Part shown: positions 1 through 64,000 of the stretch, one piece after another
Position numbering within the stretch: the stretch's first letter is position 1
Layout: every line of letters starts with the position of its first letter
Program-made: the position numbers and the translations under genes
Notes under the pieces: model-generated
The model's database searches: none
What the model was told of the DNA's origin: nothing
The model's input: the letters and a program-made list of their open reading frames with translations, nothing else
Assembly (NCBI GenBank): GCA_033182465.1
Contig: CP137323.1
Coordinates: 1,178,001-1,242,000 of the forward strand
Length of the DNA: 64,000 nt
Reading direction: 5' to 3'
Source of the DNA: Sanghuangporus weigelae
Taxonomy: Eukaryota; Basidiomycota; Agaricomycetes; Hymenochaetales; Hymenochaetaceae

Positions 1-712
1 TGCAACGGAGAAGCCAAAAGTTTACGTGAAGTCACTCCCTTGCATCATGCTAGGATGTGCCTTCACGCTGAAAGGCACTCCAATTACACTCTTTCTTCGA
101 AAAAACTCCATTTGGGGGTTGAAGAGCCGTAGGTAAACACCTGGAACTTCACTCCCAAATTGGTATAAAACTTATTCATTAACGACTTTATGATTTCTTT
201 CTTATCACTTTCAATTGCGTCATATTCTTTACATGATGCACATTTCATATTCATATCCCTTCCCACCACCCTTTACAAGTCAATGTCTTCCCAGACACCC
301 TTTTCACGACGTTCCTGCGAAGCAATACCTGCATTTTCGACGACCGGATCGATAACCTCAACGTCATAACCGAGCGCGAGGTGAACTCGAAGCGCGACAG
401 TAGTAACATCGCGCTGGAACGATTGCATTTCGAAGTCAGCCTCCTAGAGGATGATTAACAACTCGAAACGGCACAGAGCATGCATCACTTACCTGAGCAC
501 GCCTCTTACGCTCCAAAATCCAATGATTTATGCCGAAAATCGCGACAATAACGACAAAAACAGTAACAGCAGCGGCGACTTTCGACATTTTGGAGCAGAG
601 ATGATGATGGTTTGATAGCAAAAATCAACCATCACTAGGCGACCCTTTATCCGAGCTTTCTCACGGATTAGGATGAACATTTCTCCGAAAGTTCATCTTA
701 GGGGGGGTGTAG
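1..712 (+). mobile_element. Ty3/Gypsy chromovirus, 3' end of internal region (cut by window edge)
   Basis: This stretch matches the last 712 bp of the internal region of the array units further right (for example 13,225-13,936) wherever compared. It ends with a purine tract followed directly by the LTR at 713. The rest of this copy, or of an array it may belong to, lies left of the window, so its size and left target duplication cannot be seen. It is in the same orientation as the array at 3,158-37,809 but separated from it by 933 bp of host DNA, so it is a separate insertion. Confidence 0.93.
273..588 (-). CDS. predicted two-exon antisense gene for a small membrane protein (copy in the left element)
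   Basis: Exon 1 is 588-493 and exon 2 is 443-273 on the minus strand, separated by a 49-nt intron. The product would be 88 residues. Residues 4-20 form a hydrophobic membrane segment starting AAAVTVFVVIV, followed by a basic ERKRR stretch. The second exon gives a soluble acidic tail ending WEDIDL. The ATG has a strong fungal context (CCAAAATGTC), the donor is a textbook CAG|GTAAGT, the acceptor CTCTAG, and the frame is kept across the intron. It lies antisense to the element, just inside its 3' LTR. I do not recognise the protein. Expression is not shown by the sequence; chance is the alternative. Confidence 0.5.
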
Positions 713-2224
713 TGAAAGGATCCGCTCAAAAACTCGCATCAGGATCGACACGATCAACAGATCTACACGATCAGCTTTCCAAACGCGACCGGTAACCAAG
801 CCAGCTATCAAAGGCCCAAGCAATCGAGCGGCCTAGGCAACAGTAACCCGTTACCACCCGAGCGCTAGAAGCACCGAAGCGGATACGTAATCCCGCTAAC
901 AGCTAACACCGCCGACCGCCTATTACCGCGGACTACCACTCTAACGCCGCCGACCAAGCAACCAGAGCGACCTCGATCAAAAGAAGCGATCAAACTTCTT
1001 AGAAGTCCAGAAGCACAACTACTAAAGCCTAAACGCTAAAAGGCTAAAGGCTAATAAGGTTTATGGAGACCTCACTGGCATTTCAGCACTGTCAAGTCTG
1101 TGCACGAGTTTACATGGTCCTTTATGAAGTATACTACTTAGTATGCACGGCAACAGTTGGTACGCGTGACTGTCACATCGAAACCGAGCGACACCTTCAA
1201 GATACAATGCATTCCAATCCACCAAACCCAGTGGTACCCAAGAAACGAGAGGAACTCACGATCACAACTCGAACCCCTCGAACTGCGAACCCGATAACTT
1301 GGAGAATGATTGGATGGTATAGACCGGAGTTGCACACACCATGTCCAGCATCTACGATACAGGCAAACCTTTATTTACCAAGAGATGCGAACCTGGAGAC
1401 CAAGCAATTACAACTCCTTATACAACGAAGGATATGGCGCTACATTCGAGATATACGATACGAAGGCAAAGCATGGCTAGTCACCAGAACCCAGCAGAAC
1501 CCACCAGCAGAGCTTATGCAGTTCATGATATGCCTTGGACCATACTCTACACCGACCCGACACCTTAACACTGACGTGCGAGTTATGCTTACCCTCGCTG
1601 GACCTCGAGATGAATTCCGAAGAATCACATACCGAGCAGCCTACATCGCTCCAAGAGCAAAGATGCCACTCAATGACGGCAATGACATCGTTATGGAGTA
1701 CTGACAGTGGAGCATTCCATATCGGAGCACCACCTCTATTGTCTCAGTCAGCAACTCCAAAGAATTCTGTCATAGTGGAGACGACCTTACAAAGATTGGA
1801 GCAAAGTGGAGCGAAGCGCAGCAGGATGACAAAGGAACAGATGTAATGGTGGAGGAAAGTGGAGTAAAGTGGAGACAGGATGAGTAAGAAATAGGACGGA
1901 AAATGGAATATCTGGGAGCATAAATAGTTGTAGGATTAGGCCCTCATTTCCCCATCTTTCGATCCTCTTAACACACTGGTGTAAAGCTTGCCCTACAGCG
2001 AGCTATTACTGTGTGCTTTGTACTATCACGCCTCTTGGAAATCCCAATCTGCTTTACTATTACCTCGTATCTGAAAGCATCCATAACTCGGACCGTGACT
2101 AGGAAGGCTAGTAAGGGACCGCGTGGTACAGCCAGACGTGGGTAGATAAGATCACCTCTGCACAACACACCGCTGCTTAGGCAAAAGGATCAAACCGGTG
2201 TAACCCCGGGCCTACTCCCTAACA
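713..2224 (+). repeat. LTR of the left chromovirus copy
   Basis: A 1,512-bp LTR beginning TGAAAGG and ending CCTAACA (TG...CA ends). It matches the other four LTRs in layout and length. Its right edge at 2,224 abuts the coding sequence of a SET-domain gene, which it truncates. The first 5 bp of the right flank are AATTG; the matching left flank is outside the window. It contains the same U3 reading frame (1,063-1,704), GTGGAG repeats, TATA-like box and RNA-start region described for the LTR at 3,158-4,669. Confidence 0.95.
1063..1704 (+). CDS. 213-codon open frame inside U3 of the LTR (left copy)
   Basis: Same frame as the one described at 3,508-4,149, with an identical translation. Listed separately because this LTR belongs to a different insertion from the array, so the frame has stayed open in two independent insertions. 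Confidence 0.4.
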   Translation: METSLAFQHCQVCARVYMVLYEVYYLVCTATVGTRDCHIETERHLQDTMHSNPPNPVVPKKREELTITTRTPRTANPITWRMIGWYRPELHTPCPASTIQANLYLPRDANLETKQLQLLIQRRIWRYIRDIRYEGKAWLVTRTQQNPPAELMQFMICLGPYSTPTRHLNTDVRVMLTLAGPRDEFRRITYRAAYIAPRAKMPLNDGNDIVMEY

Positions 2225-2996
2225 AATTGCATGTGAGGCAGTATCTCCTTTTGACTTGCTCCTGTCTGTTGGACTTTGGGCTGGAGTTGTTAATATAAGT
2301 AATGGTGATCTCCTCGCCCCTTTCAATGTCGCGAGTCACCAGAAGAGCCTTTGTGATTGTCTTCCGGTCGAATCTGTGCGTCGTGTTCGGATCACAACTC
2401 TCATGGCAAGTGAGGTATTCATTCTCGCTCCAAAAAATCAAATGTGCTAACCTGTGATTGGCATATGAGATGTTCAGACAGATAGTGGAGTAGGCAGGAC
2501 ACTCTTCCAACTCAGGAAATAAAGCTGCAAGAGCATTAGTTCACAGTATACTACTCGGAGGGACGTATTCATCGAGGGACATGCAATTGTGCAATTGCAG
2601 AAATCTTTTGCGGTCTCTTTGCTCCAACAAGTACAGCAACTGAAGCATGATACTGTCCTCTGGAAGGTTCTGATATCTGCAATTGGTCCAGAACATTTTC
2701 GGTATCATAATTATTGGTCTTTCCCGGATGATCACTTCTCCCTTTTGTATCCTTCGCCCCGCAACTGGACCATGCCCTTTGGATGCACGTGGAACAATCT
2801 CGAACGGAGGCGTGAAAGGCGTCTCGGGTGGTTGCCATCCTTTGTTCGCCTGAATAAGGTCGTTGACATCTTGGTAAAGGGCTCATGCCCCTATGACATG
2901 TTTCCTATCGGGTATTCTACACTCGCGCATGCAGATCTGGGTCATTTTCATGGTCTCATAGACCACCATGATGTTGTCAACGGTTGAAGGCGACAT
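2225..2996 (-). pseudogene. SET-domain protein gene, 5' part, cut by an LTR element
   Basis: Read on the minus strand from an ATG at 2996. Exon 1 is 2996-2921; a short intron of about 39 nt is followed by an exon from 2881 giving ANKGW...PFEIVPRASKG, then GPVAGRRIQKGEVIIRE, the usual N-terminal part of the SET fold in SMYD-like fungal methyltransferases. At least one more short intron lies near 2520-2555. A clear 54-nt intron at 2451-2398 restores the conserved NHSCDPN motif, followed by RDIERGEEITITY and the start of the post-SET cysteine motif (RRYCLTCN). The frame is cut exactly there by the LTR ending at 2224. The predicted activity is SAM-dependent lysine methylation. The 3' end should lie beyond the left element. 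The gene is probably inactive, as its last cysteines are split off and its upstream DNA is separated by the array. Confidence 0.8.
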
Positions 2997-3152
2997 ACTC
3001 GAAACTATTCCTATGCAATAATTCTGCAAATCATTGTCAGTGTGCAATCCTGGAAATCAACTTTCACCTACCATGAAGCTATGGCTTAGCCTGGTTGTTG
3101 GAGAAGCAGGGTAGCGGTGGCTCAAATTTAAGTGGCAGCGATTCTTCACGTT

Positions 3153-3157
3153 CGGAC
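3153..3157. repeat. left target-site duplication of the array (CGGAC)
   Basis: CGGAC directly precedes the first LTR of the array and recurs at 37,810-37,814 after its last base. A 5-bp duplication is usual for Ty3/Gypsy integrases. It lies about 156 bp upstream of the SET gene start codon, in its presumed promoter or 5' leader. Confidence 0.9.
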
Positions 3158-3507
3158 TGAAAGGATCCGCTCAAAAACTCGCATCAGGATCGACACGATC
3201 AACAGATCTACACGATCAGCTTTCCAAACGCGACCGGTAACCAAGCCAGCTATCAAAGGCCCAAGCAATCGAGCGGCCTAGGCAACAGTAACCCGTTACC
3301 ACCCGAGCGCTAGAAGCACCGAAGCGGATACGTAATCCCGCTAACAGCTAACACCGCCGACCGCCTATTACCGCGGACTACCACTCTAACGCCGCCGACC
3401 AAGCAACCAGAGCGACCTCGATCAAAAGAAGCGATCAAACTTCTTAGAAGTCCAGAAGCACAACTACTAAAGCCTAAACGCTAAAAGGCTAAAGGCTAAT
3501 AAGGTTT

Positions 3508-4149
3508 ATGGAGACCTCACTGGCATTTCAGCACTGTCAAGTCTGTGCACGAGTTTACATGGTCCTTTATGAAGTATACTACTTAGTATGCACGGCAACA
3601 GTTGGTACGCGTGACTGTCACATCGAAACCGAGCGACACCTTCAAGATACAATGCATTCCAATCCACCAAACCCAGTGGTACCCAAGAAACGAGAGGAAC
3701 TCACGATCACAACTCGAACCCCTCGAACTGCGAACCCGATAACTTGGAGAATGATTGGATGGTATAGACCGGAGTTGCACACACCATGTCCAGCATCTAC
3801 GATACAGGCAAACCTTTATTTACCAAGAGATGCGAACCTGGAGACCAAGCAATTACAACTCCTTATACAACGAAGGATATGGCGCTACATTCGAGATATA
3901 CGATACGAAGGCAAAGCATGGCTAGTCACCAGAACCCAGCAGAACCCACCAGCAGAGCTTATGCAGTTCATGATATGCCTTGGACCATACTCTACACCGA
4001 CCCGACACCTTAACACTGACGTGCGAGTTATGCTTACCCTCGCTGGACCTCGAGATGAATTCCGAAGAATCACATACCGAGCAGCCTACATCGCTCCAAG
4101 AGCAAAGATGCCACTCAATGACGGCAATGACATCGTTATGGAGTACTGA
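3508..4149 (+). CDS. 213-codon open frame inside the LTR (U3)
   Basis: An uninterrupted ATG-to-stop frame lying wholly in U3, repeated in every full LTR of the window. The predicted protein is basic and hydrophilic after residue 40, has cysteines near its N-terminus (HCQVCARVY) and no obvious known motif. I do not recognise it. Because the predicted RNA start is downstream in R, the 5' LTR copy would not be on the element's own transcript, but the 3' LTR copy would lie in its 3' region, as with the U3-encoded accessory genes of some vertebrate retroviruses (MMTV sag, lentiviral nef). That comparison is of position only. A chance frame kept open by recent amplification remains possible. Confidence 0.45.
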   Translation: METSLAFQHCQVCARVYMVLYEVYYLVCTATVGTRDCHIETERHLQDTMHSNPPNPVVPKKREELTITTRTPRTANPITWRMIGWYRPELHTPCPASTIQANLYLPRDANLETKQLQLLIQRRIWRYIRDIRYEGKAWLVTRTQQNPPAELMQFMICLGPYSTPTRHLNTDVRVMLTLAGPRDEFRRITYRAAYIAPRAKMPLNDGNDIVMEY

Positions 4150-4151
4150 CA

Positions 4152-4319
4152 GTGGAGCATTCCATATCGGAGCACCACCTCTATTGTCTCAGTCAGCAAC
4201 TCCAAAGAATTCTGTCATAGTGGAGACGACCTTACAAAGATTGGAGCAAAGTGGAGCGAAGCGCAGCAGGATGACAAAGGAACAGATGTAATGGTGGAGG
4301 AAAGTGGAGTAAAGTGGAG
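4152..4319 (+). promoter_or_regulatory. cluster of six GTGGAG motifs upstream of the LTR TATA box
   Basis: GTGGAG occurs at 4152, 4220, 4251, 4294, 4304 and 4314. The last three are spaced exactly 10 bp apart, about one helical turn, and end some 45 bp before the TATA-like box. This looks like an activator-binding array, but the binding protein is unknown. The same cluster recurs in every LTR and twice in the duplicated last LTR. Confidence 0.45.
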
Positions 4320-4363
4320 ACAGGATGAGTAAGAAATAGGACGGAAAATGGAATATCTGGGAG

Positions 4364-4410
4364 CATAAATAGTTGTAGGATTAGGCCCTCATTTCCCCAT
4401 CTTTCGATCC
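4364..4410 (+). promoter_or_regulatory. LTR core promoter: TATA-like box and predicted RNA start
   Basis: CATAAATAG at 4364-4372 is followed 34 bp later by ATCTTTCGATCC (4399-4410), a good distance for a transcription start. These 12 nt are the exact reverse complement of the sequence just inside the internal region (4672-4683). That supports both the start position and self-priming. Equivalent sites occur in the other LTRs, for example 15178, 25957, 36736 and 37539. Confidence 0.6.
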
Positions 4411-4671
4411 TCTTAACACACTGGTGTAAAGCTTGCCCTACAGCGAGCTATTACTGTGTGCTTTGTACTATCACGCCTCTTGGAAATCCCAATCTGCTTT
4501 ACTATTACCTCGTATCTGAAAGCATCCATAACTCGGACCGTGACTAGGAAGGCTAGTAAGGGACCGCGTGGTACAGCCAGACGTGGGTAGATAAGATCAC
4601 CTCTGCACAACACACCGCTGCTTAGGCAAAAGGATCAAACCGGTGTAACCCCGGGCCTACTCCCTAACATT

Positions 4672-4683
4672 GGATCGAAAGAT
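4672..4683 (+). promoter_or_regulatory. primer-binding site, self-priming type
   Basis: GGATCGAAAGAT, beginning 2 bp after the LTR, is perfectly complementary over 12 nt to the predicted 5' end of the element's RNA in R (4399-4410). In Tf1 and related chromoviruses the RNA 5' end folds back on the priming site, is cleaved and primes minus-strand synthesis, so no tRNA is used. A tRNA primer (the site contains TGG) is the alternative, but the 12-nt self-match is hard to explain by chance. Confidence 0.65.
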
Positions 4684-4730
4684 CACTCGCTAGTTTTACC
4701 ACCACCTCTCACGGGCAAGGTTCTTGGCTA

Positions 4731-5072
4731 GTGTTTTATCGAGGCGAGGACCGTCGACCTCAAGTCCCTATCGACGTCACTAGTTTCGAGACTAGTACCC
4801 ATATCGAATCCTCAGGACAAGTGCACATCCTGGAGAACGACAAACCCGATTCACTTAAATCACATATCTACTATCATAACCCCTACAACGACGAAGTGTA
4901 CCTAATAGCAAAGGCATCTGGTAGCCCTGCAGTTGGGAGCACGCAAACAACAACCACGAAAGTAGCAGCAGTCCCTTCCACTATTGCTACATTCGACGAG
5001 AAAGGAACTACTTGGTTAACAGCACCAAGGAACAATAACCCTGAAGCATCAGGCGAGAAACGAAGTTCATGA
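4731..5072 (+). CDS. possible leader open frame before the coiled-coil gene
   Basis: An open stretch of 113 codons between the priming site and the coiled-coil frame. It contains no ATG in frame, so it would need a non-ATG start or an upstream exon. Its composition resembles the neighbouring frames (rich in T, S, N, P), and its end overlaps the next start as ATGA at 5069-5072, an arrangement used for stop-restart translation in some eukaryotic viruses and elements. Whether it is translated is doubtful. Confidence 0.25.
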   Translation: MFYRGEDRRPQVPIDVTSFETSTHIESSGQVHILENDKPDSLKSHIYYHNPYNDEVYLIAKASGSPAVGSTQTTTTKVAAVPSTIATFDEKGTTWLTAPRNNNPEASGEKRSS

Positions 5073-6103
5073 ACCGATCAGGAAACGCCAACAACAGAAG
5101 TAACGGTCATCGAACGAACGAACGGGCGAACGATAATCAAACGAGGTTCACACCTAGATCCCTCGACGAACGAGTTCAACATATCACCAACAGGCTACGA
5201 AGTCTGGAAAGCGATCACGACATACTATACGCGACAACGAACCACAGCATATTGTATCCACCAGTGATCAGAAGGCTACAAGAAAGGGTTGAAAGACTGG
5301 AAGAACGAACTGCAAACACGGGGCAGTCAAACAGTCTACCAACCGGAGCATACGCGACAGCAGTAGGAGATCGATTCGAAGCACTCGAAACAACTACTCG
5401 AAGAATTGGAGCACAGGTAGCAGCTCTAGAGAGATATACTCTGGAATTGGATCGAGCAGCAGGGGCACTCAATCAACGGGTCATAGACGGAAACGGAGTA
5501 CTTGACCGAGAGCTCAACGCTATCCGAAACAGGATTACTGCTCAGGAACAACAACTACAGACAATCGAGACGAGAATCGGAGAGCTTAACAGGACAGCTC
5601 TAGATCAGCCAAGGATTGTTCAAGACATCCATAACCTGCGAGAAGCCCTACTCCAACTAGGACAAACAATCGAGTCGAGTCAACGCACCTACGCAGCTAT
5701 ACTCACATCGGTACAGACAACCGAAGCTACCTCAAGGAACATACTCGAACACGCTCAACGAATTCGAGAAGTAGCTCAGGCAGCACAACGCTGGGAATAC
5801 TTTCTACCAAGAGAGAGAGCCCAACAGGAACAGAGTTCTGACGAATCAGTGTCCTCAGACGAAGAAGCATCACGAAGGCCATTCTTACTCAGAACCCCAC
5901 CTCGAACGGTTGTCATCCAAGTACCAACAGTACCTGCAGTACCAGCAAGTGGTTCAGTAGCAACCCAAGCGCCAGAGAATCCACCACCACCATCCTATTC
6001 ACCACCAGCAGTGCCCATAAGCACTTACGATCATGTCGACAACCGACCAGAAGGTGCAAGCACTGGAGCAGCAACTACAGACTCTTCAGACACAACTCTC
6101 TAA
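5069..6103 (+). CDS. coiled-coil protein upstream of gag, with a PPxY motif
   Basis: 344 codons. Residues 30-240 are rich in heptad-like L/I/E/R/Q patterns (for example RRLQERVERLEER), suggesting a long coiled coil. An acidic serine patch (SSDESVSSDEE) follows, then a proline-rich tail with PPPPSY near residue 305. PPxY is a recognised ligand for WW domains of Nedd4/Rsp5-type ubiquitin ligases and serves as a late (budding) motif in some retroviral Gag proteins; its use here is an inference. The last 71 nt overlap the start of gag in another frame. The protein may be a structural partner or N-terminal extension of Gag. I do not recognise a named family. Confidence 0.6.
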   Translation: MNRSGNANNRSNGHRTNERANDNQTRFTPRSLDERVQHITNRLRSLESDHDILYATTNHSILYPPVIRRLQERVERLEERTANTGQSNSLPTGAYATAVGDRFEALETTTRRIGAQVAALERYTLELDRAAGALNQRVIDGNGVLDRELNAIRNRITAQEQQLQTIETRIGELNRTALDQPRIVQDIHNLREALLQLGQTIESSQRTYAAILTSVQTTEATSRNILEHAQRIREVAQAAQRWEYFLPRERAQQEQSSDESVSSDEEASRRPFLLRTPPRTVVIQVPTVPAVPASGSVATQAPENPPPPSYSPPAVPISTYDHVDNRPEGASTGAATTDSSDTTL

Positions 6104-7121
6104 ACACAGCATCAAGCTTCCGAAGTACTATGGCAAGCGAAGCGAAGATATTGATCTGTGGATTAGTCGATGTATCTCGAAGCTGGCACAGCATGGAGTC
6201 AAGGATGAGGAGGAGATCGCAAAGAGCCTATTTGCGGCACTAGAAGGCGACAGCTACGATTGGTTTGCAGAGAAGAATACCCTAACATCATTCGATGCCA
6301 ATGGGAAACTGAAACCAGTACCTGCGATTATCGCTGCAACAAATGGAATGTTCGCATCACTCAAGGACATGCTGAACTGGATGAGGATCCGAGCAGGACA
6401 TCCGATCATTGGAGAACAGGAAGCCCTATTCCAACTACTATGCATCCAGCAGAAAGGAGCAAGCATTAGGGCGTACAACGACGAGTTCCGACGACTCAAA
6501 GCACGAGCACCAGACACGATGGATAAGCAGATGCTCAAGTACATCTATGTCAAAGGACTAGACATGTGGGTCAAACGACGAGTCGAATCTGTACAACCCG
6601 ACGCTTTCGAGAAGAACGACCTCGATGCATGGATGGAATGGACAAGCAACCTAGCAAACTCTGATGCCAGGCAAAGGCTCATGGGTAGTCAAACATACAC
6701 CCCGAGATTCAAATCGAACGGACAGTCATCTTTCCGACCACCAGTACAAACAACGAAACGAGATCCAGACGCCATGGATGTAGATGCACTCCGAGGCTTG
6801 CCGAAGAAGGGAGGCAAATGCTACAACTGTGAAAAGTCAGGACATTACGCAAAGGATTGCAAGGCACCAAGGAAGCAAAAGGGTTCTTCCTCTAAGCGGC
6901 CGAAGAAGACTAATGGTGTAAAACGGAGGACGATGACAACACGAACAATCGATTTCAAGGAAACATGTCCCGATCCACACTGCCGAAGGCCAGTCCACTA
7001 CGACCATGTAGCATGGGCTAAAGGCGATGAATCAGCAGGATGGACTTGCAAGCATGACGAAGAATACCGAAACAACATTCGCAAATCCCTAGCAAGTAAA
7101 GAGCAACAGGGAAAAGATTAA
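6033..7121 (+). CDS. gag: gag (capsid and nucleocapsid)
   Basis: 362 codons with an ATG start. A short N-terminal coiled coil is followed by the Ty3-type Gag core (residues about 30-220, with motifs such as KLPKYYGKRSEDIDLWI and LFQLLCIQQKGASIRAYNDE). A classical CX2CX4HX4C zinc knuckle (CYNCEKSGHYAKDC) lies near residue 265, within basic sequence. A second Cys/His cluster near the C-terminus (CPDPHCRRPVHYDH...CKHD) may bind another zinc. Function: assembly of virus-like particles and packaging of the element RNA. It overlaps the coiled-coil frame and lies 104 nt before pol. Confidence 0.93.
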   Translation: MSTTDQKVQALEQQLQTLQTQLSKHSIKLPKYYGKRSEDIDLWISRCISKLAQHGVKDEEEIAKSLFAALEGDSYDWFAEKNTLTSFDANGKLKPVPAIIAATNGMFASLKDMLNWMRIRAGHPIIGEQEALFQLLCIQQKGASIRAYNDEFRRLKARAPDTMDKQMLKYIYVKGLDMWVKRRVESVQPDAFEKNDLDAWMEWTSNLANSDARQRLMGSQTYTPRFKSNGQSSFRPPVQTTKRDPDAMDVDALRGLPKKGGKCYNCEKSGHYAKDCKAPRKQKGSSSKRPKKTNGVKRRTMTTRTIDFKETCPDPHCRRPVHYDHVAWAKGDESAGWTCKHDEEYRNNIRKSLASKEQQGKD

Positions 7122-7225
7122 GACCTCCATCGAACGAGACTGCGCGATGTGAGTGTGACAAGGGTGACGAGAAAGGTTTCAACAACCAGTGTTTCAAACC
7201 TCCTGGGTTCAACCCCAGTGAAGCG

Positions 7226-10200
7226 ATGTACAATAAGCGATTGCCAATACAAGCATTGCATCCCCGATTACCTATTCGAGTGAAGGTTGGAACAAAGACC
7301 CTAGCAGTCAAAGCGTTAATCGATTCCGGAGCTACATGCAGCACGATACACCCCAACCTGGTACGACACTACAGCCTATTCAAAAAGAGGCTTGATCACC
7401 CTCGACCTTTGAATAATGCGGATGGAAGTCCCAACCAAGGAGGAGCAATCACGCACGAGGTCTACACATTAATTTTTGATGGACCTAAACCGCAGCCACA
7501 AACGTTGGCAGTAGCAACCACAGGACAGGATCAAGTGATCCTAGGAATTGACTATTTGGCCAAAGTCAATCCCGAAATTGATTGGAAGAATCAAGTATGG
7601 AATCGGAATGGTAATTCGATACCATTCGAGCTCAACGTCATACGAGCTACCAAGAAGCGAAGGCACAGGAAGCGCAAACGGAAACGGCAAACGAAAGGCA
7701 AACCTGACAAGACAAGACCTAGGCATAACACGAAGCAACAGGCTCAGGACAGAGACAACTATCGACACTCTGGAGCACCAGGAATAATATTTGCGCCAAG
7801 GAGAGACAACAACGGACACTCTCACGAAACGAAGCCACAAGCGAAGCCGGAAACCAGACCAGCAACACCAAGACTGGAACAGGCAAAACAGACGCCAGAA
7901 GTGAAGAGTCCGAGCACGGAAAATATACCAGACTCTGCAACGAAACAGCCACAACAGGAAACGGCAAACAAGCATCATCGAGATGAGGAGGAAATAAACT
8001 ACACTCCCAAGCGATGGAAGAAACAGGCACCACAAGGAACGAGTATAGTGCAACGACGACCAAGGCACATACCGAGACGGATGATCCCAGCATGGCAATT
8101 GTACCAGACATCCGAAGGCGAAACAGAAGAGATAACAGGCAAGCATAGCCTAGACGAACAGGAGGAAATAAACGACTCTCCGAAACGTTGGAAGAAACAA
8201 CCACCACAGAAGATACATCCACTGAGGCAAAACATGCCGGAAGATGAAGAACTCTGGCCATCACCAGAAGAAAACCCGGGCATGAAGTATAGGATACGAC
8301 CACGAAAGACACGGTATCCAGAGAAGCCAGTGGCAGGCATTATACGACCGAGAACGGCATCGTTAATGCGAGGAGCGAGTCCCACACCGAAGCGTACAAG
8401 ATGGGCAGACAACGAAAGCGATATCGAGATGCAAGACGAGCAGGAGACAACAGAAGACACTCCTATGCACGATATAGAGCCAGAAGACATTGAAAGTCTT
8501 AGGACGACCAACCAACCAGCTACCCTTACCAGAAAGGAAGAGCTTGCTGCAAAGCTAGAGCTAGACATCAATCGAAATTGGTCACCAAGGCAGCAGAACC
8601 AAGTCTCACAGCCTCTGAACAAAGCGAGTTCAGTATCCCAGCAGTATTCTCAACAAAAGGCAGCCGCAGAAGGACTACTAGGAACACAGAAACGAGATTG
8701 GCGAAAACTCCTACCAAAGGAAATAGAAGACTACGCAGATGTCTTTGATCCTGACAAGTCAAGAAGGTTACCCAAGCATACGAAATGGGATATGGCGATT
8801 AACCTCAAAGAAGGAGTACCATTACCGAAACCAAGGCCTATTATCAAGCTCACACGAGAAGAGCAGGCAGCACTCGATGCTTATGTCAAAGAGTTACTTG
8901 ACAAAGGATGGATTGAAAAGGTTCAACCACATGAACCATGTCCGGTAGCAGCACCAGTCTTCTTTGTAGGAAAGAAAGACGGAGGAGCACGAGCAGTAAC
9001 CGATTACCGAGACATCAACGACACGACAGTATCAGATCCATACCCGATACCGATCATGAGTGTTCTCCCAGAGAAACTGGAGAAAGGAAAATTCTTCTTT
9101 ACACTCGACATGCGATCAGGTTACAACAACCTGCGAATCCAAGAAGGAGACGAGTGGAAGGCAGCATTCCGAGTTGGCAATGCAGTCTACAAGCCAAAGG
9201 TCATGATGTTTGGAATGAAGAACTCACCTGCAGTATTCCAACGATTCATGAATGACAACTTCGAATATTGGCTCAGGACAGAAGAAGCACTCAACTATTT
9301 GGACGACCTTATTGGTCAAGCACAAACTGAAGAGGAACATTGGAAACTCCTCAGGGCAATTCTACAGAAATGCCGAGAGCTCGACATTTACCTCAAAATC
9401 GAGAAATGTCACTTCCTCCAAACCCAGCTCGACTACTTGGGATTTGTAGTAGGAACGAAAGGCATCCAGATGGATCCTTATAAGCTCAAAGCTATTCACG
9501 AATGGCCAGTGCCAAAGACGAAACGACAAGTTCGAAAGTTCCAAGGATTTTGTAACTTCTACCGAAGATTCATCAGGAACTATGCCGATACATTCGCACC
9601 TATTGGCGACCTTATCAAAAAGGATCGCAAGTTCATATGGGCAGAGGCACAAGATAAGGCATTCGAAAGTATCAAGAAGGCATTCGAAACGGAAGTCGCA
9701 TTGGCAATGCCAAAGCCAGACAAACCATATACATTGGAAACCGATGCATCCGATGTAGCGATTGGTGCAGTCTTACAACAAGAAGACAACCAAGGAGAAC
9801 TGAGACCTTTAGGTTTCATGTCGAAAACTCTAACGAACACCCAACGAAACTATCCGACGCATGACAAAGAGATGCTAGCAATCATGGAAGCACTCAAGCA
9901 TTGGAGACACCTATTGGAGGGAACCAAAGAACCAGTAACAATCCGAAGCGATCATGCAAATCTCCGATACTTCATGACAGCTCAGAATCTATCGAGACGT
10001 CAAGCGAGATGGGCATTAGAGTTATCACGATATAACTTCAAGATTCTCCATTGGCCAGGCAAGAAGAACCAAGCTGACGAGCTATCACGACGATCCGACT
10101 ATATGCCAGAGGACAAGGACAACTTAGGAGTTACCTTATTACCTCCTGATACGATCAAGCAACAAACATTGCGACGCACAGAGATCAACGGTCTATACAA

Positions 10201-11704
10201 GCTAGAAACTGAAATGGTCACTATCTCTGATCCTATTATCCGAACGATCAAGAGGAACTACAATACCGAGGAGGCTAAGAAGGAAATTCAGGCGATCAAG
10301 CAGAGCAACGGCTACAGTTACAGGAACGGCTTGCACTACGTAACCAATGCATTATATATCCCGCCGTCCGCCAACCTACGAGCGTTGCTAATCCGAAGGC
10401 GCCATGATCACAAACTTGCAGGCCACCCAGGAGCAGAAAAGACCATAGAGCTTGTAAAGCGATCATACTATTGGCCGAAGATGGAAGAAATGATCCGAGC
10501 ATATACCGCAACCTGCGACATATGTCAGCGTGCAAAACCGATTCGACAGTTTCGAAATCCGCCGCTCCAACCGTTGGAGGCACCACATCAACCATGGGAA
10601 ACCATAACCTGTGACCTGATTACCGACTTACCAGTTAGCAATGAAGGCTACAGTGCGATACTCGTTATAGTGGACAAACTCACTAAAATGGGGAAGTTCA
10701 TTCCTTGCCAAGGAATACCCAATGCTAAGCAGTTGGCACGTTTGTTCCGCCAACATGTCTTCAAATACTACGGGGCCCCTAAACGAGTAATCTCCGACCG
10801 AGGTAGCAACTTCACCGCGCAATTCCTCAAGGAGTTCTGCAGACTCATCGATGTCGATTGGAAAACTAGTACAGCGTATCATCCACAAACCGATGGTCAA
10901 ACCGAGCGACTAAATCAAGAGCTTGAACAGTACTTACGCTGCTATGTGTCCTACCGACAAACAGATTGGGCAGAGTACATCGATATAGCAGAATTCGCCT
11001 ACAACAACAGGAAGCACAGTACTACACATCAGTCACCATTCTATACACTGTATGGATGGCATCCTCACCTGGACGTTGCGGAGACCGGTGATTCAAACGT
11101 CCCAGAAGCAATAAATCACCTAGAGGAGCTTCGACAAGTACAGCAAGAAGCCTATAATTCGATTAGGCAAGCGAATGAGGCAATGAAGCTTTATGCAGAC
11201 CTGCATCGAGGCAAACTGCCAGAGTACAAGCCGGGAGACGAAGTGTTACTAGACATGAGGAATCTCAGTCGATTGGAACCAACGAAGAAACTTGCAATGA
11301 AATGGGCAGGGCCTTATAAAGTCGAGAAGGCAGTCGGACAAGTGTCATTCAGATTACGCTTACCCGAAACCCTTCCGATCCACCCAGTGTTTCATGCGAG
11401 TCTTCTCAGGCCTTACAAACGAAAGGAATACCCTGGAAGACCCACTTTGGATGAACCACCACCTATTGAAGTGGAGGGAGAAGCAGAGTACGAAGTGGAG
11501 ACGATTCATAATACAAGACGTCATCGGAGCAAGGTCCAATACCTTATCCAATGGAAAGGATACCAGGAGCGAACATGGGAGCCACTTGACAACCTCAAGA
11601 ACTCCTATCAAATGATCGAAGCATTCCATAAAAAGTATCCTCAGGCAATCCAGCCATCGAACCTTAACCAATGGATCGCCGCACGAAAACGAATGAGGCA
11701 ATAG
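7226..11704 (+). CDS. pol: pol polyprotein (protease, RT, RNase H, integrase, chromodomain)
   Basis: 1,492 codons. In order: aspartic protease (DSGATCST near residue 34); a long, charged low-complexity linker (about residues 140-460) with two related segments containing PKRWKKQ; reverse transcriptase with YLDDL; RNase H (TDASDVAIGAVL); integrase zinc region (HLAGHPG-type with CDICQRAK), its catalytic core (ISDRGSNF, YHPQTDGQTERLNQ) and the GPY/F module; then a chromodomain (YLIQWKGY...TWEPLDNL). This order is Ty3/Gypsy and the chromodomain places it among chromoviruses, which often integrate at heterochromatin. It is separated from gag and in another frame, so it needs a translation or processing strategy the sequence does not reveal. 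Confidence 0.96.
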   Translation: MYNKRLPIQALHPRLPIRVKVGTKTLAVKALIDSGATCSTIHPNLVRHYSLFKKRLDHPRPLNNADGSPNQGGAITHEVYTLIFDGPKPQPQTLAVATTGQDQVILGIDYLAKVNPEIDWKNQVWNRNGNSIPFELNVIRATKKRRHRKRKRKRQTKGKPDKTRPRHNTKQQAQDRDNYRHSGAPGIIFAPRRDNNGHSHETKPQAKPETRPATPRLEQAKQTPEVKSPSTENIPDSATKQPQQETANKHHRDEEEINYTPKRWKKQAPQGTSIVQRRPRHIPRRMIPAWQLYQTSEGETEEITGKHSLDEQEEINDSPKRWKKQPPQKIHPLRQNMPEDEELWPSPEENPGMKYRIRPRKTRYPEKPVAGIIRPRTASLMRGASPTPKRTRWADNESDIEMQDEQETTEDTPMHDIEPEDIESLRTTNQPATLTRKEELAAKLELDINRNWSPRQQNQVSQPLNKASSVSQQYSQQKAAAEGLLGTQKRDWRKLLPKEIEDYADVFDPDKSRRLPKHTKWDMAINLKEGVPLPKPRPIIKLTREEQAALDAYVKELLDKGWIEKVQPHEPCPVAAPVFFVGKKDGGARAVTDYRDINDTTVSDPYPIPIMSVLPEKLEKGKFFFTLDMRSGYNNLRIQEGDEWKAAFRVGNAVYKPKVMMFGMKNSPAVFQRFMNDNFEYWLRTEEALNYLDDLIGQAQTEEEHWKLLRAILQKCRELDIYLKIEKCHFLQTQLDYLGFVVGTKGIQMDPYKLKAIHEWPVPKTKRQVRKFQGFCNFYRRFIRNYADTFAPIGDLIKKDRKFIWAEAQDKAFESIKKAFETEVALAMPKPDKPYTLETDASDVAIGAVLQQEDNQGELRPLGFMSKTLTNTQRNYPTHDKEMLAIMEALKHWRHLLEGTKEPVTIRSDHANLRYFMTAQNLSRRQARWALELSRYNFKILHWPGKKNQADELSRRSDYMPEDKDNLGVTLLPPDTIKQQTLRRTEINGLYKLETEMVTISDPIIRTIKRNYNTEEAKKEIQAIKQSNGYSYRNGLHYVTNALYIPPSANLRALLIRRRHDHKLAGHPGAEKTIELVKRSYYWPKMEEMIRAYTATCDICQRAKPIRQFRNPPLQPLEAPHQPWETITCDLITDLPVSNEGYSAILVIVDKLTKMGKFIPCQGIPNAKQLARLFRQHVFKYYGAPKRVISDRGSNFTAQFLKEFCRLIDVDWKTSTAYHPQTDGQTERLNQELEQYLRCYVSYRQTDWAEYIDIAEFAYNNRKHSTTHQSPFYTLYGWHPHLDVAETGDSNVPEAINHLEELRQVQQEAYNSIRQANEAMKLYADLHRGKLPEYKPGDEVLLDMRNLSRLEPTKKLAMKWAGPYKVEKAVGQVSFRLRLPETLPIHPVFHASLLRPYKRKEYPGRPTLDEPPPIEVEGEAEYEVETIHNTRRHRSKVQYLIQWKGYQERTWEPLDNLKNSYQMIEAFHKKYPQAIQPSNLNQWIAARKRMRQ

Positions 11705-11879
11705 TTGCACCACATGCACTCCACCCGATGGAGCCGCTTATGGATCCACAATAGAGACGATGAGTAAGGTCCCCAATGACCTTACCAAGCGATGACATCA
11801 ATGTGGCACACCAAAGCGAGAGCAGAGATAGAAGAATTAGGCAAGACATCGCCGACATACCAACAAGATGGTATAAAAC

Positions 11880-12956
11880 ATGGAGAACTTCGAGCTAAGG
11901 AACAACAACTCGAATCTCAACAGCTCTACTTCACTGCAGACGAACCACTACTCAGCTATGCCTATTTTCGACGAGCTACATGCATTCTGTCAACCAGAAG
12001 ATGCACCAGAATGGACATTTACACTCAGGCCACCGACCGAACGTTATCAATGGCCACAGCTGTGCAACCGATTCAACGAAGAGAACTACGAAGACGAAAT
12101 CGTACCCCTATGCCCAGGAAAGTACTTCGACGATCTATTTGACAAGTGGAACGCAGTCCACCACAACCGAGACGAAATACCCCATCTTATGATGGCGAAT
12201 CACTCAGACGAGTGGTTATTCAAACTCAGTAACCCTCGAGACGCAGCATTACGCCGACTCAATGATGATGCATTTCTAACCTACGCGATCGAACTCGAAA
12301 CACAAGCATTACATCGAGGCAAGATCGACTTTAGGCACGAAACGACATACAAGAACATCATGGGCATCTATCATTCGGCAATTCAAATTTGCGCCTACCG
12401 ACGAGACATGACTACCGCAATTCTTAACCGAATGATGCGATGGAGTCACTATCATCCGATGAGCATCGATGCGATGAAGTACATTATATACATAGCCGAC
12501 CAGACGGGCTTCTATGCATCCCACACCATGCAGTTCATGACGGTACTCAACATGACGAAGTATTACGAAGGAACGAGATACCGAACGGTTATTGAAGCAA
12601 GGAACTCTACTACGGACGAGGTACCACTCGACAACATCGAGCACCACGTAGTCGAAGGCAAAGAGGTTAACTACGACCCTCATTACCTTATGGAACTCAA
12701 CAACCGAGAGGAAGAAGCCAGAGAAAAACTACAGGCTACACGACACCCCTTGCTGGAAGATCTGATGATCTCAGTCTACCAGTACCCGAACGAACTCTAC
12801 CAGCCGGACGAGATGCTTACTATGTCGGAACAGGAGGACATGTACATACACTCCGACGATACAGAGTCAAGTGAAGAAGGTGAAAGCAGGGAACTATATA
12901 CCCCAGCGAACTCGGCCCAGACTACACCTGAGGCTGAAGAATCCGAAGATTTGTAA
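11880..12956 (+). CDS. unknown 358-codon gene downstream of pol
   Basis: An open frame in the position where env lies in retroviruses, but with no signal peptide and no membrane segment visible, so it does not look like an envelope. The protein is acidic. The first 30 residues are low-complexity (N/S-rich), the middle has aromatic-rich segments (for example YPNELYQPDEML late in the protein), and the C-terminal 35 residues are very acidic with serines. A TATA-like GTATAAAA lies just before the ATG; if it worked, initiation might instead use the next in-frame ATG near 11958. I do not recognise it. All three units keep it open with identical translation, as is trivially expected for very recent copies. 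Confidence 0.5.
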   Translation: MENFELRNNNSNLNSSTSLQTNHYSAMPIFDELHAFCQPEDAPEWTFTLRPPTERYQWPQLCNRFNEENYEDEIVPLCPGKYFDDLFDKWNAVHHNRDEIPHLMMANHSDEWLFKLSNPRDAALRRLNDDAFLTYAIELETQALHRGKIDFRHETTYKNIMGIYHSAIQICAYRRDMTTAILNRMMRWSHYHPMSIDAMKYIIYIADQTGFYASHTMQFMTVLNMTKYYEGTRYRTVIEARNSTTDEVPLDNIEHHVVEGKEVNYDPHYLMELNNREEEAREKLQATRHPLLEDLMISVYQYPNELYQPDEMLTMSEQEDMYIHSDDTESSEEGESRELYTPANSAQTTPEAEESEDL

Positions 12957-13496
12957 ACAACTCTTCTTTTATGCAACCCCTTTCCCATATCGTGACCCGA
13001 CATGGTCAATTATGCATTTCATTCTTACCTTATGATATTTATGGTCACATCCGACCAAATTATGCTTTATGCACCTCTTTATTTCACGCTTATTCGGCCA
13101 ACCAGCACAAATGAAGCACTATGCAGAAGTGTCAAAGAACCTACAAGGGCCTAGACATTTTGTATATTGTTTTATTGTGCCGGCTCCGAATTAGCAGATT
13201 ATGCCTACCTTTTATTATCCTCTATGCAACGGAGAAGCCAAAAGTTTACGTGAAGTCACTCCCTTGCATCATGCTAGGATGTGCCTTCACGCTGAAAGGC
13301 ACTCCAATTACACTCTTTCTTCGAAAAAACTCCATTTGGGGGTTGAAGAGCCGTAGGTAAACACCTGGAACTTCACTCCCAAATTGGTATAAAACTTATT
13401 CATTAACGACTTTATGATTTCTTTCTTATCACTTTCAATTGCGTCATATTCTTTACATGATGCACATTTCATATTCATATCCCTTCCCACCACCCT
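12957..13496 (+). other. 3' internal stretch without a sense gene
   Basis: About 540 bp between the 358-codon gene and the antisense gene. It is T-rich on the plus strand, unlike the A/C-rich coding part. Small open frames occur on both strands, including a 61-codon minus-strand one starting with GTG at 13493, but none shows convincing coding character. Confidence 0.4.
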
Positions 13497-13812
13497 TTAC
13501 AAGTCAATGTCTTCCCAGACACCCTTTTCACGACGTTCCTGCGAAGCAATACCTGCATTTTCGACGACCGGATCGATAACCTCAACGTCATAACCGAGCG
13601 CGAGGTGAACTCGAAGCGCGACAGTAGTAACATCGCGCTGGAACGATTGCATTTCGAAGTCAGCCTCCTAGAGGATGATTAACAACTCGAAACGGCACAG
13701 AGCATGCATCACTTACCTGAGCACGCCTCTTACGCTCCAAAATCCAATGATTTATGCCGAAAATCGCGACAATAACGACAAAAACAGTAACAGCAGCGGC
13801 GACTTTCGACAT
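13497..13812 (-). CDS. predicted two-exon antisense gene for a small membrane protein (unit 1)
   Basis: Same structure as at 273-588. Exons are 13812-13717 and 13667-13497. It ends before the 358-codon gene and starts about 125 bp inside the 3' LTR. On the minus strand a GGATAAAGG sequence lies some 60 bp before its ATG and might act as a weak TATA element. Antisense genes near the 3' LTR are known in human retroviruses (HTLV-1 HBZ, HIV-1 ASP); this comparison is positional only. Confidence 0.5.
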
Positions 13813-13895
13813 TTTGGAGCAGAGATGATGATGGTTTGATAGCAAAAATCAACCATCACTAGGCGACCCTTTATCCGAGCTTTCTCACGGATTAG

Positions 13896-13936
13896 GATGA
13901 ACATTTCTCCGAAAGTTCATCTTAGGGGGGGTGTAG
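13896..13936 (+). other. hairpin and polypurine tract before the 3' LTR
   Basis: GATGAAC and GTTCATC arms (13896-13921), extended inside by TTTC/GAAA, form a compact hairpin with a 3-nt loop. It is followed at once by AGGGGGGG and the LTR. The purine tract is where plus-strand DNA synthesis would be primed. The same arrangement occurs at 672-712 and before the other downstream LTRs. Confidence 0.6.
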
Positions 13937-15448
13937 TGAAAGGATCCGCTCAAAAACTCGCATCAGGATCGACACGATCAACAGATCTACACGATCAGCT
14001 TTCCAAACGCGACCGGTAACCAAGCCAGCTATCAAAGGCCCAAGCAATCGAGCGGCCTAGGCAACAGTAACCCGTTACCACCCGAGCGCTAGAAGCACCG
14101 AAGCGGATACGTAATCCCGCTAACAGCTAACACCGCCGACCGCCTATTACCGCGGACTACCACTCTAACGCCGCCGACCAAGCAACCAGAGCGACCTCGA
14201 TCAAAAGAAGCGATCAAACTTCTTAGAAGTCCAGAAGCACAACTACTAAAGCCTAAACGCTAAAAGGCTAAAGGCTAATAAGGTTTATGGAGACCTCACT
14301 GGCATTTCAGCACTGTCAAGTCTGTGCACGAGTTTACATGGTCCTTTATGAAGTATACTACTTAGTATGCACGGCAACAGTTGGTACGCGTGACTGTCAC
14401 ATCGAAACCGAGCGACACCTTCAAGATACAATGCATTCCAATCCACCAAACCCAGTGGTACCCAAGAAACGAGAGGAACTCACGATCACAACTCGAACCC
14501 CTCGAACTGCGAACCCGATAACTTGGAGAATGATTGGATGGTATAGACCGGAGTTGCACACACCATGTCCAGCATCTACGATACAGGCAAACCTTTATTT
14601 ACCAAGAGATGCGAACCTGGAGACCAAGCAATTACAACTCCTTATACAACGAAGGATATGGCGCTACATTCGAGATATACGATACGAAGGCAAAGCATGG
14701 CTAGTCACCAGAACCCAGCAGAACCCACCAGCAGAGCTTATGCAGTTCATGATATGCCTTGGACCATACTCTACACCGACCCGACACCTTAACACTGACG
14801 TGCGAGTTATGCTTACCCTCGCTGGACCTCGAGATGAATTCCGAAGAATCACATACCGAGCAGCCTACATCGCTCCAAGAGCAAAGATGCCACTCAATGA
14901 CGGCAATGACATCGTTATGGAGTACTGACAGTGGAGCATTCCATATCGGAGCACCACCTCTATTGTCTCAGTCAGCAACTCCAAAGAATTCTGTCATAGT
15001 GGAGACGACCTTACAAAGATTGGAGCAAAGTGGAGCGAAGCGCAGCAGGATGACAAAGGAACAGATGTAATGGTGGAGGAAAGTGGAGTAAAGTGGAGAC
15101 AGGATGAGTAAGAAATAGGACGGAAAATGGAATATCTGGGAGCATAAATAGTTGTAGGATTAGGCCCTCATTTCCCCATCTTTCGATCCTCTTAACACAC
15201 TGGTGTAAAGCTTGCCCTACAGCGAGCTATTACTGTGTGCTTTGTACTATCACGCCTCTTGGAAATCCCAATCTGCTTTACTATTACCTCGTATCTGAAA
15301 GCATCCATAACTCGGACCGTGACTAGGAAGGCTAGTAAGGGACCGCGTGGTACAGCCAGACGTGGGTAGATAAGATCACCTCTGCACAACACACCGCTGC
15401 TTAGGCAAAAGGATCAAACCGGTGTAACCCCGGGCCTACTCCCTAACA
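13937..15448 (+). repeat. LTR 2 of the array (shared by units 1 and 2)
   Basis: 1,512 bp, same ends and content as LTR 1. There is no target duplication on either side; internal regions abut it directly, so it serves as 3' LTR of unit 1 and 5' LTR of unit 2. Confidence 0.96.
14287..14928 (+). CDS. U3 open frame, LTR 2 copy
   Basis: 213 codons, identical in translation to the frame at 3508-4149. Here it sits where it could be carried in the 3' part of a unit 1 transcript. Confidence 0.4.
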   Translation: METSLAFQHCQVCARVYMVLYEVYYLVCTATVGTRDCHIETERHLQDTMHSNPPNPVVPKKREELTITTRTPRTANPITWRMIGWYRPELHTPCPASTIQANLYLPRDANLETKQLQLLIQRRIWRYIRDIRYEGKAWLVTRTQQNPPAELMQFMICLGPYSTPTRHLNTDVRVMLTLAGPRDEFRRITYRAAYIAPRAKMPLNDGNDIVMEY

Positions 15449-15847
15449 TTGGATCGAAAGATCACTCGCTAGTTTTACCACCACCTCTCACGGGCAAGGT
15501 TCTTGGCTAGTGTTTTATCGAGGCGAGGACCGTCGACCTCAAGTCCCTATCGACGTCACTAGTTTCGAGACTAGTACCCATATCGAATCCTCAGGACAAG
15601 TGCACATCCTGGAGAACGACAAACCCGATTCACTTAAATCACATATCTACTATCATAACCCCTACAACGACGAAGTGTACCTAATAGCAAAGGCATCTGG
15701 TAGCCCTGCAGTTGGGAGCACGCAAACAACAACCACGAAAGTAGCAGCAGTCCCTTCCACTATTGCTACATTCGACGAGAAAGGAACTACTTGGTTAACA
15801 GCACCAAGGAACAATAACCCTGAAGCATCAGGCGAGAAACGAAGTTC

Positions 15848-16882
15848 ATGAACCGATCAGGAAACGCCAACAACAGAAGTAACGGTCATCGAACGAACGA
15901 ACGGGCGAACGATAATCAAACGAGGTTCACACCTAGATCCCTCGACGAACGAGTTCAACATATCACCAACAGGCTACGAAGTCTGGAAAGCGATCACGAC
16001 ATACTATACGCGACAACGAACCACAGCATATTGTATCCACCAGTGATCAGAAGGCTACAAGAAAGGGTTGAAAGACTGGAAGAACGAACTGCAAACACGG
16101 GGCAGTCAAACAGTCTACCAACCGGAGCATACGCGACAGCAGTAGGAGATCGATTCGAAGCACTCGAAACAACTACTCGAAGAATTGGAGCACAGGTAGC
16201 AGCTCTAGAGAGATATACTCTGGAATTGGATCGAGCAGCAGGGGCACTCAATCAACGGGTCATAGACGGAAACGGAGTACTTGACCGAGAGCTCAACGCT
16301 ATCCGAAACAGGATTACTGCTCAGGAACAACAACTACAGACAATCGAGACGAGAATCGGAGAGCTTAACAGGACAGCTCTAGATCAGCCAAGGATTGTTC
16401 AAGACATCCATAACCTGCGAGAAGCCCTACTCCAACTAGGACAAACAATCGAGTCGAGTCAACGCACCTACGCAGCTATACTCACATCGGTACAGACAAC
16501 CGAAGCTACCTCAAGGAACATACTCGAACACGCTCAACGAATTCGAGAAGTAGCTCAGGCAGCACAACGCTGGGAATACTTTCTACCAAGAGAGAGAGCC
16601 CAACAGGAACAGAGTTCTGACGAATCAGTGTCCTCAGACGAAGAAGCATCACGAAGGCCATTCTTACTCAGAACCCCACCTCGAACGGTTGTCATCCAAG
16701 TACCAACAGTACCTGCAGTACCAGCAAGTGGTTCAGTAGCAACCCAAGCGCCAGAGAATCCACCACCACCATCCTATTCACCACCAGCAGTGCCCATAAG
16801 CACTTACGATCATGTCGACAACCGACCAGAAGGTGCAAGCACTGGAGCAGCAACTACAGACTCTTCAGACACAACTCTCTAA
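15848..16882 (+). CDS. coiled-coil/PPxY protein, unit 2
   Basis: Identical in translation to the unit 1 protein at 5069-6103. Overlaps gag of unit 2 by 71 nt. Confidence 0.6.
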   Translation: MNRSGNANNRSNGHRTNERANDNQTRFTPRSLDERVQHITNRLRSLESDHDILYATTNHSILYPPVIRRLQERVERLEERTANTGQSNSLPTGAYATAVGDRFEALETTTRRIGAQVAALERYTLELDRAAGALNQRVIDGNGVLDRELNAIRNRITAQEQQLQTIETRIGELNRTALDQPRIVQDIHNLREALLQLGQTIESSQRTYAAILTSVQTTEATSRNILEHAQRIREVAQAAQRWEYFLPRERAQQEQSSDESVSSDEEASRRPFLLRTPPRTVVIQVPTVPAVPASGSVATQAPENPPPPSYSPPAVPISTYDHVDNRPEGASTGAATTDSSDTTL

Positions 16883-17900
16883 ACACAGCATCAAGCTTCC
16901 GAAGTACTATGGCAAGCGAAGCGAAGATATTGATCTGTGGATTAGTCGATGTATCTCGAAGCTGGCACAGCATGGAGTCAAGGATGAGGAGGAGATCGCA
17001 AAGAGCCTATTTGCGGCACTAGAAGGCGACAGCTACGATTGGTTTGCAGAGAAGAATACCCTAACATCATTCGATGCCAATGGGAAACTGAAACCAGTAC
17101 CTGCGATTATCGCTGCAACAAATGGAATGTTCGCATCACTCAAGGACATGCTGAACTGGATGAGGATCCGAGCAGGACATCCGATCATTGGAGAACAGGA
17201 AGCCCTATTCCAACTACTATGCATCCAGCAGAAAGGAGCAAGCATTAGGGCGTACAACGACGAGTTCCGACGACTCAAAGCACGAGCACCAGACACGATG
17301 GATAAGCAGATGCTCAAGTACATCTATGTCAAAGGACTAGACATGTGGGTCAAACGACGAGTCGAATCTGTACAACCCGACGCTTTCGAGAAGAACGACC
17401 TCGATGCATGGATGGAATGGACAAGCAACCTAGCAAACTCTGATGCCAGGCAAAGGCTCATGGGTAGTCAAACATACACCCCGAGATTCAAATCGAACGG
17501 ACAGTCATCTTTCCGACCACCAGTACAAACAACGAAACGAGATCCAGACGCCATGGATGTAGATGCACTCCGAGGCTTGCCGAAGAAGGGAGGCAAATGC
17601 TACAACTGTGAAAAGTCAGGACATTACGCAAAGGATTGCAAGGCACCAAGGAAGCAAAAGGGTTCTTCCTCTAAGCGGCCGAAGAAGACTAATGGTGTAA
17701 AACGGAGGACGATGACAACACGAACAATCGATTTCAAGGAAACATGTCCCGATCCACACTGCCGAAGGCCAGTCCACTACGACCATGTAGCATGGGCTAA
17801 AGGCGATGAATCAGCAGGATGGACTTGCAAGCATGACGAAGAATACCGAAACAACATTCGCAAATCCCTAGCAAGTAAAGAGCAACAGGGAAAAGATTAA
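16812..17900 (+). CDS. gag: gag, unit 2
   Basis: 362 codons, identical in translation to unit 1 gag, with the same CX2CX4HX4C zinc knuckle. Confidence 0.93.
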   Translation: MSTTDQKVQALEQQLQTLQTQLSKHSIKLPKYYGKRSEDIDLWISRCISKLAQHGVKDEEEIAKSLFAALEGDSYDWFAEKNTLTSFDANGKLKPVPAIIAATNGMFASLKDMLNWMRIRAGHPIIGEQEALFQLLCIQQKGASIRAYNDEFRRLKARAPDTMDKQMLKYIYVKGLDMWVKRRVESVQPDAFEKNDLDAWMEWTSNLANSDARQRLMGSQTYTPRFKSNGQSSFRPPVQTTKRDPDAMDVDALRGLPKKGGKCYNCEKSGHYAKDCKAPRKQKGSSSKRPKKTNGVKRRTMTTRTIDFKETCPDPHCRRPVHYDHVAWAKGDESAGWTCKHDEEYRNNIRKSLASKEQQGKD

Positions 17901-18004
17901 GACCTCCATCGAACGAGACTGCGCGATGTGAGTGTGACAAGGGTGACGAGAAAGGTTTCAACAACCAGTGTTTCAAACCTCCTGGGTTCAACCCCAGTGA
18001 AGCG

Positions 18005-21000
18005 ATGTACAATAAGCGATTGCCAATACAAGCATTGCATCCCCGATTACCTATTCGAGTGAAGGTTGGAACAAAGACCCTAGCAGTCAAAGCGTTAATC
18101 GATTCCGGAGCTACATGCAGCACGATACACCCCAACCTGGTACGACACTACAGCCTATTCAAAAAGAGGCTTGATCACCCTCGACCTTTGAATAATGCGG
18201 ATGGAAGTCCCAACCAAGGAGGAGCAATCACGCACGAGGTCTACACATTAATTTTTGATGGACCTAAACCGCAGCCACAAACGTTGGCAGTAGCAACCAC
18301 AGGACAGGATCAAGTGATCCTAGGAATTGACTATTTGGCCAAAGTCAATCCCGAAATTGATTGGAAGAATCAAGTATGGAATCGGAATGGTAATTCGATA
18401 CCATTCGAGCTCAACGTCATACGAGCTACCAAGAAGCGAAGGCACAGGAAGCGCAAACGGAAACGGCAAACGAAAGGCAAACCTGACAAGACAAGACCTA
18501 GGCATAACACGAAGCAACAGGCTCAGGACAGAGACAACTATCGACACTCTGGAGCACCAGGAATAATATTTGCGCCAAGGAGAGACAACAACGGACACTC
18601 TCACGAAACGAAGCCACAAGCGAAGCCGGAAACCAGACCAGCAACACCAAGACTGGAACAGGCAAAACAGACGCCAGAAGTGAAGAGTCCGAGCACGGAA
18701 AATATACCAGACTCTGCAACGAAACAGCCACAACAGGAAACGGCAAACAAGCATCATCGAGATGAGGAGGAAATAAACTACACTCCCAAGCGATGGAAGA
18801 AACAGGCACCACAAGGAACGAGTATAGTGCAACGACGACCAAGGCACATACCGAGACGGATGATCCCAGCATGGCAATTGTACCAGACATCCGAAGGCGA
18901 AACAGAAGAGATAACAGGCAAGCATAGCCTAGACGAACAGGAGGAAATAAACGACTCTCCGAAACGTTGGAAGAAACAACCACCACAGAAGATACATCCA
19001 CTGAGGCAAAACATGCCGGAAGATGAAGAACTCTGGCCATCACCAGAAGAAAACCCGGGCATGAAGTATAGGATACGACCACGAAAGACACGGTATCCAG
19101 AGAAGCCAGTGGCAGGCATTATACGACCGAGAACGGCATCGTTAATGCGAGGAGCGAGTCCCACACCGAAGCGTACAAGATGGGCAGACAACGAAAGCGA
19201 TATCGAGATGCAAGACGAGCAGGAGACAACAGAAGACACTCCTATGCACGATATAGAGCCAGAAGACATTGAAAGTCTTAGGACGACCAACCAACCAGCT
19301 ACCCTTACCAGAAAGGAAGAGCTTGCTGCAAAGCTAGAGCTAGACATCAATCGAAATTGGTCACCAAGGCAGCAGAACCAAGTCTCACAGCCTCTGAACA
19401 AAGCGAGTTCAGTATCCCAGCAGTATTCTCAACAAAAGGCAGCCGCAGAAGGACTACTAGGAACACAGAAACGAGATTGGCGAAAACTCCTACCAAAGGA
19501 AATAGAAGACTACGCAGATGTCTTTGATCCTGACAAGTCAAGAAGGTTACCCAAGCATACGAAATGGGATATGGCGATTAACCTCAAAGAAGGAGTACCA
19601 TTACCGAAACCAAGGCCTATTATCAAGCTCACACGAGAAGAGCAGGCAGCACTCGATGCTTATGTCAAAGAGTTACTTGACAAAGGATGGATTGAAAAGG
19701 TTCAACCACATGAACCATGTCCGGTAGCAGCACCAGTCTTCTTTGTAGGAAAGAAAGACGGAGGAGCACGAGCAGTAACCGATTACCGAGACATCAACGA
19801 CACGACAGTATCAGATCCATACCCGATACCGATCATGAGTGTTCTCCCAGAGAAACTGGAGAAAGGAAAATTCTTCTTTACACTCGACATGCGATCAGGT
19901 TACAACAACCTGCGAATCCAAGAAGGAGACGAGTGGAAGGCAGCATTCCGAGTTGGCAATGCAGTCTACAAGCCAAAGGTCATGATGTTTGGAATGAAGA
20001 ACTCACCTGCAGTATTCCAACGATTCATGAATGACAACTTCGAATATTGGCTCAGGACAGAAGAAGCACTCAACTATTTGGACGACCTTATTGGTCAAGC
20101 ACAAACTGAAGAGGAACATTGGAAACTCCTCAGGGCAATTCTACAGAAATGCCGAGAGCTCGACATTTACCTCAAAATCGAGAAATGTCACTTCCTCCAA
20201 ACCCAGCTCGACTACTTGGGATTTGTAGTAGGAACGAAAGGCATCCAGATGGATCCTTATAAGCTCAAAGCTATTCACGAATGGCCAGTGCCAAAGACGA
20301 AACGACAAGTTCGAAAGTTCCAAGGATTTTGTAACTTCTACCGAAGATTCATCAGGAACTATGCCGATACATTCGCACCTATTGGCGACCTTATCAAAAA
20401 GGATCGCAAGTTCATATGGGCAGAGGCACAAGATAAGGCATTCGAAAGTATCAAGAAGGCATTCGAAACGGAAGTCGCATTGGCAATGCCAAAGCCAGAC
20501 AAACCATATACATTGGAAACCGATGCATCCGATGTAGCGATTGGTGCAGTCTTACAACAAGAAGACAACCAAGGAGAACTGAGACCTTTAGGTTTCATGT
20601 CGAAAACTCTAACGAACACCCAACGAAACTATCCGACGCATGACAAAGAGATGCTAGCAATCATGGAAGCACTCAAGCATTGGAGACACCTATTGGAGGG
20701 AACCAAAGAACCAGTAACAATCCGAAGCGATCATGCAAATCTCCGATACTTCATGACAGCTCAGAATCTATCGAGACGTCAAGCGAGATGGGCATTAGAG
20801 TTATCACGATATAACTTCAAGATTCTCCATTGGCCAGGCAAGAAGAACCAAGCTGACGAGCTATCACGACGATCCGACTATATGCCAGAGGACAAGGACA
20901 ACTTAGGAGTTACCTTATTACCTCCTGATACGATCAAGCAACAAACATTGCGACGCACAGAGATCAACGGTCTATACAAGCTAGAAACTGAAATGGTCAC

Positions 21001-22483
21001 TATCTCTGATCCTATTATCCGAACGATCAAGAGGAACTACAATACCGAGGAGGCTAAGAAGGAAATTCAGGCGATCAAGCAGAGCAACGGCTACAGTTAC
21101 AGGAACGGCTTGCACTACGTAACCAATGCATTATATATCCCGCCGTCCGCCAACCTACGAGCGTTGCTAATCCGAAGGCGCCATGATCACAAACTTGCAG
21201 GCCACCCAGGAGCAGAAAAGACCATAGAGCTTGTAAAGCGATCATACTATTGGCCGAAGATGGAAGAAATGATCCGAGCATATACCGCAACCTGCGACAT
21301 ATGTCAGCGTGCAAAACCGATTCGACAGTTTCGAAATCCGCCGCTCCAACCGTTGGAGGCACCACATCAACCATGGGAAACCATAACCTGTGACCTGATT
21401 ACCGACTTACCAGTTAGCAATGAAGGCTACAGTGCGATACTCGTTATAGTGGACAAACTCACTAAAATGGGGAAGTTCATTCCTTGCCAAGGAATACCCA
21501 ATGCTAAGCAGTTGGCACGTTTGTTCCGCCAACATGTCTTCAAATACTACGGGGCCCCTAAACGAGTAATCTCCGACCGAGGTAGCAACTTCACCGCGCA
21601 ATTCCTCAAGGAGTTCTGCAGACTCATCGATGTCGATTGGAAAACTAGTACAGCGTATCATCCACAAACCGATGGTCAAACCGAGCGACTAAATCAAGAG
21701 CTTGAACAGTACTTACGCTGCTATGTGTCCTACCGACAAACAGATTGGGCAGAGTACATCGATATAGCAGAATTCGCCTACAACAACAGGAAGCACAGTA
21801 CTACACATCAGTCACCATTCTATACACTGTATGGATGGCATCCTCACCTGGACGTTGCGGAGACCGGTGATTCAAACGTCCCAGAAGCAATAAATCACCT
21901 AGAGGAGCTTCGACAAGTACAGCAAGAAGCCTATAATTCGATTAGGCAAGCGAATGAGGCAATGAAGCTTTATGCAGACCTGCATCGAGGCAAACTGCCA
22001 GAGTACAAGCCGGGAGACGAAGTGTTACTAGACATGAGGAATCTCAGTCGATTGGAACCAACGAAGAAACTTGCAATGAAATGGGCAGGGCCTTATAAAG
22101 TCGAGAAGGCAGTCGGACAAGTGTCATTCAGATTACGCTTACCCGAAACCCTTCCGATCCACCCAGTGTTTCATGCGAGTCTTCTCAGGCCTTACAAACG
22201 AAAGGAATACCCTGGAAGACCCACTTTGGATGAACCACCACCTATTGAAGTGGAGGGAGAAGCAGAGTACGAAGTGGAGACGATTCATAATACAAGACGT
22301 CATCGGAGCAAGGTCCAATACCTTATCCAATGGAAAGGATACCAGGAGCGAACATGGGAGCCACTTGACAACCTCAAGAACTCCTATCAAATGATCGAAG
22401 CATTCCATAAAAAGTATCCTCAGGCAATCCAGCCATCGAACCTTAACCAATGGATCGCCGCACGAAAACGAATGAGGCAATAG
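18005..22483 (+). CDS. pol: pol, unit 2
   Basis: 1,492 codons with the same protease-RT-RNase H-integrase-chromodomain order as unit 1. Confidence 0.96.
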   Translation: MYNKRLPIQALHPRLPIRVKVGTKTLAVKALIDSGATCSTIHPNLVRHYSLFKKRLDHPRPLNNADGSPNQGGAITHEVYTLIFDGPKPQPQTLAVATTGQDQVILGIDYLAKVNPEIDWKNQVWNRNGNSIPFELNVIRATKKRRHRKRKRKRQTKGKPDKTRPRHNTKQQAQDRDNYRHSGAPGIIFAPRRDNNGHSHETKPQAKPETRPATPRLEQAKQTPEVKSPSTENIPDSATKQPQQETANKHHRDEEEINYTPKRWKKQAPQGTSIVQRRPRHIPRRMIPAWQLYQTSEGETEEITGKHSLDEQEEINDSPKRWKKQPPQKIHPLRQNMPEDEELWPSPEENPGMKYRIRPRKTRYPEKPVAGIIRPRTASLMRGASPTPKRTRWADNESDIEMQDEQETTEDTPMHDIEPEDIESLRTTNQPATLTRKEELAAKLELDINRNWSPRQQNQVSQPLNKASSVSQQYSQQKAAAEGLLGTQKRDWRKLLPKEIEDYADVFDPDKSRRLPKHTKWDMAINLKEGVPLPKPRPIIKLTREEQAALDAYVKELLDKGWIEKVQPHEPCPVAAPVFFVGKKDGGARAVTDYRDINDTTVSDPYPIPIMSVLPEKLEKGKFFFTLDMRSGYNNLRIQEGDEWKAAFRVGNAVYKPKVMMFGMKNSPAVFQRFMNDNFEYWLRTEEALNYLDDLIGQAQTEEEHWKLLRAILQKCRELDIYLKIEKCHFLQTQLDYLGFVVGTKGIQMDPYKLKAIHEWPVPKTKRQVRKFQGFCNFYRRFIRNYADTFAPIGDLIKKDRKFIWAEAQDKAFESIKKAFETEVALAMPKPDKPYTLETDASDVAIGAVLQQEDNQGELRPLGFMSKTLTNTQRNYPTHDKEMLAIMEALKHWRHLLEGTKEPVTIRSDHANLRYFMTAQNLSRRQARWALELSRYNFKILHWPGKKNQADELSRRSDYMPEDKDNLGVTLLPPDTIKQQTLRRTEINGLYKLETEMVTISDPIIRTIKRNYNTEEAKKEIQAIKQSNGYSYRNGLHYVTNALYIPPSANLRALLIRRRHDHKLAGHPGAEKTIELVKRSYYWPKMEEMIRAYTATCDICQRAKPIRQFRNPPLQPLEAPHQPWETITCDLITDLPVSNEGYSAILVIVDKLTKMGKFIPCQGIPNAKQLARLFRQHVFKYYGAPKRVISDRGSNFTAQFLKEFCRLIDVDWKTSTAYHPQTDGQTERLNQELEQYLRCYVSYRQTDWAEYIDIAEFAYNNRKHSTTHQSPFYTLYGWHPHLDVAETGDSNVPEAINHLEELRQVQQEAYNSIRQANEAMKLYADLHRGKLPEYKPGDEVLLDMRNLSRLEPTKKLAMKWAGPYKVEKAVGQVSFRLRLPETLPIHPVFHASLLRPYKRKEYPGRPTLDEPPPIEVEGEAEYEVETIHNTRRHRSKVQYLIQWKGYQERTWEPLDNLKNSYQMIEAFHKKYPQAIQPSNLNQWIAARKRMRQ

Positions 22484-22658
22484 TTGCACCACATGCACTC
22501 CACCCGATGGAGCCGCTTATGGATCCACAATAGAGACGATGAGTAAGGTCCCCAATGACCTTACCAAGCGATGACATCAATGTGGCACACCAAAGCGAGA
22601 GCAGAGATAGAAGAATTAGGCAAGACATCGCCGACATACCAACAAGATGGTATAAAAC

Positions 22659-23735
22659 ATGGAGAACTTCGAGCTAAGGAACAACAACTCGAATCTCAAC
22701 AGCTCTACTTCACTGCAGACGAACCACTACTCAGCTATGCCTATTTTCGACGAGCTACATGCATTCTGTCAACCAGAAGATGCACCAGAATGGACATTTA
22801 CACTCAGGCCACCGACCGAACGTTATCAATGGCCACAGCTGTGCAACCGATTCAACGAAGAGAACTACGAAGACGAAATCGTACCCCTATGCCCAGGAAA
22901 GTACTTCGACGATCTATTTGACAAGTGGAACGCAGTCCACCACAACCGAGACGAAATACCCCATCTTATGATGGCGAATCACTCAGACGAGTGGTTATTC
23001 AAACTCAGTAACCCTCGAGACGCAGCATTACGCCGACTCAATGATGATGCATTTCTAACCTACGCGATCGAACTCGAAACACAAGCATTACATCGAGGCA
23101 AGATCGACTTTAGGCACGAAACGACATACAAGAACATCATGGGCATCTATCATTCGGCAATTCAAATTTGCGCCTACCGACGAGACATGACTACCGCAAT
23201 TCTTAACCGAATGATGCGATGGAGTCACTATCATCCGATGAGCATCGATGCGATGAAGTACATTATATACATAGCCGACCAGACGGGCTTCTATGCATCC
23301 CACACCATGCAGTTCATGACGGTACTCAACATGACGAAGTATTACGAAGGAACGAGATACCGAACGGTTATTGAAGCAAGGAACTCTACTACGGACGAGG
23401 TACCACTCGACAACATCGAGCACCACGTAGTCGAAGGCAAAGAGGTTAACTACGACCCTCATTACCTTATGGAACTCAACAACCGAGAGGAAGAAGCCAG
23501 AGAAAAACTACAGGCTACACGACACCCCTTGCTGGAAGATCTGATGATCTCAGTCTACCAGTACCCGAACGAACTCTACCAGCCGGACGAGATGCTTACT
23601 ATGTCGGAACAGGAGGACATGTACATACACTCCGACGATACAGAGTCAAGTGAAGAAGGTGAAAGCAGGGAACTATATACCCCAGCGAACTCGGCCCAGA
23701 CTACACCTGAGGCTGAAGAATCCGAAGATTTGTAA
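22659..23735 (+). CDS. unknown 358-codon gene, unit 2
   Basis: Same frame as 11880-12956, 175 bp after pol. Confidence 0.5.
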   Translation: MENFELRNNNSNLNSSTSLQTNHYSAMPIFDELHAFCQPEDAPEWTFTLRPPTERYQWPQLCNRFNEENYEDEIVPLCPGKYFDDLFDKWNAVHHNRDEIPHLMMANHSDEWLFKLSNPRDAALRRLNDDAFLTYAIELETQALHRGKIDFRHETTYKNIMGIYHSAIQICAYRRDMTTAILNRMMRWSHYHPMSIDAMKYIIYIADQTGFYASHTMQFMTVLNMTKYYEGTRYRTVIEARNSTTDEVPLDNIEHHVVEGKEVNYDPHYLMELNNREEEAREKLQATRHPLLEDLMISVYQYPNELYQPDEMLTMSEQEDMYIHSDDTESSEEGESRELYTPANSAQTTPEAEESEDL

Positions 23736-24275
23736 ACAACTCTTCTTTTATGCAACCCCTTTCCCATATCGTGACCCGACATGGTCAATTATGCATTTCA
23801 TTCTTACCTTATGATATTTATGGTCACATCCGACCAAATTATGCTTTATGCACCTCTTTATTTCACGCTTATTCGGCCAACCAGCACAAATGAAGCACTA
23901 TGCAGAAGTGTCAAAGAACCTACAAGGGCCTAGACATTTTGTATATTGTTTTATTGTGCCGGCTCCGAATTAGCAGATTATGCCTACCTTTTATTATCCT
24001 CTATGCAACGGAGAAGCCAAAAGTTTACGTGAAGTCACTCCCTTGCATCATGCTAGGATGTGCCTTCACGCTGAAAGGCACTCCAATTACACTCTTTCTT
24101 CGAAAAAACTCCATTTGGGGGTTGAAGAGCCGTAGGTAAACACCTGGAACTTCACTCCCAAATTGGTATAAAACTTATTCATTAACGACTTTATGATTTC
24201 TTTCTTATCACTTTCAATTGCGTCATATTCTTTACATGATGCACATTTCATATTCATATCCCTTCCCACCACCCT

Positions 24276-24591
24276 TTACAAGTCAATGTCTTCCCAGACA
24301 CCCTTTTCACGACGTTCCTGCGAAGCAATACCTGCATTTTCGACGACCGGATCGATAACCTCAACGTCATAACCGAGCGCGAGGTGAACTCGAAGCGCGA
24401 CAGTAGTAACATCGCGCTGGAACGATTGCATTTCGAAGTCAGCCTCCTAGAGGATGATTAACAACTCGAAACGGCACAGAGCATGCATCACTTACCTGAG
24501 CACGCCTCTTACGCTCCAAAATCCAATGATTTATGCCGAAAATCGCGACAATAACGACAAAAACAGTAACAGCAGCGGCGACTTTCGACAT
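24276..24591 (-). CDS. predicted antisense membrane-protein gene, unit 2
   Basis: Exons 24591-24496 and 24446-24276, same splice sites as in the other copies. Confidence 0.5.
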
Positions 24592-24715
24592 TTTGGAGCA
24601 GAGATGATGATGGTTTGATAGCAAAAATCAACCATCACTAGGCGACCCTTTATCCGAGCTTTCTCACGGATTAGGATGAACATTTCTCCGAAAGTTCATC
24701 TTAGGGGGGGTGTAG

Positions 24716-26227
24716 TGAAAGGATCCGCTCAAAAACTCGCATCAGGATCGACACGATCAACAGATCTACACGATCAGCTTTCCAAACGCGACCGGTAACC
24801 AAGCCAGCTATCAAAGGCCCAAGCAATCGAGCGGCCTAGGCAACAGTAACCCGTTACCACCCGAGCGCTAGAAGCACCGAAGCGGATACGTAATCCCGCT
24901 AACAGCTAACACCGCCGACCGCCTATTACCGCGGACTACCACTCTAACGCCGCCGACCAAGCAACCAGAGCGACCTCGATCAAAAGAAGCGATCAAACTT
25001 CTTAGAAGTCCAGAAGCACAACTACTAAAGCCTAAACGCTAAAAGGCTAAAGGCTAATAAGGTTTATGGAGACCTCACTGGCATTTCAGCACTGTCAAGT
25101 CTGTGCACGAGTTTACATGGTCCTTTATGAAGTATACTACTTAGTATGCACGGCAACAGTTGGTACGCGTGACTGTCACATCGAAACCGAGCGACACCTT
25201 CAAGATACAATGCATTCCAATCCACCAAACCCAGTGGTACCCAAGAAACGAGAGGAACTCACGATCACAACTCGAACCCCTCGAACTGCGAACCCGATAA
25301 CTTGGAGAATGATTGGATGGTATAGACCGGAGTTGCACACACCATGTCCAGCATCTACGATACAGGCAAACCTTTATTTACCAAGAGATGCGAACCTGGA
25401 GACCAAGCAATTACAACTCCTTATACAACGAAGGATATGGCGCTACATTCGAGATATACGATACGAAGGCAAAGCATGGCTAGTCACCAGAACCCAGCAG
25501 AACCCACCAGCAGAGCTTATGCAGTTCATGATATGCCTTGGACCATACTCTACACCGACCCGACACCTTAACACTGACGTGCGAGTTATGCTTACCCTCG
25601 CTGGACCTCGAGATGAATTCCGAAGAATCACATACCGAGCAGCCTACATCGCTCCAAGAGCAAAGATGCCACTCAATGACGGCAATGACATCGTTATGGA
25701 GTACTGACAGTGGAGCATTCCATATCGGAGCACCACCTCTATTGTCTCAGTCAGCAACTCCAAAGAATTCTGTCATAGTGGAGACGACCTTACAAAGATT
25801 GGAGCAAAGTGGAGCGAAGCGCAGCAGGATGACAAAGGAACAGATGTAATGGTGGAGGAAAGTGGAGTAAAGTGGAGACAGGATGAGTAAGAAATAGGAC
25901 GGAAAATGGAATATCTGGGAGCATAAATAGTTGTAGGATTAGGCCCTCATTTCCCCATCTTTCGATCCTCTTAACACACTGGTGTAAAGCTTGCCCTACA
26001 GCGAGCTATTACTGTGTGCTTTGTACTATCACGCCTCTTGGAAATCCCAATCTGCTTTACTATTACCTCGTATCTGAAAGCATCCATAACTCGGACCGTG
26101 ACTAGGAAGGCTAGTAAGGGACCGCGTGGTACAGCCAGACGTGGGTAGATAAGATCACCTCTGCACAACACACCGCTGCTTAGGCAAAAGGATCAAACCG
26201 GTGTAACCCCGGGCCTACTCCCTAACA
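24716..26227 (+). repeat. LTR 3 of the array (shared by units 2 and 3)
   Basis: 1,512 bp with TG...CA ends and no flanking target duplication. Confidence 0.96.
25066..25707 (+). CDS. U3 open frame, LTR 3 copy
   Basis: 213 codons, same translation as the other LTR copies. Confidence 0.4.
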   Translation: METSLAFQHCQVCARVYMVLYEVYYLVCTATVGTRDCHIETERHLQDTMHSNPPNPVVPKKREELTITTRTPRTANPITWRMIGWYRPELHTPCPASTIQANLYLPRDANLETKQLQLLIQRRIWRYIRDIRYEGKAWLVTRTQQNPPAELMQFMICLGPYSTPTRHLNTDVRVMLTLAGPRDEFRRITYRAAYIAPRAKMPLNDGNDIVMEY

Positions 26228-26626
26228 TTGGATCGAAAGATCACTCGCTAGTTTTACCACCACCTCTCACGGGCAAGGTTCTTGGCTAGTGTTTTATCGA
26301 GGCGAGGACCGTCGACCTCAAGTCCCTATCGACGTCACTAGTTTCGAGACTAGTACCCATATCGAATCCTCAGGACAAGTGCACATCCTGGAGAACGACA
26401 AACCCGATTCACTTAAATCACATATCTACTATCATAACCCCTACAACGACGAAGTGTACCTAATAGCAAAGGCATCTGGTAGCCCTGCAGTTGGGAGCAC
26501 GCAAACAACAACCACGAAAGTAGCAGCAGTCCCTTCCACTATTGCTACATTCGACGAGAAAGGAACTACTTGGTTAACAGCACCAAGGAACAATAACCCT
26601 GAAGCATCAGGCGAGAAACGAAGTTC

Positions 26627-27661
26627 ATGAACCGATCAGGAAACGCCAACAACAGAAGTAACGGTCATCGAACGAACGAACGGGCGAACGATAATCAAAC
26701 GAGGTTCACACCTAGATCCCTCGACGAACGAGTTCAACATATCACCAACAGGCTACGAAGTCTGGAAAGCGATCACGACATACTATACGCGACAACGAAC
26801 CACAGCATATTGTATCCACCAGTGATCAGAAGGCTACAAGAAAGGGTTGAAAGACTGGAAGAACGAACTGCAAACACGGGGCAGTCAAACAGTCTACCAA
26901 CCGGAGCATACGCGACAGCAGTAGGAGATCGATTCGAAGCACTCGAAACAACTACTCGAAGAATTGGAGCACAGGTAGCAGCTCTAGAGAGATATACTCT
27001 GGAATTGGATCGAGCAGCAGGGGCACTCAATCAACGGGTCATAGACGGAAACGGAGTACTTGACCGAGAGCTCAACGCTATCCGAAACAGGATTACTGCT
27101 CAGGAACAACAACTACAGACAATCGAGACGAGAATCGGAGAGCTTAACAGGACAGCTCTAGATCAGCCAAGGATTGTTCAAGACATCCATAACCTGCGAG
27201 AAGCCCTACTCCAACTAGGACAAACAATCGAGTCGAGTCAACGCACCTACGCAGCTATACTCACATCGGTACAGACAACCGAAGCTACCTCAAGGAACAT
27301 ACTCGAACACGCTCAACGAATTCGAGAAGTAGCTCAGGCAGCACAACGCTGGGAATACTTTCTACCAAGAGAGAGAGCCCAACAGGAACAGAGTTCTGAC
27401 GAATCAGTGTCCTCAGACGAAGAAGCATCACGAAGGCCATTCTTACTCAGAACCCCACCTCGAACGGTTGTCATCCAAGTACCAACAGTACCTGCAGTAC
27501 CAGCAAGTGGTTCAGTAGCAACCCAAGCGCCAGAGAATCCACCACCACCATCCTATTCACCACCAGCAGTGCCCATAAGCACTTACGATCATGTCGACAA
27601 CCGACCAGAAGGTGCAAGCACTGGAGCAGCAACTACAGACTCTTCAGACACAACTCTCTAA
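26627..27661 (+). CDS. coiled-coil/PPxY protein, unit 3
   Basis: Identical in translation to the copies at 5069-6103 and 15848-16882. Confidence 0.6.
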   Translation: MNRSGNANNRSNGHRTNERANDNQTRFTPRSLDERVQHITNRLRSLESDHDILYATTNHSILYPPVIRRLQERVERLEERTANTGQSNSLPTGAYATAVGDRFEALETTTRRIGAQVAALERYTLELDRAAGALNQRVIDGNGVLDRELNAIRNRITAQEQQLQTIETRIGELNRTALDQPRIVQDIHNLREALLQLGQTIESSQRTYAAILTSVQTTEATSRNILEHAQRIREVAQAAQRWEYFLPRERAQQEQSSDESVSSDEEASRRPFLLRTPPRTVVIQVPTVPAVPASGSVATQAPENPPPPSYSPPAVPISTYDHVDNRPEGASTGAATTDSSDTTL

Positions 27662-28679
27662 ACACAGCATCAAGCTTCCGAAGTACTATGGCAAGCGAAG
27701 CGAAGATATTGATCTGTGGATTAGTCGATGTATCTCGAAGCTGGCACAGCATGGAGTCAAGGATGAGGAGGAGATCGCAAAGAGCCTATTTGCGGCACTA
27801 GAAGGCGACAGCTACGATTGGTTTGCAGAGAAGAATACCCTAACATCATTCGATGCCAATGGGAAACTGAAACCAGTACCTGTGATTATCGCTGCAACAA
27901 ATGGAATGTTCGCATCACTCAAGGACATGCTGAACTGGATGAGGATCCGAGCAGGACATCCGATCATTGGAGAACAGGAAGCCCTATTCCAACTACTATG
28001 CATCCAGCAGAAAGGAGCAAGCATTAGGGCGTACAACGACGAGTTCCGACGACTCAAAGCACGAGCACCAGACACGATGGATAAGCAGATGCTCAAGTAC
28101 ATCTATGTCAAAGGACTAGACATGTGGGTCAAACGACGAGTCGAATCTGTACAACCCGACGCTTTCGAGAAGAACGACCTCGATGCATGGATGGAATGGA
28201 CAAGCAACCTAGCAAACTCTGATGCCAGGCAAAGGCTCATGGGTAGTCAAACATACACCCCGAGATTCAAATCGAACGGACAGTCATCTTTCCGACCACC
28301 AGTACAAACAACGAAACGAGATCCAGACGCCATGGATGTAGATGCACTCCGAGGCTTGCCGAAGAAGGGAGGCAAATGCTACAACTGTGAAAAGTCAGGA
28401 CATTACGCAAAGGATTGCAAGGCACCAAGGAAGCAAAAGGGTTCTTCCTCTAAGCGGCCGAAGAAGACTAATGGTGTAAAACGGAGGACGATGACAACAC
28501 GAACAATCGATTTCAAGGAAACATGTCCCGATCCACACTGCCGAAGGCCAGTCCACTACGACCATGTAGCATGGGCTAAAGGCGATGAATCAGCAGGATG
28601 GACTTGCAAGCATGACGAAGAATACCGAAACAACATTCGCAAATCCCTAGCAAGTAAAGAGCAACAGGGAAAAGATTAA
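27591..28679 (+). CDS. gag: gag, unit 3
   Basis: 362 codons. The only gag in the window that differs from the others, by one conservative residue in the capsid part, so this unit is at least minimally distinct from units 1 and 2. Confidence 0.93.
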   Translation: MSTTDQKVQALEQQLQTLQTQLSKHSIKLPKYYGKRSEDIDLWISRCISKLAQHGVKDEEEIAKSLFAALEGDSYDWFAEKNTLTSFDANGKLKPVPVIIAATNGMFASLKDMLNWMRIRAGHPIIGEQEALFQLLCIQQKGASIRAYNDEFRRLKARAPDTMDKQMLKYIYVKGLDMWVKRRVESVQPDAFEKNDLDAWMEWTSNLANSDARQRLMGSQTYTPRFKSNGQSSFRPPVQTTKRDPDAMDVDALRGLPKKGGKCYNCEKSGHYAKDCKAPRKQKGSSSKRPKKTNGVKRRTMTTRTIDFKETCPDPHCRRPVHYDHVAWAKGDESAGWTCKHDEEYRNNIRKSLASKEQQGKD

Positions 28680-28783
28680 GACCTCCATCGAACGAGACTG
28701 CGCGATGTGAGTGTGACAAGGGTGACGAGAAAGGTTTCAACAACCAGTGTTTCAAACCTCCTGGGTTCAACCCCAGTGAAGCG

Positions 28784-31700
28784 ATGTACAATAAGCGATT
28801 GCCAATACAAGCATTGCATCCCCGATTACCTATTCGAGTGAAGGTTGGAACAAAGACCCTAGCAGTCAAAGCGTTAATCGATTCCGGAGCTACATGCAGC
28901 ACGATACACCCCAACCTGGTACGACACTACAGCCTATTCAAAAAGAGGCTTGATCACCCTCGACCTTTGAATAATGCGGATGGAAGTCCCAACCAAGGAG
29001 GAGCAATCACGCACGAGGTCTACACATTAATTTTTGATGGACCTAAACCGCAGCCACAAACGTTGGCAGTAGCAACCACAGGACAGGATCAAGTGATCCT
29101 AGGAATTGACTATTTGGCCAAAGTCAATCCCGAAATTGATTGGAAGAATCAAGTATGGAATCGGAATGGTAATTCGATACCATTCGAGCTCAACGTCATA
29201 CGAGCTACCAAGAAGCGAAGGCACAGGAAGCGCAAACGGAAACGGCAAACGAAAGGCAAACCTGACAAGACAAGACCTAGGCATAACACGAAGCAACAGG
29301 CTCAGGACAGAGACAACTATCGACACTCTGGAGCACCAGGAATAATATTTGCGCCAAGGAGAGACAACAACGGACACTCTCACGAAACGAAGCCACAAGC
29401 GAAGCCGGAAACCAGACCAGCAACACCAAGACTGGAACAGGCAAAACAGACGCCAGAAGTGAAGAGTCCGAGCACGGAAAATATACCAGACTCTGCAACG
29501 AAACAGCCACAACAGGAAACGGCAAACAAGCATCATCGAGATGAGGAGGAAATAAACTACACTCCCAAGCGATGGAAGAAACAGGCACCACAAGGAACGA
29601 GTATAGTGCAACGACGACCAAGGCACATACCGAGACGGATGATCCCAGCATGGCAATTGTACCAGACATCCGAAGGCGAAACAGAAGAGATAACAGGCAA
29701 GCATAGCCTAGACGAACAGGAGGAAATAAACGACTCTCCGAAACGTTGGAAGAAACAACCACCACAGAAGATACATCCACTGAGGCAAAACATGCCGGAA
29801 GATGAAGAACTCTGGCCATCACCAGAAGAAAACCCGGGCATGAAGTATAGGATACGACCACGAAAGACACGGTATCCAGAGAAGCCAGTGGCAGGCATTA
29901 TACGACCGAGAACGGCATCGTTAATGCGAGGAGCGAGTCCCACACCGAAGCGTACAAGATGGGCAGACAACGAAAGCGATATCGAGATGCAAGACGAGCA
30001 GGAGACAACAGAAGACACTCCTATGCACGATATAGAGCCAGAAGACATTGAAAGTCTTAGGACGACCAACCAACCAGCTACCCTTACCAGAAAGGAAGAG
30101 CTTGCTGCAAAGCTAGAGCTAGACATCAATCGAAATTGGTCACCAAGGCAGCAGAACCAAGTCTCACAGCCTCTGAACAAAGCGAGTTCAGTATCCCAGC
30201 AGTATTCTCAACAAAAGGCAGCCGCAGAAGGACTACTAGGAACACAGAAACGAGATTGGCGAAAACTCCTACCAAAGGAAATAGAAGACTACGCAGATGT
30301 CTTTGATCCTGACAAGTCAAGAAGGTTACCCAAGCATACGAAATGGGATATGGCGATTAACCTCAAAGAAGGAGTACCATTACCGAAACCAAGGCCTATT
30401 ATCAAGCTCACACGAGAAGAGCAGGCAGCACTCGATGCTTATGTCAAAGAGTTACTTGACAAAGGATGGATTGAAAAGGTTCAACCACATGAACCATGTC
30501 CGGTAGCAGCACCAGTCTTCTTTGTAGGAAAGAAAGACGGAGGAGCACGAGCAGTAACCGATTACCGAGACATCAACGACACGACAGTATCAGATCCATA
30601 CCCGATACCGATCATGAGTGTTCTCCCAGAGAAACTGGAGAAAGGAAAATTCTTCTTTACACTCGACATGCGATCAGGTTACAACAACCTGCGAATCCAA
30701 GAAGGAGACGAGTGGAAGGCAGCATTCCGAGTTGGCAATGCAGTCTACAAGCCAAAGGTCATGATGTTTGGAATGAAGAACTCACCTGCAGTATTCCAAC
30801 GATTCATGAATGACAACTTCGAATATTGGCTCAGGACAGAAGAAGCACTCAACTATTTGGACGACCTTATTGGTCAAGCACAAACTGAAGAGGAACATTG
30901 GAAACTCCTCAGGGCAATTCTACAGAAATGCCGAGAGCTCGACATTTACCTCAAAATCGAGAAATGTCACTTCCTCCAAACCCAGCTCGACTACTTGGGA
31001 TTTGTAGTAGGAACGAAAGGCATCCAGATGGATCCTTATAAGCTCAAAGCTATTCACGAATGGCCAGTGCCAAAGACGAAACGACAAGTTCGAAAGTTCC
31101 AAGGATTTTGTAACTTCTACCGAAGATTCATCAGGAACTATGCCGATACATTCGCACCTATTGGCGACCTTATCAAAAAGGATCGCAAGTTCATATGGGC
31201 AGAGGCACAAGATAAGGCATTCGAAAGTATCAAGAAGGCATTCGAAACGGAAGTCGCATTGGCAATGCCAAAGCCAGACAAACCATATACATTGGAAACC
31301 GATGCATCCGATGTAGCGATTGGTGCAGTCTTACAACAAGAAGACAACCAAGGAGAACTGAGACCTTTAGGTTTCATGTCGAAAACTCTAACGAACACCC
31401 AACGAAACTATCCGACGCATGACAAAGAGATGCTAGCAATCATGGAAGCACTCAAGCATTGGAGACACCTATTGGAGGGAACCAAAGAACCAGTAACAAT
31501 CCGAAGCGATCATGCAAATCTCCGATACTTCATGACAGCTCAGAATCTATCGAGACGTCAAGCGAGATGGGCATTAGAGTTATCACGATATAACTTCAAG
31601 ATTCTCCATTGGCCAGGCAAGAAGAACCAAGCTGACGAGCTATCACGACGATCCGACTATATGCCAGAGGACAAGGACAACTTAGGAGTTACCTTATTAC

Positions 31701-33262
31701 CTCCTGATACGATCAAGCAACAAACATTGCGACGCACAGAGATCAACGGTCTATACAAGCTAGAAACTGAAATGGTCACTATCTCTGATCCTATTATCCG
31801 AACGATCAAGAGGAACTACAATACCGAGGAGGCTAAGAAGGAAATTCAGGCGATCAAGCAGAGCAACGGCTACAGTTACAGGAACGGCTTGCACTACGTA
31901 ACCAATGCATTATATATCCCGCCGTCCGCCAACCTACGAGCGTTGCTAATCCGAAGGCGCCATGATCACAAACTTGCAGGCCACCCAGGAGCAGAAAAGA
32001 CCATAGAGCTTGTAAAGCGATCATACTATTGGCCGAAGATGGAAGAAATGATCCGAGCATATACCGCAACCTGCGACATATGTCAGCGTGCAAAACCGAT
32101 TCGACAGTTTCGAAATCCGCCGCTCCAACCGTTGGAGGCACCACATCAACCATGGGAAACCATAACCTGTGACCTGATTACCGACTTACCAGTTAGCAAT
32201 GAAGGCTACAGTGCGATACTCGTTATAGTGGACAAACTCACTAAAATGGGGAAGTTCATTCCTTGCCAAGGAATACCCAATGCTAAGCAGTTGGCACGTT
32301 TGTTCCGCCAACATGTCTTCAAATACTACGGGGCCCCTAAACGAGTAATCTCCGACCGAGGTAGCAACTTCACCGCGCAATTCCTCAAGGAGTTCTGCAG
32401 ACTCATCGATGTCGATTGGAAAACTAGTACAGCGTATCATCCACAAACCGATGGTCAAACCGAGCGACTAAATCAAGAGCTTGAACAGTACTTACGCTGC
32501 TATGTGTCCTACCGACAAACAGATTGGGCAGAGTACATCGATATAGCAGAATTCGCCTACAACAACAGGAAGCACAGTACTACACATCAGTCACCATTCT
32601 ATACACTGTATGGATGGCATCCTCACCTGGACGTTGCGGAGACCGGTGATTCAAACGTCCCAGAAGCAATAAATCACCTAGAGGAGCTTCGACAAGTACA
32701 GCAAGAAGCCTATAATTCGATTAGGCAAGCGAATGAGGCAATGAAGCTTTATGCAGACCTGCATCGAGGCAAACTGCCAGAGTACAAGCCGGGAGACGAA
32801 GTGTTACTAGACATGAGGAATCTCAGTCGATTGGAACCAACGAAGAAACTTGCAATGAAATGGGCAGGGCCTTATAAAGTCGAGAAGGCAGTCGGACAAG
32901 TGTCATTCAGATTACGCTTACCCGAAACCCTTCCGATCCACCCAGTGTTTCATGCGAGTCTTCTCAGGCCTTACAAACGAAAGGAATACCCTGGAAGACC
33001 CACTTTGGATGAACCACCACCTATTGAAGTGGAGGGAGAAGCAGAGTACGAAGTGGAGACGATTCATAATACAAGACGTCATCGGAGCAAGGTCCAATAC
33101 CTTATCCAATGGAAAGGATACCAGGAGCGAACATGGGAGCCACTTGACAACCTCAAGAACTCCTATCAAATGATCGAAGCATTCCATAAAAAGTATCCTC
33201 AGGCAATCCAGCCATCGAACCTTAACCAATGGATCGCCGCACGAAAACGAATGAGGCAATAG
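28784..33262 (+). CDS. pol: pol, unit 3
   Basis: 1,492 codons with the same domain order as unit 1. Confidence 0.96.
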   Translation: MYNKRLPIQALHPRLPIRVKVGTKTLAVKALIDSGATCSTIHPNLVRHYSLFKKRLDHPRPLNNADGSPNQGGAITHEVYTLIFDGPKPQPQTLAVATTGQDQVILGIDYLAKVNPEIDWKNQVWNRNGNSIPFELNVIRATKKRRHRKRKRKRQTKGKPDKTRPRHNTKQQAQDRDNYRHSGAPGIIFAPRRDNNGHSHETKPQAKPETRPATPRLEQAKQTPEVKSPSTENIPDSATKQPQQETANKHHRDEEEINYTPKRWKKQAPQGTSIVQRRPRHIPRRMIPAWQLYQTSEGETEEITGKHSLDEQEEINDSPKRWKKQPPQKIHPLRQNMPEDEELWPSPEENPGMKYRIRPRKTRYPEKPVAGIIRPRTASLMRGASPTPKRTRWADNESDIEMQDEQETTEDTPMHDIEPEDIESLRTTNQPATLTRKEELAAKLELDINRNWSPRQQNQVSQPLNKASSVSQQYSQQKAAAEGLLGTQKRDWRKLLPKEIEDYADVFDPDKSRRLPKHTKWDMAINLKEGVPLPKPRPIIKLTREEQAALDAYVKELLDKGWIEKVQPHEPCPVAAPVFFVGKKDGGARAVTDYRDINDTTVSDPYPIPIMSVLPEKLEKGKFFFTLDMRSGYNNLRIQEGDEWKAAFRVGNAVYKPKVMMFGMKNSPAVFQRFMNDNFEYWLRTEEALNYLDDLIGQAQTEEEHWKLLRAILQKCRELDIYLKIEKCHFLQTQLDYLGFVVGTKGIQMDPYKLKAIHEWPVPKTKRQVRKFQGFCNFYRRFIRNYADTFAPIGDLIKKDRKFIWAEAQDKAFESIKKAFETEVALAMPKPDKPYTLETDASDVAIGAVLQQEDNQGELRPLGFMSKTLTNTQRNYPTHDKEMLAIMEALKHWRHLLEGTKEPVTIRSDHANLRYFMTAQNLSRRQARWALELSRYNFKILHWPGKKNQADELSRRSDYMPEDKDNLGVTLLPPDTIKQQTLRRTEINGLYKLETEMVTISDPIIRTIKRNYNTEEAKKEIQAIKQSNGYSYRNGLHYVTNALYIPPSANLRALLIRRRHDHKLAGHPGAEKTIELVKRSYYWPKMEEMIRAYTATCDICQRAKPIRQFRNPPLQPLEAPHQPWETITCDLITDLPVSNEGYSAILVIVDKLTKMGKFIPCQGIPNAKQLARLFRQHVFKYYGAPKRVISDRGSNFTAQFLKEFCRLIDVDWKTSTAYHPQTDGQTERLNQELEQYLRCYVSYRQTDWAEYIDIAEFAYNNRKHSTTHQSPFYTLYGWHPHLDVAETGDSNVPEAINHLEELRQVQQEAYNSIRQANEAMKLYADLHRGKLPEYKPGDEVLLDMRNLSRLEPTKKLAMKWAGPYKVEKAVGQVSFRLRLPETLPIHPVFHASLLRPYKRKEYPGRPTLDEPPPIEVEGEAEYEVETIHNTRRHRSKVQYLIQWKGYQERTWEPLDNLKNSYQMIEAFHKKYPQAIQPSNLNQWIAARKRMRQ

Positions 33263-33437
33263 TTGCACCACATGCACTCCACCCGATGGAGCCGCTTATG
33301 GATCCACAATAGAGACGATGAGTAAGGTCCCCAATGACCTTACCAAGCGATGACATCAATGTGGCACACCAAAGCGAGAGCAGAGATAGAAGAATTAGGC
33401 AAGACATCGCCGACATACCAACAAGATGGTATAAAAC

Positions 33438-34514
33438 ATGGAGAACTTCGAGCTAAGGAACAACAACTCGAATCTCAACAGCTCTACTTCACTGCAGACG
33501 AACCACTACTCAGCTATGCCTATTTTCGACGAGCTACATGCATTCTGTCAACCAGAAGATGCACCAGAATGGACATTTACACTCAGGCCACCGACCGAAC
33601 GTTATCAATGGCCACAGCTGTGCAACCGATTCAACGAAGAGAACTACGAAGACGAAATCGTACCCCTATGCCCAGGAAAGTACTTCGACGATCTATTTGA
33701 CAAGTGGAACGCAGTCCACCACAACCGAGACGAAATACCCCATCTTATGATGGCGAATCACTCAGACGAGTGGTTATTCAAACTCAGTAACCCTCGAGAC
33801 GCAGCATTACGCCGACTCAATGATGATGCATTTCTAACCTACGCGATCGAACTCGAAACACAAGCATTACATCGAGGCAAGATCGACTTTAGGCACGAAA
33901 CGACATACAAGAACATCATGGGCATCTATCATTCGGCAATTCAAATTTGCGCCTACCGACGAGACATGACTACCGCAATTCTTAACCGAATGATGCGATG
34001 GAGTCACTATCATCCGATGAGCATCGATGCGATGAAGTACATTATATACATAGCCGACCAGACGGGCTTCTATGCATCCCACACCATGCAGTTCATGACG
34101 GTACTCAACATGACGAAGTATTACGAAGGAACGAGATACCGAACGGTTATTGAAGCAAGGAACTCTACTACGGACGAGGTACCACTCGACAACATCGAGC
34201 ACCACGTAGTCGAAGGCAAAGAGGTTAACTACGACCCTCATTACCTTATGGAACTCAACAACCGAGAGGAAGAAGCCAGAGAAAAACTACAGGCTACACG
34301 ACACCCCTTGCTGGAAGATCTGATGATCTCAGTCTACCAGTACCCGAACGAACTCTACCAGCCGGACGAGATGCTTACTATGTCGGAACAGGAGGACATG
34401 TACATACACTCCGACGATACAGAGTCAAGTGAAGAAGGTGAAAGCAGGGAACTATATACCCCAGCGAACTCGGCCCAGACTACACCTGAGGCTGAAGAAT
34501 CCGAAGATTTGTAA
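33438..34514 (+). CDS. unknown 358-codon gene, unit 3
   Basis: Same frame as 11880-12956. Confidence 0.5.
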   Translation: MENFELRNNNSNLNSSTSLQTNHYSAMPIFDELHAFCQPEDAPEWTFTLRPPTERYQWPQLCNRFNEENYEDEIVPLCPGKYFDDLFDKWNAVHHNRDEIPHLMMANHSDEWLFKLSNPRDAALRRLNDDAFLTYAIELETQALHRGKIDFRHETTYKNIMGIYHSAIQICAYRRDMTTAILNRMMRWSHYHPMSIDAMKYIIYIADQTGFYASHTMQFMTVLNMTKYYEGTRYRTVIEARNSTTDEVPLDNIEHHVVEGKEVNYDPHYLMELNNREEEAREKLQATRHPLLEDLMISVYQYPNELYQPDEMLTMSEQEDMYIHSDDTESSEEGESRELYTPANSAQTTPEAEESEDL

Positions 34515-35054
34515 ACAACTCTTCTTTTATGCAACCCCTTTCCCATATCGTGACCCGACATGGTCAATTATGCATTTCATTCTTACCTTATGATATTTAT
34601 GGTCACATCCGACCAAATTATGCTTTATGCACCTCTTTATTTCACGCTTATTCGGCCAACCAGCACAAATGAAGCACTATGCAGAAGTGTCAAAGAACCT
34701 ACAAGGGCCTAGACATTTTGTATATTGTTTTATTGTGCCGGCTCCGAATTAGCAGATTATGCCTACCTTTTATTATCCTCTATGCAACGGAGAAGCCAAA
34801 AGTTTACGTGAAGTCACTCCCTTGCATCATGCTAGGATGTGCCTTCACGCTGAAAGGCACTCCAATTACACTCTTTCTTCGAAAAAACTCCATTTGGGGG
34901 TTGAAGAGCCGTAGGTAAACACCTGGAACTTCACTCCCAAATTGGTATAAAACTTATTCATTAACGACTTTATGATTTCTTTCTTATCACTTTCAATTGC
35001 GTCATATTCTTTACATGATGCACATTTCATATTCATATCCCTTCCCACCACCCT

Positions 35055-35370
35055 TTACAAGTCAATGTCTTCCCAGACACCCTTTTCACGACGTTCCTGC
35101 GAAGCAATACCTGCATTTTCGACGACCGGATCGATAACCTCAACGTCATAACCGAGCGCGAGGTGAACTCGAAGCGCGACAGTAGTAACATCGCGCTGGA
35201 ACGATTGCATTTCGAAGTCAGCCTCCTAGAGGATGATTAACAACTCGAAACGGCACAGAGCATGCATCACTTACCTGAGCACGCCTCTTACGCTCCAAAA
35301 TCCAATGATTTATGCCGAAAATCGCGACAATAACGACAAAAACAGTAACAGCAGCGGCGACTTTCGACAT
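35055..35370 (-). CDS. predicted antisense membrane-protein gene, unit 3
   Basis: Exons 35370-35275 and 35225-35055, same splice sites as in the other copies. Confidence 0.5.
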
Positions 35371-35494
35371 TTTGGAGCAGAGATGATGATGGTTTGATAG
35401 CAAAAATCAACCATCACTAGGCGACCCTTTATCCGAGCTTTCTCACGGATTAGGATGAACATTTCTCCGAAAGTTCATCTTAGGGGGGGTGTAG

Positions 35495-37006
35495 TGAAAG
35501 GATCCGCTCAAAAACTCGCATCAGGATCGACACGATCAACAGATCTACACGATCAGCTTTCCAAACGCGACCGGTAACCAAGCCAGCTATCAAAGGCCCA
35601 AGCAATCGAGCGGCCTAGGCAACAGTAACCCGTTACCACCCGAGCGCTAGAAGCACCGAAGCGGATACGTAATCCCGCTAACAGCTAACACCGCCGACCG
35701 CCTATTACCGCGGACTACCACTCTAACGCCGCCGACCAAGCAACCAGAGCGACCTCGATCAAAAGAAGCGATCAAACTTCTTAGAAGTCCAGAAGCACAA
35801 CTACTAAAGCCTAAACGCTAAAAGGCTAAAGGCTAATAAGGTTTATGGAGACCTCACTGGCATTTCAGCACTGTCAAGTCTGTGCACGAGTTTACATGGT
35901 CCTTTATGAAGTATACTACTTAGTATGCACGGCAACAGTTGGTACGCGTGACTGTCACATCGAAACCGAGCGACACCTTCAAGATACAATGCATTCCAAT
36001 CCACCAAACCCAGTGGTACCCAAGAAACGAGAGGAACTCACGATCACAACTCGAACCCCTCGAACTGCGAACCCGATAACTTGGAGAATGATTGGATGGT
36101 ATAGACCGGAGTTGCACACACCATGTCCAGCATCTACGATACAGGCAAACCTTTATTTACCAAGAGATGCGAACCTGGAGACCAAGCAATTACAACTCCT
36201 TATACAACGAAGGATATGGCGCTACATTCGAGATATACGATACGAAGGCAAAGCATGGCTAGTCACCAGAACCCAGCAGAACCCACCAGCAGAGCTTATG
36301 CAGTTCATGATATGCCTTGGACCATACTCTACACCGACCCGACACCTTAACACTGACGTGCGAGTTATGCTTACCCTCGCTGGACCTCGAGATGAATTCC
36401 GAAGAATCACATACCGAGCAGCCTACATCGCTCCAAGAGCAAAGATGCCACTCAATGACGGCAATGACATCGTTATGGAGTACTGACAGTGGAGCATTCC
36501 ATATCGGAGCACCACCTCTATTGTCTCAGTCAGCAACTCCAAAGAATTCTGTCATAGTGGAGACGACCTTACAAAGATTGGAGCAAAGTGGAGCGAAGCG
36601 CAGCAGGATGACAAAGGAACAGATGTAATGGTGGAGGAAAGTGGAGTAAAGTGGAGACAGGATGAGTAAGAAATAGGACGGAAAATGGAATATCTGGGAG
36701 CATAAATAGTTGTAGGATTAGGCCCTCATTTCCCCATCTTTCGATCCTCTTAACACACTGGTGTAAAGCTTGCCCTACAGCGAGCTATTACTGTGTGCTT
36801 TGTACTATCACGCCTCTTGGAAATCCCAATCTGCTTTACTATTACCTCGTATCTGAAAGCATCCATAACTCGGACCGTGACTAGGAAGGCTAGTAAGGGA
36901 CCGCGTGGTACAGCCAGACGTGGGTAGATAAGATCACCTCTGCACAACACACCGCTGCTTAGGCAAAAGGATCAAACCGGTGTAACCCCGGGCCTACTCC
37001 CTAACA
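35495..37006 (+). repeat. LTR 4 of the array (last full LTR)
   Basis: 1,512 bp, complete from TGAAAGG to CTAACA. It is not followed by host DNA but by a second copy of its own last 803 bp. Confidence 0.95.
35845..36486 (+). CDS. U3 open frame, LTR 4 copy
   Basis: 213 codons, same translation as the other LTR copies. The partial LTR to the right repeats only its last part. Confidence 0.4.
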   Translation: METSLAFQHCQVCARVYMVLYEVYYLVCTATVGTRDCHIETERHLQDTMHSNPPNPVVPKKREELTITTRTPRTANPITWRMIGWYRPELHTPCPASTIQANLYLPRDANLETKQLQLLIQRRIWRYIRDIRYEGKAWLVTRTQQNPPAELMQFMICLGPYSTPTRHLNTDVRVMLTLAGPRDEFRRITYRAAYIAPRAKMPLNDGNDIVMEY

Positions 37007-37809
37007 ACAACGAAGGATATGGCGCTACATTCGAGATATACGATACGAAGGCAAAGCATGGCTAGTCACCAGAACCCAGCAGAACCCACCAGCAGAGCTT
37101 ATGCAGTTCATGATATGCCTTGGACCATACTCTACACCGACCCGACACCTTAACACTGACGTGCGAGTTATGCTTACCCTCGCTGGACCTCGAGATGAAT
37201 TCCGAAGAATCACATACCGAGCAGCCTACATCGCTCCAAGAGCAAAGATGCCACTCAATGACGGCAATGACATCGTTATGGAGTACTGACAGTGGAGCAT
37301 TCCATATCGGAGCACCACCTCTATTGTCTCAGTCAGCAACTCCAAAGAATTCTGTCATAGTGGAGACGACCTTACAAAGATTGGAGCAAAGTGGAGCGAA
37401 GCGCAGCAGGATGACAAAGGAACAGATGTAATGGTGGAGGAAAGTGGAGTAAAGTGGAGACAGGATGAGTAAGAAATAGGACGGAAAATGGAATATCTGG
37501 GAGCATAAATAGTTGTAGGATTAGGCCCTCATTTCCCCATCTTTCGATCCTCTTAACACACTGGTGTAAAGCTTGCCCTACAGCGAGCTATTACTGTGTG
37601 CTTTGTACTATCACGCCTCTTGGAAATCCCAATCTGCTTTACTATTACCTCGTATCTGAAAGCATCCATAACTCGGACCGTGACTAGGAAGGCTAGTAAG
37701 GGACCGCGTGGTACAGCCAGACGTGGGTAGATAAGATCACCTCTGCACAACACACCGCTGCTTAGGCAAAAGGATCAAACCGGTGTAACCCCGGGCCTAC
37801 TCCCTAACA
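37007..37809 (+). repeat. tandem duplication of the last 803 bp of the LTR
   Basis: Repeats 36204-37006 and starts directly after the CA end of the full LTR. It carries the end of the U3 frame, all six GTGGAG motifs, the TATA-like box and the R-U5 part, so the terminal LTR has two promoters in series. Its own CA end abuts the right target duplication, so it forms the true right end of the insertion. No microhomology is evident at the junction. Confidence 0.92.
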
Positions 37810-37814
37810 CGGAC
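37810..37814. repeat. right target-site duplication of the array (CGGAC)
   Basis: Matches 3153-3157 exactly and marks the return to host DNA. Confidence 0.9.
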
Positions 37815-38117
37815 CTTTGTCCTAACAATAACGACAATGGCAACAGAACTCTAATGTGACCTTTCTTTGCGGTTCTGGACAATAGGTTTCCAGAGAGCTC
37901 TGCCTCAAGAAATATTTACACTTGTTTATTCCTGCATTGGCTTGATATATGGTAATCTCGGGTTTGTCTAGACACGGTAAAATTCGCCATTCTAATTCTG
38001 TGCCAGATAATTCTAGTTTCACGTCTGCGACAGAATGACATAAAATACACATCCACCTATTTTCAGCACAAGTATTTCAGAAATTATTATATTCTTTCTG
38101 GTGATGCCCTCCAACAC
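37815..38117. other. host DNA that lay upstream of the SET gene before the insertion
   Basis: Without the array this stretch would join the DNA at 3157, placing it about 160-460 bp upstream of the SET gene ATG. It probably held that gene's promoter. A minus-strand open frame at 37822-38052 is short and not convincing. Confidence 0.5.
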
Positions 38118-38119
38118 TA

Positions 38120-38751
38120 AGGTAGGGAAAGTATAAACTCGACCAACTGTGACGCGACGTGCCTTACCCCTTTTGGTCATCCACCCTCCCACAACATCTC
38201 AACGGAAATATACACAACTCAACACCTCAAATGAAAATTCTCACTTCGTACATTTGTAGGGGGGCATACCTACATTTTGTTGGTTTTATTTCCTAAAAAT
38301 ATGGTTATTTGAGCTTCTTATTTAGGAAAGAATCCTGGCTTTATAAATTCACTCAGAATGTCTTTTCCGCACGTTTTGCACAACTTGAAAATTTATGACT
38401 TACATTTTTGCTGCTTACATATGCAAAATTATTATGTAAAATTAACATTTGTCATACATTTGTCATGTATTTGTCATGTATTTGTCATACCCAAATCGAG
38501 TAGTTTGACTTGAAAGTCCAGCAAAGCATAGAGAAGTCTCCCAGAGGCTTCAAACCAGCTCTAGGAAGCTAATTTACATTTGTAGAGCTTAAAATATGTG
38601 AGTTTCAAGGGAAATAAAACAAAAGTCCTGGGTTGGGTCAACCAGACTTCAGATTTTTGCCGCAGGGTCCTTCCAAATCGGGTTAAATCAGGGTTCATCA
38701 GGGTCATCAGTCACATGTGACAGGTTGGTCGAGTTTATACTTTCCCTACCT
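38120..38751. mobile_element. MITE with TA target duplication (TIR AGGTAGGGAAAG...)
   Basis: A 632-bp element with inverted ends of about 28 bp: 38120-38147 is the reverse complement of 38724-38751 and begins AGGTAGGGAAAGTATAAACT. TA dinucleotides at 38118-38119 and 38752-38753 fit a Tc1/mariner-type TA target duplication. There is no coding capacity. AT-rich interior. Confidence 0.8.
38447..38490. repeat. short tandem repeat, four 11-bp units
   Basis: Four consecutive units of ATTTGTCAT plus AC or GT, inside the MITE. No function is suggested by the sequence. Confidence 0.8.
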
Positions 38752-38759
38752 TACCTTTA

Positions 38760-39519
38760 CTGCCTTTTTCATATGTATTGTCACTCGCGACTTCTGTGAT
38801 TTTTGTCACACTGAACACCTCAAAATATAAAAATCACCATATCTCACTCAATTCTTGACCGTTTTGCATAATCTAAGTTGCTAAACTCATAGTTTTAAAA
38901 TATGTTTCAAAATCTAATAAGGATGAAGAGAAATGAGCAAAGAATGAGTGAGATATGTTGTAAAAGGTCGATTTTAGACACATCTTTCATGTGCAGTTTT
39001 TCCTGCTCTCATCCCTGCTTCTACAGTCCTATAAGCAAGTCCAAAATGATATGATTATTTTATTTTAAGTTTACAGGCTGACTTTGAGCTCTATTCTGTG
39101 TTGTATCTGCTGGTTTGATGCATGTCTGGGCTGAGCTCAAATCTACCTTTTCTCAAGGACCCCCAGACCTCAAAATAAATTTATTCTTAGGAAATCTGAT
39201 GTCTGCAAATTCATATTATACCAATAGCATCACTTTGGTGCAGTCTAGGTTGTTGTAGCACCCAGTCTGAGGGTAGGAAAAACTGCATATGAAGGAAGTG
39301 TCTAAAATTGACCTTTTACAACATATCTCACTCATTCTTTGCTCATTTCTCTTCATCCTTGTTAGGGTTTGAAACATATTTTAAAACTATGTATTTAGAA
39401 ACTTATATCATGCAGAACGGTCAAGAATTGAGTGAGATATGGTGATTTTTATATTTTGAGGTGTTCTGTGTGACAAAGATCACAGAAGTCGCGAGTGACA
39501 ATACATATGAAAAAGGCAG
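38760..39519. mobile_element. MITE with long inverted arms (TIR CTGCCTTTTTCATATG)
   Basis: A 760-bp element. Its ends are CTGCCTTTTTCATATG and the exact complement, and diverged inverted similarity extends some 240 bp inward from each end. TA at 38758-38759 and 39520-39521 gives a TA target duplication. It starts 8 bp after the previous MITE ends, the two TA sites being separated by CCTT. Its interior resembles the palindromic element at 40365-41448 (shared ATATCTCAC and ATCTAAGTTGCTAAA motifs), so the two are older and younger relatives. Confidence 0.75.
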
Positions 39520-39655
39520 TAAAACGATGGTCTGCGTATGTTTCGTGGTGGCCTAACTGAAGATGTATCAAAGTTGGCCTAGGAGGCACTTACATATATG
39601 ATGCAACAAGATCAATGTGACAGTTGGAACAAGACGTGTTGAAACCTCCCAGTAC

Positions 39656-40205
39656 TGGTGTTCCGACCGTATGCGTATAATGCATATATGAGATACGGCC
39701 GTATCGTATAAGAGAAAGAGAAGAAAATATACGGTTCGTATATATACGGCCGTATCCATATAAAAAAGGTCAAAAACTATCGTATACGGCTTATACCCCG
39801 TATACGGAACTTCACCCCGTGCGCCCTTTGGAAGGGTATTTGTCTCAGCCTTCCATGCAGGGAGCAGATTGCTTTCTTCACAAATCATGATTCGGGTGTT
39901 ACCAAGCATGGTGGGACGGTGTCAGTAAAGAATTTGGCAATATTCAACCAGATAAGTGATTATTCACACACATCCGGTGAGCACATATACACTGATCTGC
40001 TCGGATACCTATTATCAGTGAACAGCAGAACCTTTATTGCACCGAGGTAAACTTTGAGTACTTTGAAAAAATATTTCTTATTACGCCCTGATTCAGTAGA
40101 GTTCCGGAACCTCCGTATACGGGCGTTCCGTATCCGTATGAGAGCTTGACCACCAAATATACGGTCGTATCCGTATAAGGCTCGAGTTATACGGTCGGAA
40201 CTCTA
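39656..40205. mobile_element. hAT-like MITE rich in GTATACGG motifs (copy 1)
   Basis: The ends resemble TAGWGTTCCGACC and its complement. The interior has many GTATACGG/CCGTATAC palindromes. It matches, in inverted orientation, the element at 50532-51800 apart from the insertion in the latter. No clear 8-bp target duplication remains at this copy, and its left terminus has diverged, so it is older or has lost an edge. No coding capacity. Confidence 0.65.
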
Positions 40206-40364
40206 CCGGGGCCACTAGTACTACTATTCATGTACTTTGACAGGGTCGGTGTAAGACTCTCAAAATTTCGGAAGAAGCAAGTCAAACTGAAGACATTCAA
40301 TTGTGGTTCCAGTGGATCCTGCCAACAGTAAGATATTTGACAACATCATTATGCTTTATCATTA

Positions 40365-41448
40365 CAGCCGTTTGCAAAAGTAATGAGAATCACGTGATTT
40401 CACCACTTTTCTCGCCATGAGAGCCTCAAAACACAGATAAAATCATATCTCACCCAAATCTCAATGGTTTCACATCATCTAAGTTGCTAAATTCATCTTT
40501 TCGAAAGGGCTTTTGCTTAAAGAAAACTGTAGAGAAAATAGAGCGAAAAATGACCCTAAAATGGCGAAAATATCGGTTTTTGCCTCTTCCTTGCATGTGC
40601 AATTTTTTCTGTGATCCCTGCTGGTCCAGCACCTCCCCAAAGCTATCCAGAATGATAATATGATTATAAAATGAATTTACAGACTGAGTTTGAGCTGAAT
40701 TGTGTACCAGAATGTGCTGCTTTGAGGCATGCCTGAATCACTCAAAACTCATCATTTCCCCCTAGCCTCCCAGGCTCCAGGAAAAATTCTTACAGGCCAG
40801 ATTCATGCATGTAAATTCATTTTGGATATAATAGACTAGGTTTGTGTACTAGCTAAGGCCTCAGCATCCACTGGTGAGCTGGGAAGATGCTGTCTAAAAT
40901 GATGCATACAACCAGAATCACTTGTTCAGCCCAGCTCACCAGTGGATGCTGAGGCCTTAGCTAGTACACAAACCTAGTCTATTATATCCAAAATGAATTT
41001 ACATGCATGAATCTGGCCTGTAAGAATTTTTCCTGGAGCCTGGGAGGCTAGGGGGAAATGATGAGTTTTGAGTGATTCAGGCATGCCTCAAAGCAGCACA
41101 TTCTGGTACACAATTCAACTCAAACTCAGTCTGTAAATTCATTTTATAATCATATTATCATTCTGGATAGCTTTGGGGAGGTGCTGGACCAGCAGGGATC
41201 ACAGAAAAAATTGCACATGCAAGGAAGAGGCAAAAACCGATATTTTCGCCATTTTAGGGTCATTTTTCGCTCTATTCTCTCTACAGTTTTCTTTAAGCAA
41301 AAGCCCTTTCGAAAAGATGAATTTAGCAATTTAGATGATGTGAAACCGTTGAGATTTGGGTGAGATATGATTTTATCTGTGTTTTGAGGCTCTCATGGCG
41401 AGAAAAGTGGTGAAATCACGTGATTCTCATTACTTTTGCAAACGGCTG
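40365..41448. mobile_element. near-perfect 1,084-bp foldback element
   Basis: Two arms of 519 bp (40365-40883 and 40930-41448) are inverted copies of each other with about three mismatches noticed, around a 46-nt loop. The ends are CAGCCGTTTGC and its complement, flanked by TA (40363-40364 and 41449-41450). Because of the inverted symmetry, each arm shows the same 60-codon frame on opposite strands; this is not evidence of a gene. If transcribed, the RNA would fold into a very long hairpin. Confidence 0.88.
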
Positions 41449-41596
41449 TAAATCATATAAAATTAGGACACGGAAAATTAGGACACGGATTTGACGTTCA
41501 GAAGTCACAGTCATTCTCCTCTTCGCCAGATTAGACTCCACATTATCCAACTCGATAGTGCTCTTAGGTTTCTGTACCATTCCTGCCTATTCGCGC

Positions 41597-41850
41597 TCAG
41601 ATCGTCTTTATCCCCTTCGCGAACGCGTACCGCTCTCTGACTCCAAGATTTTCAAGCACTCTTTCTGAAGTTCTTGAATTCGCAGATGAGAGAATAAGCG
41701 AACGTGAGAAAAGCCGAGAAACTCTGATGCGCCGCCCTGGAATGTCAGCTACCTCCAGAGCTTGCAACGCGAGCCCAGTTGCTTTAATGATTTGCCCCAA
41801 AGACTCGGCACAGAATAAAGGAGAGCAGCTCAGCAGATTCTCTCGACATT
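41597..41850 (-). pseudogene. weak relic resembling an N-terminal region of fungal NLR-type proteins
   Basis: The minus strand reads ESLGQIIKATGLALQALEVADIPG and then loses the pattern; a neighbouring frame continues with RIQELQKECLKILES, as if a frameshift lay near 41740. The pattern resembles the helical N-terminal region found before NACHT domains in many agaricomycete proteins. The resemblance is from memory, the piece is short and no other exons were found, so this is a tentative call. Confidence 0.22.
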
Positions 41851-42155
41851 GTCAAGTTATGGATTGTCAACGTGTCATTGTTGGGGTCGGATGGACTCGT
41901 CCAGCTGCCCTAGAGGATTGCTTCTAGATTTGTCTAGGAGCTGTCGTCATAACCAGCTGCCAGACAGGTGCGTGTCTATCATGAATTTCACCGCATTTAT
42001 ACGGCTTGCCACAGTAAATCAGATTTTTGACTCGACGACATTTCGTTTCATACCCTCCAACCTATAAGTACAAGCGTTGTATATTCAAAATACTCTCAAG
42101 ATAAGTGTCTCTACATCATCTGTATAAACTGACTGCACTGTTTGTATAACGACAA

Positions 42156-42494
42156 TTAGAGACGTTGTCCGTGAGCATTTCTGAAGGAACCATCGCAACG
42201 CTTGTAGTAGACATTATCACCGCGATGAGACCTGATTATCTCGTAATCATTGGGATCGGGAATTCCTCCTCCGTCGCAGGTCGGAGGGTTATTCACACAG
42301 ATGCGCGTATCCTGGTACCTAGGGTCCCTGCAGGCTCTTGACAAGTGGAGGGAGACAAGTTAGTCGTGACTACTCTTGTATCTGAGCTAATAGGTTTCCT
42401 ACCCTTGGTTTTGCCTGGCATAACTGCACATGTGCACAAGCCTTTTATCAATGATTTCGTTGGTGCACGCGATCGTTCTTTTCCACTTGCACAT
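42156..42494 (-). CDS. possible small cysteine-rich protein, 3' exons
   Basis: Two in-phase minus-strand exons. One is at or before 42494-42403, with CKWKRTIACTNEII...HMCSY. After a 66-nt intron (42402-42337, with branch-like GACTAAC) comes 42336-42156 with ACRDPRYQD...RICVNNPPTCDGGG and a stop. Six or seven cysteines in about 90 residues suggest a disulfide-rich, perhaps secreted protein. An acceptor-like TTCAG just before the first ATG suggests that an upstream signal-peptide exon may exist, but I could not find it. Function unknown. Confidence 0.35.
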
Positions 42495-43299
42495 GCTGAA
42501 GATGATACCAGAAGGTGTTCAAGCAGTGATGTGGTCTAATTCTTTTCCTCACTTCAAGTCCTTAAGTACTTTTTCTGCTTCTCCCGGTTTGCATGCTCTG
42601 ACTGTACTTTGTAGAGCCTGGTAGATTTCTGAATCCTCCCCCTTCCGAGCAAGTTCTATTGCGCAACACTAATGCGTTCCATTGTTAAGAATTAAATATA
42701 GACTATGCTACTAGGCATCAACAATATCATCCAATATATCTCTAATAGTCAAGGATACTCGCAAAGTTTGCAGACATCAGTCCCTCATATTAAGTCTTCA
42801 TGGCTAGATCTATTTTTATCCACATGTCGTAGTGAGGCAGAGGCTCGCAATTGTCTATCTTTAAGCATTCGTGAGCAAAACACGCAAATTAAATCTTTTC
42901 ATGAGTTCACGTCTCAGCAATGTGTTTGATGTGCATGATCTAAAATGCATTCTGACTGTGCTCGTCGGTAGACAGAGTAAGTCAGTCAATTTACGTAATC
43001 ACAGGTTACTTGGGCCTTTGTGAACTTACCCGTTTTCCCGCCTGGGACAACTTCAAGCTTACGAAAAGGACCTCTTTTTAGATATCTTTTGTCGTTTGTC
43101 TGCGAATGCTCAGATCCAAGTCACATTAGATTTATCCGGTCGTTAGCGTTAGAGCATCTCTCGCCTAGGTCAGCAAACCATACCGTCGAGTCCTGGGTTA
43201 CCACCGTAGCTGTAGGTGCTTACTCAATTTCTTGACGTGCGTCTTGGATCATTTCATCTCCAAAGGGCGTGCGAGAAGGGTTAGCTGGCGATGCCACGC
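42495..43299. other. no recognisable gene
   Basis: Several short open frames on both strands, none with family resemblance or a convincing exon structure. A missing first exon of the cysteine-rich gene could lie at the left edge. Confidence 0.4.
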
Positions 43300-43835
43300 T
43301 AGGGCTCCGCGCGTATATATACGGCGCATACGGCATATACGGGTCCACACCAACAACATAACATTCTGACCATTGCACGTCATGTTTGTGCCTAGAAAAT
43401 ACTTTCATTGTGTTCCTTAAGGTAAGACACCTAATACAAAAATTTTTGTGCACAAATGACGAGGTTCTGCCAGATTCTGTCAGATAAAGGAGTATGAAAT
43501 TACGTAATTTTTGCATTATAAGCGAGACAACTCTAAATATTAATATTATGCTGGAGGACGTCGTAACTAGAGACCGTGACCACACACCCAACAGTAAGAT
43601 TTCGGTGAGTTATGTCTGATTTCGAAACAAAGAGGCAAATTTCTCATTCGAGTGCGAGATTTCTTACCGTTTTCAGGCCCAAAAATATACGCACGTATAC
43701 GCCGTATACGCCAAAATTTCCAAAATATTATACGCATACGGGCGTATAATCCAGTTGCTTGAGCTGATACGCATACGCGCGTATAGCGTATACGCCGTAT
43801 CGTATACGCTATATACGATATGCTGCGGAGCCCTA
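43300..43835. mobile_element. hAT-like MITE (TIR TAGGGCTCCGC)
   Basis: 536 bp with inverted ends TAGGGCTCCGC. The flanking 8-mers TGCCACGC (43292-43299) and TGCCAGGC (43836-43843) match at 7 of 8 positions, a decayed 8-bp target duplication as expected for hAT elements. The right third is dense in GTATACG motifs. The 207-codon minus frame crossing its right edge is a by-product of those repeats. Confidence 0.8.
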
Positions 43836-43843
43836 TGCCAGGC

Positions 43844-44538
43844 GAGAAGATTATCTGCGAAAGCAAAGCCTGTATATTCAAGGATAAAAGCTCGGGTATT
43901 AAAACTGAACCGAAAATCATAGCGTATTCTGCGCTCATACCGTGGATTCTGCTCCAGAACTTATCGCCGTTCACAGCTTCCGAAATGCTGGAAACGAGGT
44001 TGTCCCGTGGACCGTGCATCCGTCTTGCCAAGGGGTGCCTACCTCCAAAAAGAAGGTCTGTTTTATTTCGAGTTAGTCCATTCGACGTCCGGAAAAAGCG
44101 CTTGGTGACCCCAAGTTTTATTAATAGATGATTATCCTGTGCTTTTATGCATTTAAGAAGTCCTATGGTCGAGGCACGGAGCACATACAATCAATCGACT
44201 TCGTCTGGATACCGAATCATAGTCCGGTGGAGAGTCCTTGGACCACCCCGCTTAAGCTTCGTCTTCATTGTGGCAGAAGACTCCTGTGGCGAATGAGACG
44301 CGACAAATTCGAGAATGAGAAGCTAACGTGCATTGGTTGCTAAACTGGTCAAAGCTTAGACCTACGCGTGCATCTTTGGCCGAAAGTAAGAATCAAGCTC
44401 GTGTAGGCTCAGCCTAGGTGGTGGCCGGGCATGCGAAGTGGCAAGACTGGCCAAAAAGCTGCGACTTATCCGTATCCACATTCTTCACTCAAGCCATTAC
44501 TTCAACCACCATCATTCCCTACTTATCCGCGTCCGTGC
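43844..44538. other. no recognisable gene
   Basis: Open frames here are short and mostly run out of the neighbouring MITE. No splice-linked exons or family motifs were found. Confidence 0.4.
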
Positions 44539-44820
44539 CTATTCGGAAGAATCTAATCTAACCTCTTTCCCTCCCTCTATCAGCATTTTCGAGATTTGAA
44601 TGATGGTCGGTGCAAACGAGCGAACGAATTCTTCCCTCCCGTTCTCAGCCCAGCAAAATGATGCCCAGTTCGGCCAAGCGTACAAGCGAGTCTTATCCAC
44701 CAGCTCTCTTTCCCTATCACCACTAATCTTTGGATTAGCCATCATGATCAAGCATTCAAGGATGCTTTCACGGAACTCGCTAGCGTTCTTGGGGACTGTC
44801 CGATGATTGAGACTGAGCAC
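44539..44820 (-). CDS. unassigned open frame, head-to-head with the zinc-finger gene
   Basis: A 93-codon minus-strand frame with protein-like composition (for example KISGDRERELVDKT and WASFCWAENGREEFVRS) ending at 44539. It begins with GTG, so if real it is the last exon of a longer gene whose upstream exons would overlap the zinc-finger gene antisense. No family is recognised. It may be a relic. Confidence 0.25.
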   Translation of the reverse strand: MLSLNHRTVPKNASEFRESILECLIMMANPKISGDRERELVDKTRLYAWPNWASFCWAENGREEFVRSFAPTIIQISKMLIEGGKEVRLDSSE

Positions 44821-46684
44821 ATGTCGTCAAGCTATTCTTCCGACAATATAGATATTGATCCACGCGAGTTCTTCGGAGACGCCACAGAAAGCAGTGAAGG
44901 AAGTAGAAGGTATGTGGCTTCCCAAGTAGTTTCTCGAAAGCAGCGAACTGATACCTGAACTCAAGTAACTCGGTGGTTCCAACATCCATGTTGTCTGTAG
45001 AGGAGTACGATCAGGCTTTTCCTTGTCCTACTCAAACTTCGAATCTGACAGACTCAGGAAGGTATGTGTTTGAAGCTGCTAATTCGCGTGTCGGACTGAT
45101 TATTTGCCGAAAGCCACGCTGCATCATGGGACTCATCAAGATCAGACTTTGTAGAGTCTGCCCTACATAGTAACGCAAGCGATGAGCTGACTTGGCCGCG
45201 ATCTGGGATCGTGTCCACACTGGCCACTCGTACTTTCAATGAGGTACACAATAGCCGAGTAGACCCCGCAGTCCAAAGAACGCTAAATGTTCCGAATACA
45301 TATGTCGATCCTTCATCAGGTTTCAATCTCTCTTCTTCGGAACCTCGTCATATCCCAATTTCTCGTTCGGTGCGGGCACGTTCCGGGAGTAGTACTTTTC
45401 CAGTCATATCGTCAAGTTCGGGATTGACTTATTACCGAGCCACTGATTTGCAAGCTCAGACACATCAGTGGCCAGACCTTAGCATGGCTTTGCGTTCGCC
45501 GATGCAGCTGGGCATACCTGTGCCGAAGGATACAGTCCGTGCAGAGAGAACTCAGCGGCAGGGTCGTGCATCCATCTATCCCACCGGTAATTCTGGATCC
45601 ACTGATCCACCGTCAGCTAGCGTTGAACCCGTGCGCGATCCTTCTGCGTTTCACACGCCATCATGGGCTGCCTGGATCGAATATGATCGAGAGCCTCTTT
45701 CGTAAGTGCATTTGTGTGTTCAATACGCCTATGCTGACTATCAACGGCAGTTCTCCTTACCCATCTATCTCGCCTGCAGGAACCTGCACTCGTTCAGATG
45801 GACTTACAGAAATGACCAATAGGTATTCCGCGTCGAGCTCTCGAGACCGCGCACAGCTTCCTGTCGTCAGGCGCAGTAGGGATATACCCAGAGACACTGC
45901 CATACCAAAATGTACTTTAAAGCTCCAGTCATCCGGATCTCCCCCGGGTGCAATGAGCACTGATGTTTCTTGCGGGACGCTCTCACGCGGAGCTTTGCTT
46001 GTTCCCCGCGGCCATGAGCATGAGCCATCTGTGGATGTTCCTTGCCTGAACACCAACACCAAAGCCACGACTCTTGCACGGAGCGAGAAGGGACAGCTCG
46101 ACGGATGCAACCCGAAGATCGCTCTCGCACCCGGTACTGCTGCTTCTGTACGAGATCCGGCGACAGGAGGGACTCATAAATCAGTGCGACCACGTATTCC
46201 ATATGTAAAGGGCAAACAAGCAGGGCTACCACACCACGAAGCTGTTCCAGAAAATGCGCAGGCATTCACATTCGTATATGGCAGACTAGGTGATATTGGT
46301 CTTTGCAAGTTCACGGTCAAAGATGGCGATGGTGTCTTTCGCCGGGTCTGTAATGAAAAGATCCTGGACAATGCGGACGCTGCTAGGGATCACCTTGCCC
46401 GGCATTACCGAGAGCACGGGCTTTATGCTCTCGGACTCACGAAGAAGGTGTGGTGCCCATGGTGCAAGCTGAACAAGACACAACTCAACGGGTTCAGCAG
46501 GCACATCATAGACGTGCATTTGATGATAAATCTAATTCACTGTCCGTGCGGTGGATCGTATTGCCGAGGCCAACAATTCCACAATGTGAAAAGGCATCTG
46601 GACTCCGATACGCACCTTCTGTGGGAACGGTGTGGAGAAGCAGCTCGAAGAAATTATCGGAGAGGTTCATGTAAGTCGCGATGA
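44821..46684 (+). CDS. C2H2 zinc-finger protein, four exons
   Basis: Exons 44821-44909, 44966-45061, 45141-45701 and 45751-46684, all introns GT...AG (56, 79 and 49 nt) and phase-consistent, giving 559 residues. The first 390 residues are low-complexity, rich in S, P and T, as in many fungal transcription factors. The C-terminal 170 residues hold Cys/His clusters: CKFTV...VCNEK...HLARHYREH, then CPWC...HIIDVH (C-X2-C-X12-H-X4-H), then CPCGGSYC...HNVKRHLDSDTH. A nuclear DNA-binding role is inferred. The main frame stops at 46684, but the next frame stays open and protein-like to about 46776 (EEIIGEVHVSRDEDF...), so a small missed splice or a recent frameshift may affect the true end. Confidence 0.75.
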
Positions 46685-48119
46685 AGACTTTATCGAATAC
46701 GAGAAGCAGGGACGTAGCGAATTTATAGAGGGCTCAAGCAGTGGCACGAGAGGGCGGAGGCGCTATTCTGTGTAGCATGTATTCTTTCGTTCTTTATTCC
46801 TATTGTTCTCGAGCCTCCCACTGTATAACGAGGTGAAAGTGTCGACAAATAATTTTCATTCTTATCAATCTGTTCTTATCATTCTCTCTACCCCTGAACC
46901 TTGCATCAGTTGATCCAATGTATTACCGGATCCATTTCGGTTGTAATGTTGTCCAGCAGTAGTATCTAAAATTTTGACTGGACATGTCAGGCGTTCTCAA
47001 CGCCGAACTAAATAGAGGGACATCCTGTATATGTATTGCAGCGCCTCACGGGATGGTCATTGGCATTGGAAAGTTTGTAAGGAAATGCATTTCGCACCGA
47101 TTACGCTGCGGTGGTTGTGTTTGCGGCTATTTACCCTCCCCCGCCTCTCCCTATCTGTTACGAGTTTACAATATGCTTTGGTCTTTTTGAGTATCAATTT
47201 CCTTTGTCTATTCGGTGCAATGTTTTTAGAGCCAACGAATCCGTGTACTGTACTATTAGCTATGCTCTAATCTTCTAAAAGGGGGCACTAAAAATTAACT
47301 CGAACCCGACACAGAAATATAGAATGAGGAGTCACTGAACAGCCCTCGACCAATTGTGACCCATGACCATTGTATGACTGTTGCTCAATAAAGTTCAATG
47401 GCTACGGATCACCGACTCAGATAGTAGCAAACGCACAGCGCTGGAATACACTGGCTCACCCAGCGTCCTGCATGGATTTCACCTTGCACCTCCAACATTA
47501 GCCGACTTCAGCGAGAATGTGTTGCCCTACTTTGGTGACACTGGGCATGCCTCATAATCACTTCGCTTTAAGAAAAGCTATATCAAAGTTCCAGACGCCT
47601 AGCGAAATTTAACAAGTGTATGACTCCAACAGATTCCAAGTCCGGTATCAATGTGAAATTTGAAGAATGTCTTCATGACAGATATGCACTAAACTGCGAG
47701 TGAGTCCGAAAGAACACAGAAAGGACAGGAAAAATTAACATTATCCGCGAAAGTCGGATGAAGAATATACGAAGAGTTCATAAAGTCCGAATAACGGAAT
47801 TCAAGATGTAAATGATGCTAGCGTGACTGAACGTAACAAACCGTAGCATAGCAGTGAAGTCGTCAAATTGAATGTAGGATAGTGGCTAGGAGGTCCGAGA
47901 TACGTGAAAGATTAGATGATGGTGTGCGAAAGGTCCTAAAGTTAATCGATAGAACAAGATGTAATGCTGGATGAAGTTCGAAGGTCCGAATAGAGTCCAA
48001 TGAAGGGACAGCCGGGAAATACGGAATTGGAAGAAGTGCGATAGTCCGAAATAAGAAAAAGCTCGATCCGTTGAACTTGTGAAGTTTGTCTTTAGCAAAC
48101 CCAAGAGCCCTGAAGGTTG
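46685..48119. other. intergenic, with scattered GTCCGA motifs
   Basis: No gene recognised over 1.4 kb. GTCCGA occurs on the plus strand at 47704, 47785, 47893, 47984 and 48044, far more often than expected for a hexamer. Short open frames near 47000 lack coding character. Confidence 0.4.
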
Positions 48120-49430
48120 CTAATTAGCAGTGGTATCGTAGAACAGAAGCTGAATAAGACTAACATCCTTCTCGCCACGATCAAAAACGCTGTGATACGC
48201 AGGCTGACCAAGGCACTCAGCGACGGTAACCAGATTGTAGCCCTTGGACTGGAGTTGGCTGATAGCATACGGAATGACATCGTATCTAAATTTGAAGCGC
48301 GAGTCACACACAACGATCTAGATGAGTAATAATTAATGCTTACACAGTTGAAGCATACGTCTCGTGGTTCAGCGCTAGGATAGTGTTGGGGCGACTGTTT
48401 GCAATGTTCCAGTAATCGCCCTTGCTTTCGTCTGCGCTAGCACCGACAGAATCGCCAGAATCGAAGTCCCAAATAATGAGACTTTGGTTACGAATAGCTG
48501 ACGCGGAGCGGACCAAATCATTGTAGCTGCCGTACGGAGGGCGCATCCAGGCGGGCTCGACGCCAATGATACGCGAAAGCGCAAGTTCGACTTTCCACAT
48601 CTCATCATGGACTGAGAAGTTATAGTGGCGTTGCAATCGTGACCGTGGCAGAAAGCAGATGCAAGTGAGATGAAATTGATTCAACGAGACCAGAGATTCA
48701 AATGGTGCATGAAAGAGAAAGGCAAAAGACTCCGGTCAGCACACGGTATATTTATTGCTGTATCGCCGGCTACGCACTCTTGTCCCAGGACTGTTCCGCA
48801 AGGTTCAGATGTGCCCAAGTATGACTGGCGATCAAATGACCTGAGTCGTATGCGTGTCGAAGCGCAGCAATCATATCGTCATCGTAAATACACCTCCCTA
48901 TATTCACGTAAGGTCGCATTAGTGATCAACATCCTGTTACCAGATCGAAGCCGGAAGACATGCGTACAGTTGTTTCCGTTAACAAAGAAGGTAGCCTTGA
49001 CGCCATTGTTATTGAGTGTATCGACAAGGTCTGTGAATAACAAGGCGCGGTAAGCAGAAGAAGGGATATTCGCAGAAAACATTGCCACACACCCCAGTTG
49101 TAGTTATAAGGACCGTCATCAAAAGTGAGAGCCACCTAAGTGAAATTGAGTAACAGAGTTCTTCGCGTCAAGGTGCTGTTAAAGACGCGTACAGTATTAG
49201 GCTAGGTAATGGGTCATCGTCAGTCACGGTGTATAAAAGATTGACTGGCGCATCGAAACGCGCCGACTTACCACAGTGCACGAACTGTATACGTTCGCCA
49301 GGCCCTGGCGACGTAGCAGCTCAATCTCAGGTTCTGCATTTGGGTCGGGCATGGGGGCTGCCACCGCGATATATGCGGTGCCAAGTACTGCGAGGAAGGA
49401 TACGAGGCGGGAGAACATTATGTTGAACAC
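48120..49430 (-). CDS. secreted polysaccharide (chitin) deacetylase, CE4 family
   Basis: Six exons on the minus strand: 49430-49272, 49135-49093, 49030-48968, 48897-48778, 48611-48344 and 48285-48120, total 272 residues, all junctions in phase. An N-terminal signal peptide (SRLVSFLAVLGTAYIAVAAP) leads into the NodB fold. TFDDGP (metal-binding and catalytic Asp near residues 59-60), SHTWAH (H114/H118, metal ligands), RPPYGSY, WDFDSGD and ALNHE are all present, so the active site looks complete. The enzyme removes acetyl groups from chitin or similar polymers, probably in the wall or outside the cell. No carbohydrate-binding module or GPI signal is seen. A second in-frame ATG at 49418 could be the start. 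The first intron, 136 nt, is longer than the others and might hide a tiny exon. Confidence 0.9.
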
Positions 49431-49550
49431 TCTGAAAACAGGGAAGGAAATGGTATAGAAAAGTGTGATTCTTAGATCGTGAAGTACGCAACGGTGTGAG
49501 TGCGGAGGAGGCAGATACGAGAGTATCTGAGGGACTGAAAATCGCCTTGG

Positions 49551-49573
49551 TCACATTTATATTTATATTGAAC
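49551..49573 (-). promoter_or_regulatory. TATA-rich element upstream of the deacetylase gene
   Basis: On the minus strand this reads CAATATAAATATAAATG, about 120-140 bp before the start codon, a plausible core promoter. Confidence 0.4.
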
Positions 49574-50523
49574 GAGAGCTGAGCCTGGTCAACTCGGTTG
49601 GGTTGGGTAAGCGCGGGAGTGGCGATCGCTGGAATTCCATGTGCTCCCGAATGGGCGCTAGTCCGCCCGCGCGCCCTGCCGAGCTCGTATCGGCCTCGTC
49701 GGCTCATCGCCGTAAAACACTTTGTGCAATCACGAGGCGCACCCTGGCGCATCCTGGCGCACCGAAAGACAGAAACACTTTAATTCAAGACCTCATTTGG
49801 AAATGTTCGTAAGCGACGGAATACATTGTCGACGGAGAGCAAGCCCGCCGGTATGTCTTGGCACATCTCTTCATTGTCCGTTTCGCCCGTGAGCGCGGCT
49901 TGTTATTCAGGTCCGTGTTGGTCAAGGTCCGTCAACACCGCTGTTCTAAGCCTTATGCTCTCCACACTCTTCTACCATCTACCATCATCAAAATAGCATA
50001 CGCCAATCTGAATGCTACAGGATGCATTCGTCATTTGAACAGCTGGAATGAGTATTGAACAGCGCCAGTCGATGATGTCCATTATAACACGAAGGAAACG
50101 CAAACCAGCTGATCAATGCGCGCTTGCAAGTTGCGCTAGCTAACTTGCCATAAGGAACACTCGACTTTCCGACCCTCCACGGATCTCAAGCATGGGTGGG
50201 GGAGATGTACGAGATGCACGCAAGAGAAAGCACTCACTCAAAAGTTTGGGATCCCGCATCACGTCCGGATCAAGTTCCGGGAACTCCGAAGATAGCGATG
50301 CCGCTTACGTCAAGTTGTCTTTCAGCTTTCAGCAGAGAACCTTTTTCACCATTTTACATGTAACCGATGTCACCCAATTTACTTCGCCGTCTCTTCAACC
50401 TGTGTCGGTCGGTCATCATACGCCGCATCAGAGCACGACGTCAGGTTGATGATATCAGCAAACGACAAATCAACTGAGCGTTCTGCTCGGATTCTCTTCC
50501 AAAAGAAAAAGAAACCAGTTTCT
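49574..50523. other. intergenic, no recognisable gene
   Basis: The longest frame (50192-50449, plus) begins with ATG and a basic, serine-rich stretch but then degrades into T-rich sequence. It could be a lost exon but shows no family. Confidence 0.35.
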
Positions 50524-50531
50524 GTTGTGGC

Positions 50532-51800
50532 TAGGGTTCCGACCGTATCGTATACAGGCATTTACTGGTCCTTTGAACACCCACTCGTACACAACACCAC
50601 AAACATTTAAAAAAGAATCTAATTACATATCTGAGTAGTCTGCTATGGAGGCTATATGCTGAAATTTGTTTGAGCTGTAAAATGCGCAGGAAAAATCAAA
50701 TTGTGCGTGTGAAAAAAGTAGGGTAAATGTCACGAAATTAACTCCTTTGAACACCTTGTGACATAAGTGTCACGCTAGTGCATGTATATTCGCAAGATGA
50801 GATCTGCCCGATTACATAATAATGTTATAAGTCTGCCTGTCACGCTTTTCAAGTCACCTTTATTGTATGCCTTATATTAATTCATTGGATAGCTCTTTCG
50901 CCACAAAAACTAGGCTGCATGTACCTACAGTAGTGGAGTACTAATATATCTGCTTTTGAGCCATGCTCAAAGCATGAATGAATAGCAAAATGCAACTGAT
51001 TCATTGTTTCTCATTGCGTTTCACTGAAATTCAGCAGTAAATAATTTCTCTGTATTTAACGGGTCATAGCAATTTGCTGAAATTTCGCAGCATGACTCAT
51101 GTGTATTCTGTCCACCTATGATAAAAATTTCAAGTTGCAAATTGGAGGCTTGAGTGAGTAAATGTAGGGTGTTCAAAGGAAGGTACTGTTTAAGGGACCA
51201 GTAAATGCCTGTACGGATACGGCCGTATAACTCAGGCTTTATACGGATACGACCGTATATTTGGTGGTCAAGGTCTCATGATACAGAACACCCGTATACA
51301 GGCATACGGCGTATACGAAGGTTCCGTAACTCTACCAAATCAAGGCATACTAAAGATAATTTTTCAAAGTGTTCAAAGTTTATTTCGATTCAATGAAGGT
51401 TCTGTTCACTGATAATGGTGCTTAGGGATGATTTTCATAGGTGTCCGAGCAGATCAGCCGCATCAGCGTATATGTGATCATCAGATATGTGTGAAAAATC
51501 GACCCGGTTGCATACTGCCGAAATTTTTAATGACACCAGTCCTGCCGTGCTTGGTAACACTCAAATAATGATTTCCAAAGAAAACAATCTGCTCCTCACA
51601 TGGAAGGTAGGGACAAATACCCTTCCAAAGAGCATGCGAGATGGAGTTCCGTATATGGCGCATATGCCGTATACGGCATTTCTTTCCCAACTCTATACGG
51701 GATACAGCCGTATATTTTCTTCTTTTTCTCTTATACGATACGGCTGTATTCCGTATACGGAAAGCCGTATACGCATTATACGCATACGGTCGGAACACTA
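50532..51800. mobile_element. hAT-like MITE (copy 2), interrupted by another MITE
   Basis: The ends TAGGGTTCCGACC and GGTCGGAACACTA are inverted repeats, and GTTGTGGC flanks both sides (50524-50531 and 51801-51808), a perfect 8-bp target duplication typical of hAT transposases. Its sequence, minus the insert at 50555-51211, is the inverse of the element at 39656-40205. No transposase is encoded; an hAT element elsewhere would have to move it. Confidence 0.88.
50555..51211. mobile_element. TA-type MITE nested in the hAT-like MITE
   Basis: 657 bp with 17-bp perfect inverted ends CAGGCATTTACTGGTCC and flanking TA (50553-50554, 51212-51213). Inside the ends, TTTGAACACCC and its complement form a second inverted pair offset by about 16 nt on the right. 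The insertion occurred within a GTATAC motif near the host element's left end, so it is younger than that element. Confidence 0.85.
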
Positions 51801-51808
51801 GTTGTGGC

Positions 51809-53515
51809 GGCAACTTTATGCAATGATGAGTGTGGATTTATCTGTGTTTCATGACAAATGCACCATCGAGTTGCATATGACTACTGCTTGCGACAATAGT
51901 ATAAATTCTTCCAGCCGTCAATGGCGGACATCCGTTTGAAGCAAATTCCGCTCTGGTGAGGTAGAGAAGTCCTAGATTGATTTCTTCTGGGTTCTGTAAG
52001 TGATGACCTTACGTTGGTTGAAGCTTTGCCTTCTCTTTTACCTTGACGCCGGTGACTTGAGAGGTTATCCTCTTTATCCGAGCCATTCCAGTGCCATTCC
52101 CGGAGCATGCGCGCATCCTGTATTCCAGCGCCCGGACTCAACTCAGACTTCCGGGAATGGCCAAAAAGGCTCTTCACCCGCGCGAAGCCTTCGTACTCCC
52201 GATGAGATCGCTATGTCATGGCAATTCTTGAAACTCAACCTATTTCCATCAAACCCGGTATGATAGTGGCACTCTAGTATCGAATTTTCCGAACTTATGG
52301 GGCTTTTCTGGGCCCTTATTAGAAATAGGCTTTTCAATTTGTCTTTCCTCCTATTCTCCGGTCGACTCTATCGGTCTTCATGCATTCGTCTCAGATTAGC
52401 TGTCTCCACTCCGGCAACCCTGCCATCGAGCTCTTACCGCCGCTGTCTCTATTTCTGAGTAGGCGTACTTTCCTCGGGCGATTCATGATAAACTTCTGTT
52501 TTCTATTGTTGTAATCAAGGCTTTATTATGTGATGCACTCGGTAGACTCACTCGATGCTTCTGCGAGCTCAGGGAGACATATTGTCGTCGAACTGTCCAT
52601 CCGCCTCATCCAGCTTGCATCTAGCCACAGGAGAAGATGCTTTACATCATTCGCACCGTAATATCACCACGAAAATGGACGAGAATCATATTGCCAAGGA
52701 TGAAATTTCATCCAGAGGCAGATCATTATCGAACAATACGAAATAGTGGACACGGTGAGTAGTCCTTAGTTTCTTGAAACTTATTTATATTAGAAGACCG
52801 ACAAGTGGACTTGCAATAGTTCGGAAGGAGATAACACGCAGCTGTTTCTTCCGTTAATACGGTGGCCACTTTGCCAAGCTTGGAATTTAATAACAAGAGC
52901 ATTCTTTTCGTTCTGGATGAGAAGCTTCTCGTCGTACTGGTCACTCTCTTGTTTTGTTTTGTTTGCTATTTATACTTTCCTAGAGCCTACGTGCACTATA
53001 AAAAATTTCTCTAATAATCACATTTTATCCAGTTATTCTAATGGCTTGATGCAGATGCAACAATATTGTCCACCTGAATGAGAACTAAAATTTATTTGGG
53101 CATTTATCGAGATTTACGTAGGGCACGTGCACCCTAACTCACCTTAAGTTGCTGTGTAACGCGTAACACCGGTCCGGTTGCCTGTTCTGAGCATGTAACA
53201 AAATCGTACAGGTAACTTAACTTTTGGATAAGCTATATCCGCCGTTATTCTTTGTACCGGAAGACAGGGCCTAAAGAGTTGGATGGAAGAGACAGGCGTT
53301 CCACGTGCGGGCGATTTCTCCATCTAGATTACATAATATTAATAAAATACCAAATCAGCCATTTTCTAGAGAATACAAGAAGCAAAGGCAGGTAGAACAT
53401 GGAGAAAGTAGCGGAATCATCCAACCAAAGAAACCGGAAAAGGCAGGCTAGAAAAACCCTCCAAAAGAATTCCGCCTCTATAATCACGCTTCATGATGTC
53501 AAAGGGCCTTGTTTC
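51809..53515. other. long stretch without a recognised gene
   Basis: Several open segments look partly coding but could not be joined or assigned. On the plus strand near 52630-52750 a frame reads TVISPRKWTRIILPRMKF and on through HYRTIRNSGH before a GTGAGT donor-like site; minus-strand frames lie at 51881-52177. These may be remnants of decayed genes. Confidence 0.3.
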
Positions 53516-54670
53516 CTAGCGTAGGTTCTCCAGGCCAGGAACAGGAGGAACATCTCCACCTGTCAGTTTGGCAGCTGCGACAGGTGGTTCGCCGATTGCC
53601 TTGCTTATGGTCTTGGTGTTTAGGAGCTTTGCGTATTTTGGTTGTATGAAGAGAGCCCTAGAATGAGCGGAATAAGTAAGTCATGATCACTGAGGGGAAC
53701 GAAAGGGTGGTGAACGCACTTCGCTGTGGCGAGTGTTGTTCCATTCAGGTCTTCTATTGAGCCTTCTACATATGCTTTTCGGCCCTTGAGCTCTACGAGG
53801 CGACATCGTAGCACGACGAACTGGTTAAACGTAAGCAACAGAGTCACGACGAGTTCCGGAATGGGGTTACCCACTTGATCCGCCTTCGTAGGTGCCTTAT
53901 ACTCAACAGTCAGCGTAGCAGTTACACCGATCTTTTCTGGAAAGTTTGTGATTGCCTTCGACCATCAGACATTAGACCAAGTTTACAAGAGAATGTGGAA
54001 TCAAAGTACGCACTACACGCCCGAGGCTTTCGTCAAGAATAGTAGCAAGCAGTCCACCATGAACAATTCCATCATGCCCGCAAAGTCCTCGCCCGAAATG
54101 CGTAACCGCGAACGTCTCCGACTCGTCCTTCCTCACCCGAAGCACAGGAGAAACAGCTATTTTACCGGGACCTCTCAAGGTACCCGCCGTAAGATTATTC
54201 ACTCGATGTTCCTCGGGATAATTGACATATGGTCGAGTTTCGTACCATTCATCGGCATCCGAGGAATTTCTATGCTTTTCTAGGACGGGGAGCTGCTGCA
54301 ATCGTCGTTCAAGTTCCTCGACATAAGCTCTTGCTTCGGGCAGAGATGGATCTAAGGGACCCGGTGCTGGACGCGGAGAGATGAGCGTAGCGATGTCAGG
54401 CGGATAGAGCACGCCGACTGTGAAGGCAAGACAGGACGCACTGAGCGCAGCAGTGAGTGCGTGCGATCGCTTGATGTGACCTCGTGGCTTTGGATGGGCA
54501 TAACTGTGGGCATGACTATATCCGCGTCCGTGATCATGAAGATGGCTGCTTGGCGGATGATTGTGCGACGTTGAATAGCACAAAGAAGGCTGCCTGGAAG
54601 GAATCGTGATGGATGCCTGAGGTCGTGTCAGGGCGGAAGAAAACGAGCGAAATCGAGAGAACGAAGCCAT
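53516..54670 (-). CDS. HotDog-fold acyl-CoA thioesterase, probably mitochondrial
   Basis: Four exons on the minus strand: 54670-54017, 53955-53875, 53820-53720 and 53657-53516, 325 residues. The N-terminus is rich in R and S (ASFSRFRSFSSALTRP), like a mitochondrial presequence. A His-rich stretch and one possible membrane segment (TAALSASCLAFTVGVLYPP, about residue 90) follow. The 4HBT/HotDog core has the signature GIVHGGLLATILDE near residues 201-214, then FPEKIGVTATLTVEYKAPT, RCRLVELKGRKAYVEGSIED and a conserved FIQPKYAKLL end. It probably hydrolyses acyl-CoA at the inner mitochondrial membrane, as inferred for fungal relatives. Intron 2 (53874-53821) is in frame, so reading through it would not stop translation. 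Start chosen at 54670 because upstream codons lack presequence character. Confidence 0.85.
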
Positions 54671-54690
54671 AGAGAACAGAATGACGCAAT

Positions 54691-54700
54691 ATTTATATAG
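54691..54700 (-). promoter_or_regulatory. TATA box of the thioesterase gene
   Basis: CTATATAAAT on the minus strand, only 20-30 bp before the chosen ATG, so the leader would be very short or transcription starts nearby. Confidence 0.4.
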
Positions 54701-55073
54701 AACCTCTTTCTTTATGCCTATCCCGTTGATGCCGCCTTCACGATGCACAGACCGTAGTGGATGGCGTGAAAGATGAGGACCAGAGCCTCATGCTTGACGA
54801 GGACTACGAGGATGGGGATGGACGATCGGCTATCCGATGTAACCGTAGCTCCGGGACTAAACGGCTGTGCCTAATTTCTACAAAAGGAAGTGAGATGAGT
54901 ATGACATGATATTAATATAATATAATATTGTATATCCAGGAAATATTAAAATTTCGTCCGTGGCGAACGCTCCTCATCTTACTTCTTGCGCACAACCTCC
55001 ATCCTCAACCTCCACTTCAACCCTTAAACTTGAAAGCTTATTAGATTTATTTAATAGACCATCTTCAACAAAA
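54701..55073. promoter_or_regulatory. shared upstream region of the thioesterase and ARB1 genes
   Basis: The two genes diverge from about 400 bp. The right half has an AT-rich run (ATTAATATAATATAATATTG near 54912) before ARB1. Coregulation is possible but not shown. Confidence 0.35.
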
Positions 55074-57554
55074 ATGGCTCCAAAGGTCTCGGCATCGAAA
55101 CGAAAGCGTCTAGCAGAAAAGGTGGCAAGGCAGTCCGCCAAGGGAAGCAGCTCCGGCACAGCGACCGGGTCGACACCGCCAGATTCAACGATCAGCAGCG
55201 AAGCAAGCACGCCGATGACCAACCTTTCCGCAAACACGAGCAAGGATGATCTTAGCTCGATGGCGAAGTTGAGGATTGCGACTGATCGGTACGCATATAT
55301 TTCTTACTGTGTTCTTGTAAGCCCTTAACCTCTTCCTGTTCCTTATCATATGTAGGAGTGCGGCAGGTGTATTAGTATCTGACTCCAAGGGGCGCGACAT
55401 CAAGATTGACCAGTATACGTTGTCCTTCCACGGGCGATTACTGATCGAGGGTGCGGAGATTGCGCTCAACTATGGTCAGCGATATGGGCTGTTGGGTGAC
55501 AATGGATCGGGAAAGGTGTGCTCTTTCTCTTCAAGTTACTCAAACGTGTATATTTACATTCATATTTTTATCTTCTCCTAGTCTACGTTCCTACAATCAA
55601 TAGCAGAACGAGACATCGAGATTCCGGAACATATAGATATCTATCTCGTGCGGGGAGAGGCAGAGCCATCTGATGTGAATGCCATAGACTACATCATCAA
55701 TTCTGCACGAGAGAAGGTCGCACGACTAGAAAAGCGCATTGAGGACCTGAGCACAGCAGATCAAATTGACGATCTCGCTTTAGACGCGGCTTACGAAGAG
55801 CTCGACGAGCTCGATCCAAACACATTCGAGGCGAAGGCAGGAAGTATTTTGCATGGTCTTGGATTCAGCCAGGAAATGATGAAGCGTGCAACGAAGGACA
55901 TGAGTGGTGGTTGGCGTATGCGTGTCGCTCTTGCGCGTGCTCTTTTCGTCAAACCCCATCTCCTGCTGCTCGACGAGCCAACGAACCACCTCGATCTCGG
56001 CGCTGTCGTTTGGTTAGAAGCATATCTCTCGACCTACAACCATATTCTCGTTATCACTTCTCATTCACAAGATTTCATGGATAATGTCTGCACGAACATC
56101 ATGGACCTTACACCGAAGAAGGAGCTCGTTTATTACACTGGTAATTACACGACATACGTTAAGACGAAGACAGAAAACGAAGTGAATCAGATGAAGGCAT
56201 ACCACAAACAGCAGGAGGAAATTGCCCACATAAAAAAGTGGGTCGTATCACCCTTCCCTTCTTCAGAAGTGCTCACCACCGCCCACTAGATTCATCGCGT
56301 CGGCTGGTACATATGCCAACCTTGTCAAACAGGCCAAGTCCAAACAGAAAATCATCGACAAGATGGAGGCTGCTGGACTTGTTGAAAAGGTGGAGATTCC
56401 CAGACCGTTACGATTCAATTTTGAGGATGTGCGCAGACTCCCTCCTCCGATCATCGCGTTCACAGACGTGGCATTCTCGTACTCCGGCAAGAAAGAAGAC
56501 TATCTATACGAAAAGTTGTCCTTTGGTATTGAGTACGTTCCTTCTTTTCACTTTCTTTTATCCGGGATGTATTTAACATCGTCCGTTACAGCATGGACTC
56601 TCGCGTAGCCATTCTCGGTGCCAACGGTGCAGGGAAGTCAACGCTCTTGAACCTGATCACTGGCGCCTTGCAGCCAACGGAAGGAACTGTCTCGAAACAC
56701 GTCAATCTTAAGCTTGCCAAGTATTCACAACATTCTGCGGATCAACTACCTTACGACAAGACACCTATCGAATACTTCGAAACGCTGTATAAAGAGAAGT
56801 ACCCTGAGAAAGATGTTATGGTATGTCATCTTTTGAGCGAGGTGAAGAGAGCTGATATCCAACGGCAATTCTCGATAGTCATGGCGTGCCCAACTTGGTC
56901 GATTCGGTGTCTCTGGCTCTCACCAAACGTCTCTGATCAAGCAGCTATCAGATGGCTTACGGAACCGGTTCGTGATAGTTTTCTTCTTGTCGTTCTCACT
57001 AAACTCACAATTCGGATGATAGTGTTGTCTTCTCGCAGCTTGCTATGGAACATCCTCATATTCTCCTTCTTGGTCCGTTTCCCTTCTGGTTTCTTTTCGC
57101 ACAGAACATACTGACAGTAGGCTACTGTCCGTAGATGAGCCGACAAACCACTTAGACATGATGTCGATCGATGCTCTTGCGCGAGCAATCAAAGAATTCG
57201 AAGGTGGTGTCGTCATTGTCTCTCACGACTTCCGTACGCATATTCTCGTTTCCTTTCCCCTGTCCACCGTGCTAAAATTTGCTCGACATTTGTTCTTTTC
57301 TACAGGATTAATCAGCCAGGTCGCTGAGGAGCTTTGGGAAGTGAAGAACAAGACTATCCGTAACTTGACGAAGGAGGATATCTCGATTATAGATTACAAG
57401 AAGCTCTTGAGGGAAGACAGTGAGTTCGCGTTCCTTGATCCCATCCGATTGCAAGTAGAATTGCTTGCTGATCATCTTTCATGGGCATCTAGGCCAATCT
57501 GCGCTAGAAAAGGCTAAGTTATTCAGCAAGACGACAAGTCGGACAAAGGCGTGA
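55074..57554 (+). CDS. ARB1: ABC-F ATPase for ribosome biogenesis (ARB1/ABCF2 type)
   Basis: Ten exons: 55074-55288, 55356-55515, 55582-56237, 56290-56532, 56592-56820, 56879-56967, 57023-57072, 57135-57233, 57306-57419 and 57493-57554, total 638 residues, all in phase. A basic N-terminus ([19 protein letters not shown]) is followed by two ABC domains: Walker A GDNGSGKS (about 119), signature SGGWRMR, Walker [13 protein letters not shown], then the linker, second Walker [10 protein letters not shown] (about 434), signature [10 protein letters not shown], Walker [12 protein letters not shown] and SHDFR. The C-terminus ends [10 protein letters not shown] as in relatives. No membrane segments. 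In yeast Arb1 is essential, shuttles between nucleus and cytoplasm and acts in 40S/60S maturation. The last intron (57420-57492) can be read through to give a different C-terminus. Confidence 0.95.
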
Positions 57555-57972
57555 TGACCTTTCATCGTAATCATTTCATTCATATCATTTCTTGTAGCAA
57601 ATTGAAACGATGCTTTGTGCCATTTAGATGGAGATGCTGTAGCAATGATCAAACGTTCACATGAATATAACTTACTGATGTGTACCTTGGACATCTCACG
57701 CTTATACTCGTCGATTCAAGGCAAGGAGGAGGGTATACGATCGAGGCTTGTAACTTGCTGCGTTGCCCGCGTAAAGCAGACATCCCAGATGCGAATGGAA
57801 TCCGCAACCTGTTGCATTATCACGGTAGCGATAATGTGATCAGAAGTCAACTCACGGAAGCTAATTCCATCATCCGTTCGCGTCATAATCAATACTTCCG
57901 CATTCCCGAAACGAATCCGCGTACAATACTTAGAGGTTTGAGAAGGAGGAGTGCAATGAACGAATTGCGCAG
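57555..57972. other. intergenic; possible relics
   Basis: A plus-strand frame at 57680-58108 runs antisense to the kinase fragment and is probably a shadow. A minus-strand stretch reads MTRTDDGISFRELTSDHI near 57870, of unknown origin. Confidence 0.3.
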
Positions 57973-58192
57973 TTACGGGTCTGACCGCATTGTATCAAGT
58001 ATCGCGTGGTATTTCCGTATGACTTCCAACTCTACCGTGATCTGCTCCTTTGTAGGCCGCTCAGACGAGATGAGATCCCAGAAGTCCGTACATAGGTTCC
58101 AGAGGTAAATGTTTGGGTCAAGCCATGGTTTAATGTCTATGGGACACGCTGGAAGCATCCCTCGAGAGATGGCAGACAAACAGAATGCAATT
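57973..58192 (-). pseudogene. kinase C-lobe fragment
   Basis: The minus strand reads SAISRGMLPACP...KPWL, then LCTDFWDLISSERPTKEQI and a stop, matching the final helices of the neighbouring kinase (ITAICSGVLPSTP...WRMCELCWKPVALREP). No N-lobe, HRD-type or DFG segment is found before the next gene at 58388, so this is a truncated third paralog. Confidence 0.6.
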
Positions 58193-58387
58193 GAAGTTAC
58201 GGGCTTCGTCTGTTAACAAGCGCTGATGAACCTGAAGCATAAGGAACGAAAGGCGCCCTTAGGAGCTATGAACCTTCGCATGACGATGAGTTTTAGACGT
58301 ATATCCAAAACCATTCCTTTACTAAGTTCTAGGATTGACGGATATCGACGAAAGACAGGGTCACGGATCTCGGGCGATAAATGTCCA

Positions 58388-59961
58388 TCAAACTCGCGCT
58401 CTCCCTACGTGAAATTTTACCACTATCACTGTCACACCCGCACCCACGATCGCACAGACGACGAGGAACAGCACTTAGAATAATGATACCGTCAGGTAAA
58501 GTCCCATGATGTCCTTGTAAACCACTCACAAAAGAAGATAACTTGACCTGTCGTCCATCTGCTCCGTAAAGCGGTGCTCCGATCGCCTATCAATGCATTG
58601 TTCGAAGAATAAGGAGTCCACAATGGCTTATCCGTTGAACTTTGGTGAATTGTGGCTGGTATATGAGGCAAATGATGAAAGCGATATGATGAAGCGTCCG
58701 CTAGATATGAAAGAGAGGAGTGCTCCATAACCTGCAATTCCATCACAAAATTTTGGATGGGCTCTCTAAGCGCTACTGGTTTCCAGCATAATTCGCACAT
58801 TCGCCAGAGTATCTGGCTCTTCATTGGCCACAGAGTCAGATCAGATGGAGTTGAAGGCAATACTCCGCTACATATGGCAGTAATGACTTGTACATCATTA
58901 CTGATATCGTGATATGGAGGTTTTCTAGTCAAAATCGACTTGTTCATTGCGTTAATGAGCATGTCTTTGTAACAGAAAATGGACTCACAAGAATGGTCAT
59001 ACCAAATGCCCAAATATCAGAGGCTTTGTTGCATACTACAGGTGCCGATTCCGTGGCTTGTAAGAGTTCCTTCGACATAAACCGAACAGTTCCTCGCAAG
59101 CCACCGGTCTGTGAATTGCTAAAATTGAATGACCTTGATTCCACCAGCATACGAGAGATCCCAAAGTCGCAGAGAAGGGGCTCTCCGGAATCAGAAATCA
59201 TGACATTGTCCTATGGAAAGTCGAGTTTACAGACGCAAAGTGCTACAACTTCTACTCACGGGTTTGATGTCCGAATGTACTATGTCATTCAAGTGAAGAT
59301 ACATGATTCCTTCGGCGATTCCGCTGATCTGTCAAGACCCATCTTCAGATTTCAATGAGACACATCTTTATTACTTTCGATCACTCACTAGTTTCAATAA
59401 ATCGTTACCGGGATTTGATTCAAGATACTTAAGAATAGTGCCATTCTCCATCCATCTGGAAACTAGAGAAGGACAGCCGTTATCTTCTAGGTAGAAACCT
59501 TCCAATGGCAGAATCCGGTTATTATTGAGCTTTGACCAGATGTAAAGCTCTTTCGCAAGTTTCTTGGTAGTAGATAAATTATATGTTTCTTCTCGTCAGA
59601 AGGACCAGACACGTACCTTTTGGAATCCAGTGTCTTGCACGATATGGAAACGGAGTCTCTTAACTGCAACTCTGTACCTCGTTCCATCTTCATGAGTGCA
59701 ATAACCTAACATGATATCGCTATATCCTCCTGGGATGGGATGGGCAGCATCAATTTCGTGGACCTTTCCTGTGAGGTCCAAATTCGAATGCCGGTCAAGC
59801 AGTGTCTGCAGTGTCCTGGCGTATGATTGTTGTTCCAATCGGCGAAGCTCATCGCGATCTTGTTGGTCTAGTATCGGCTCTGCAGTGAAGGGTGTTGCGA
59901 GTTCTCGTTTCCCGAAGACCGGGAGGTTAATTGTTGACTCTGAAAGGCGTTTCTGCGACAT
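58388..59961 (-). CDS. tail-anchored TKL-like protein kinase
   Basis: Six exons on the minus strand: 59961-59617, 59562-59389, 59328-59260, 59210-58989, 58938-58548 and 58473-58388, 428 residues, all in phase. After about 80 residues without a domain comes a kinase fold: GGYSDIMLG (glycine loop), VAVK (Lys near 101), VHSDIKPDN catalytic loop (Ser replaces the usual Arg of HRD, Asp and Asn kept), CDFG near 211-213, GTVRFMSKEL (APE-like region), SDIWAFGMTIL, and CWKPVALREP near the end of the lobe. The last exon adds a hydrophobic segment LFLVVCAIVGAGVTVIVV with a basic tail, a predicted C-terminal membrane anchor. The key catalytic residues suggest activity. Missing Arg in HRD makes it a non-RD-type kinase. 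The target is unknown. Confidence 0.82.
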
Positions 59962-60262
59962 ATCGGGGTTATAGTGGTGAAAGGAGAAAGAATCAACATT
60001 GACAGCTTTAGATCACTTATGAATGCACGCCCATCTTGGATACGCTAGCAACATAGAGATCAAAGAAGCACAGAATTAATAGCTAGAACATGAGCGGTGA
60101 TGTAGTTCTCTGGTTTCCTTCAACAGCCTCGGTTGCCATATGTACCTCAGTATCAAGAGTTCCGGCTCCTCAACGACAATCAGCGCCTTGTCATAGCATT
60201 ACCTGACTATACACGTGTGCGTATGTTTGATACGACAGTATTTTCATCATCTGATCATGTCA
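59962..60262. other. upstream region of the kinase, no gene seen
   Basis: About 300 bp with no convincing frame. It should contain the kinase promoter. Confidence 0.4.
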
Positions 60263-60270
60263 AAGGCAAG

Positions 60271-61056
60271 TAGGGCTCCGCGCGTAACCGTATACGGGGA
60301 CGGCCGTATAAAGGAAGACCGCATGCGGGGACGGTCGTATTTTTACGGGCCGTATGAAGGGATTCTGGGACCTGATACGGTTACGGGATGCCCGGATACG
60401 CCGTATACGCCGTATACGGCAAATCCATCTATAATATCTCATTTCAACCGAAGGGTCATTTAGAAAATTATTTTGATTGATCTATATTACATTATCAACA
60501 CAGATTGGTGTCACACCGGGCAAAAACTCATTTTCGAACCGTGAAAATGTTACCCAGAATGGAAAAAGAGCCAATCGGATGAGAGCTCACCCGTTCCGAT
60601 CAAAATTTCTAAGGGCGCGGAATGAGTTTTTGCCCGGTGTGTGTAAAATCAGTTCACTTCGAGCCCGGTTAGTGAGTACTAGTGATTTGAAAAGAGATTA
60701 GATAAGAAATCATTTACCTAATACCATGAGAAAACTGTTGTCGGACCCTAGCAAGGCCCGAATTGGTCCGAGAAATGCTTGATTTGGAGCTTTTGCCTAG
60801 ATAAGGATGAAATGAATGAGCACCGGATAAAATACTCTGTGATTTTATGTGATTTCCTTGTTGGACTTACCGAGTGATAGGTAGTCTCCGGATACGGCGT
60901 ATACGGCGTATACGTCAATTTCTGGCAAGTTGTGGGACGGACACGGCCGCACATATACGGCCCGTATATTCCCCTCCCAGAGAGTAGTACGGACACGGTC
61001 GTATCCGTATACGATGCGGCCCGTACCCGTAAAGTACGGATACGTGCGGAGCCCTA
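60271..61056. mobile_element. hAT-like MITE (TIR TAGGGCTCCGC) with a nested MITE
   Basis: 786 bp with inverted ends TAGGGCTCCGCGCG and CGTGCGGAGCCCTA and a perfect 8-bp target duplication AAGGCAAG (60263-60270 and 61057-61064). Both ends carry GTATACGGCGTATACGG-like repeats. It has the same termini as the element at 43300-43835. It contains the small element 60512-60641 and no transposase. Confidence 0.9.
60512..60641. mobile_element. 130-bp MITE nested in the hAT-like element
   Basis: Inverted ends of about 21 bp (CACACCGGGCAAAAACTCATT and complement, one G/C-rich inner part unpaired) flanked by TGT on both sides (60509-60511, 60642-60644). The 3-bp duplication would fit a PIF/Harbinger-type mover, although TGT is not its usual TWA target. 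The superfamily is left open. Confidence 0.65.
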
Positions 61057-61064
61057 AAGGCAAG

Positions 61065-61390
61065 AGCCATGGTCGTAAAGCGAAATATAAGAACAACCAG
61101 TGCACCGTCGCGTATCGCATCGACATACTCCGATAAAATACGTTGGAACCTATCACTTAACGCTGCCATTGGTGCCAGGTAGGCGAAACAGATCCTGTAC
61201 CAATCGGTCGTGATCCGGCGTATGGCACCATATGCTCCTGTGGCGTGCTCTTGTTACCTCTTCGGAGTGATGCATAGTAAATGGGCGGTGCTGCATGCGT
61301 TGATGCCATGGGTATAGAACCTGGTTGTTGAGCATCGTACACAAGAGCAGATTTAAGAAAGAGCAGATTTAAGAAGGAACACCGGGAAGA
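61065..61390 (-). pseudogene. orphan exon(s) interrupted by the hAT-like element
   Basis: A minus-strand frame reads GAYGAIRRITTDWYRICFAYL, then SDRFQRILSEYVDAIRD and LIFRFTTMALAF, and runs straight into the MITE. Without the MITE and one copy of the duplication, the frame would close a few codons later (DMIR and stop). A second frame over the right part (61157-61342, YDAQQPGSIP...) is low-complexity. The protein family is not recognised and no full gene was found. Confidence 0.35.
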
Positions 61391-61625
61391 AATTTGGCGA
61401 CTTACTCTTCCTCACGGAAGGCAAGTACAAATATTTACTCGTTAAGAGAAATCACAATGCCCGAAGAACATGAACATACTTGACTTAAGCTAATGAGATA
61501 TTTGTGCATCTTGAATGGAAGGTTTCCACAACGAAAGGCGACGTGACAAACTCCTGAAAGAGGACTTGTCTAGGTCAAGCAAAGGAACTATCACGACAGC
61601 ATGAGATTCAAGCAACCAATCGTCC

Positions 61626-63205
61626 CTAAGATGACTGTTTCCCGGCCACGACTATTACCACAACCGCAATCACAACAATACAGATACCAAAGAAGGTGAG
61701 GACTTTGCACAGATATAAGCTCTTAGATGAAGGTACAAGAGTCATTGAAAAGTTACTTACAGGTGCAAATACACTGCCCGGTATTGCCCTTTCTCCTTGT
61801 CTGGCTATGTATAGATGCACTATCTGGAGAATGAGAACGTCTCCTCGATCTCCTTGAAGCAGGTTTATTATTTGAGACTGAAGGATTTCGGTTGGAGTGG
61901 CCAATAGATATTGAAAGCTATACAAGGAGGCATTAGTGAGAAATCGAAGATGCGAGTCCTCCATGATTTGTAATTCCGAGTCCAATGTGAGACTTTGCAT
62001 GGATTGTCTAAGTGCGACTGGTTTCCAACACATTCGCCAAAGTATCTGGTTTGTCACTGGCCATAGACTTACGTCCACCGGGGATGATAGCAATACACCA
62101 TTGCTTATAGCAGTGATAACCTGCACGTCGTTGCTGATGTCGTGGTACGGTGGCTTCTTCGTCAGAATCGACTTGCATGTTTCAATTAATTAATACTAAT
62201 TTCTCAGGAGATTCAAGGGGGAGACTTATAAGAACAGCCATACCAAACGCCCAGACATCAGAAGCCTTAGAGTATCTCGCCGGTGCTGATTCCGTGGCTT
62301 GCAGGAGTTCTTTTGACATGAATCGAATCGTGCGCGCGATGCACCGGTCAGTGATCTGTTAAAATTGTACGACCTTGATGCCTCCAGCATACGCGAAACC
62401 CCAAAGTCGCAGAGAAGCGGCCTCGCCAGCGTCAGAAATCACGACGTTATCCTGCGAAACCAGAGGTCGTTAGCATAATCGCTTGCATCACGACCCATTC
62501 CAAGCTCACGGGCTTGATGTCGGAATGCACGATGTCATTCAGATGAAGGAACGTAGTTTCCTCAGCAATTCCAGTAATCTGTAGCGAGTCATATTCAGAT
62601 ATCGAAGTATACGATCAGTAGGATTACTCACAAGTTTCAATAGATCAGTATCGGAATTTGATTCAAGATAGTTGAGAACAGTACCGTTCTCATCCATCTG
62701 GAGACGAGTGAGGGATAATTATTGTCTTCAAGGTAGAATCCTTCAAGGGTAGTATACGGCTGTTCTTGAGCTTTGACCAAATATAAAGCTCTTTCGCGAG
62801 TTTCCAGGGAGAAATTTGAATAAAATACAGAAAGGATTCTTTATAACACTAATGACTACCTGTACCTTCTGAAATTCAGAGTCTTGCATGATATATAAGC
62901 GCAACCTCTTCTCGGCGACTTTGTATTCTGTTTCGTCCGAACGAGTATCAGCTATATCCACCAGGAATAGGATGCAAAGTATCAGTTCCGTGAACCTTTC
63001 CCGTGAGGTCCAGATCTGAATGGCAGTCAAGTAGCGCATGAAGCATTCCCACGTATGAATGTTCCGACCGCCTTTCTAATTGTTGAAGTTCCTCGTGATC
63101 CCATTGGTTCAGAATTGGCTCTAAAGCGAAGGAGTTCTGGAGAGCTCGTTCCGCAGTCGAAGGCAGGTGTATGACTGTTGAGTCTGATGAAATCCTCTCT
63201 GACAT
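61626..63205 (-). pseudogene. decayed paralog of the tail-anchored kinase
   Basis: Begins with an intact 80-codon start (SERISSDSTVIHLPSTAERA...DLTGKVHG, then HPIPGGYS) matching exon 1 of the kinase at 58388-59961. A deletion of about 17 nt then removes the glycine-loop region and shifts the frame, and the VAVK equivalent reads VAEK. Further on, single-base gains and losses are seen near WMENG and before the DFG segment, and the donor after the SDVWAFG segment reads AT instead of GT. The C-terminal exon is open from 62126 to 61626 and ends in a membrane segment (LTFFGICIVVIAVVVIVVAG). At least three frame-breaking changes make it a likely pseudogene, although its ends are well kept. Confidence 0.75.
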
Positions 63206-64000
63206 GTAGGTGTTGTAATAGAGGAAGTCGGTGTGAAGGATGTATCAAGAGTCAGTCGGGGTCGAGACAGAGGTGAAGGCGCCCATGGACGCACATCTGT
63301 TGATGCGGATCAGAACGATGGCAGCGCAGAAACTGCCGACCTATGCCATCATTTACCAGATCGCGAGCGATGATGTGGCACAGGAGAGCCGTTTCAGCCC
63401 AGGTATATCATCGTGGAAGACAGGAACCGTGCTCAAAATAATCTGTTGCTCCGTTGCATGAGAATATCTAATCTCCTGTTCGGCTCTCCGACACCTGAGC
63501 TCAACTTGCACCCAGAATGTTGCAAAGGTCCTGGTACAGTATGCGCGAGATATTGAACAATATTAATGATATGTTGAATTGAATCAAGATCAGTTGACGG
63601 TTAGTTTTAGGCCCTGATCGGTAAAAAAAATAACGGGTGGATAAGGGCGGATAACTGGATAACGAGTTAACGACGTGGGATCCGGCATTTTCCCTCTTTA
63701 TTTGTTCCTATTTGTTCAGATAGTGTAATCATCACTTCCGTAATGTTCCGGTACCAAAATGGCAGGGATCTGCCTCAATCATACATTTGCAATAAATCAC
63801 CCAGTTCGGATATGTAGACTTTGACTTGCATGCTGACAGAGTAAAGCTACTTTTATTATTACCAAGTAATTCTAAGTCACCATCAGCTGTTGGGACATGT
63901 AACTTCTAAATGTGGCAAGTGTGTCGATCGCGTTTGTAATCCAGTGATCAGCAGATGCCGAGTGCTGCCGACTAAATTACCTCACAACAGGTAGCCTCCG
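63206..64000. other. no recognisable gene
   Basis: Upstream of the kinase pseudogene. One plus-strand frame at 63240-63461 lacks family resemblance. The sequence becomes AT-rich after 63530. Confidence 0.4.

Follow-up and report, generated by a model that had tools for sequence, protein, structure and literature searches.

An antisense gene in a chromovirus-type element

The analysed window, a stretch of 64,000 nucleotides from contig CP137323.1 of the medicinal polypore Sanghuangporus weigelae, carries copies of an LTR-flanked Ty3/gypsy element of the chromovirus type, in which reverse transcriptase (RT), RNase H, integrase and a chromodomain are encoded in a single pol. Between ORF3, which follows pol, and the 3' LTR of this element, on the strand opposite to gag-pol, lies a small gene with one intron. 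The features of one element copy, together with the further copies of the antisense gene in the window, are as follows:

3158..4669, plus: first LTR of a tandem array and 5' LTR of this element copy
5069..6103, plus: sense ORF upstream of gag, coiled-coil-like, no Pfam family over the cut-off
6033..7121, plus: gag, with a zinc knuckle over the cut-off and Retrotrans_gag just below it
7226..11704, plus: pol, with RT, RNase H, integrase and chromodomain over the cut-off and a protease-like match just below it
11880..12956, plus: ORF3, 358 aa, no Pfam family over the cut-off
13497..13667, minus: exon 2 of the antisense gene, 56 codons and TAA, with the conserved C-terminal stretch AGIxxQExREKGxWE
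13668..13716, minus: intron of 49 nt, GTAAGT...CTCTAG
13717..13812, minus: exon 1, ATG, 32 codons, membrane segment at about residues 5-24, then basic ERKRR
13813..13936: spacer of 124 nt from ATG to LTR, with hairpins; candidate antisense promoter or 5' UTR and candidate element on the polypurine tract side
13924..13931, plus: AGGGGGGG, polypurine tract-like, adjoining the 3' LTR; putative role
13937..15448, plus: LTR of 1,512 bp, TG...CA, serving as 3' LTR here and as 5' LTR of the next copy in the array
273..588, minus: identical antisense gene copy in a neighbouring element
24276..24591, minus: identical antisense gene copy in the tandem array
35055..35370, minus: identical antisense gene copy in the tandem array

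The architecture outlined in a preliminary description of this DNA, namely a minus-strand ATG, an exon of 32 codons, a CAG/GTAAGT donor, a 49-nt intron and an in-phase exon of 56 codons, is present in full. The start codon stands in the context CAAAATG, the acceptor is CTAG, and the intron contains, 11-15 nt before its end, the branch-like word TTAAT (CTAAT at the same place in two diverged genomic copies, L061 and L071), a putative branch site. In the spliced 88-aa product, four residues precede a hydrophobic segment, which leads through a basic run into a tail some 60 residues long. Hydropathy bears out the membrane segment that had been placed in exon 1: it is the only one in the protein, with a Kyte-Doolittle mean of 2.16 over residues 5-24, and the same segment in seven relatives has means of 1.81-2.25. 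The predicted model of the S. baumii homolog P0005, built from a seven-sequence alignment, is of low to moderate confidence (mean pLDDT 71, pTM 0.31); a long helix spans the membrane segment, where local confidence is good, and confidence elsewhere is poor. A fold search of the PDB gave six matches at E values up to 10, none of them reaching E 0.001, a sequence search of the PDB only an ErbB-2 segment at E 0.6, and in Pfam the best E values for the window's antisense protein and for P0005 were 0.039 and 0.036, with no family over the cut-off.

The base use also changes here, as had been proposed, with A at 0.12 of the third positions in the antisense exons against 0.28-0.45 in the sense ORFs of the element; in three window frames taken by eye as host genes this share is 0.20-0.22. 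The characterization of the antisense codons as GTC/GCC/CTC-type is only roughly right, the commonest third-position base being T (0.39) and not C (0.24).

The 316-nt stretch that holds the gene is found letter-identical at 273, 13497, 24276 and 35055, in agreement with the repeats listed in the preliminary description. The region 3158-37809 is a tandem array of the order LTR-internal-LTR-internal-LTR-internal-LTR. It is bordered at both outer sides by CGGAC, as though all three internal regions lay within a single target-site duplication. Beyond the last LTR of the array lies a repeat of that LTR's final 803 bp, and upstream of the array an LTR at 713-2224, followed by AATTG, closes a separate element copy of the same family. 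Within the element, the 344-aa ORF at 5069-6103 overlaps the start of gag by 71 nt in a different frame and is possibly a frameshift-linked gag partner. Four Sanghuangporus species have ORF3 homologs, at 50-98% (6 proteins among 861 candidates).

The spacer at 13813-13936 folds better than its shuffles on both strands (z -2.4 and -2.1). It includes a hairpin at 13885-13936, beside the polypurine tract, with the arms GATGAAC/GTTCATC; both arms are found in 11 of 12 other aligned copies, the twelfth (L062) ending at the alignment edge. Either the antisense promoter or a sense-strand element close to the polypurine tract may lie in this spacer, or both may. Rfam models gave nothing up to E 1 over 13000-15500, and a promoter and terminator scan, with bacterial models unsuited to a fungus, returned the same counts as shuffles.

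Presence and coding constraint across the family

With the S. baumii protein P0005 as query, tblastn yielded at least 109 matches to exon 2 in the S. weigelae genome itself, and with P0009 at least 107 matches to exon 1 were listed, none with a stop by a count made by eye; these searches scored 150 of 217 candidates. A total of 103 RT copies were assigned to the family by hand on the basis of score and span, out of 150 rows scored among 184 candidates, and 100 of these 103 have an exon-2 match downstream on the opposite strand (98 at 4.53-4.55 kb, two at 5.6 and 6.0 kb), leaving three without one. Nine of the at least 109 exon-2 matches are without a paired RT in the list used. The RT pairing and the exon match counts thus establish the antisense gene as a regular part of the element family. 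This family has burst: when the best 40 of 111 candidates were scored, all 40 were at 99-100% identity over 501 bases. In the 3' regions of other RT families (L093 and L094) there was no P0005 match among the matches listed; that of L093 has ORFs of 291 aa (sense) and 112 aa (antisense).

For the analysis of selection, 62 genomic copies were aligned, a non-random set of the 30 best DNA matches and 32 protein matches hand-picked to include diverged ones. Spliced at homologous sites, 61 of these 62 retain the 88-codon frame, in a set where broken copies are under-sampled because it was fetched by likeness to the antisense gene; the exception, L071, has one stop. There is no frameshifting indel in the 62 aligned copies, and 60 of them combine an intact frame with a GTRAGT donor, that of L067 being one base short (GTAGTG).

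Substitution among related copies, to which the preliminary description had pointed as informative, proved to be biased towards synonymous change. Over 61 rows, made up of 60 copies plus the sequence of the window, itself one of the 60, and leaving out the diverged L061 and L071, there are 32 synonymous, 31 replacement and no stop variants, against 19.0, 40.4 and 3.5 expected if the same base changes are placed at random. None of 20000 trials equalled the synonymous count while also being free of stops, and the synonymous count alone was reached in 0.0002-0.0004 of trials. The corresponding frequencies for single exons are 0.0056 and 0.0188, or, when stops are included, 0.0028 and 0.0024. No synonymous excess is seen in the other two antisense frames or in two of the sense frames (0.96-0.996), and the flanks and intron read as coding have no significant one (the lowest of nine frames being 0.094). 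The remaining sense frame, which has its third positions in common with the antisense frame, shows an excess of 29 over 18.4 (0.0020) but has four stops in the window.

The diverged copies extend this picture. The exons of L061 and L071 are 31-35% different from those of the window without a single gap in 267 coding positions, and the differences at the three codon positions are 31/15/38 for L061 and 29/24/40 for L071. The dN/dS against the window (NG86, a simple count) is 0.21 for L061 and 0.28 for L071; L068, L069 and L070 have 0.17, 0.30 and 0.24, respectively. In both L061 and L071 the intron has 50 nt rather than 49, with GT...AG kept, so that the unspliced frame shifts and the spliced frame stays. 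The proposal of a spliced antisense protein-coding gene in a Ty3 element is thus sustained: diverged relatives have kept both the frame and the splice sites. An ORF arisen by chance is ruled out by conservation.

Since L061 and L071 have decayed, largely via C-to-T and G-to-A changes, we used shuffles that keep the substitution spectrum. As few stops together with as much amino-acid identity occurred in 0.0002 of 5000 shuffles for each of the two. In nearer copies this joint test is weaker (L068 0.0038, L069 0.026, L070 0.029, L079 0.081, L066 0.60). Taken alone, the synonymous-codon count of L061 has a shuffle frequency of 0.062, and the retention of hydrophobicity (0.25 for L061, 0.038 for L071) is not telling. 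Between L061 and L071 the dN/dS is 0.43, and lower, 0.35, in a shifted frame, as would be expected if each had decayed independently. The L061 copy, at C9:1703300-1703850, is followed by LTR-like sequence that by eye has the opposite orientation to that expected, which suggests that this copy is nested or has been rearranged.

The 88 nt upstream of the ATG (13813-13900) differ from the window by 16% in L061 and 8% in L071, and the downstream flank by 26% in L061 (31 positions compared, 26 gapped) and 12% in L071. As the flanks differ less than the exons, cis elements located there are probably also under selection. The polymorphism counts and the diverged copies without a coding indel, in turn, point to an accessory gene under purifying selection. 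Together with the gene structure, the near-universal presence in the family and the conserved splice sites and frame, all as read from DNA, they make it very probable that this is a selected accessory membrane-protein gene of the Ty3/gypsy element.

Homologs in Sanghuangporus and antisense genes of other elements

Queried with the 88-aa sequence, a set of 5.8 billion proteins yielded five matches, all of 88 aa and all from Sanghuangporus: one from S. weigelae (95%) and four from S. baumii (57-63%). A profile (A2), built without L071, which has a stop, recovered seven from the same set, of which two are new and both from S. baumii, one of 88 aa at 58% (P0008) and one of 91 aa at 46% (E 5.8e-20). 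Neither search of this protein set found a homolog beyond Sanghuangporus, and a scan of IMG/VR with profile A2 gave 22 pattern matches, none of them a relative. The seven relatives keep the N-terminal MSKV, RR in the basic run, ExMQS and the C-terminal AGI..Q.E.REKG.WE, and the middle of the protein is variable in sequence and length. No homolog from S. sanghuang or S. vaninii was found in the protein set, though ORF3 homologs from these species were, a lack for which annotation gaps and real absence would account alike.

In S. baumii, the antisense homolog at 58% is ACEPAG_5826 and the ORF3 homolog is ACEPAG_5827; these consecutive tags indicate that the neighbourhood is probably kept, though tags do not prove orientation. 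In what is seemingly one S. baumii element, the antisense protein (58%, P0008) and ORF3 (50%, P0015) are about equally conserved. Four Sanghuangporus genomes have been annotated with BRAKER3, the ACEPAI tags being those of S. weigelae, and we infer that ACEPAG denotes the S. baumii assembly of the same study (PMC12001456). The available part of that paper mentions no RNA data of its own, so the annotated homologs would be predictions rather than transcripts. The exact sequence of the annotated S. weigelae protein (P0003) is absent from the 62 translated genomic copies.

Several known antisense genes invite comparison. HIV-1 ASP is, like the product described here, an antisense membrane protein, but it overlaps env, is not known to be spliced and belongs to an animal retrovirus. 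HBZ of HTLV-1 has a spliced form; it differs in being a nuclear protein of an animal retrovirus, with its promoter inside the 3' LTR. The brtn gene of the fungal element Boty is reportedly the subject of Zhao et al. 2011. The preliminary description had attributed antisense genes near the 3' LTR to a few animal retroviruses, which is correct for cases such as HBZ (PMC7264820, PMC11963269); the accessible portions of the literature add plant Ty3 elements and Boty.

In these portions brtn is presented as an additional antisense gene of Boty (BcGypsy1) of Botrytis cinerea (PMC7264820, PMC8365987, PMC4227169), one paper writing brtn-106. Like the present gene, it belongs to a fungal Ty3/gypsy element that has a chromodomain besides gag-pol; its host is an ascomycete, unlike Sanghuangporus, and brtn is compared here by description only. 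No Botrytis protein was among the protein-set matches to the antisense protein or profile A2. The aORF-3R genes of plant Ty3 elements (maize Grande gene23, rice RIRE2, Silene Retand) are described, in the part of the source at hand, as lying antisense between pol and the 3' LTR, occurring in most copies and being conserved like element proteins (PMC7264820). The window gene resembles them in position and orientation, in its presence in most copies and in being conserved like the other proteins of its element. Grande has an antisense promoter upstream of gene23 (PMC7264820), and its antisense protein is described there as nuclear, in contrast to the membrane segment of the Sanghuangporus protein. 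Most antisense frames of Retand are long and encode a TRP28 domain, for which DNA binding is predicted (PMC11963269, as far as available); this domain (PF04195) was not matched in our antisense protein in Pfam up to E 10. Within the accessible text, neither an intron nor a membrane segment is named for the plant antisense proteins, and the functions of the plant genes are described as not yet known (PMC7264820). In light of brtn in fungal Boty and the plant genes, an antisense gene in an LTR element is of a known kind, whereas the spliced membrane-protein form appears to be new: we found no report of one in a fungal LTR element, a weak negative from a search covering few subscription papers.

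A possible role and its alternatives

Read opposite to gag-pol and spliced once, the gene would be translated to a single-pass membrane protein of 88 aa. Its transcription would start within the conserved stretch just inside the 3' LTR. Under the positive-inside rule, the basic residues after the membrane segment would place the tail of about 60 residues in the cytosol, where this tail and the conserved C-terminal stretch would most likely tether Gag or ORF3 particles to an internal membrane. We put forward only tentatively that the protein helps the element by such tethering. Given the retrotransposon life cycle, the antisense orientation would leave no intron in the sense genomic RNA to be spliced, and hence the intron could survive reverse transcription; the gene thereby illustrates how a retroelement can keep an intron. 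In its fullest form, which we hold with the same reserve, the proposal is that this genus-specific spliced antisense gene may encode a retrovirus-like accessory membrane protein recruiting element particles to a membrane, its intron tolerated only as it is read backwards in the genomic RNA. It would then be the first case outside animals of an LTR element with a spliced antisense gene for a membrane protein. Irrespective of role, the constraint on the frame offers direct evolutionary evidence that a mushroom LTR retrotransposon maintains a separate antisense protein gene. The small size of the gene, its clear membrane anchor, its conserved ends and the many near-identical copies render its role accessible to test.

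A small element-borne membrane protein that is expressed apart from gag-pol could conceivably also restrain the element, by copy-number or superinfection control, and the p22 form of Ty1 Gag, which restrains Ty1, provides a model. We consider this rather unlikely, since a restraining gene should be freely lost in a burst, yet the family has burst to the near-identity of copies noted above, about 100 RT copies carry the gene and all but one of the examined frames are full. This persistence argues for help and against restraint, without proving it. Another origin, suggested in the preliminary description, is the capture of a host gene complete with its intron; such a gene may still influence a host pathway. 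The presence of the intron and a third-position A share nearer to the three presumed host frames than to gag-pol are consistent with capture. The absence of any Pfam family over the cut-off, the confinement of homologs to Sanghuangporus among the 5.8 billion proteins and the pairing of 100 of the at least 109 own-genome exon-2 matches with an element RT (nine being unpaired in the list used) lend capture little support, and we likewise deem it not probable.

It is a good deal more doubtful that selection acts on a cis element close to the polypurine tract, or on an antisense RNA without coding function, and that the reading frame is incidental. Such a constraint would suit the stretch 13813-13900, which is the best conserved (8-16% different, against 31-35% for the exons), and the folding of the spacer. 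It does not sit with a synonymous excess in the spliced antisense frame that is lacking from the other two antisense and two of the three sense frames, nor with the protein-level conservation at 46-63% identity or the want of frameshifting indels. Finally, we give practically no credence to an env-like or other sense-strand protein as the source of constraint: a sense frame running through the joined exons is free of stops in the window copy, but it has three stops in L061 and one in L071, and its synonymous variants number 13 against 21 expected. These stops and the absent synonymous excess rule out a sense-strand protein, and the orientation of the gene is not sense. An accessory antisense membrane-protein gene is, accordingly, the reading that we prefer.

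Two further observations concern the surroundings of the gene. A 213-aa frame within the LTR, at 14287-14928, is A-rich like the sense ORFs, has no Pfam match and is present in five identical copies in the window. At 40362-41451, there are two inverted arms of 522 nt, 46 nt apart and 99% complementary.
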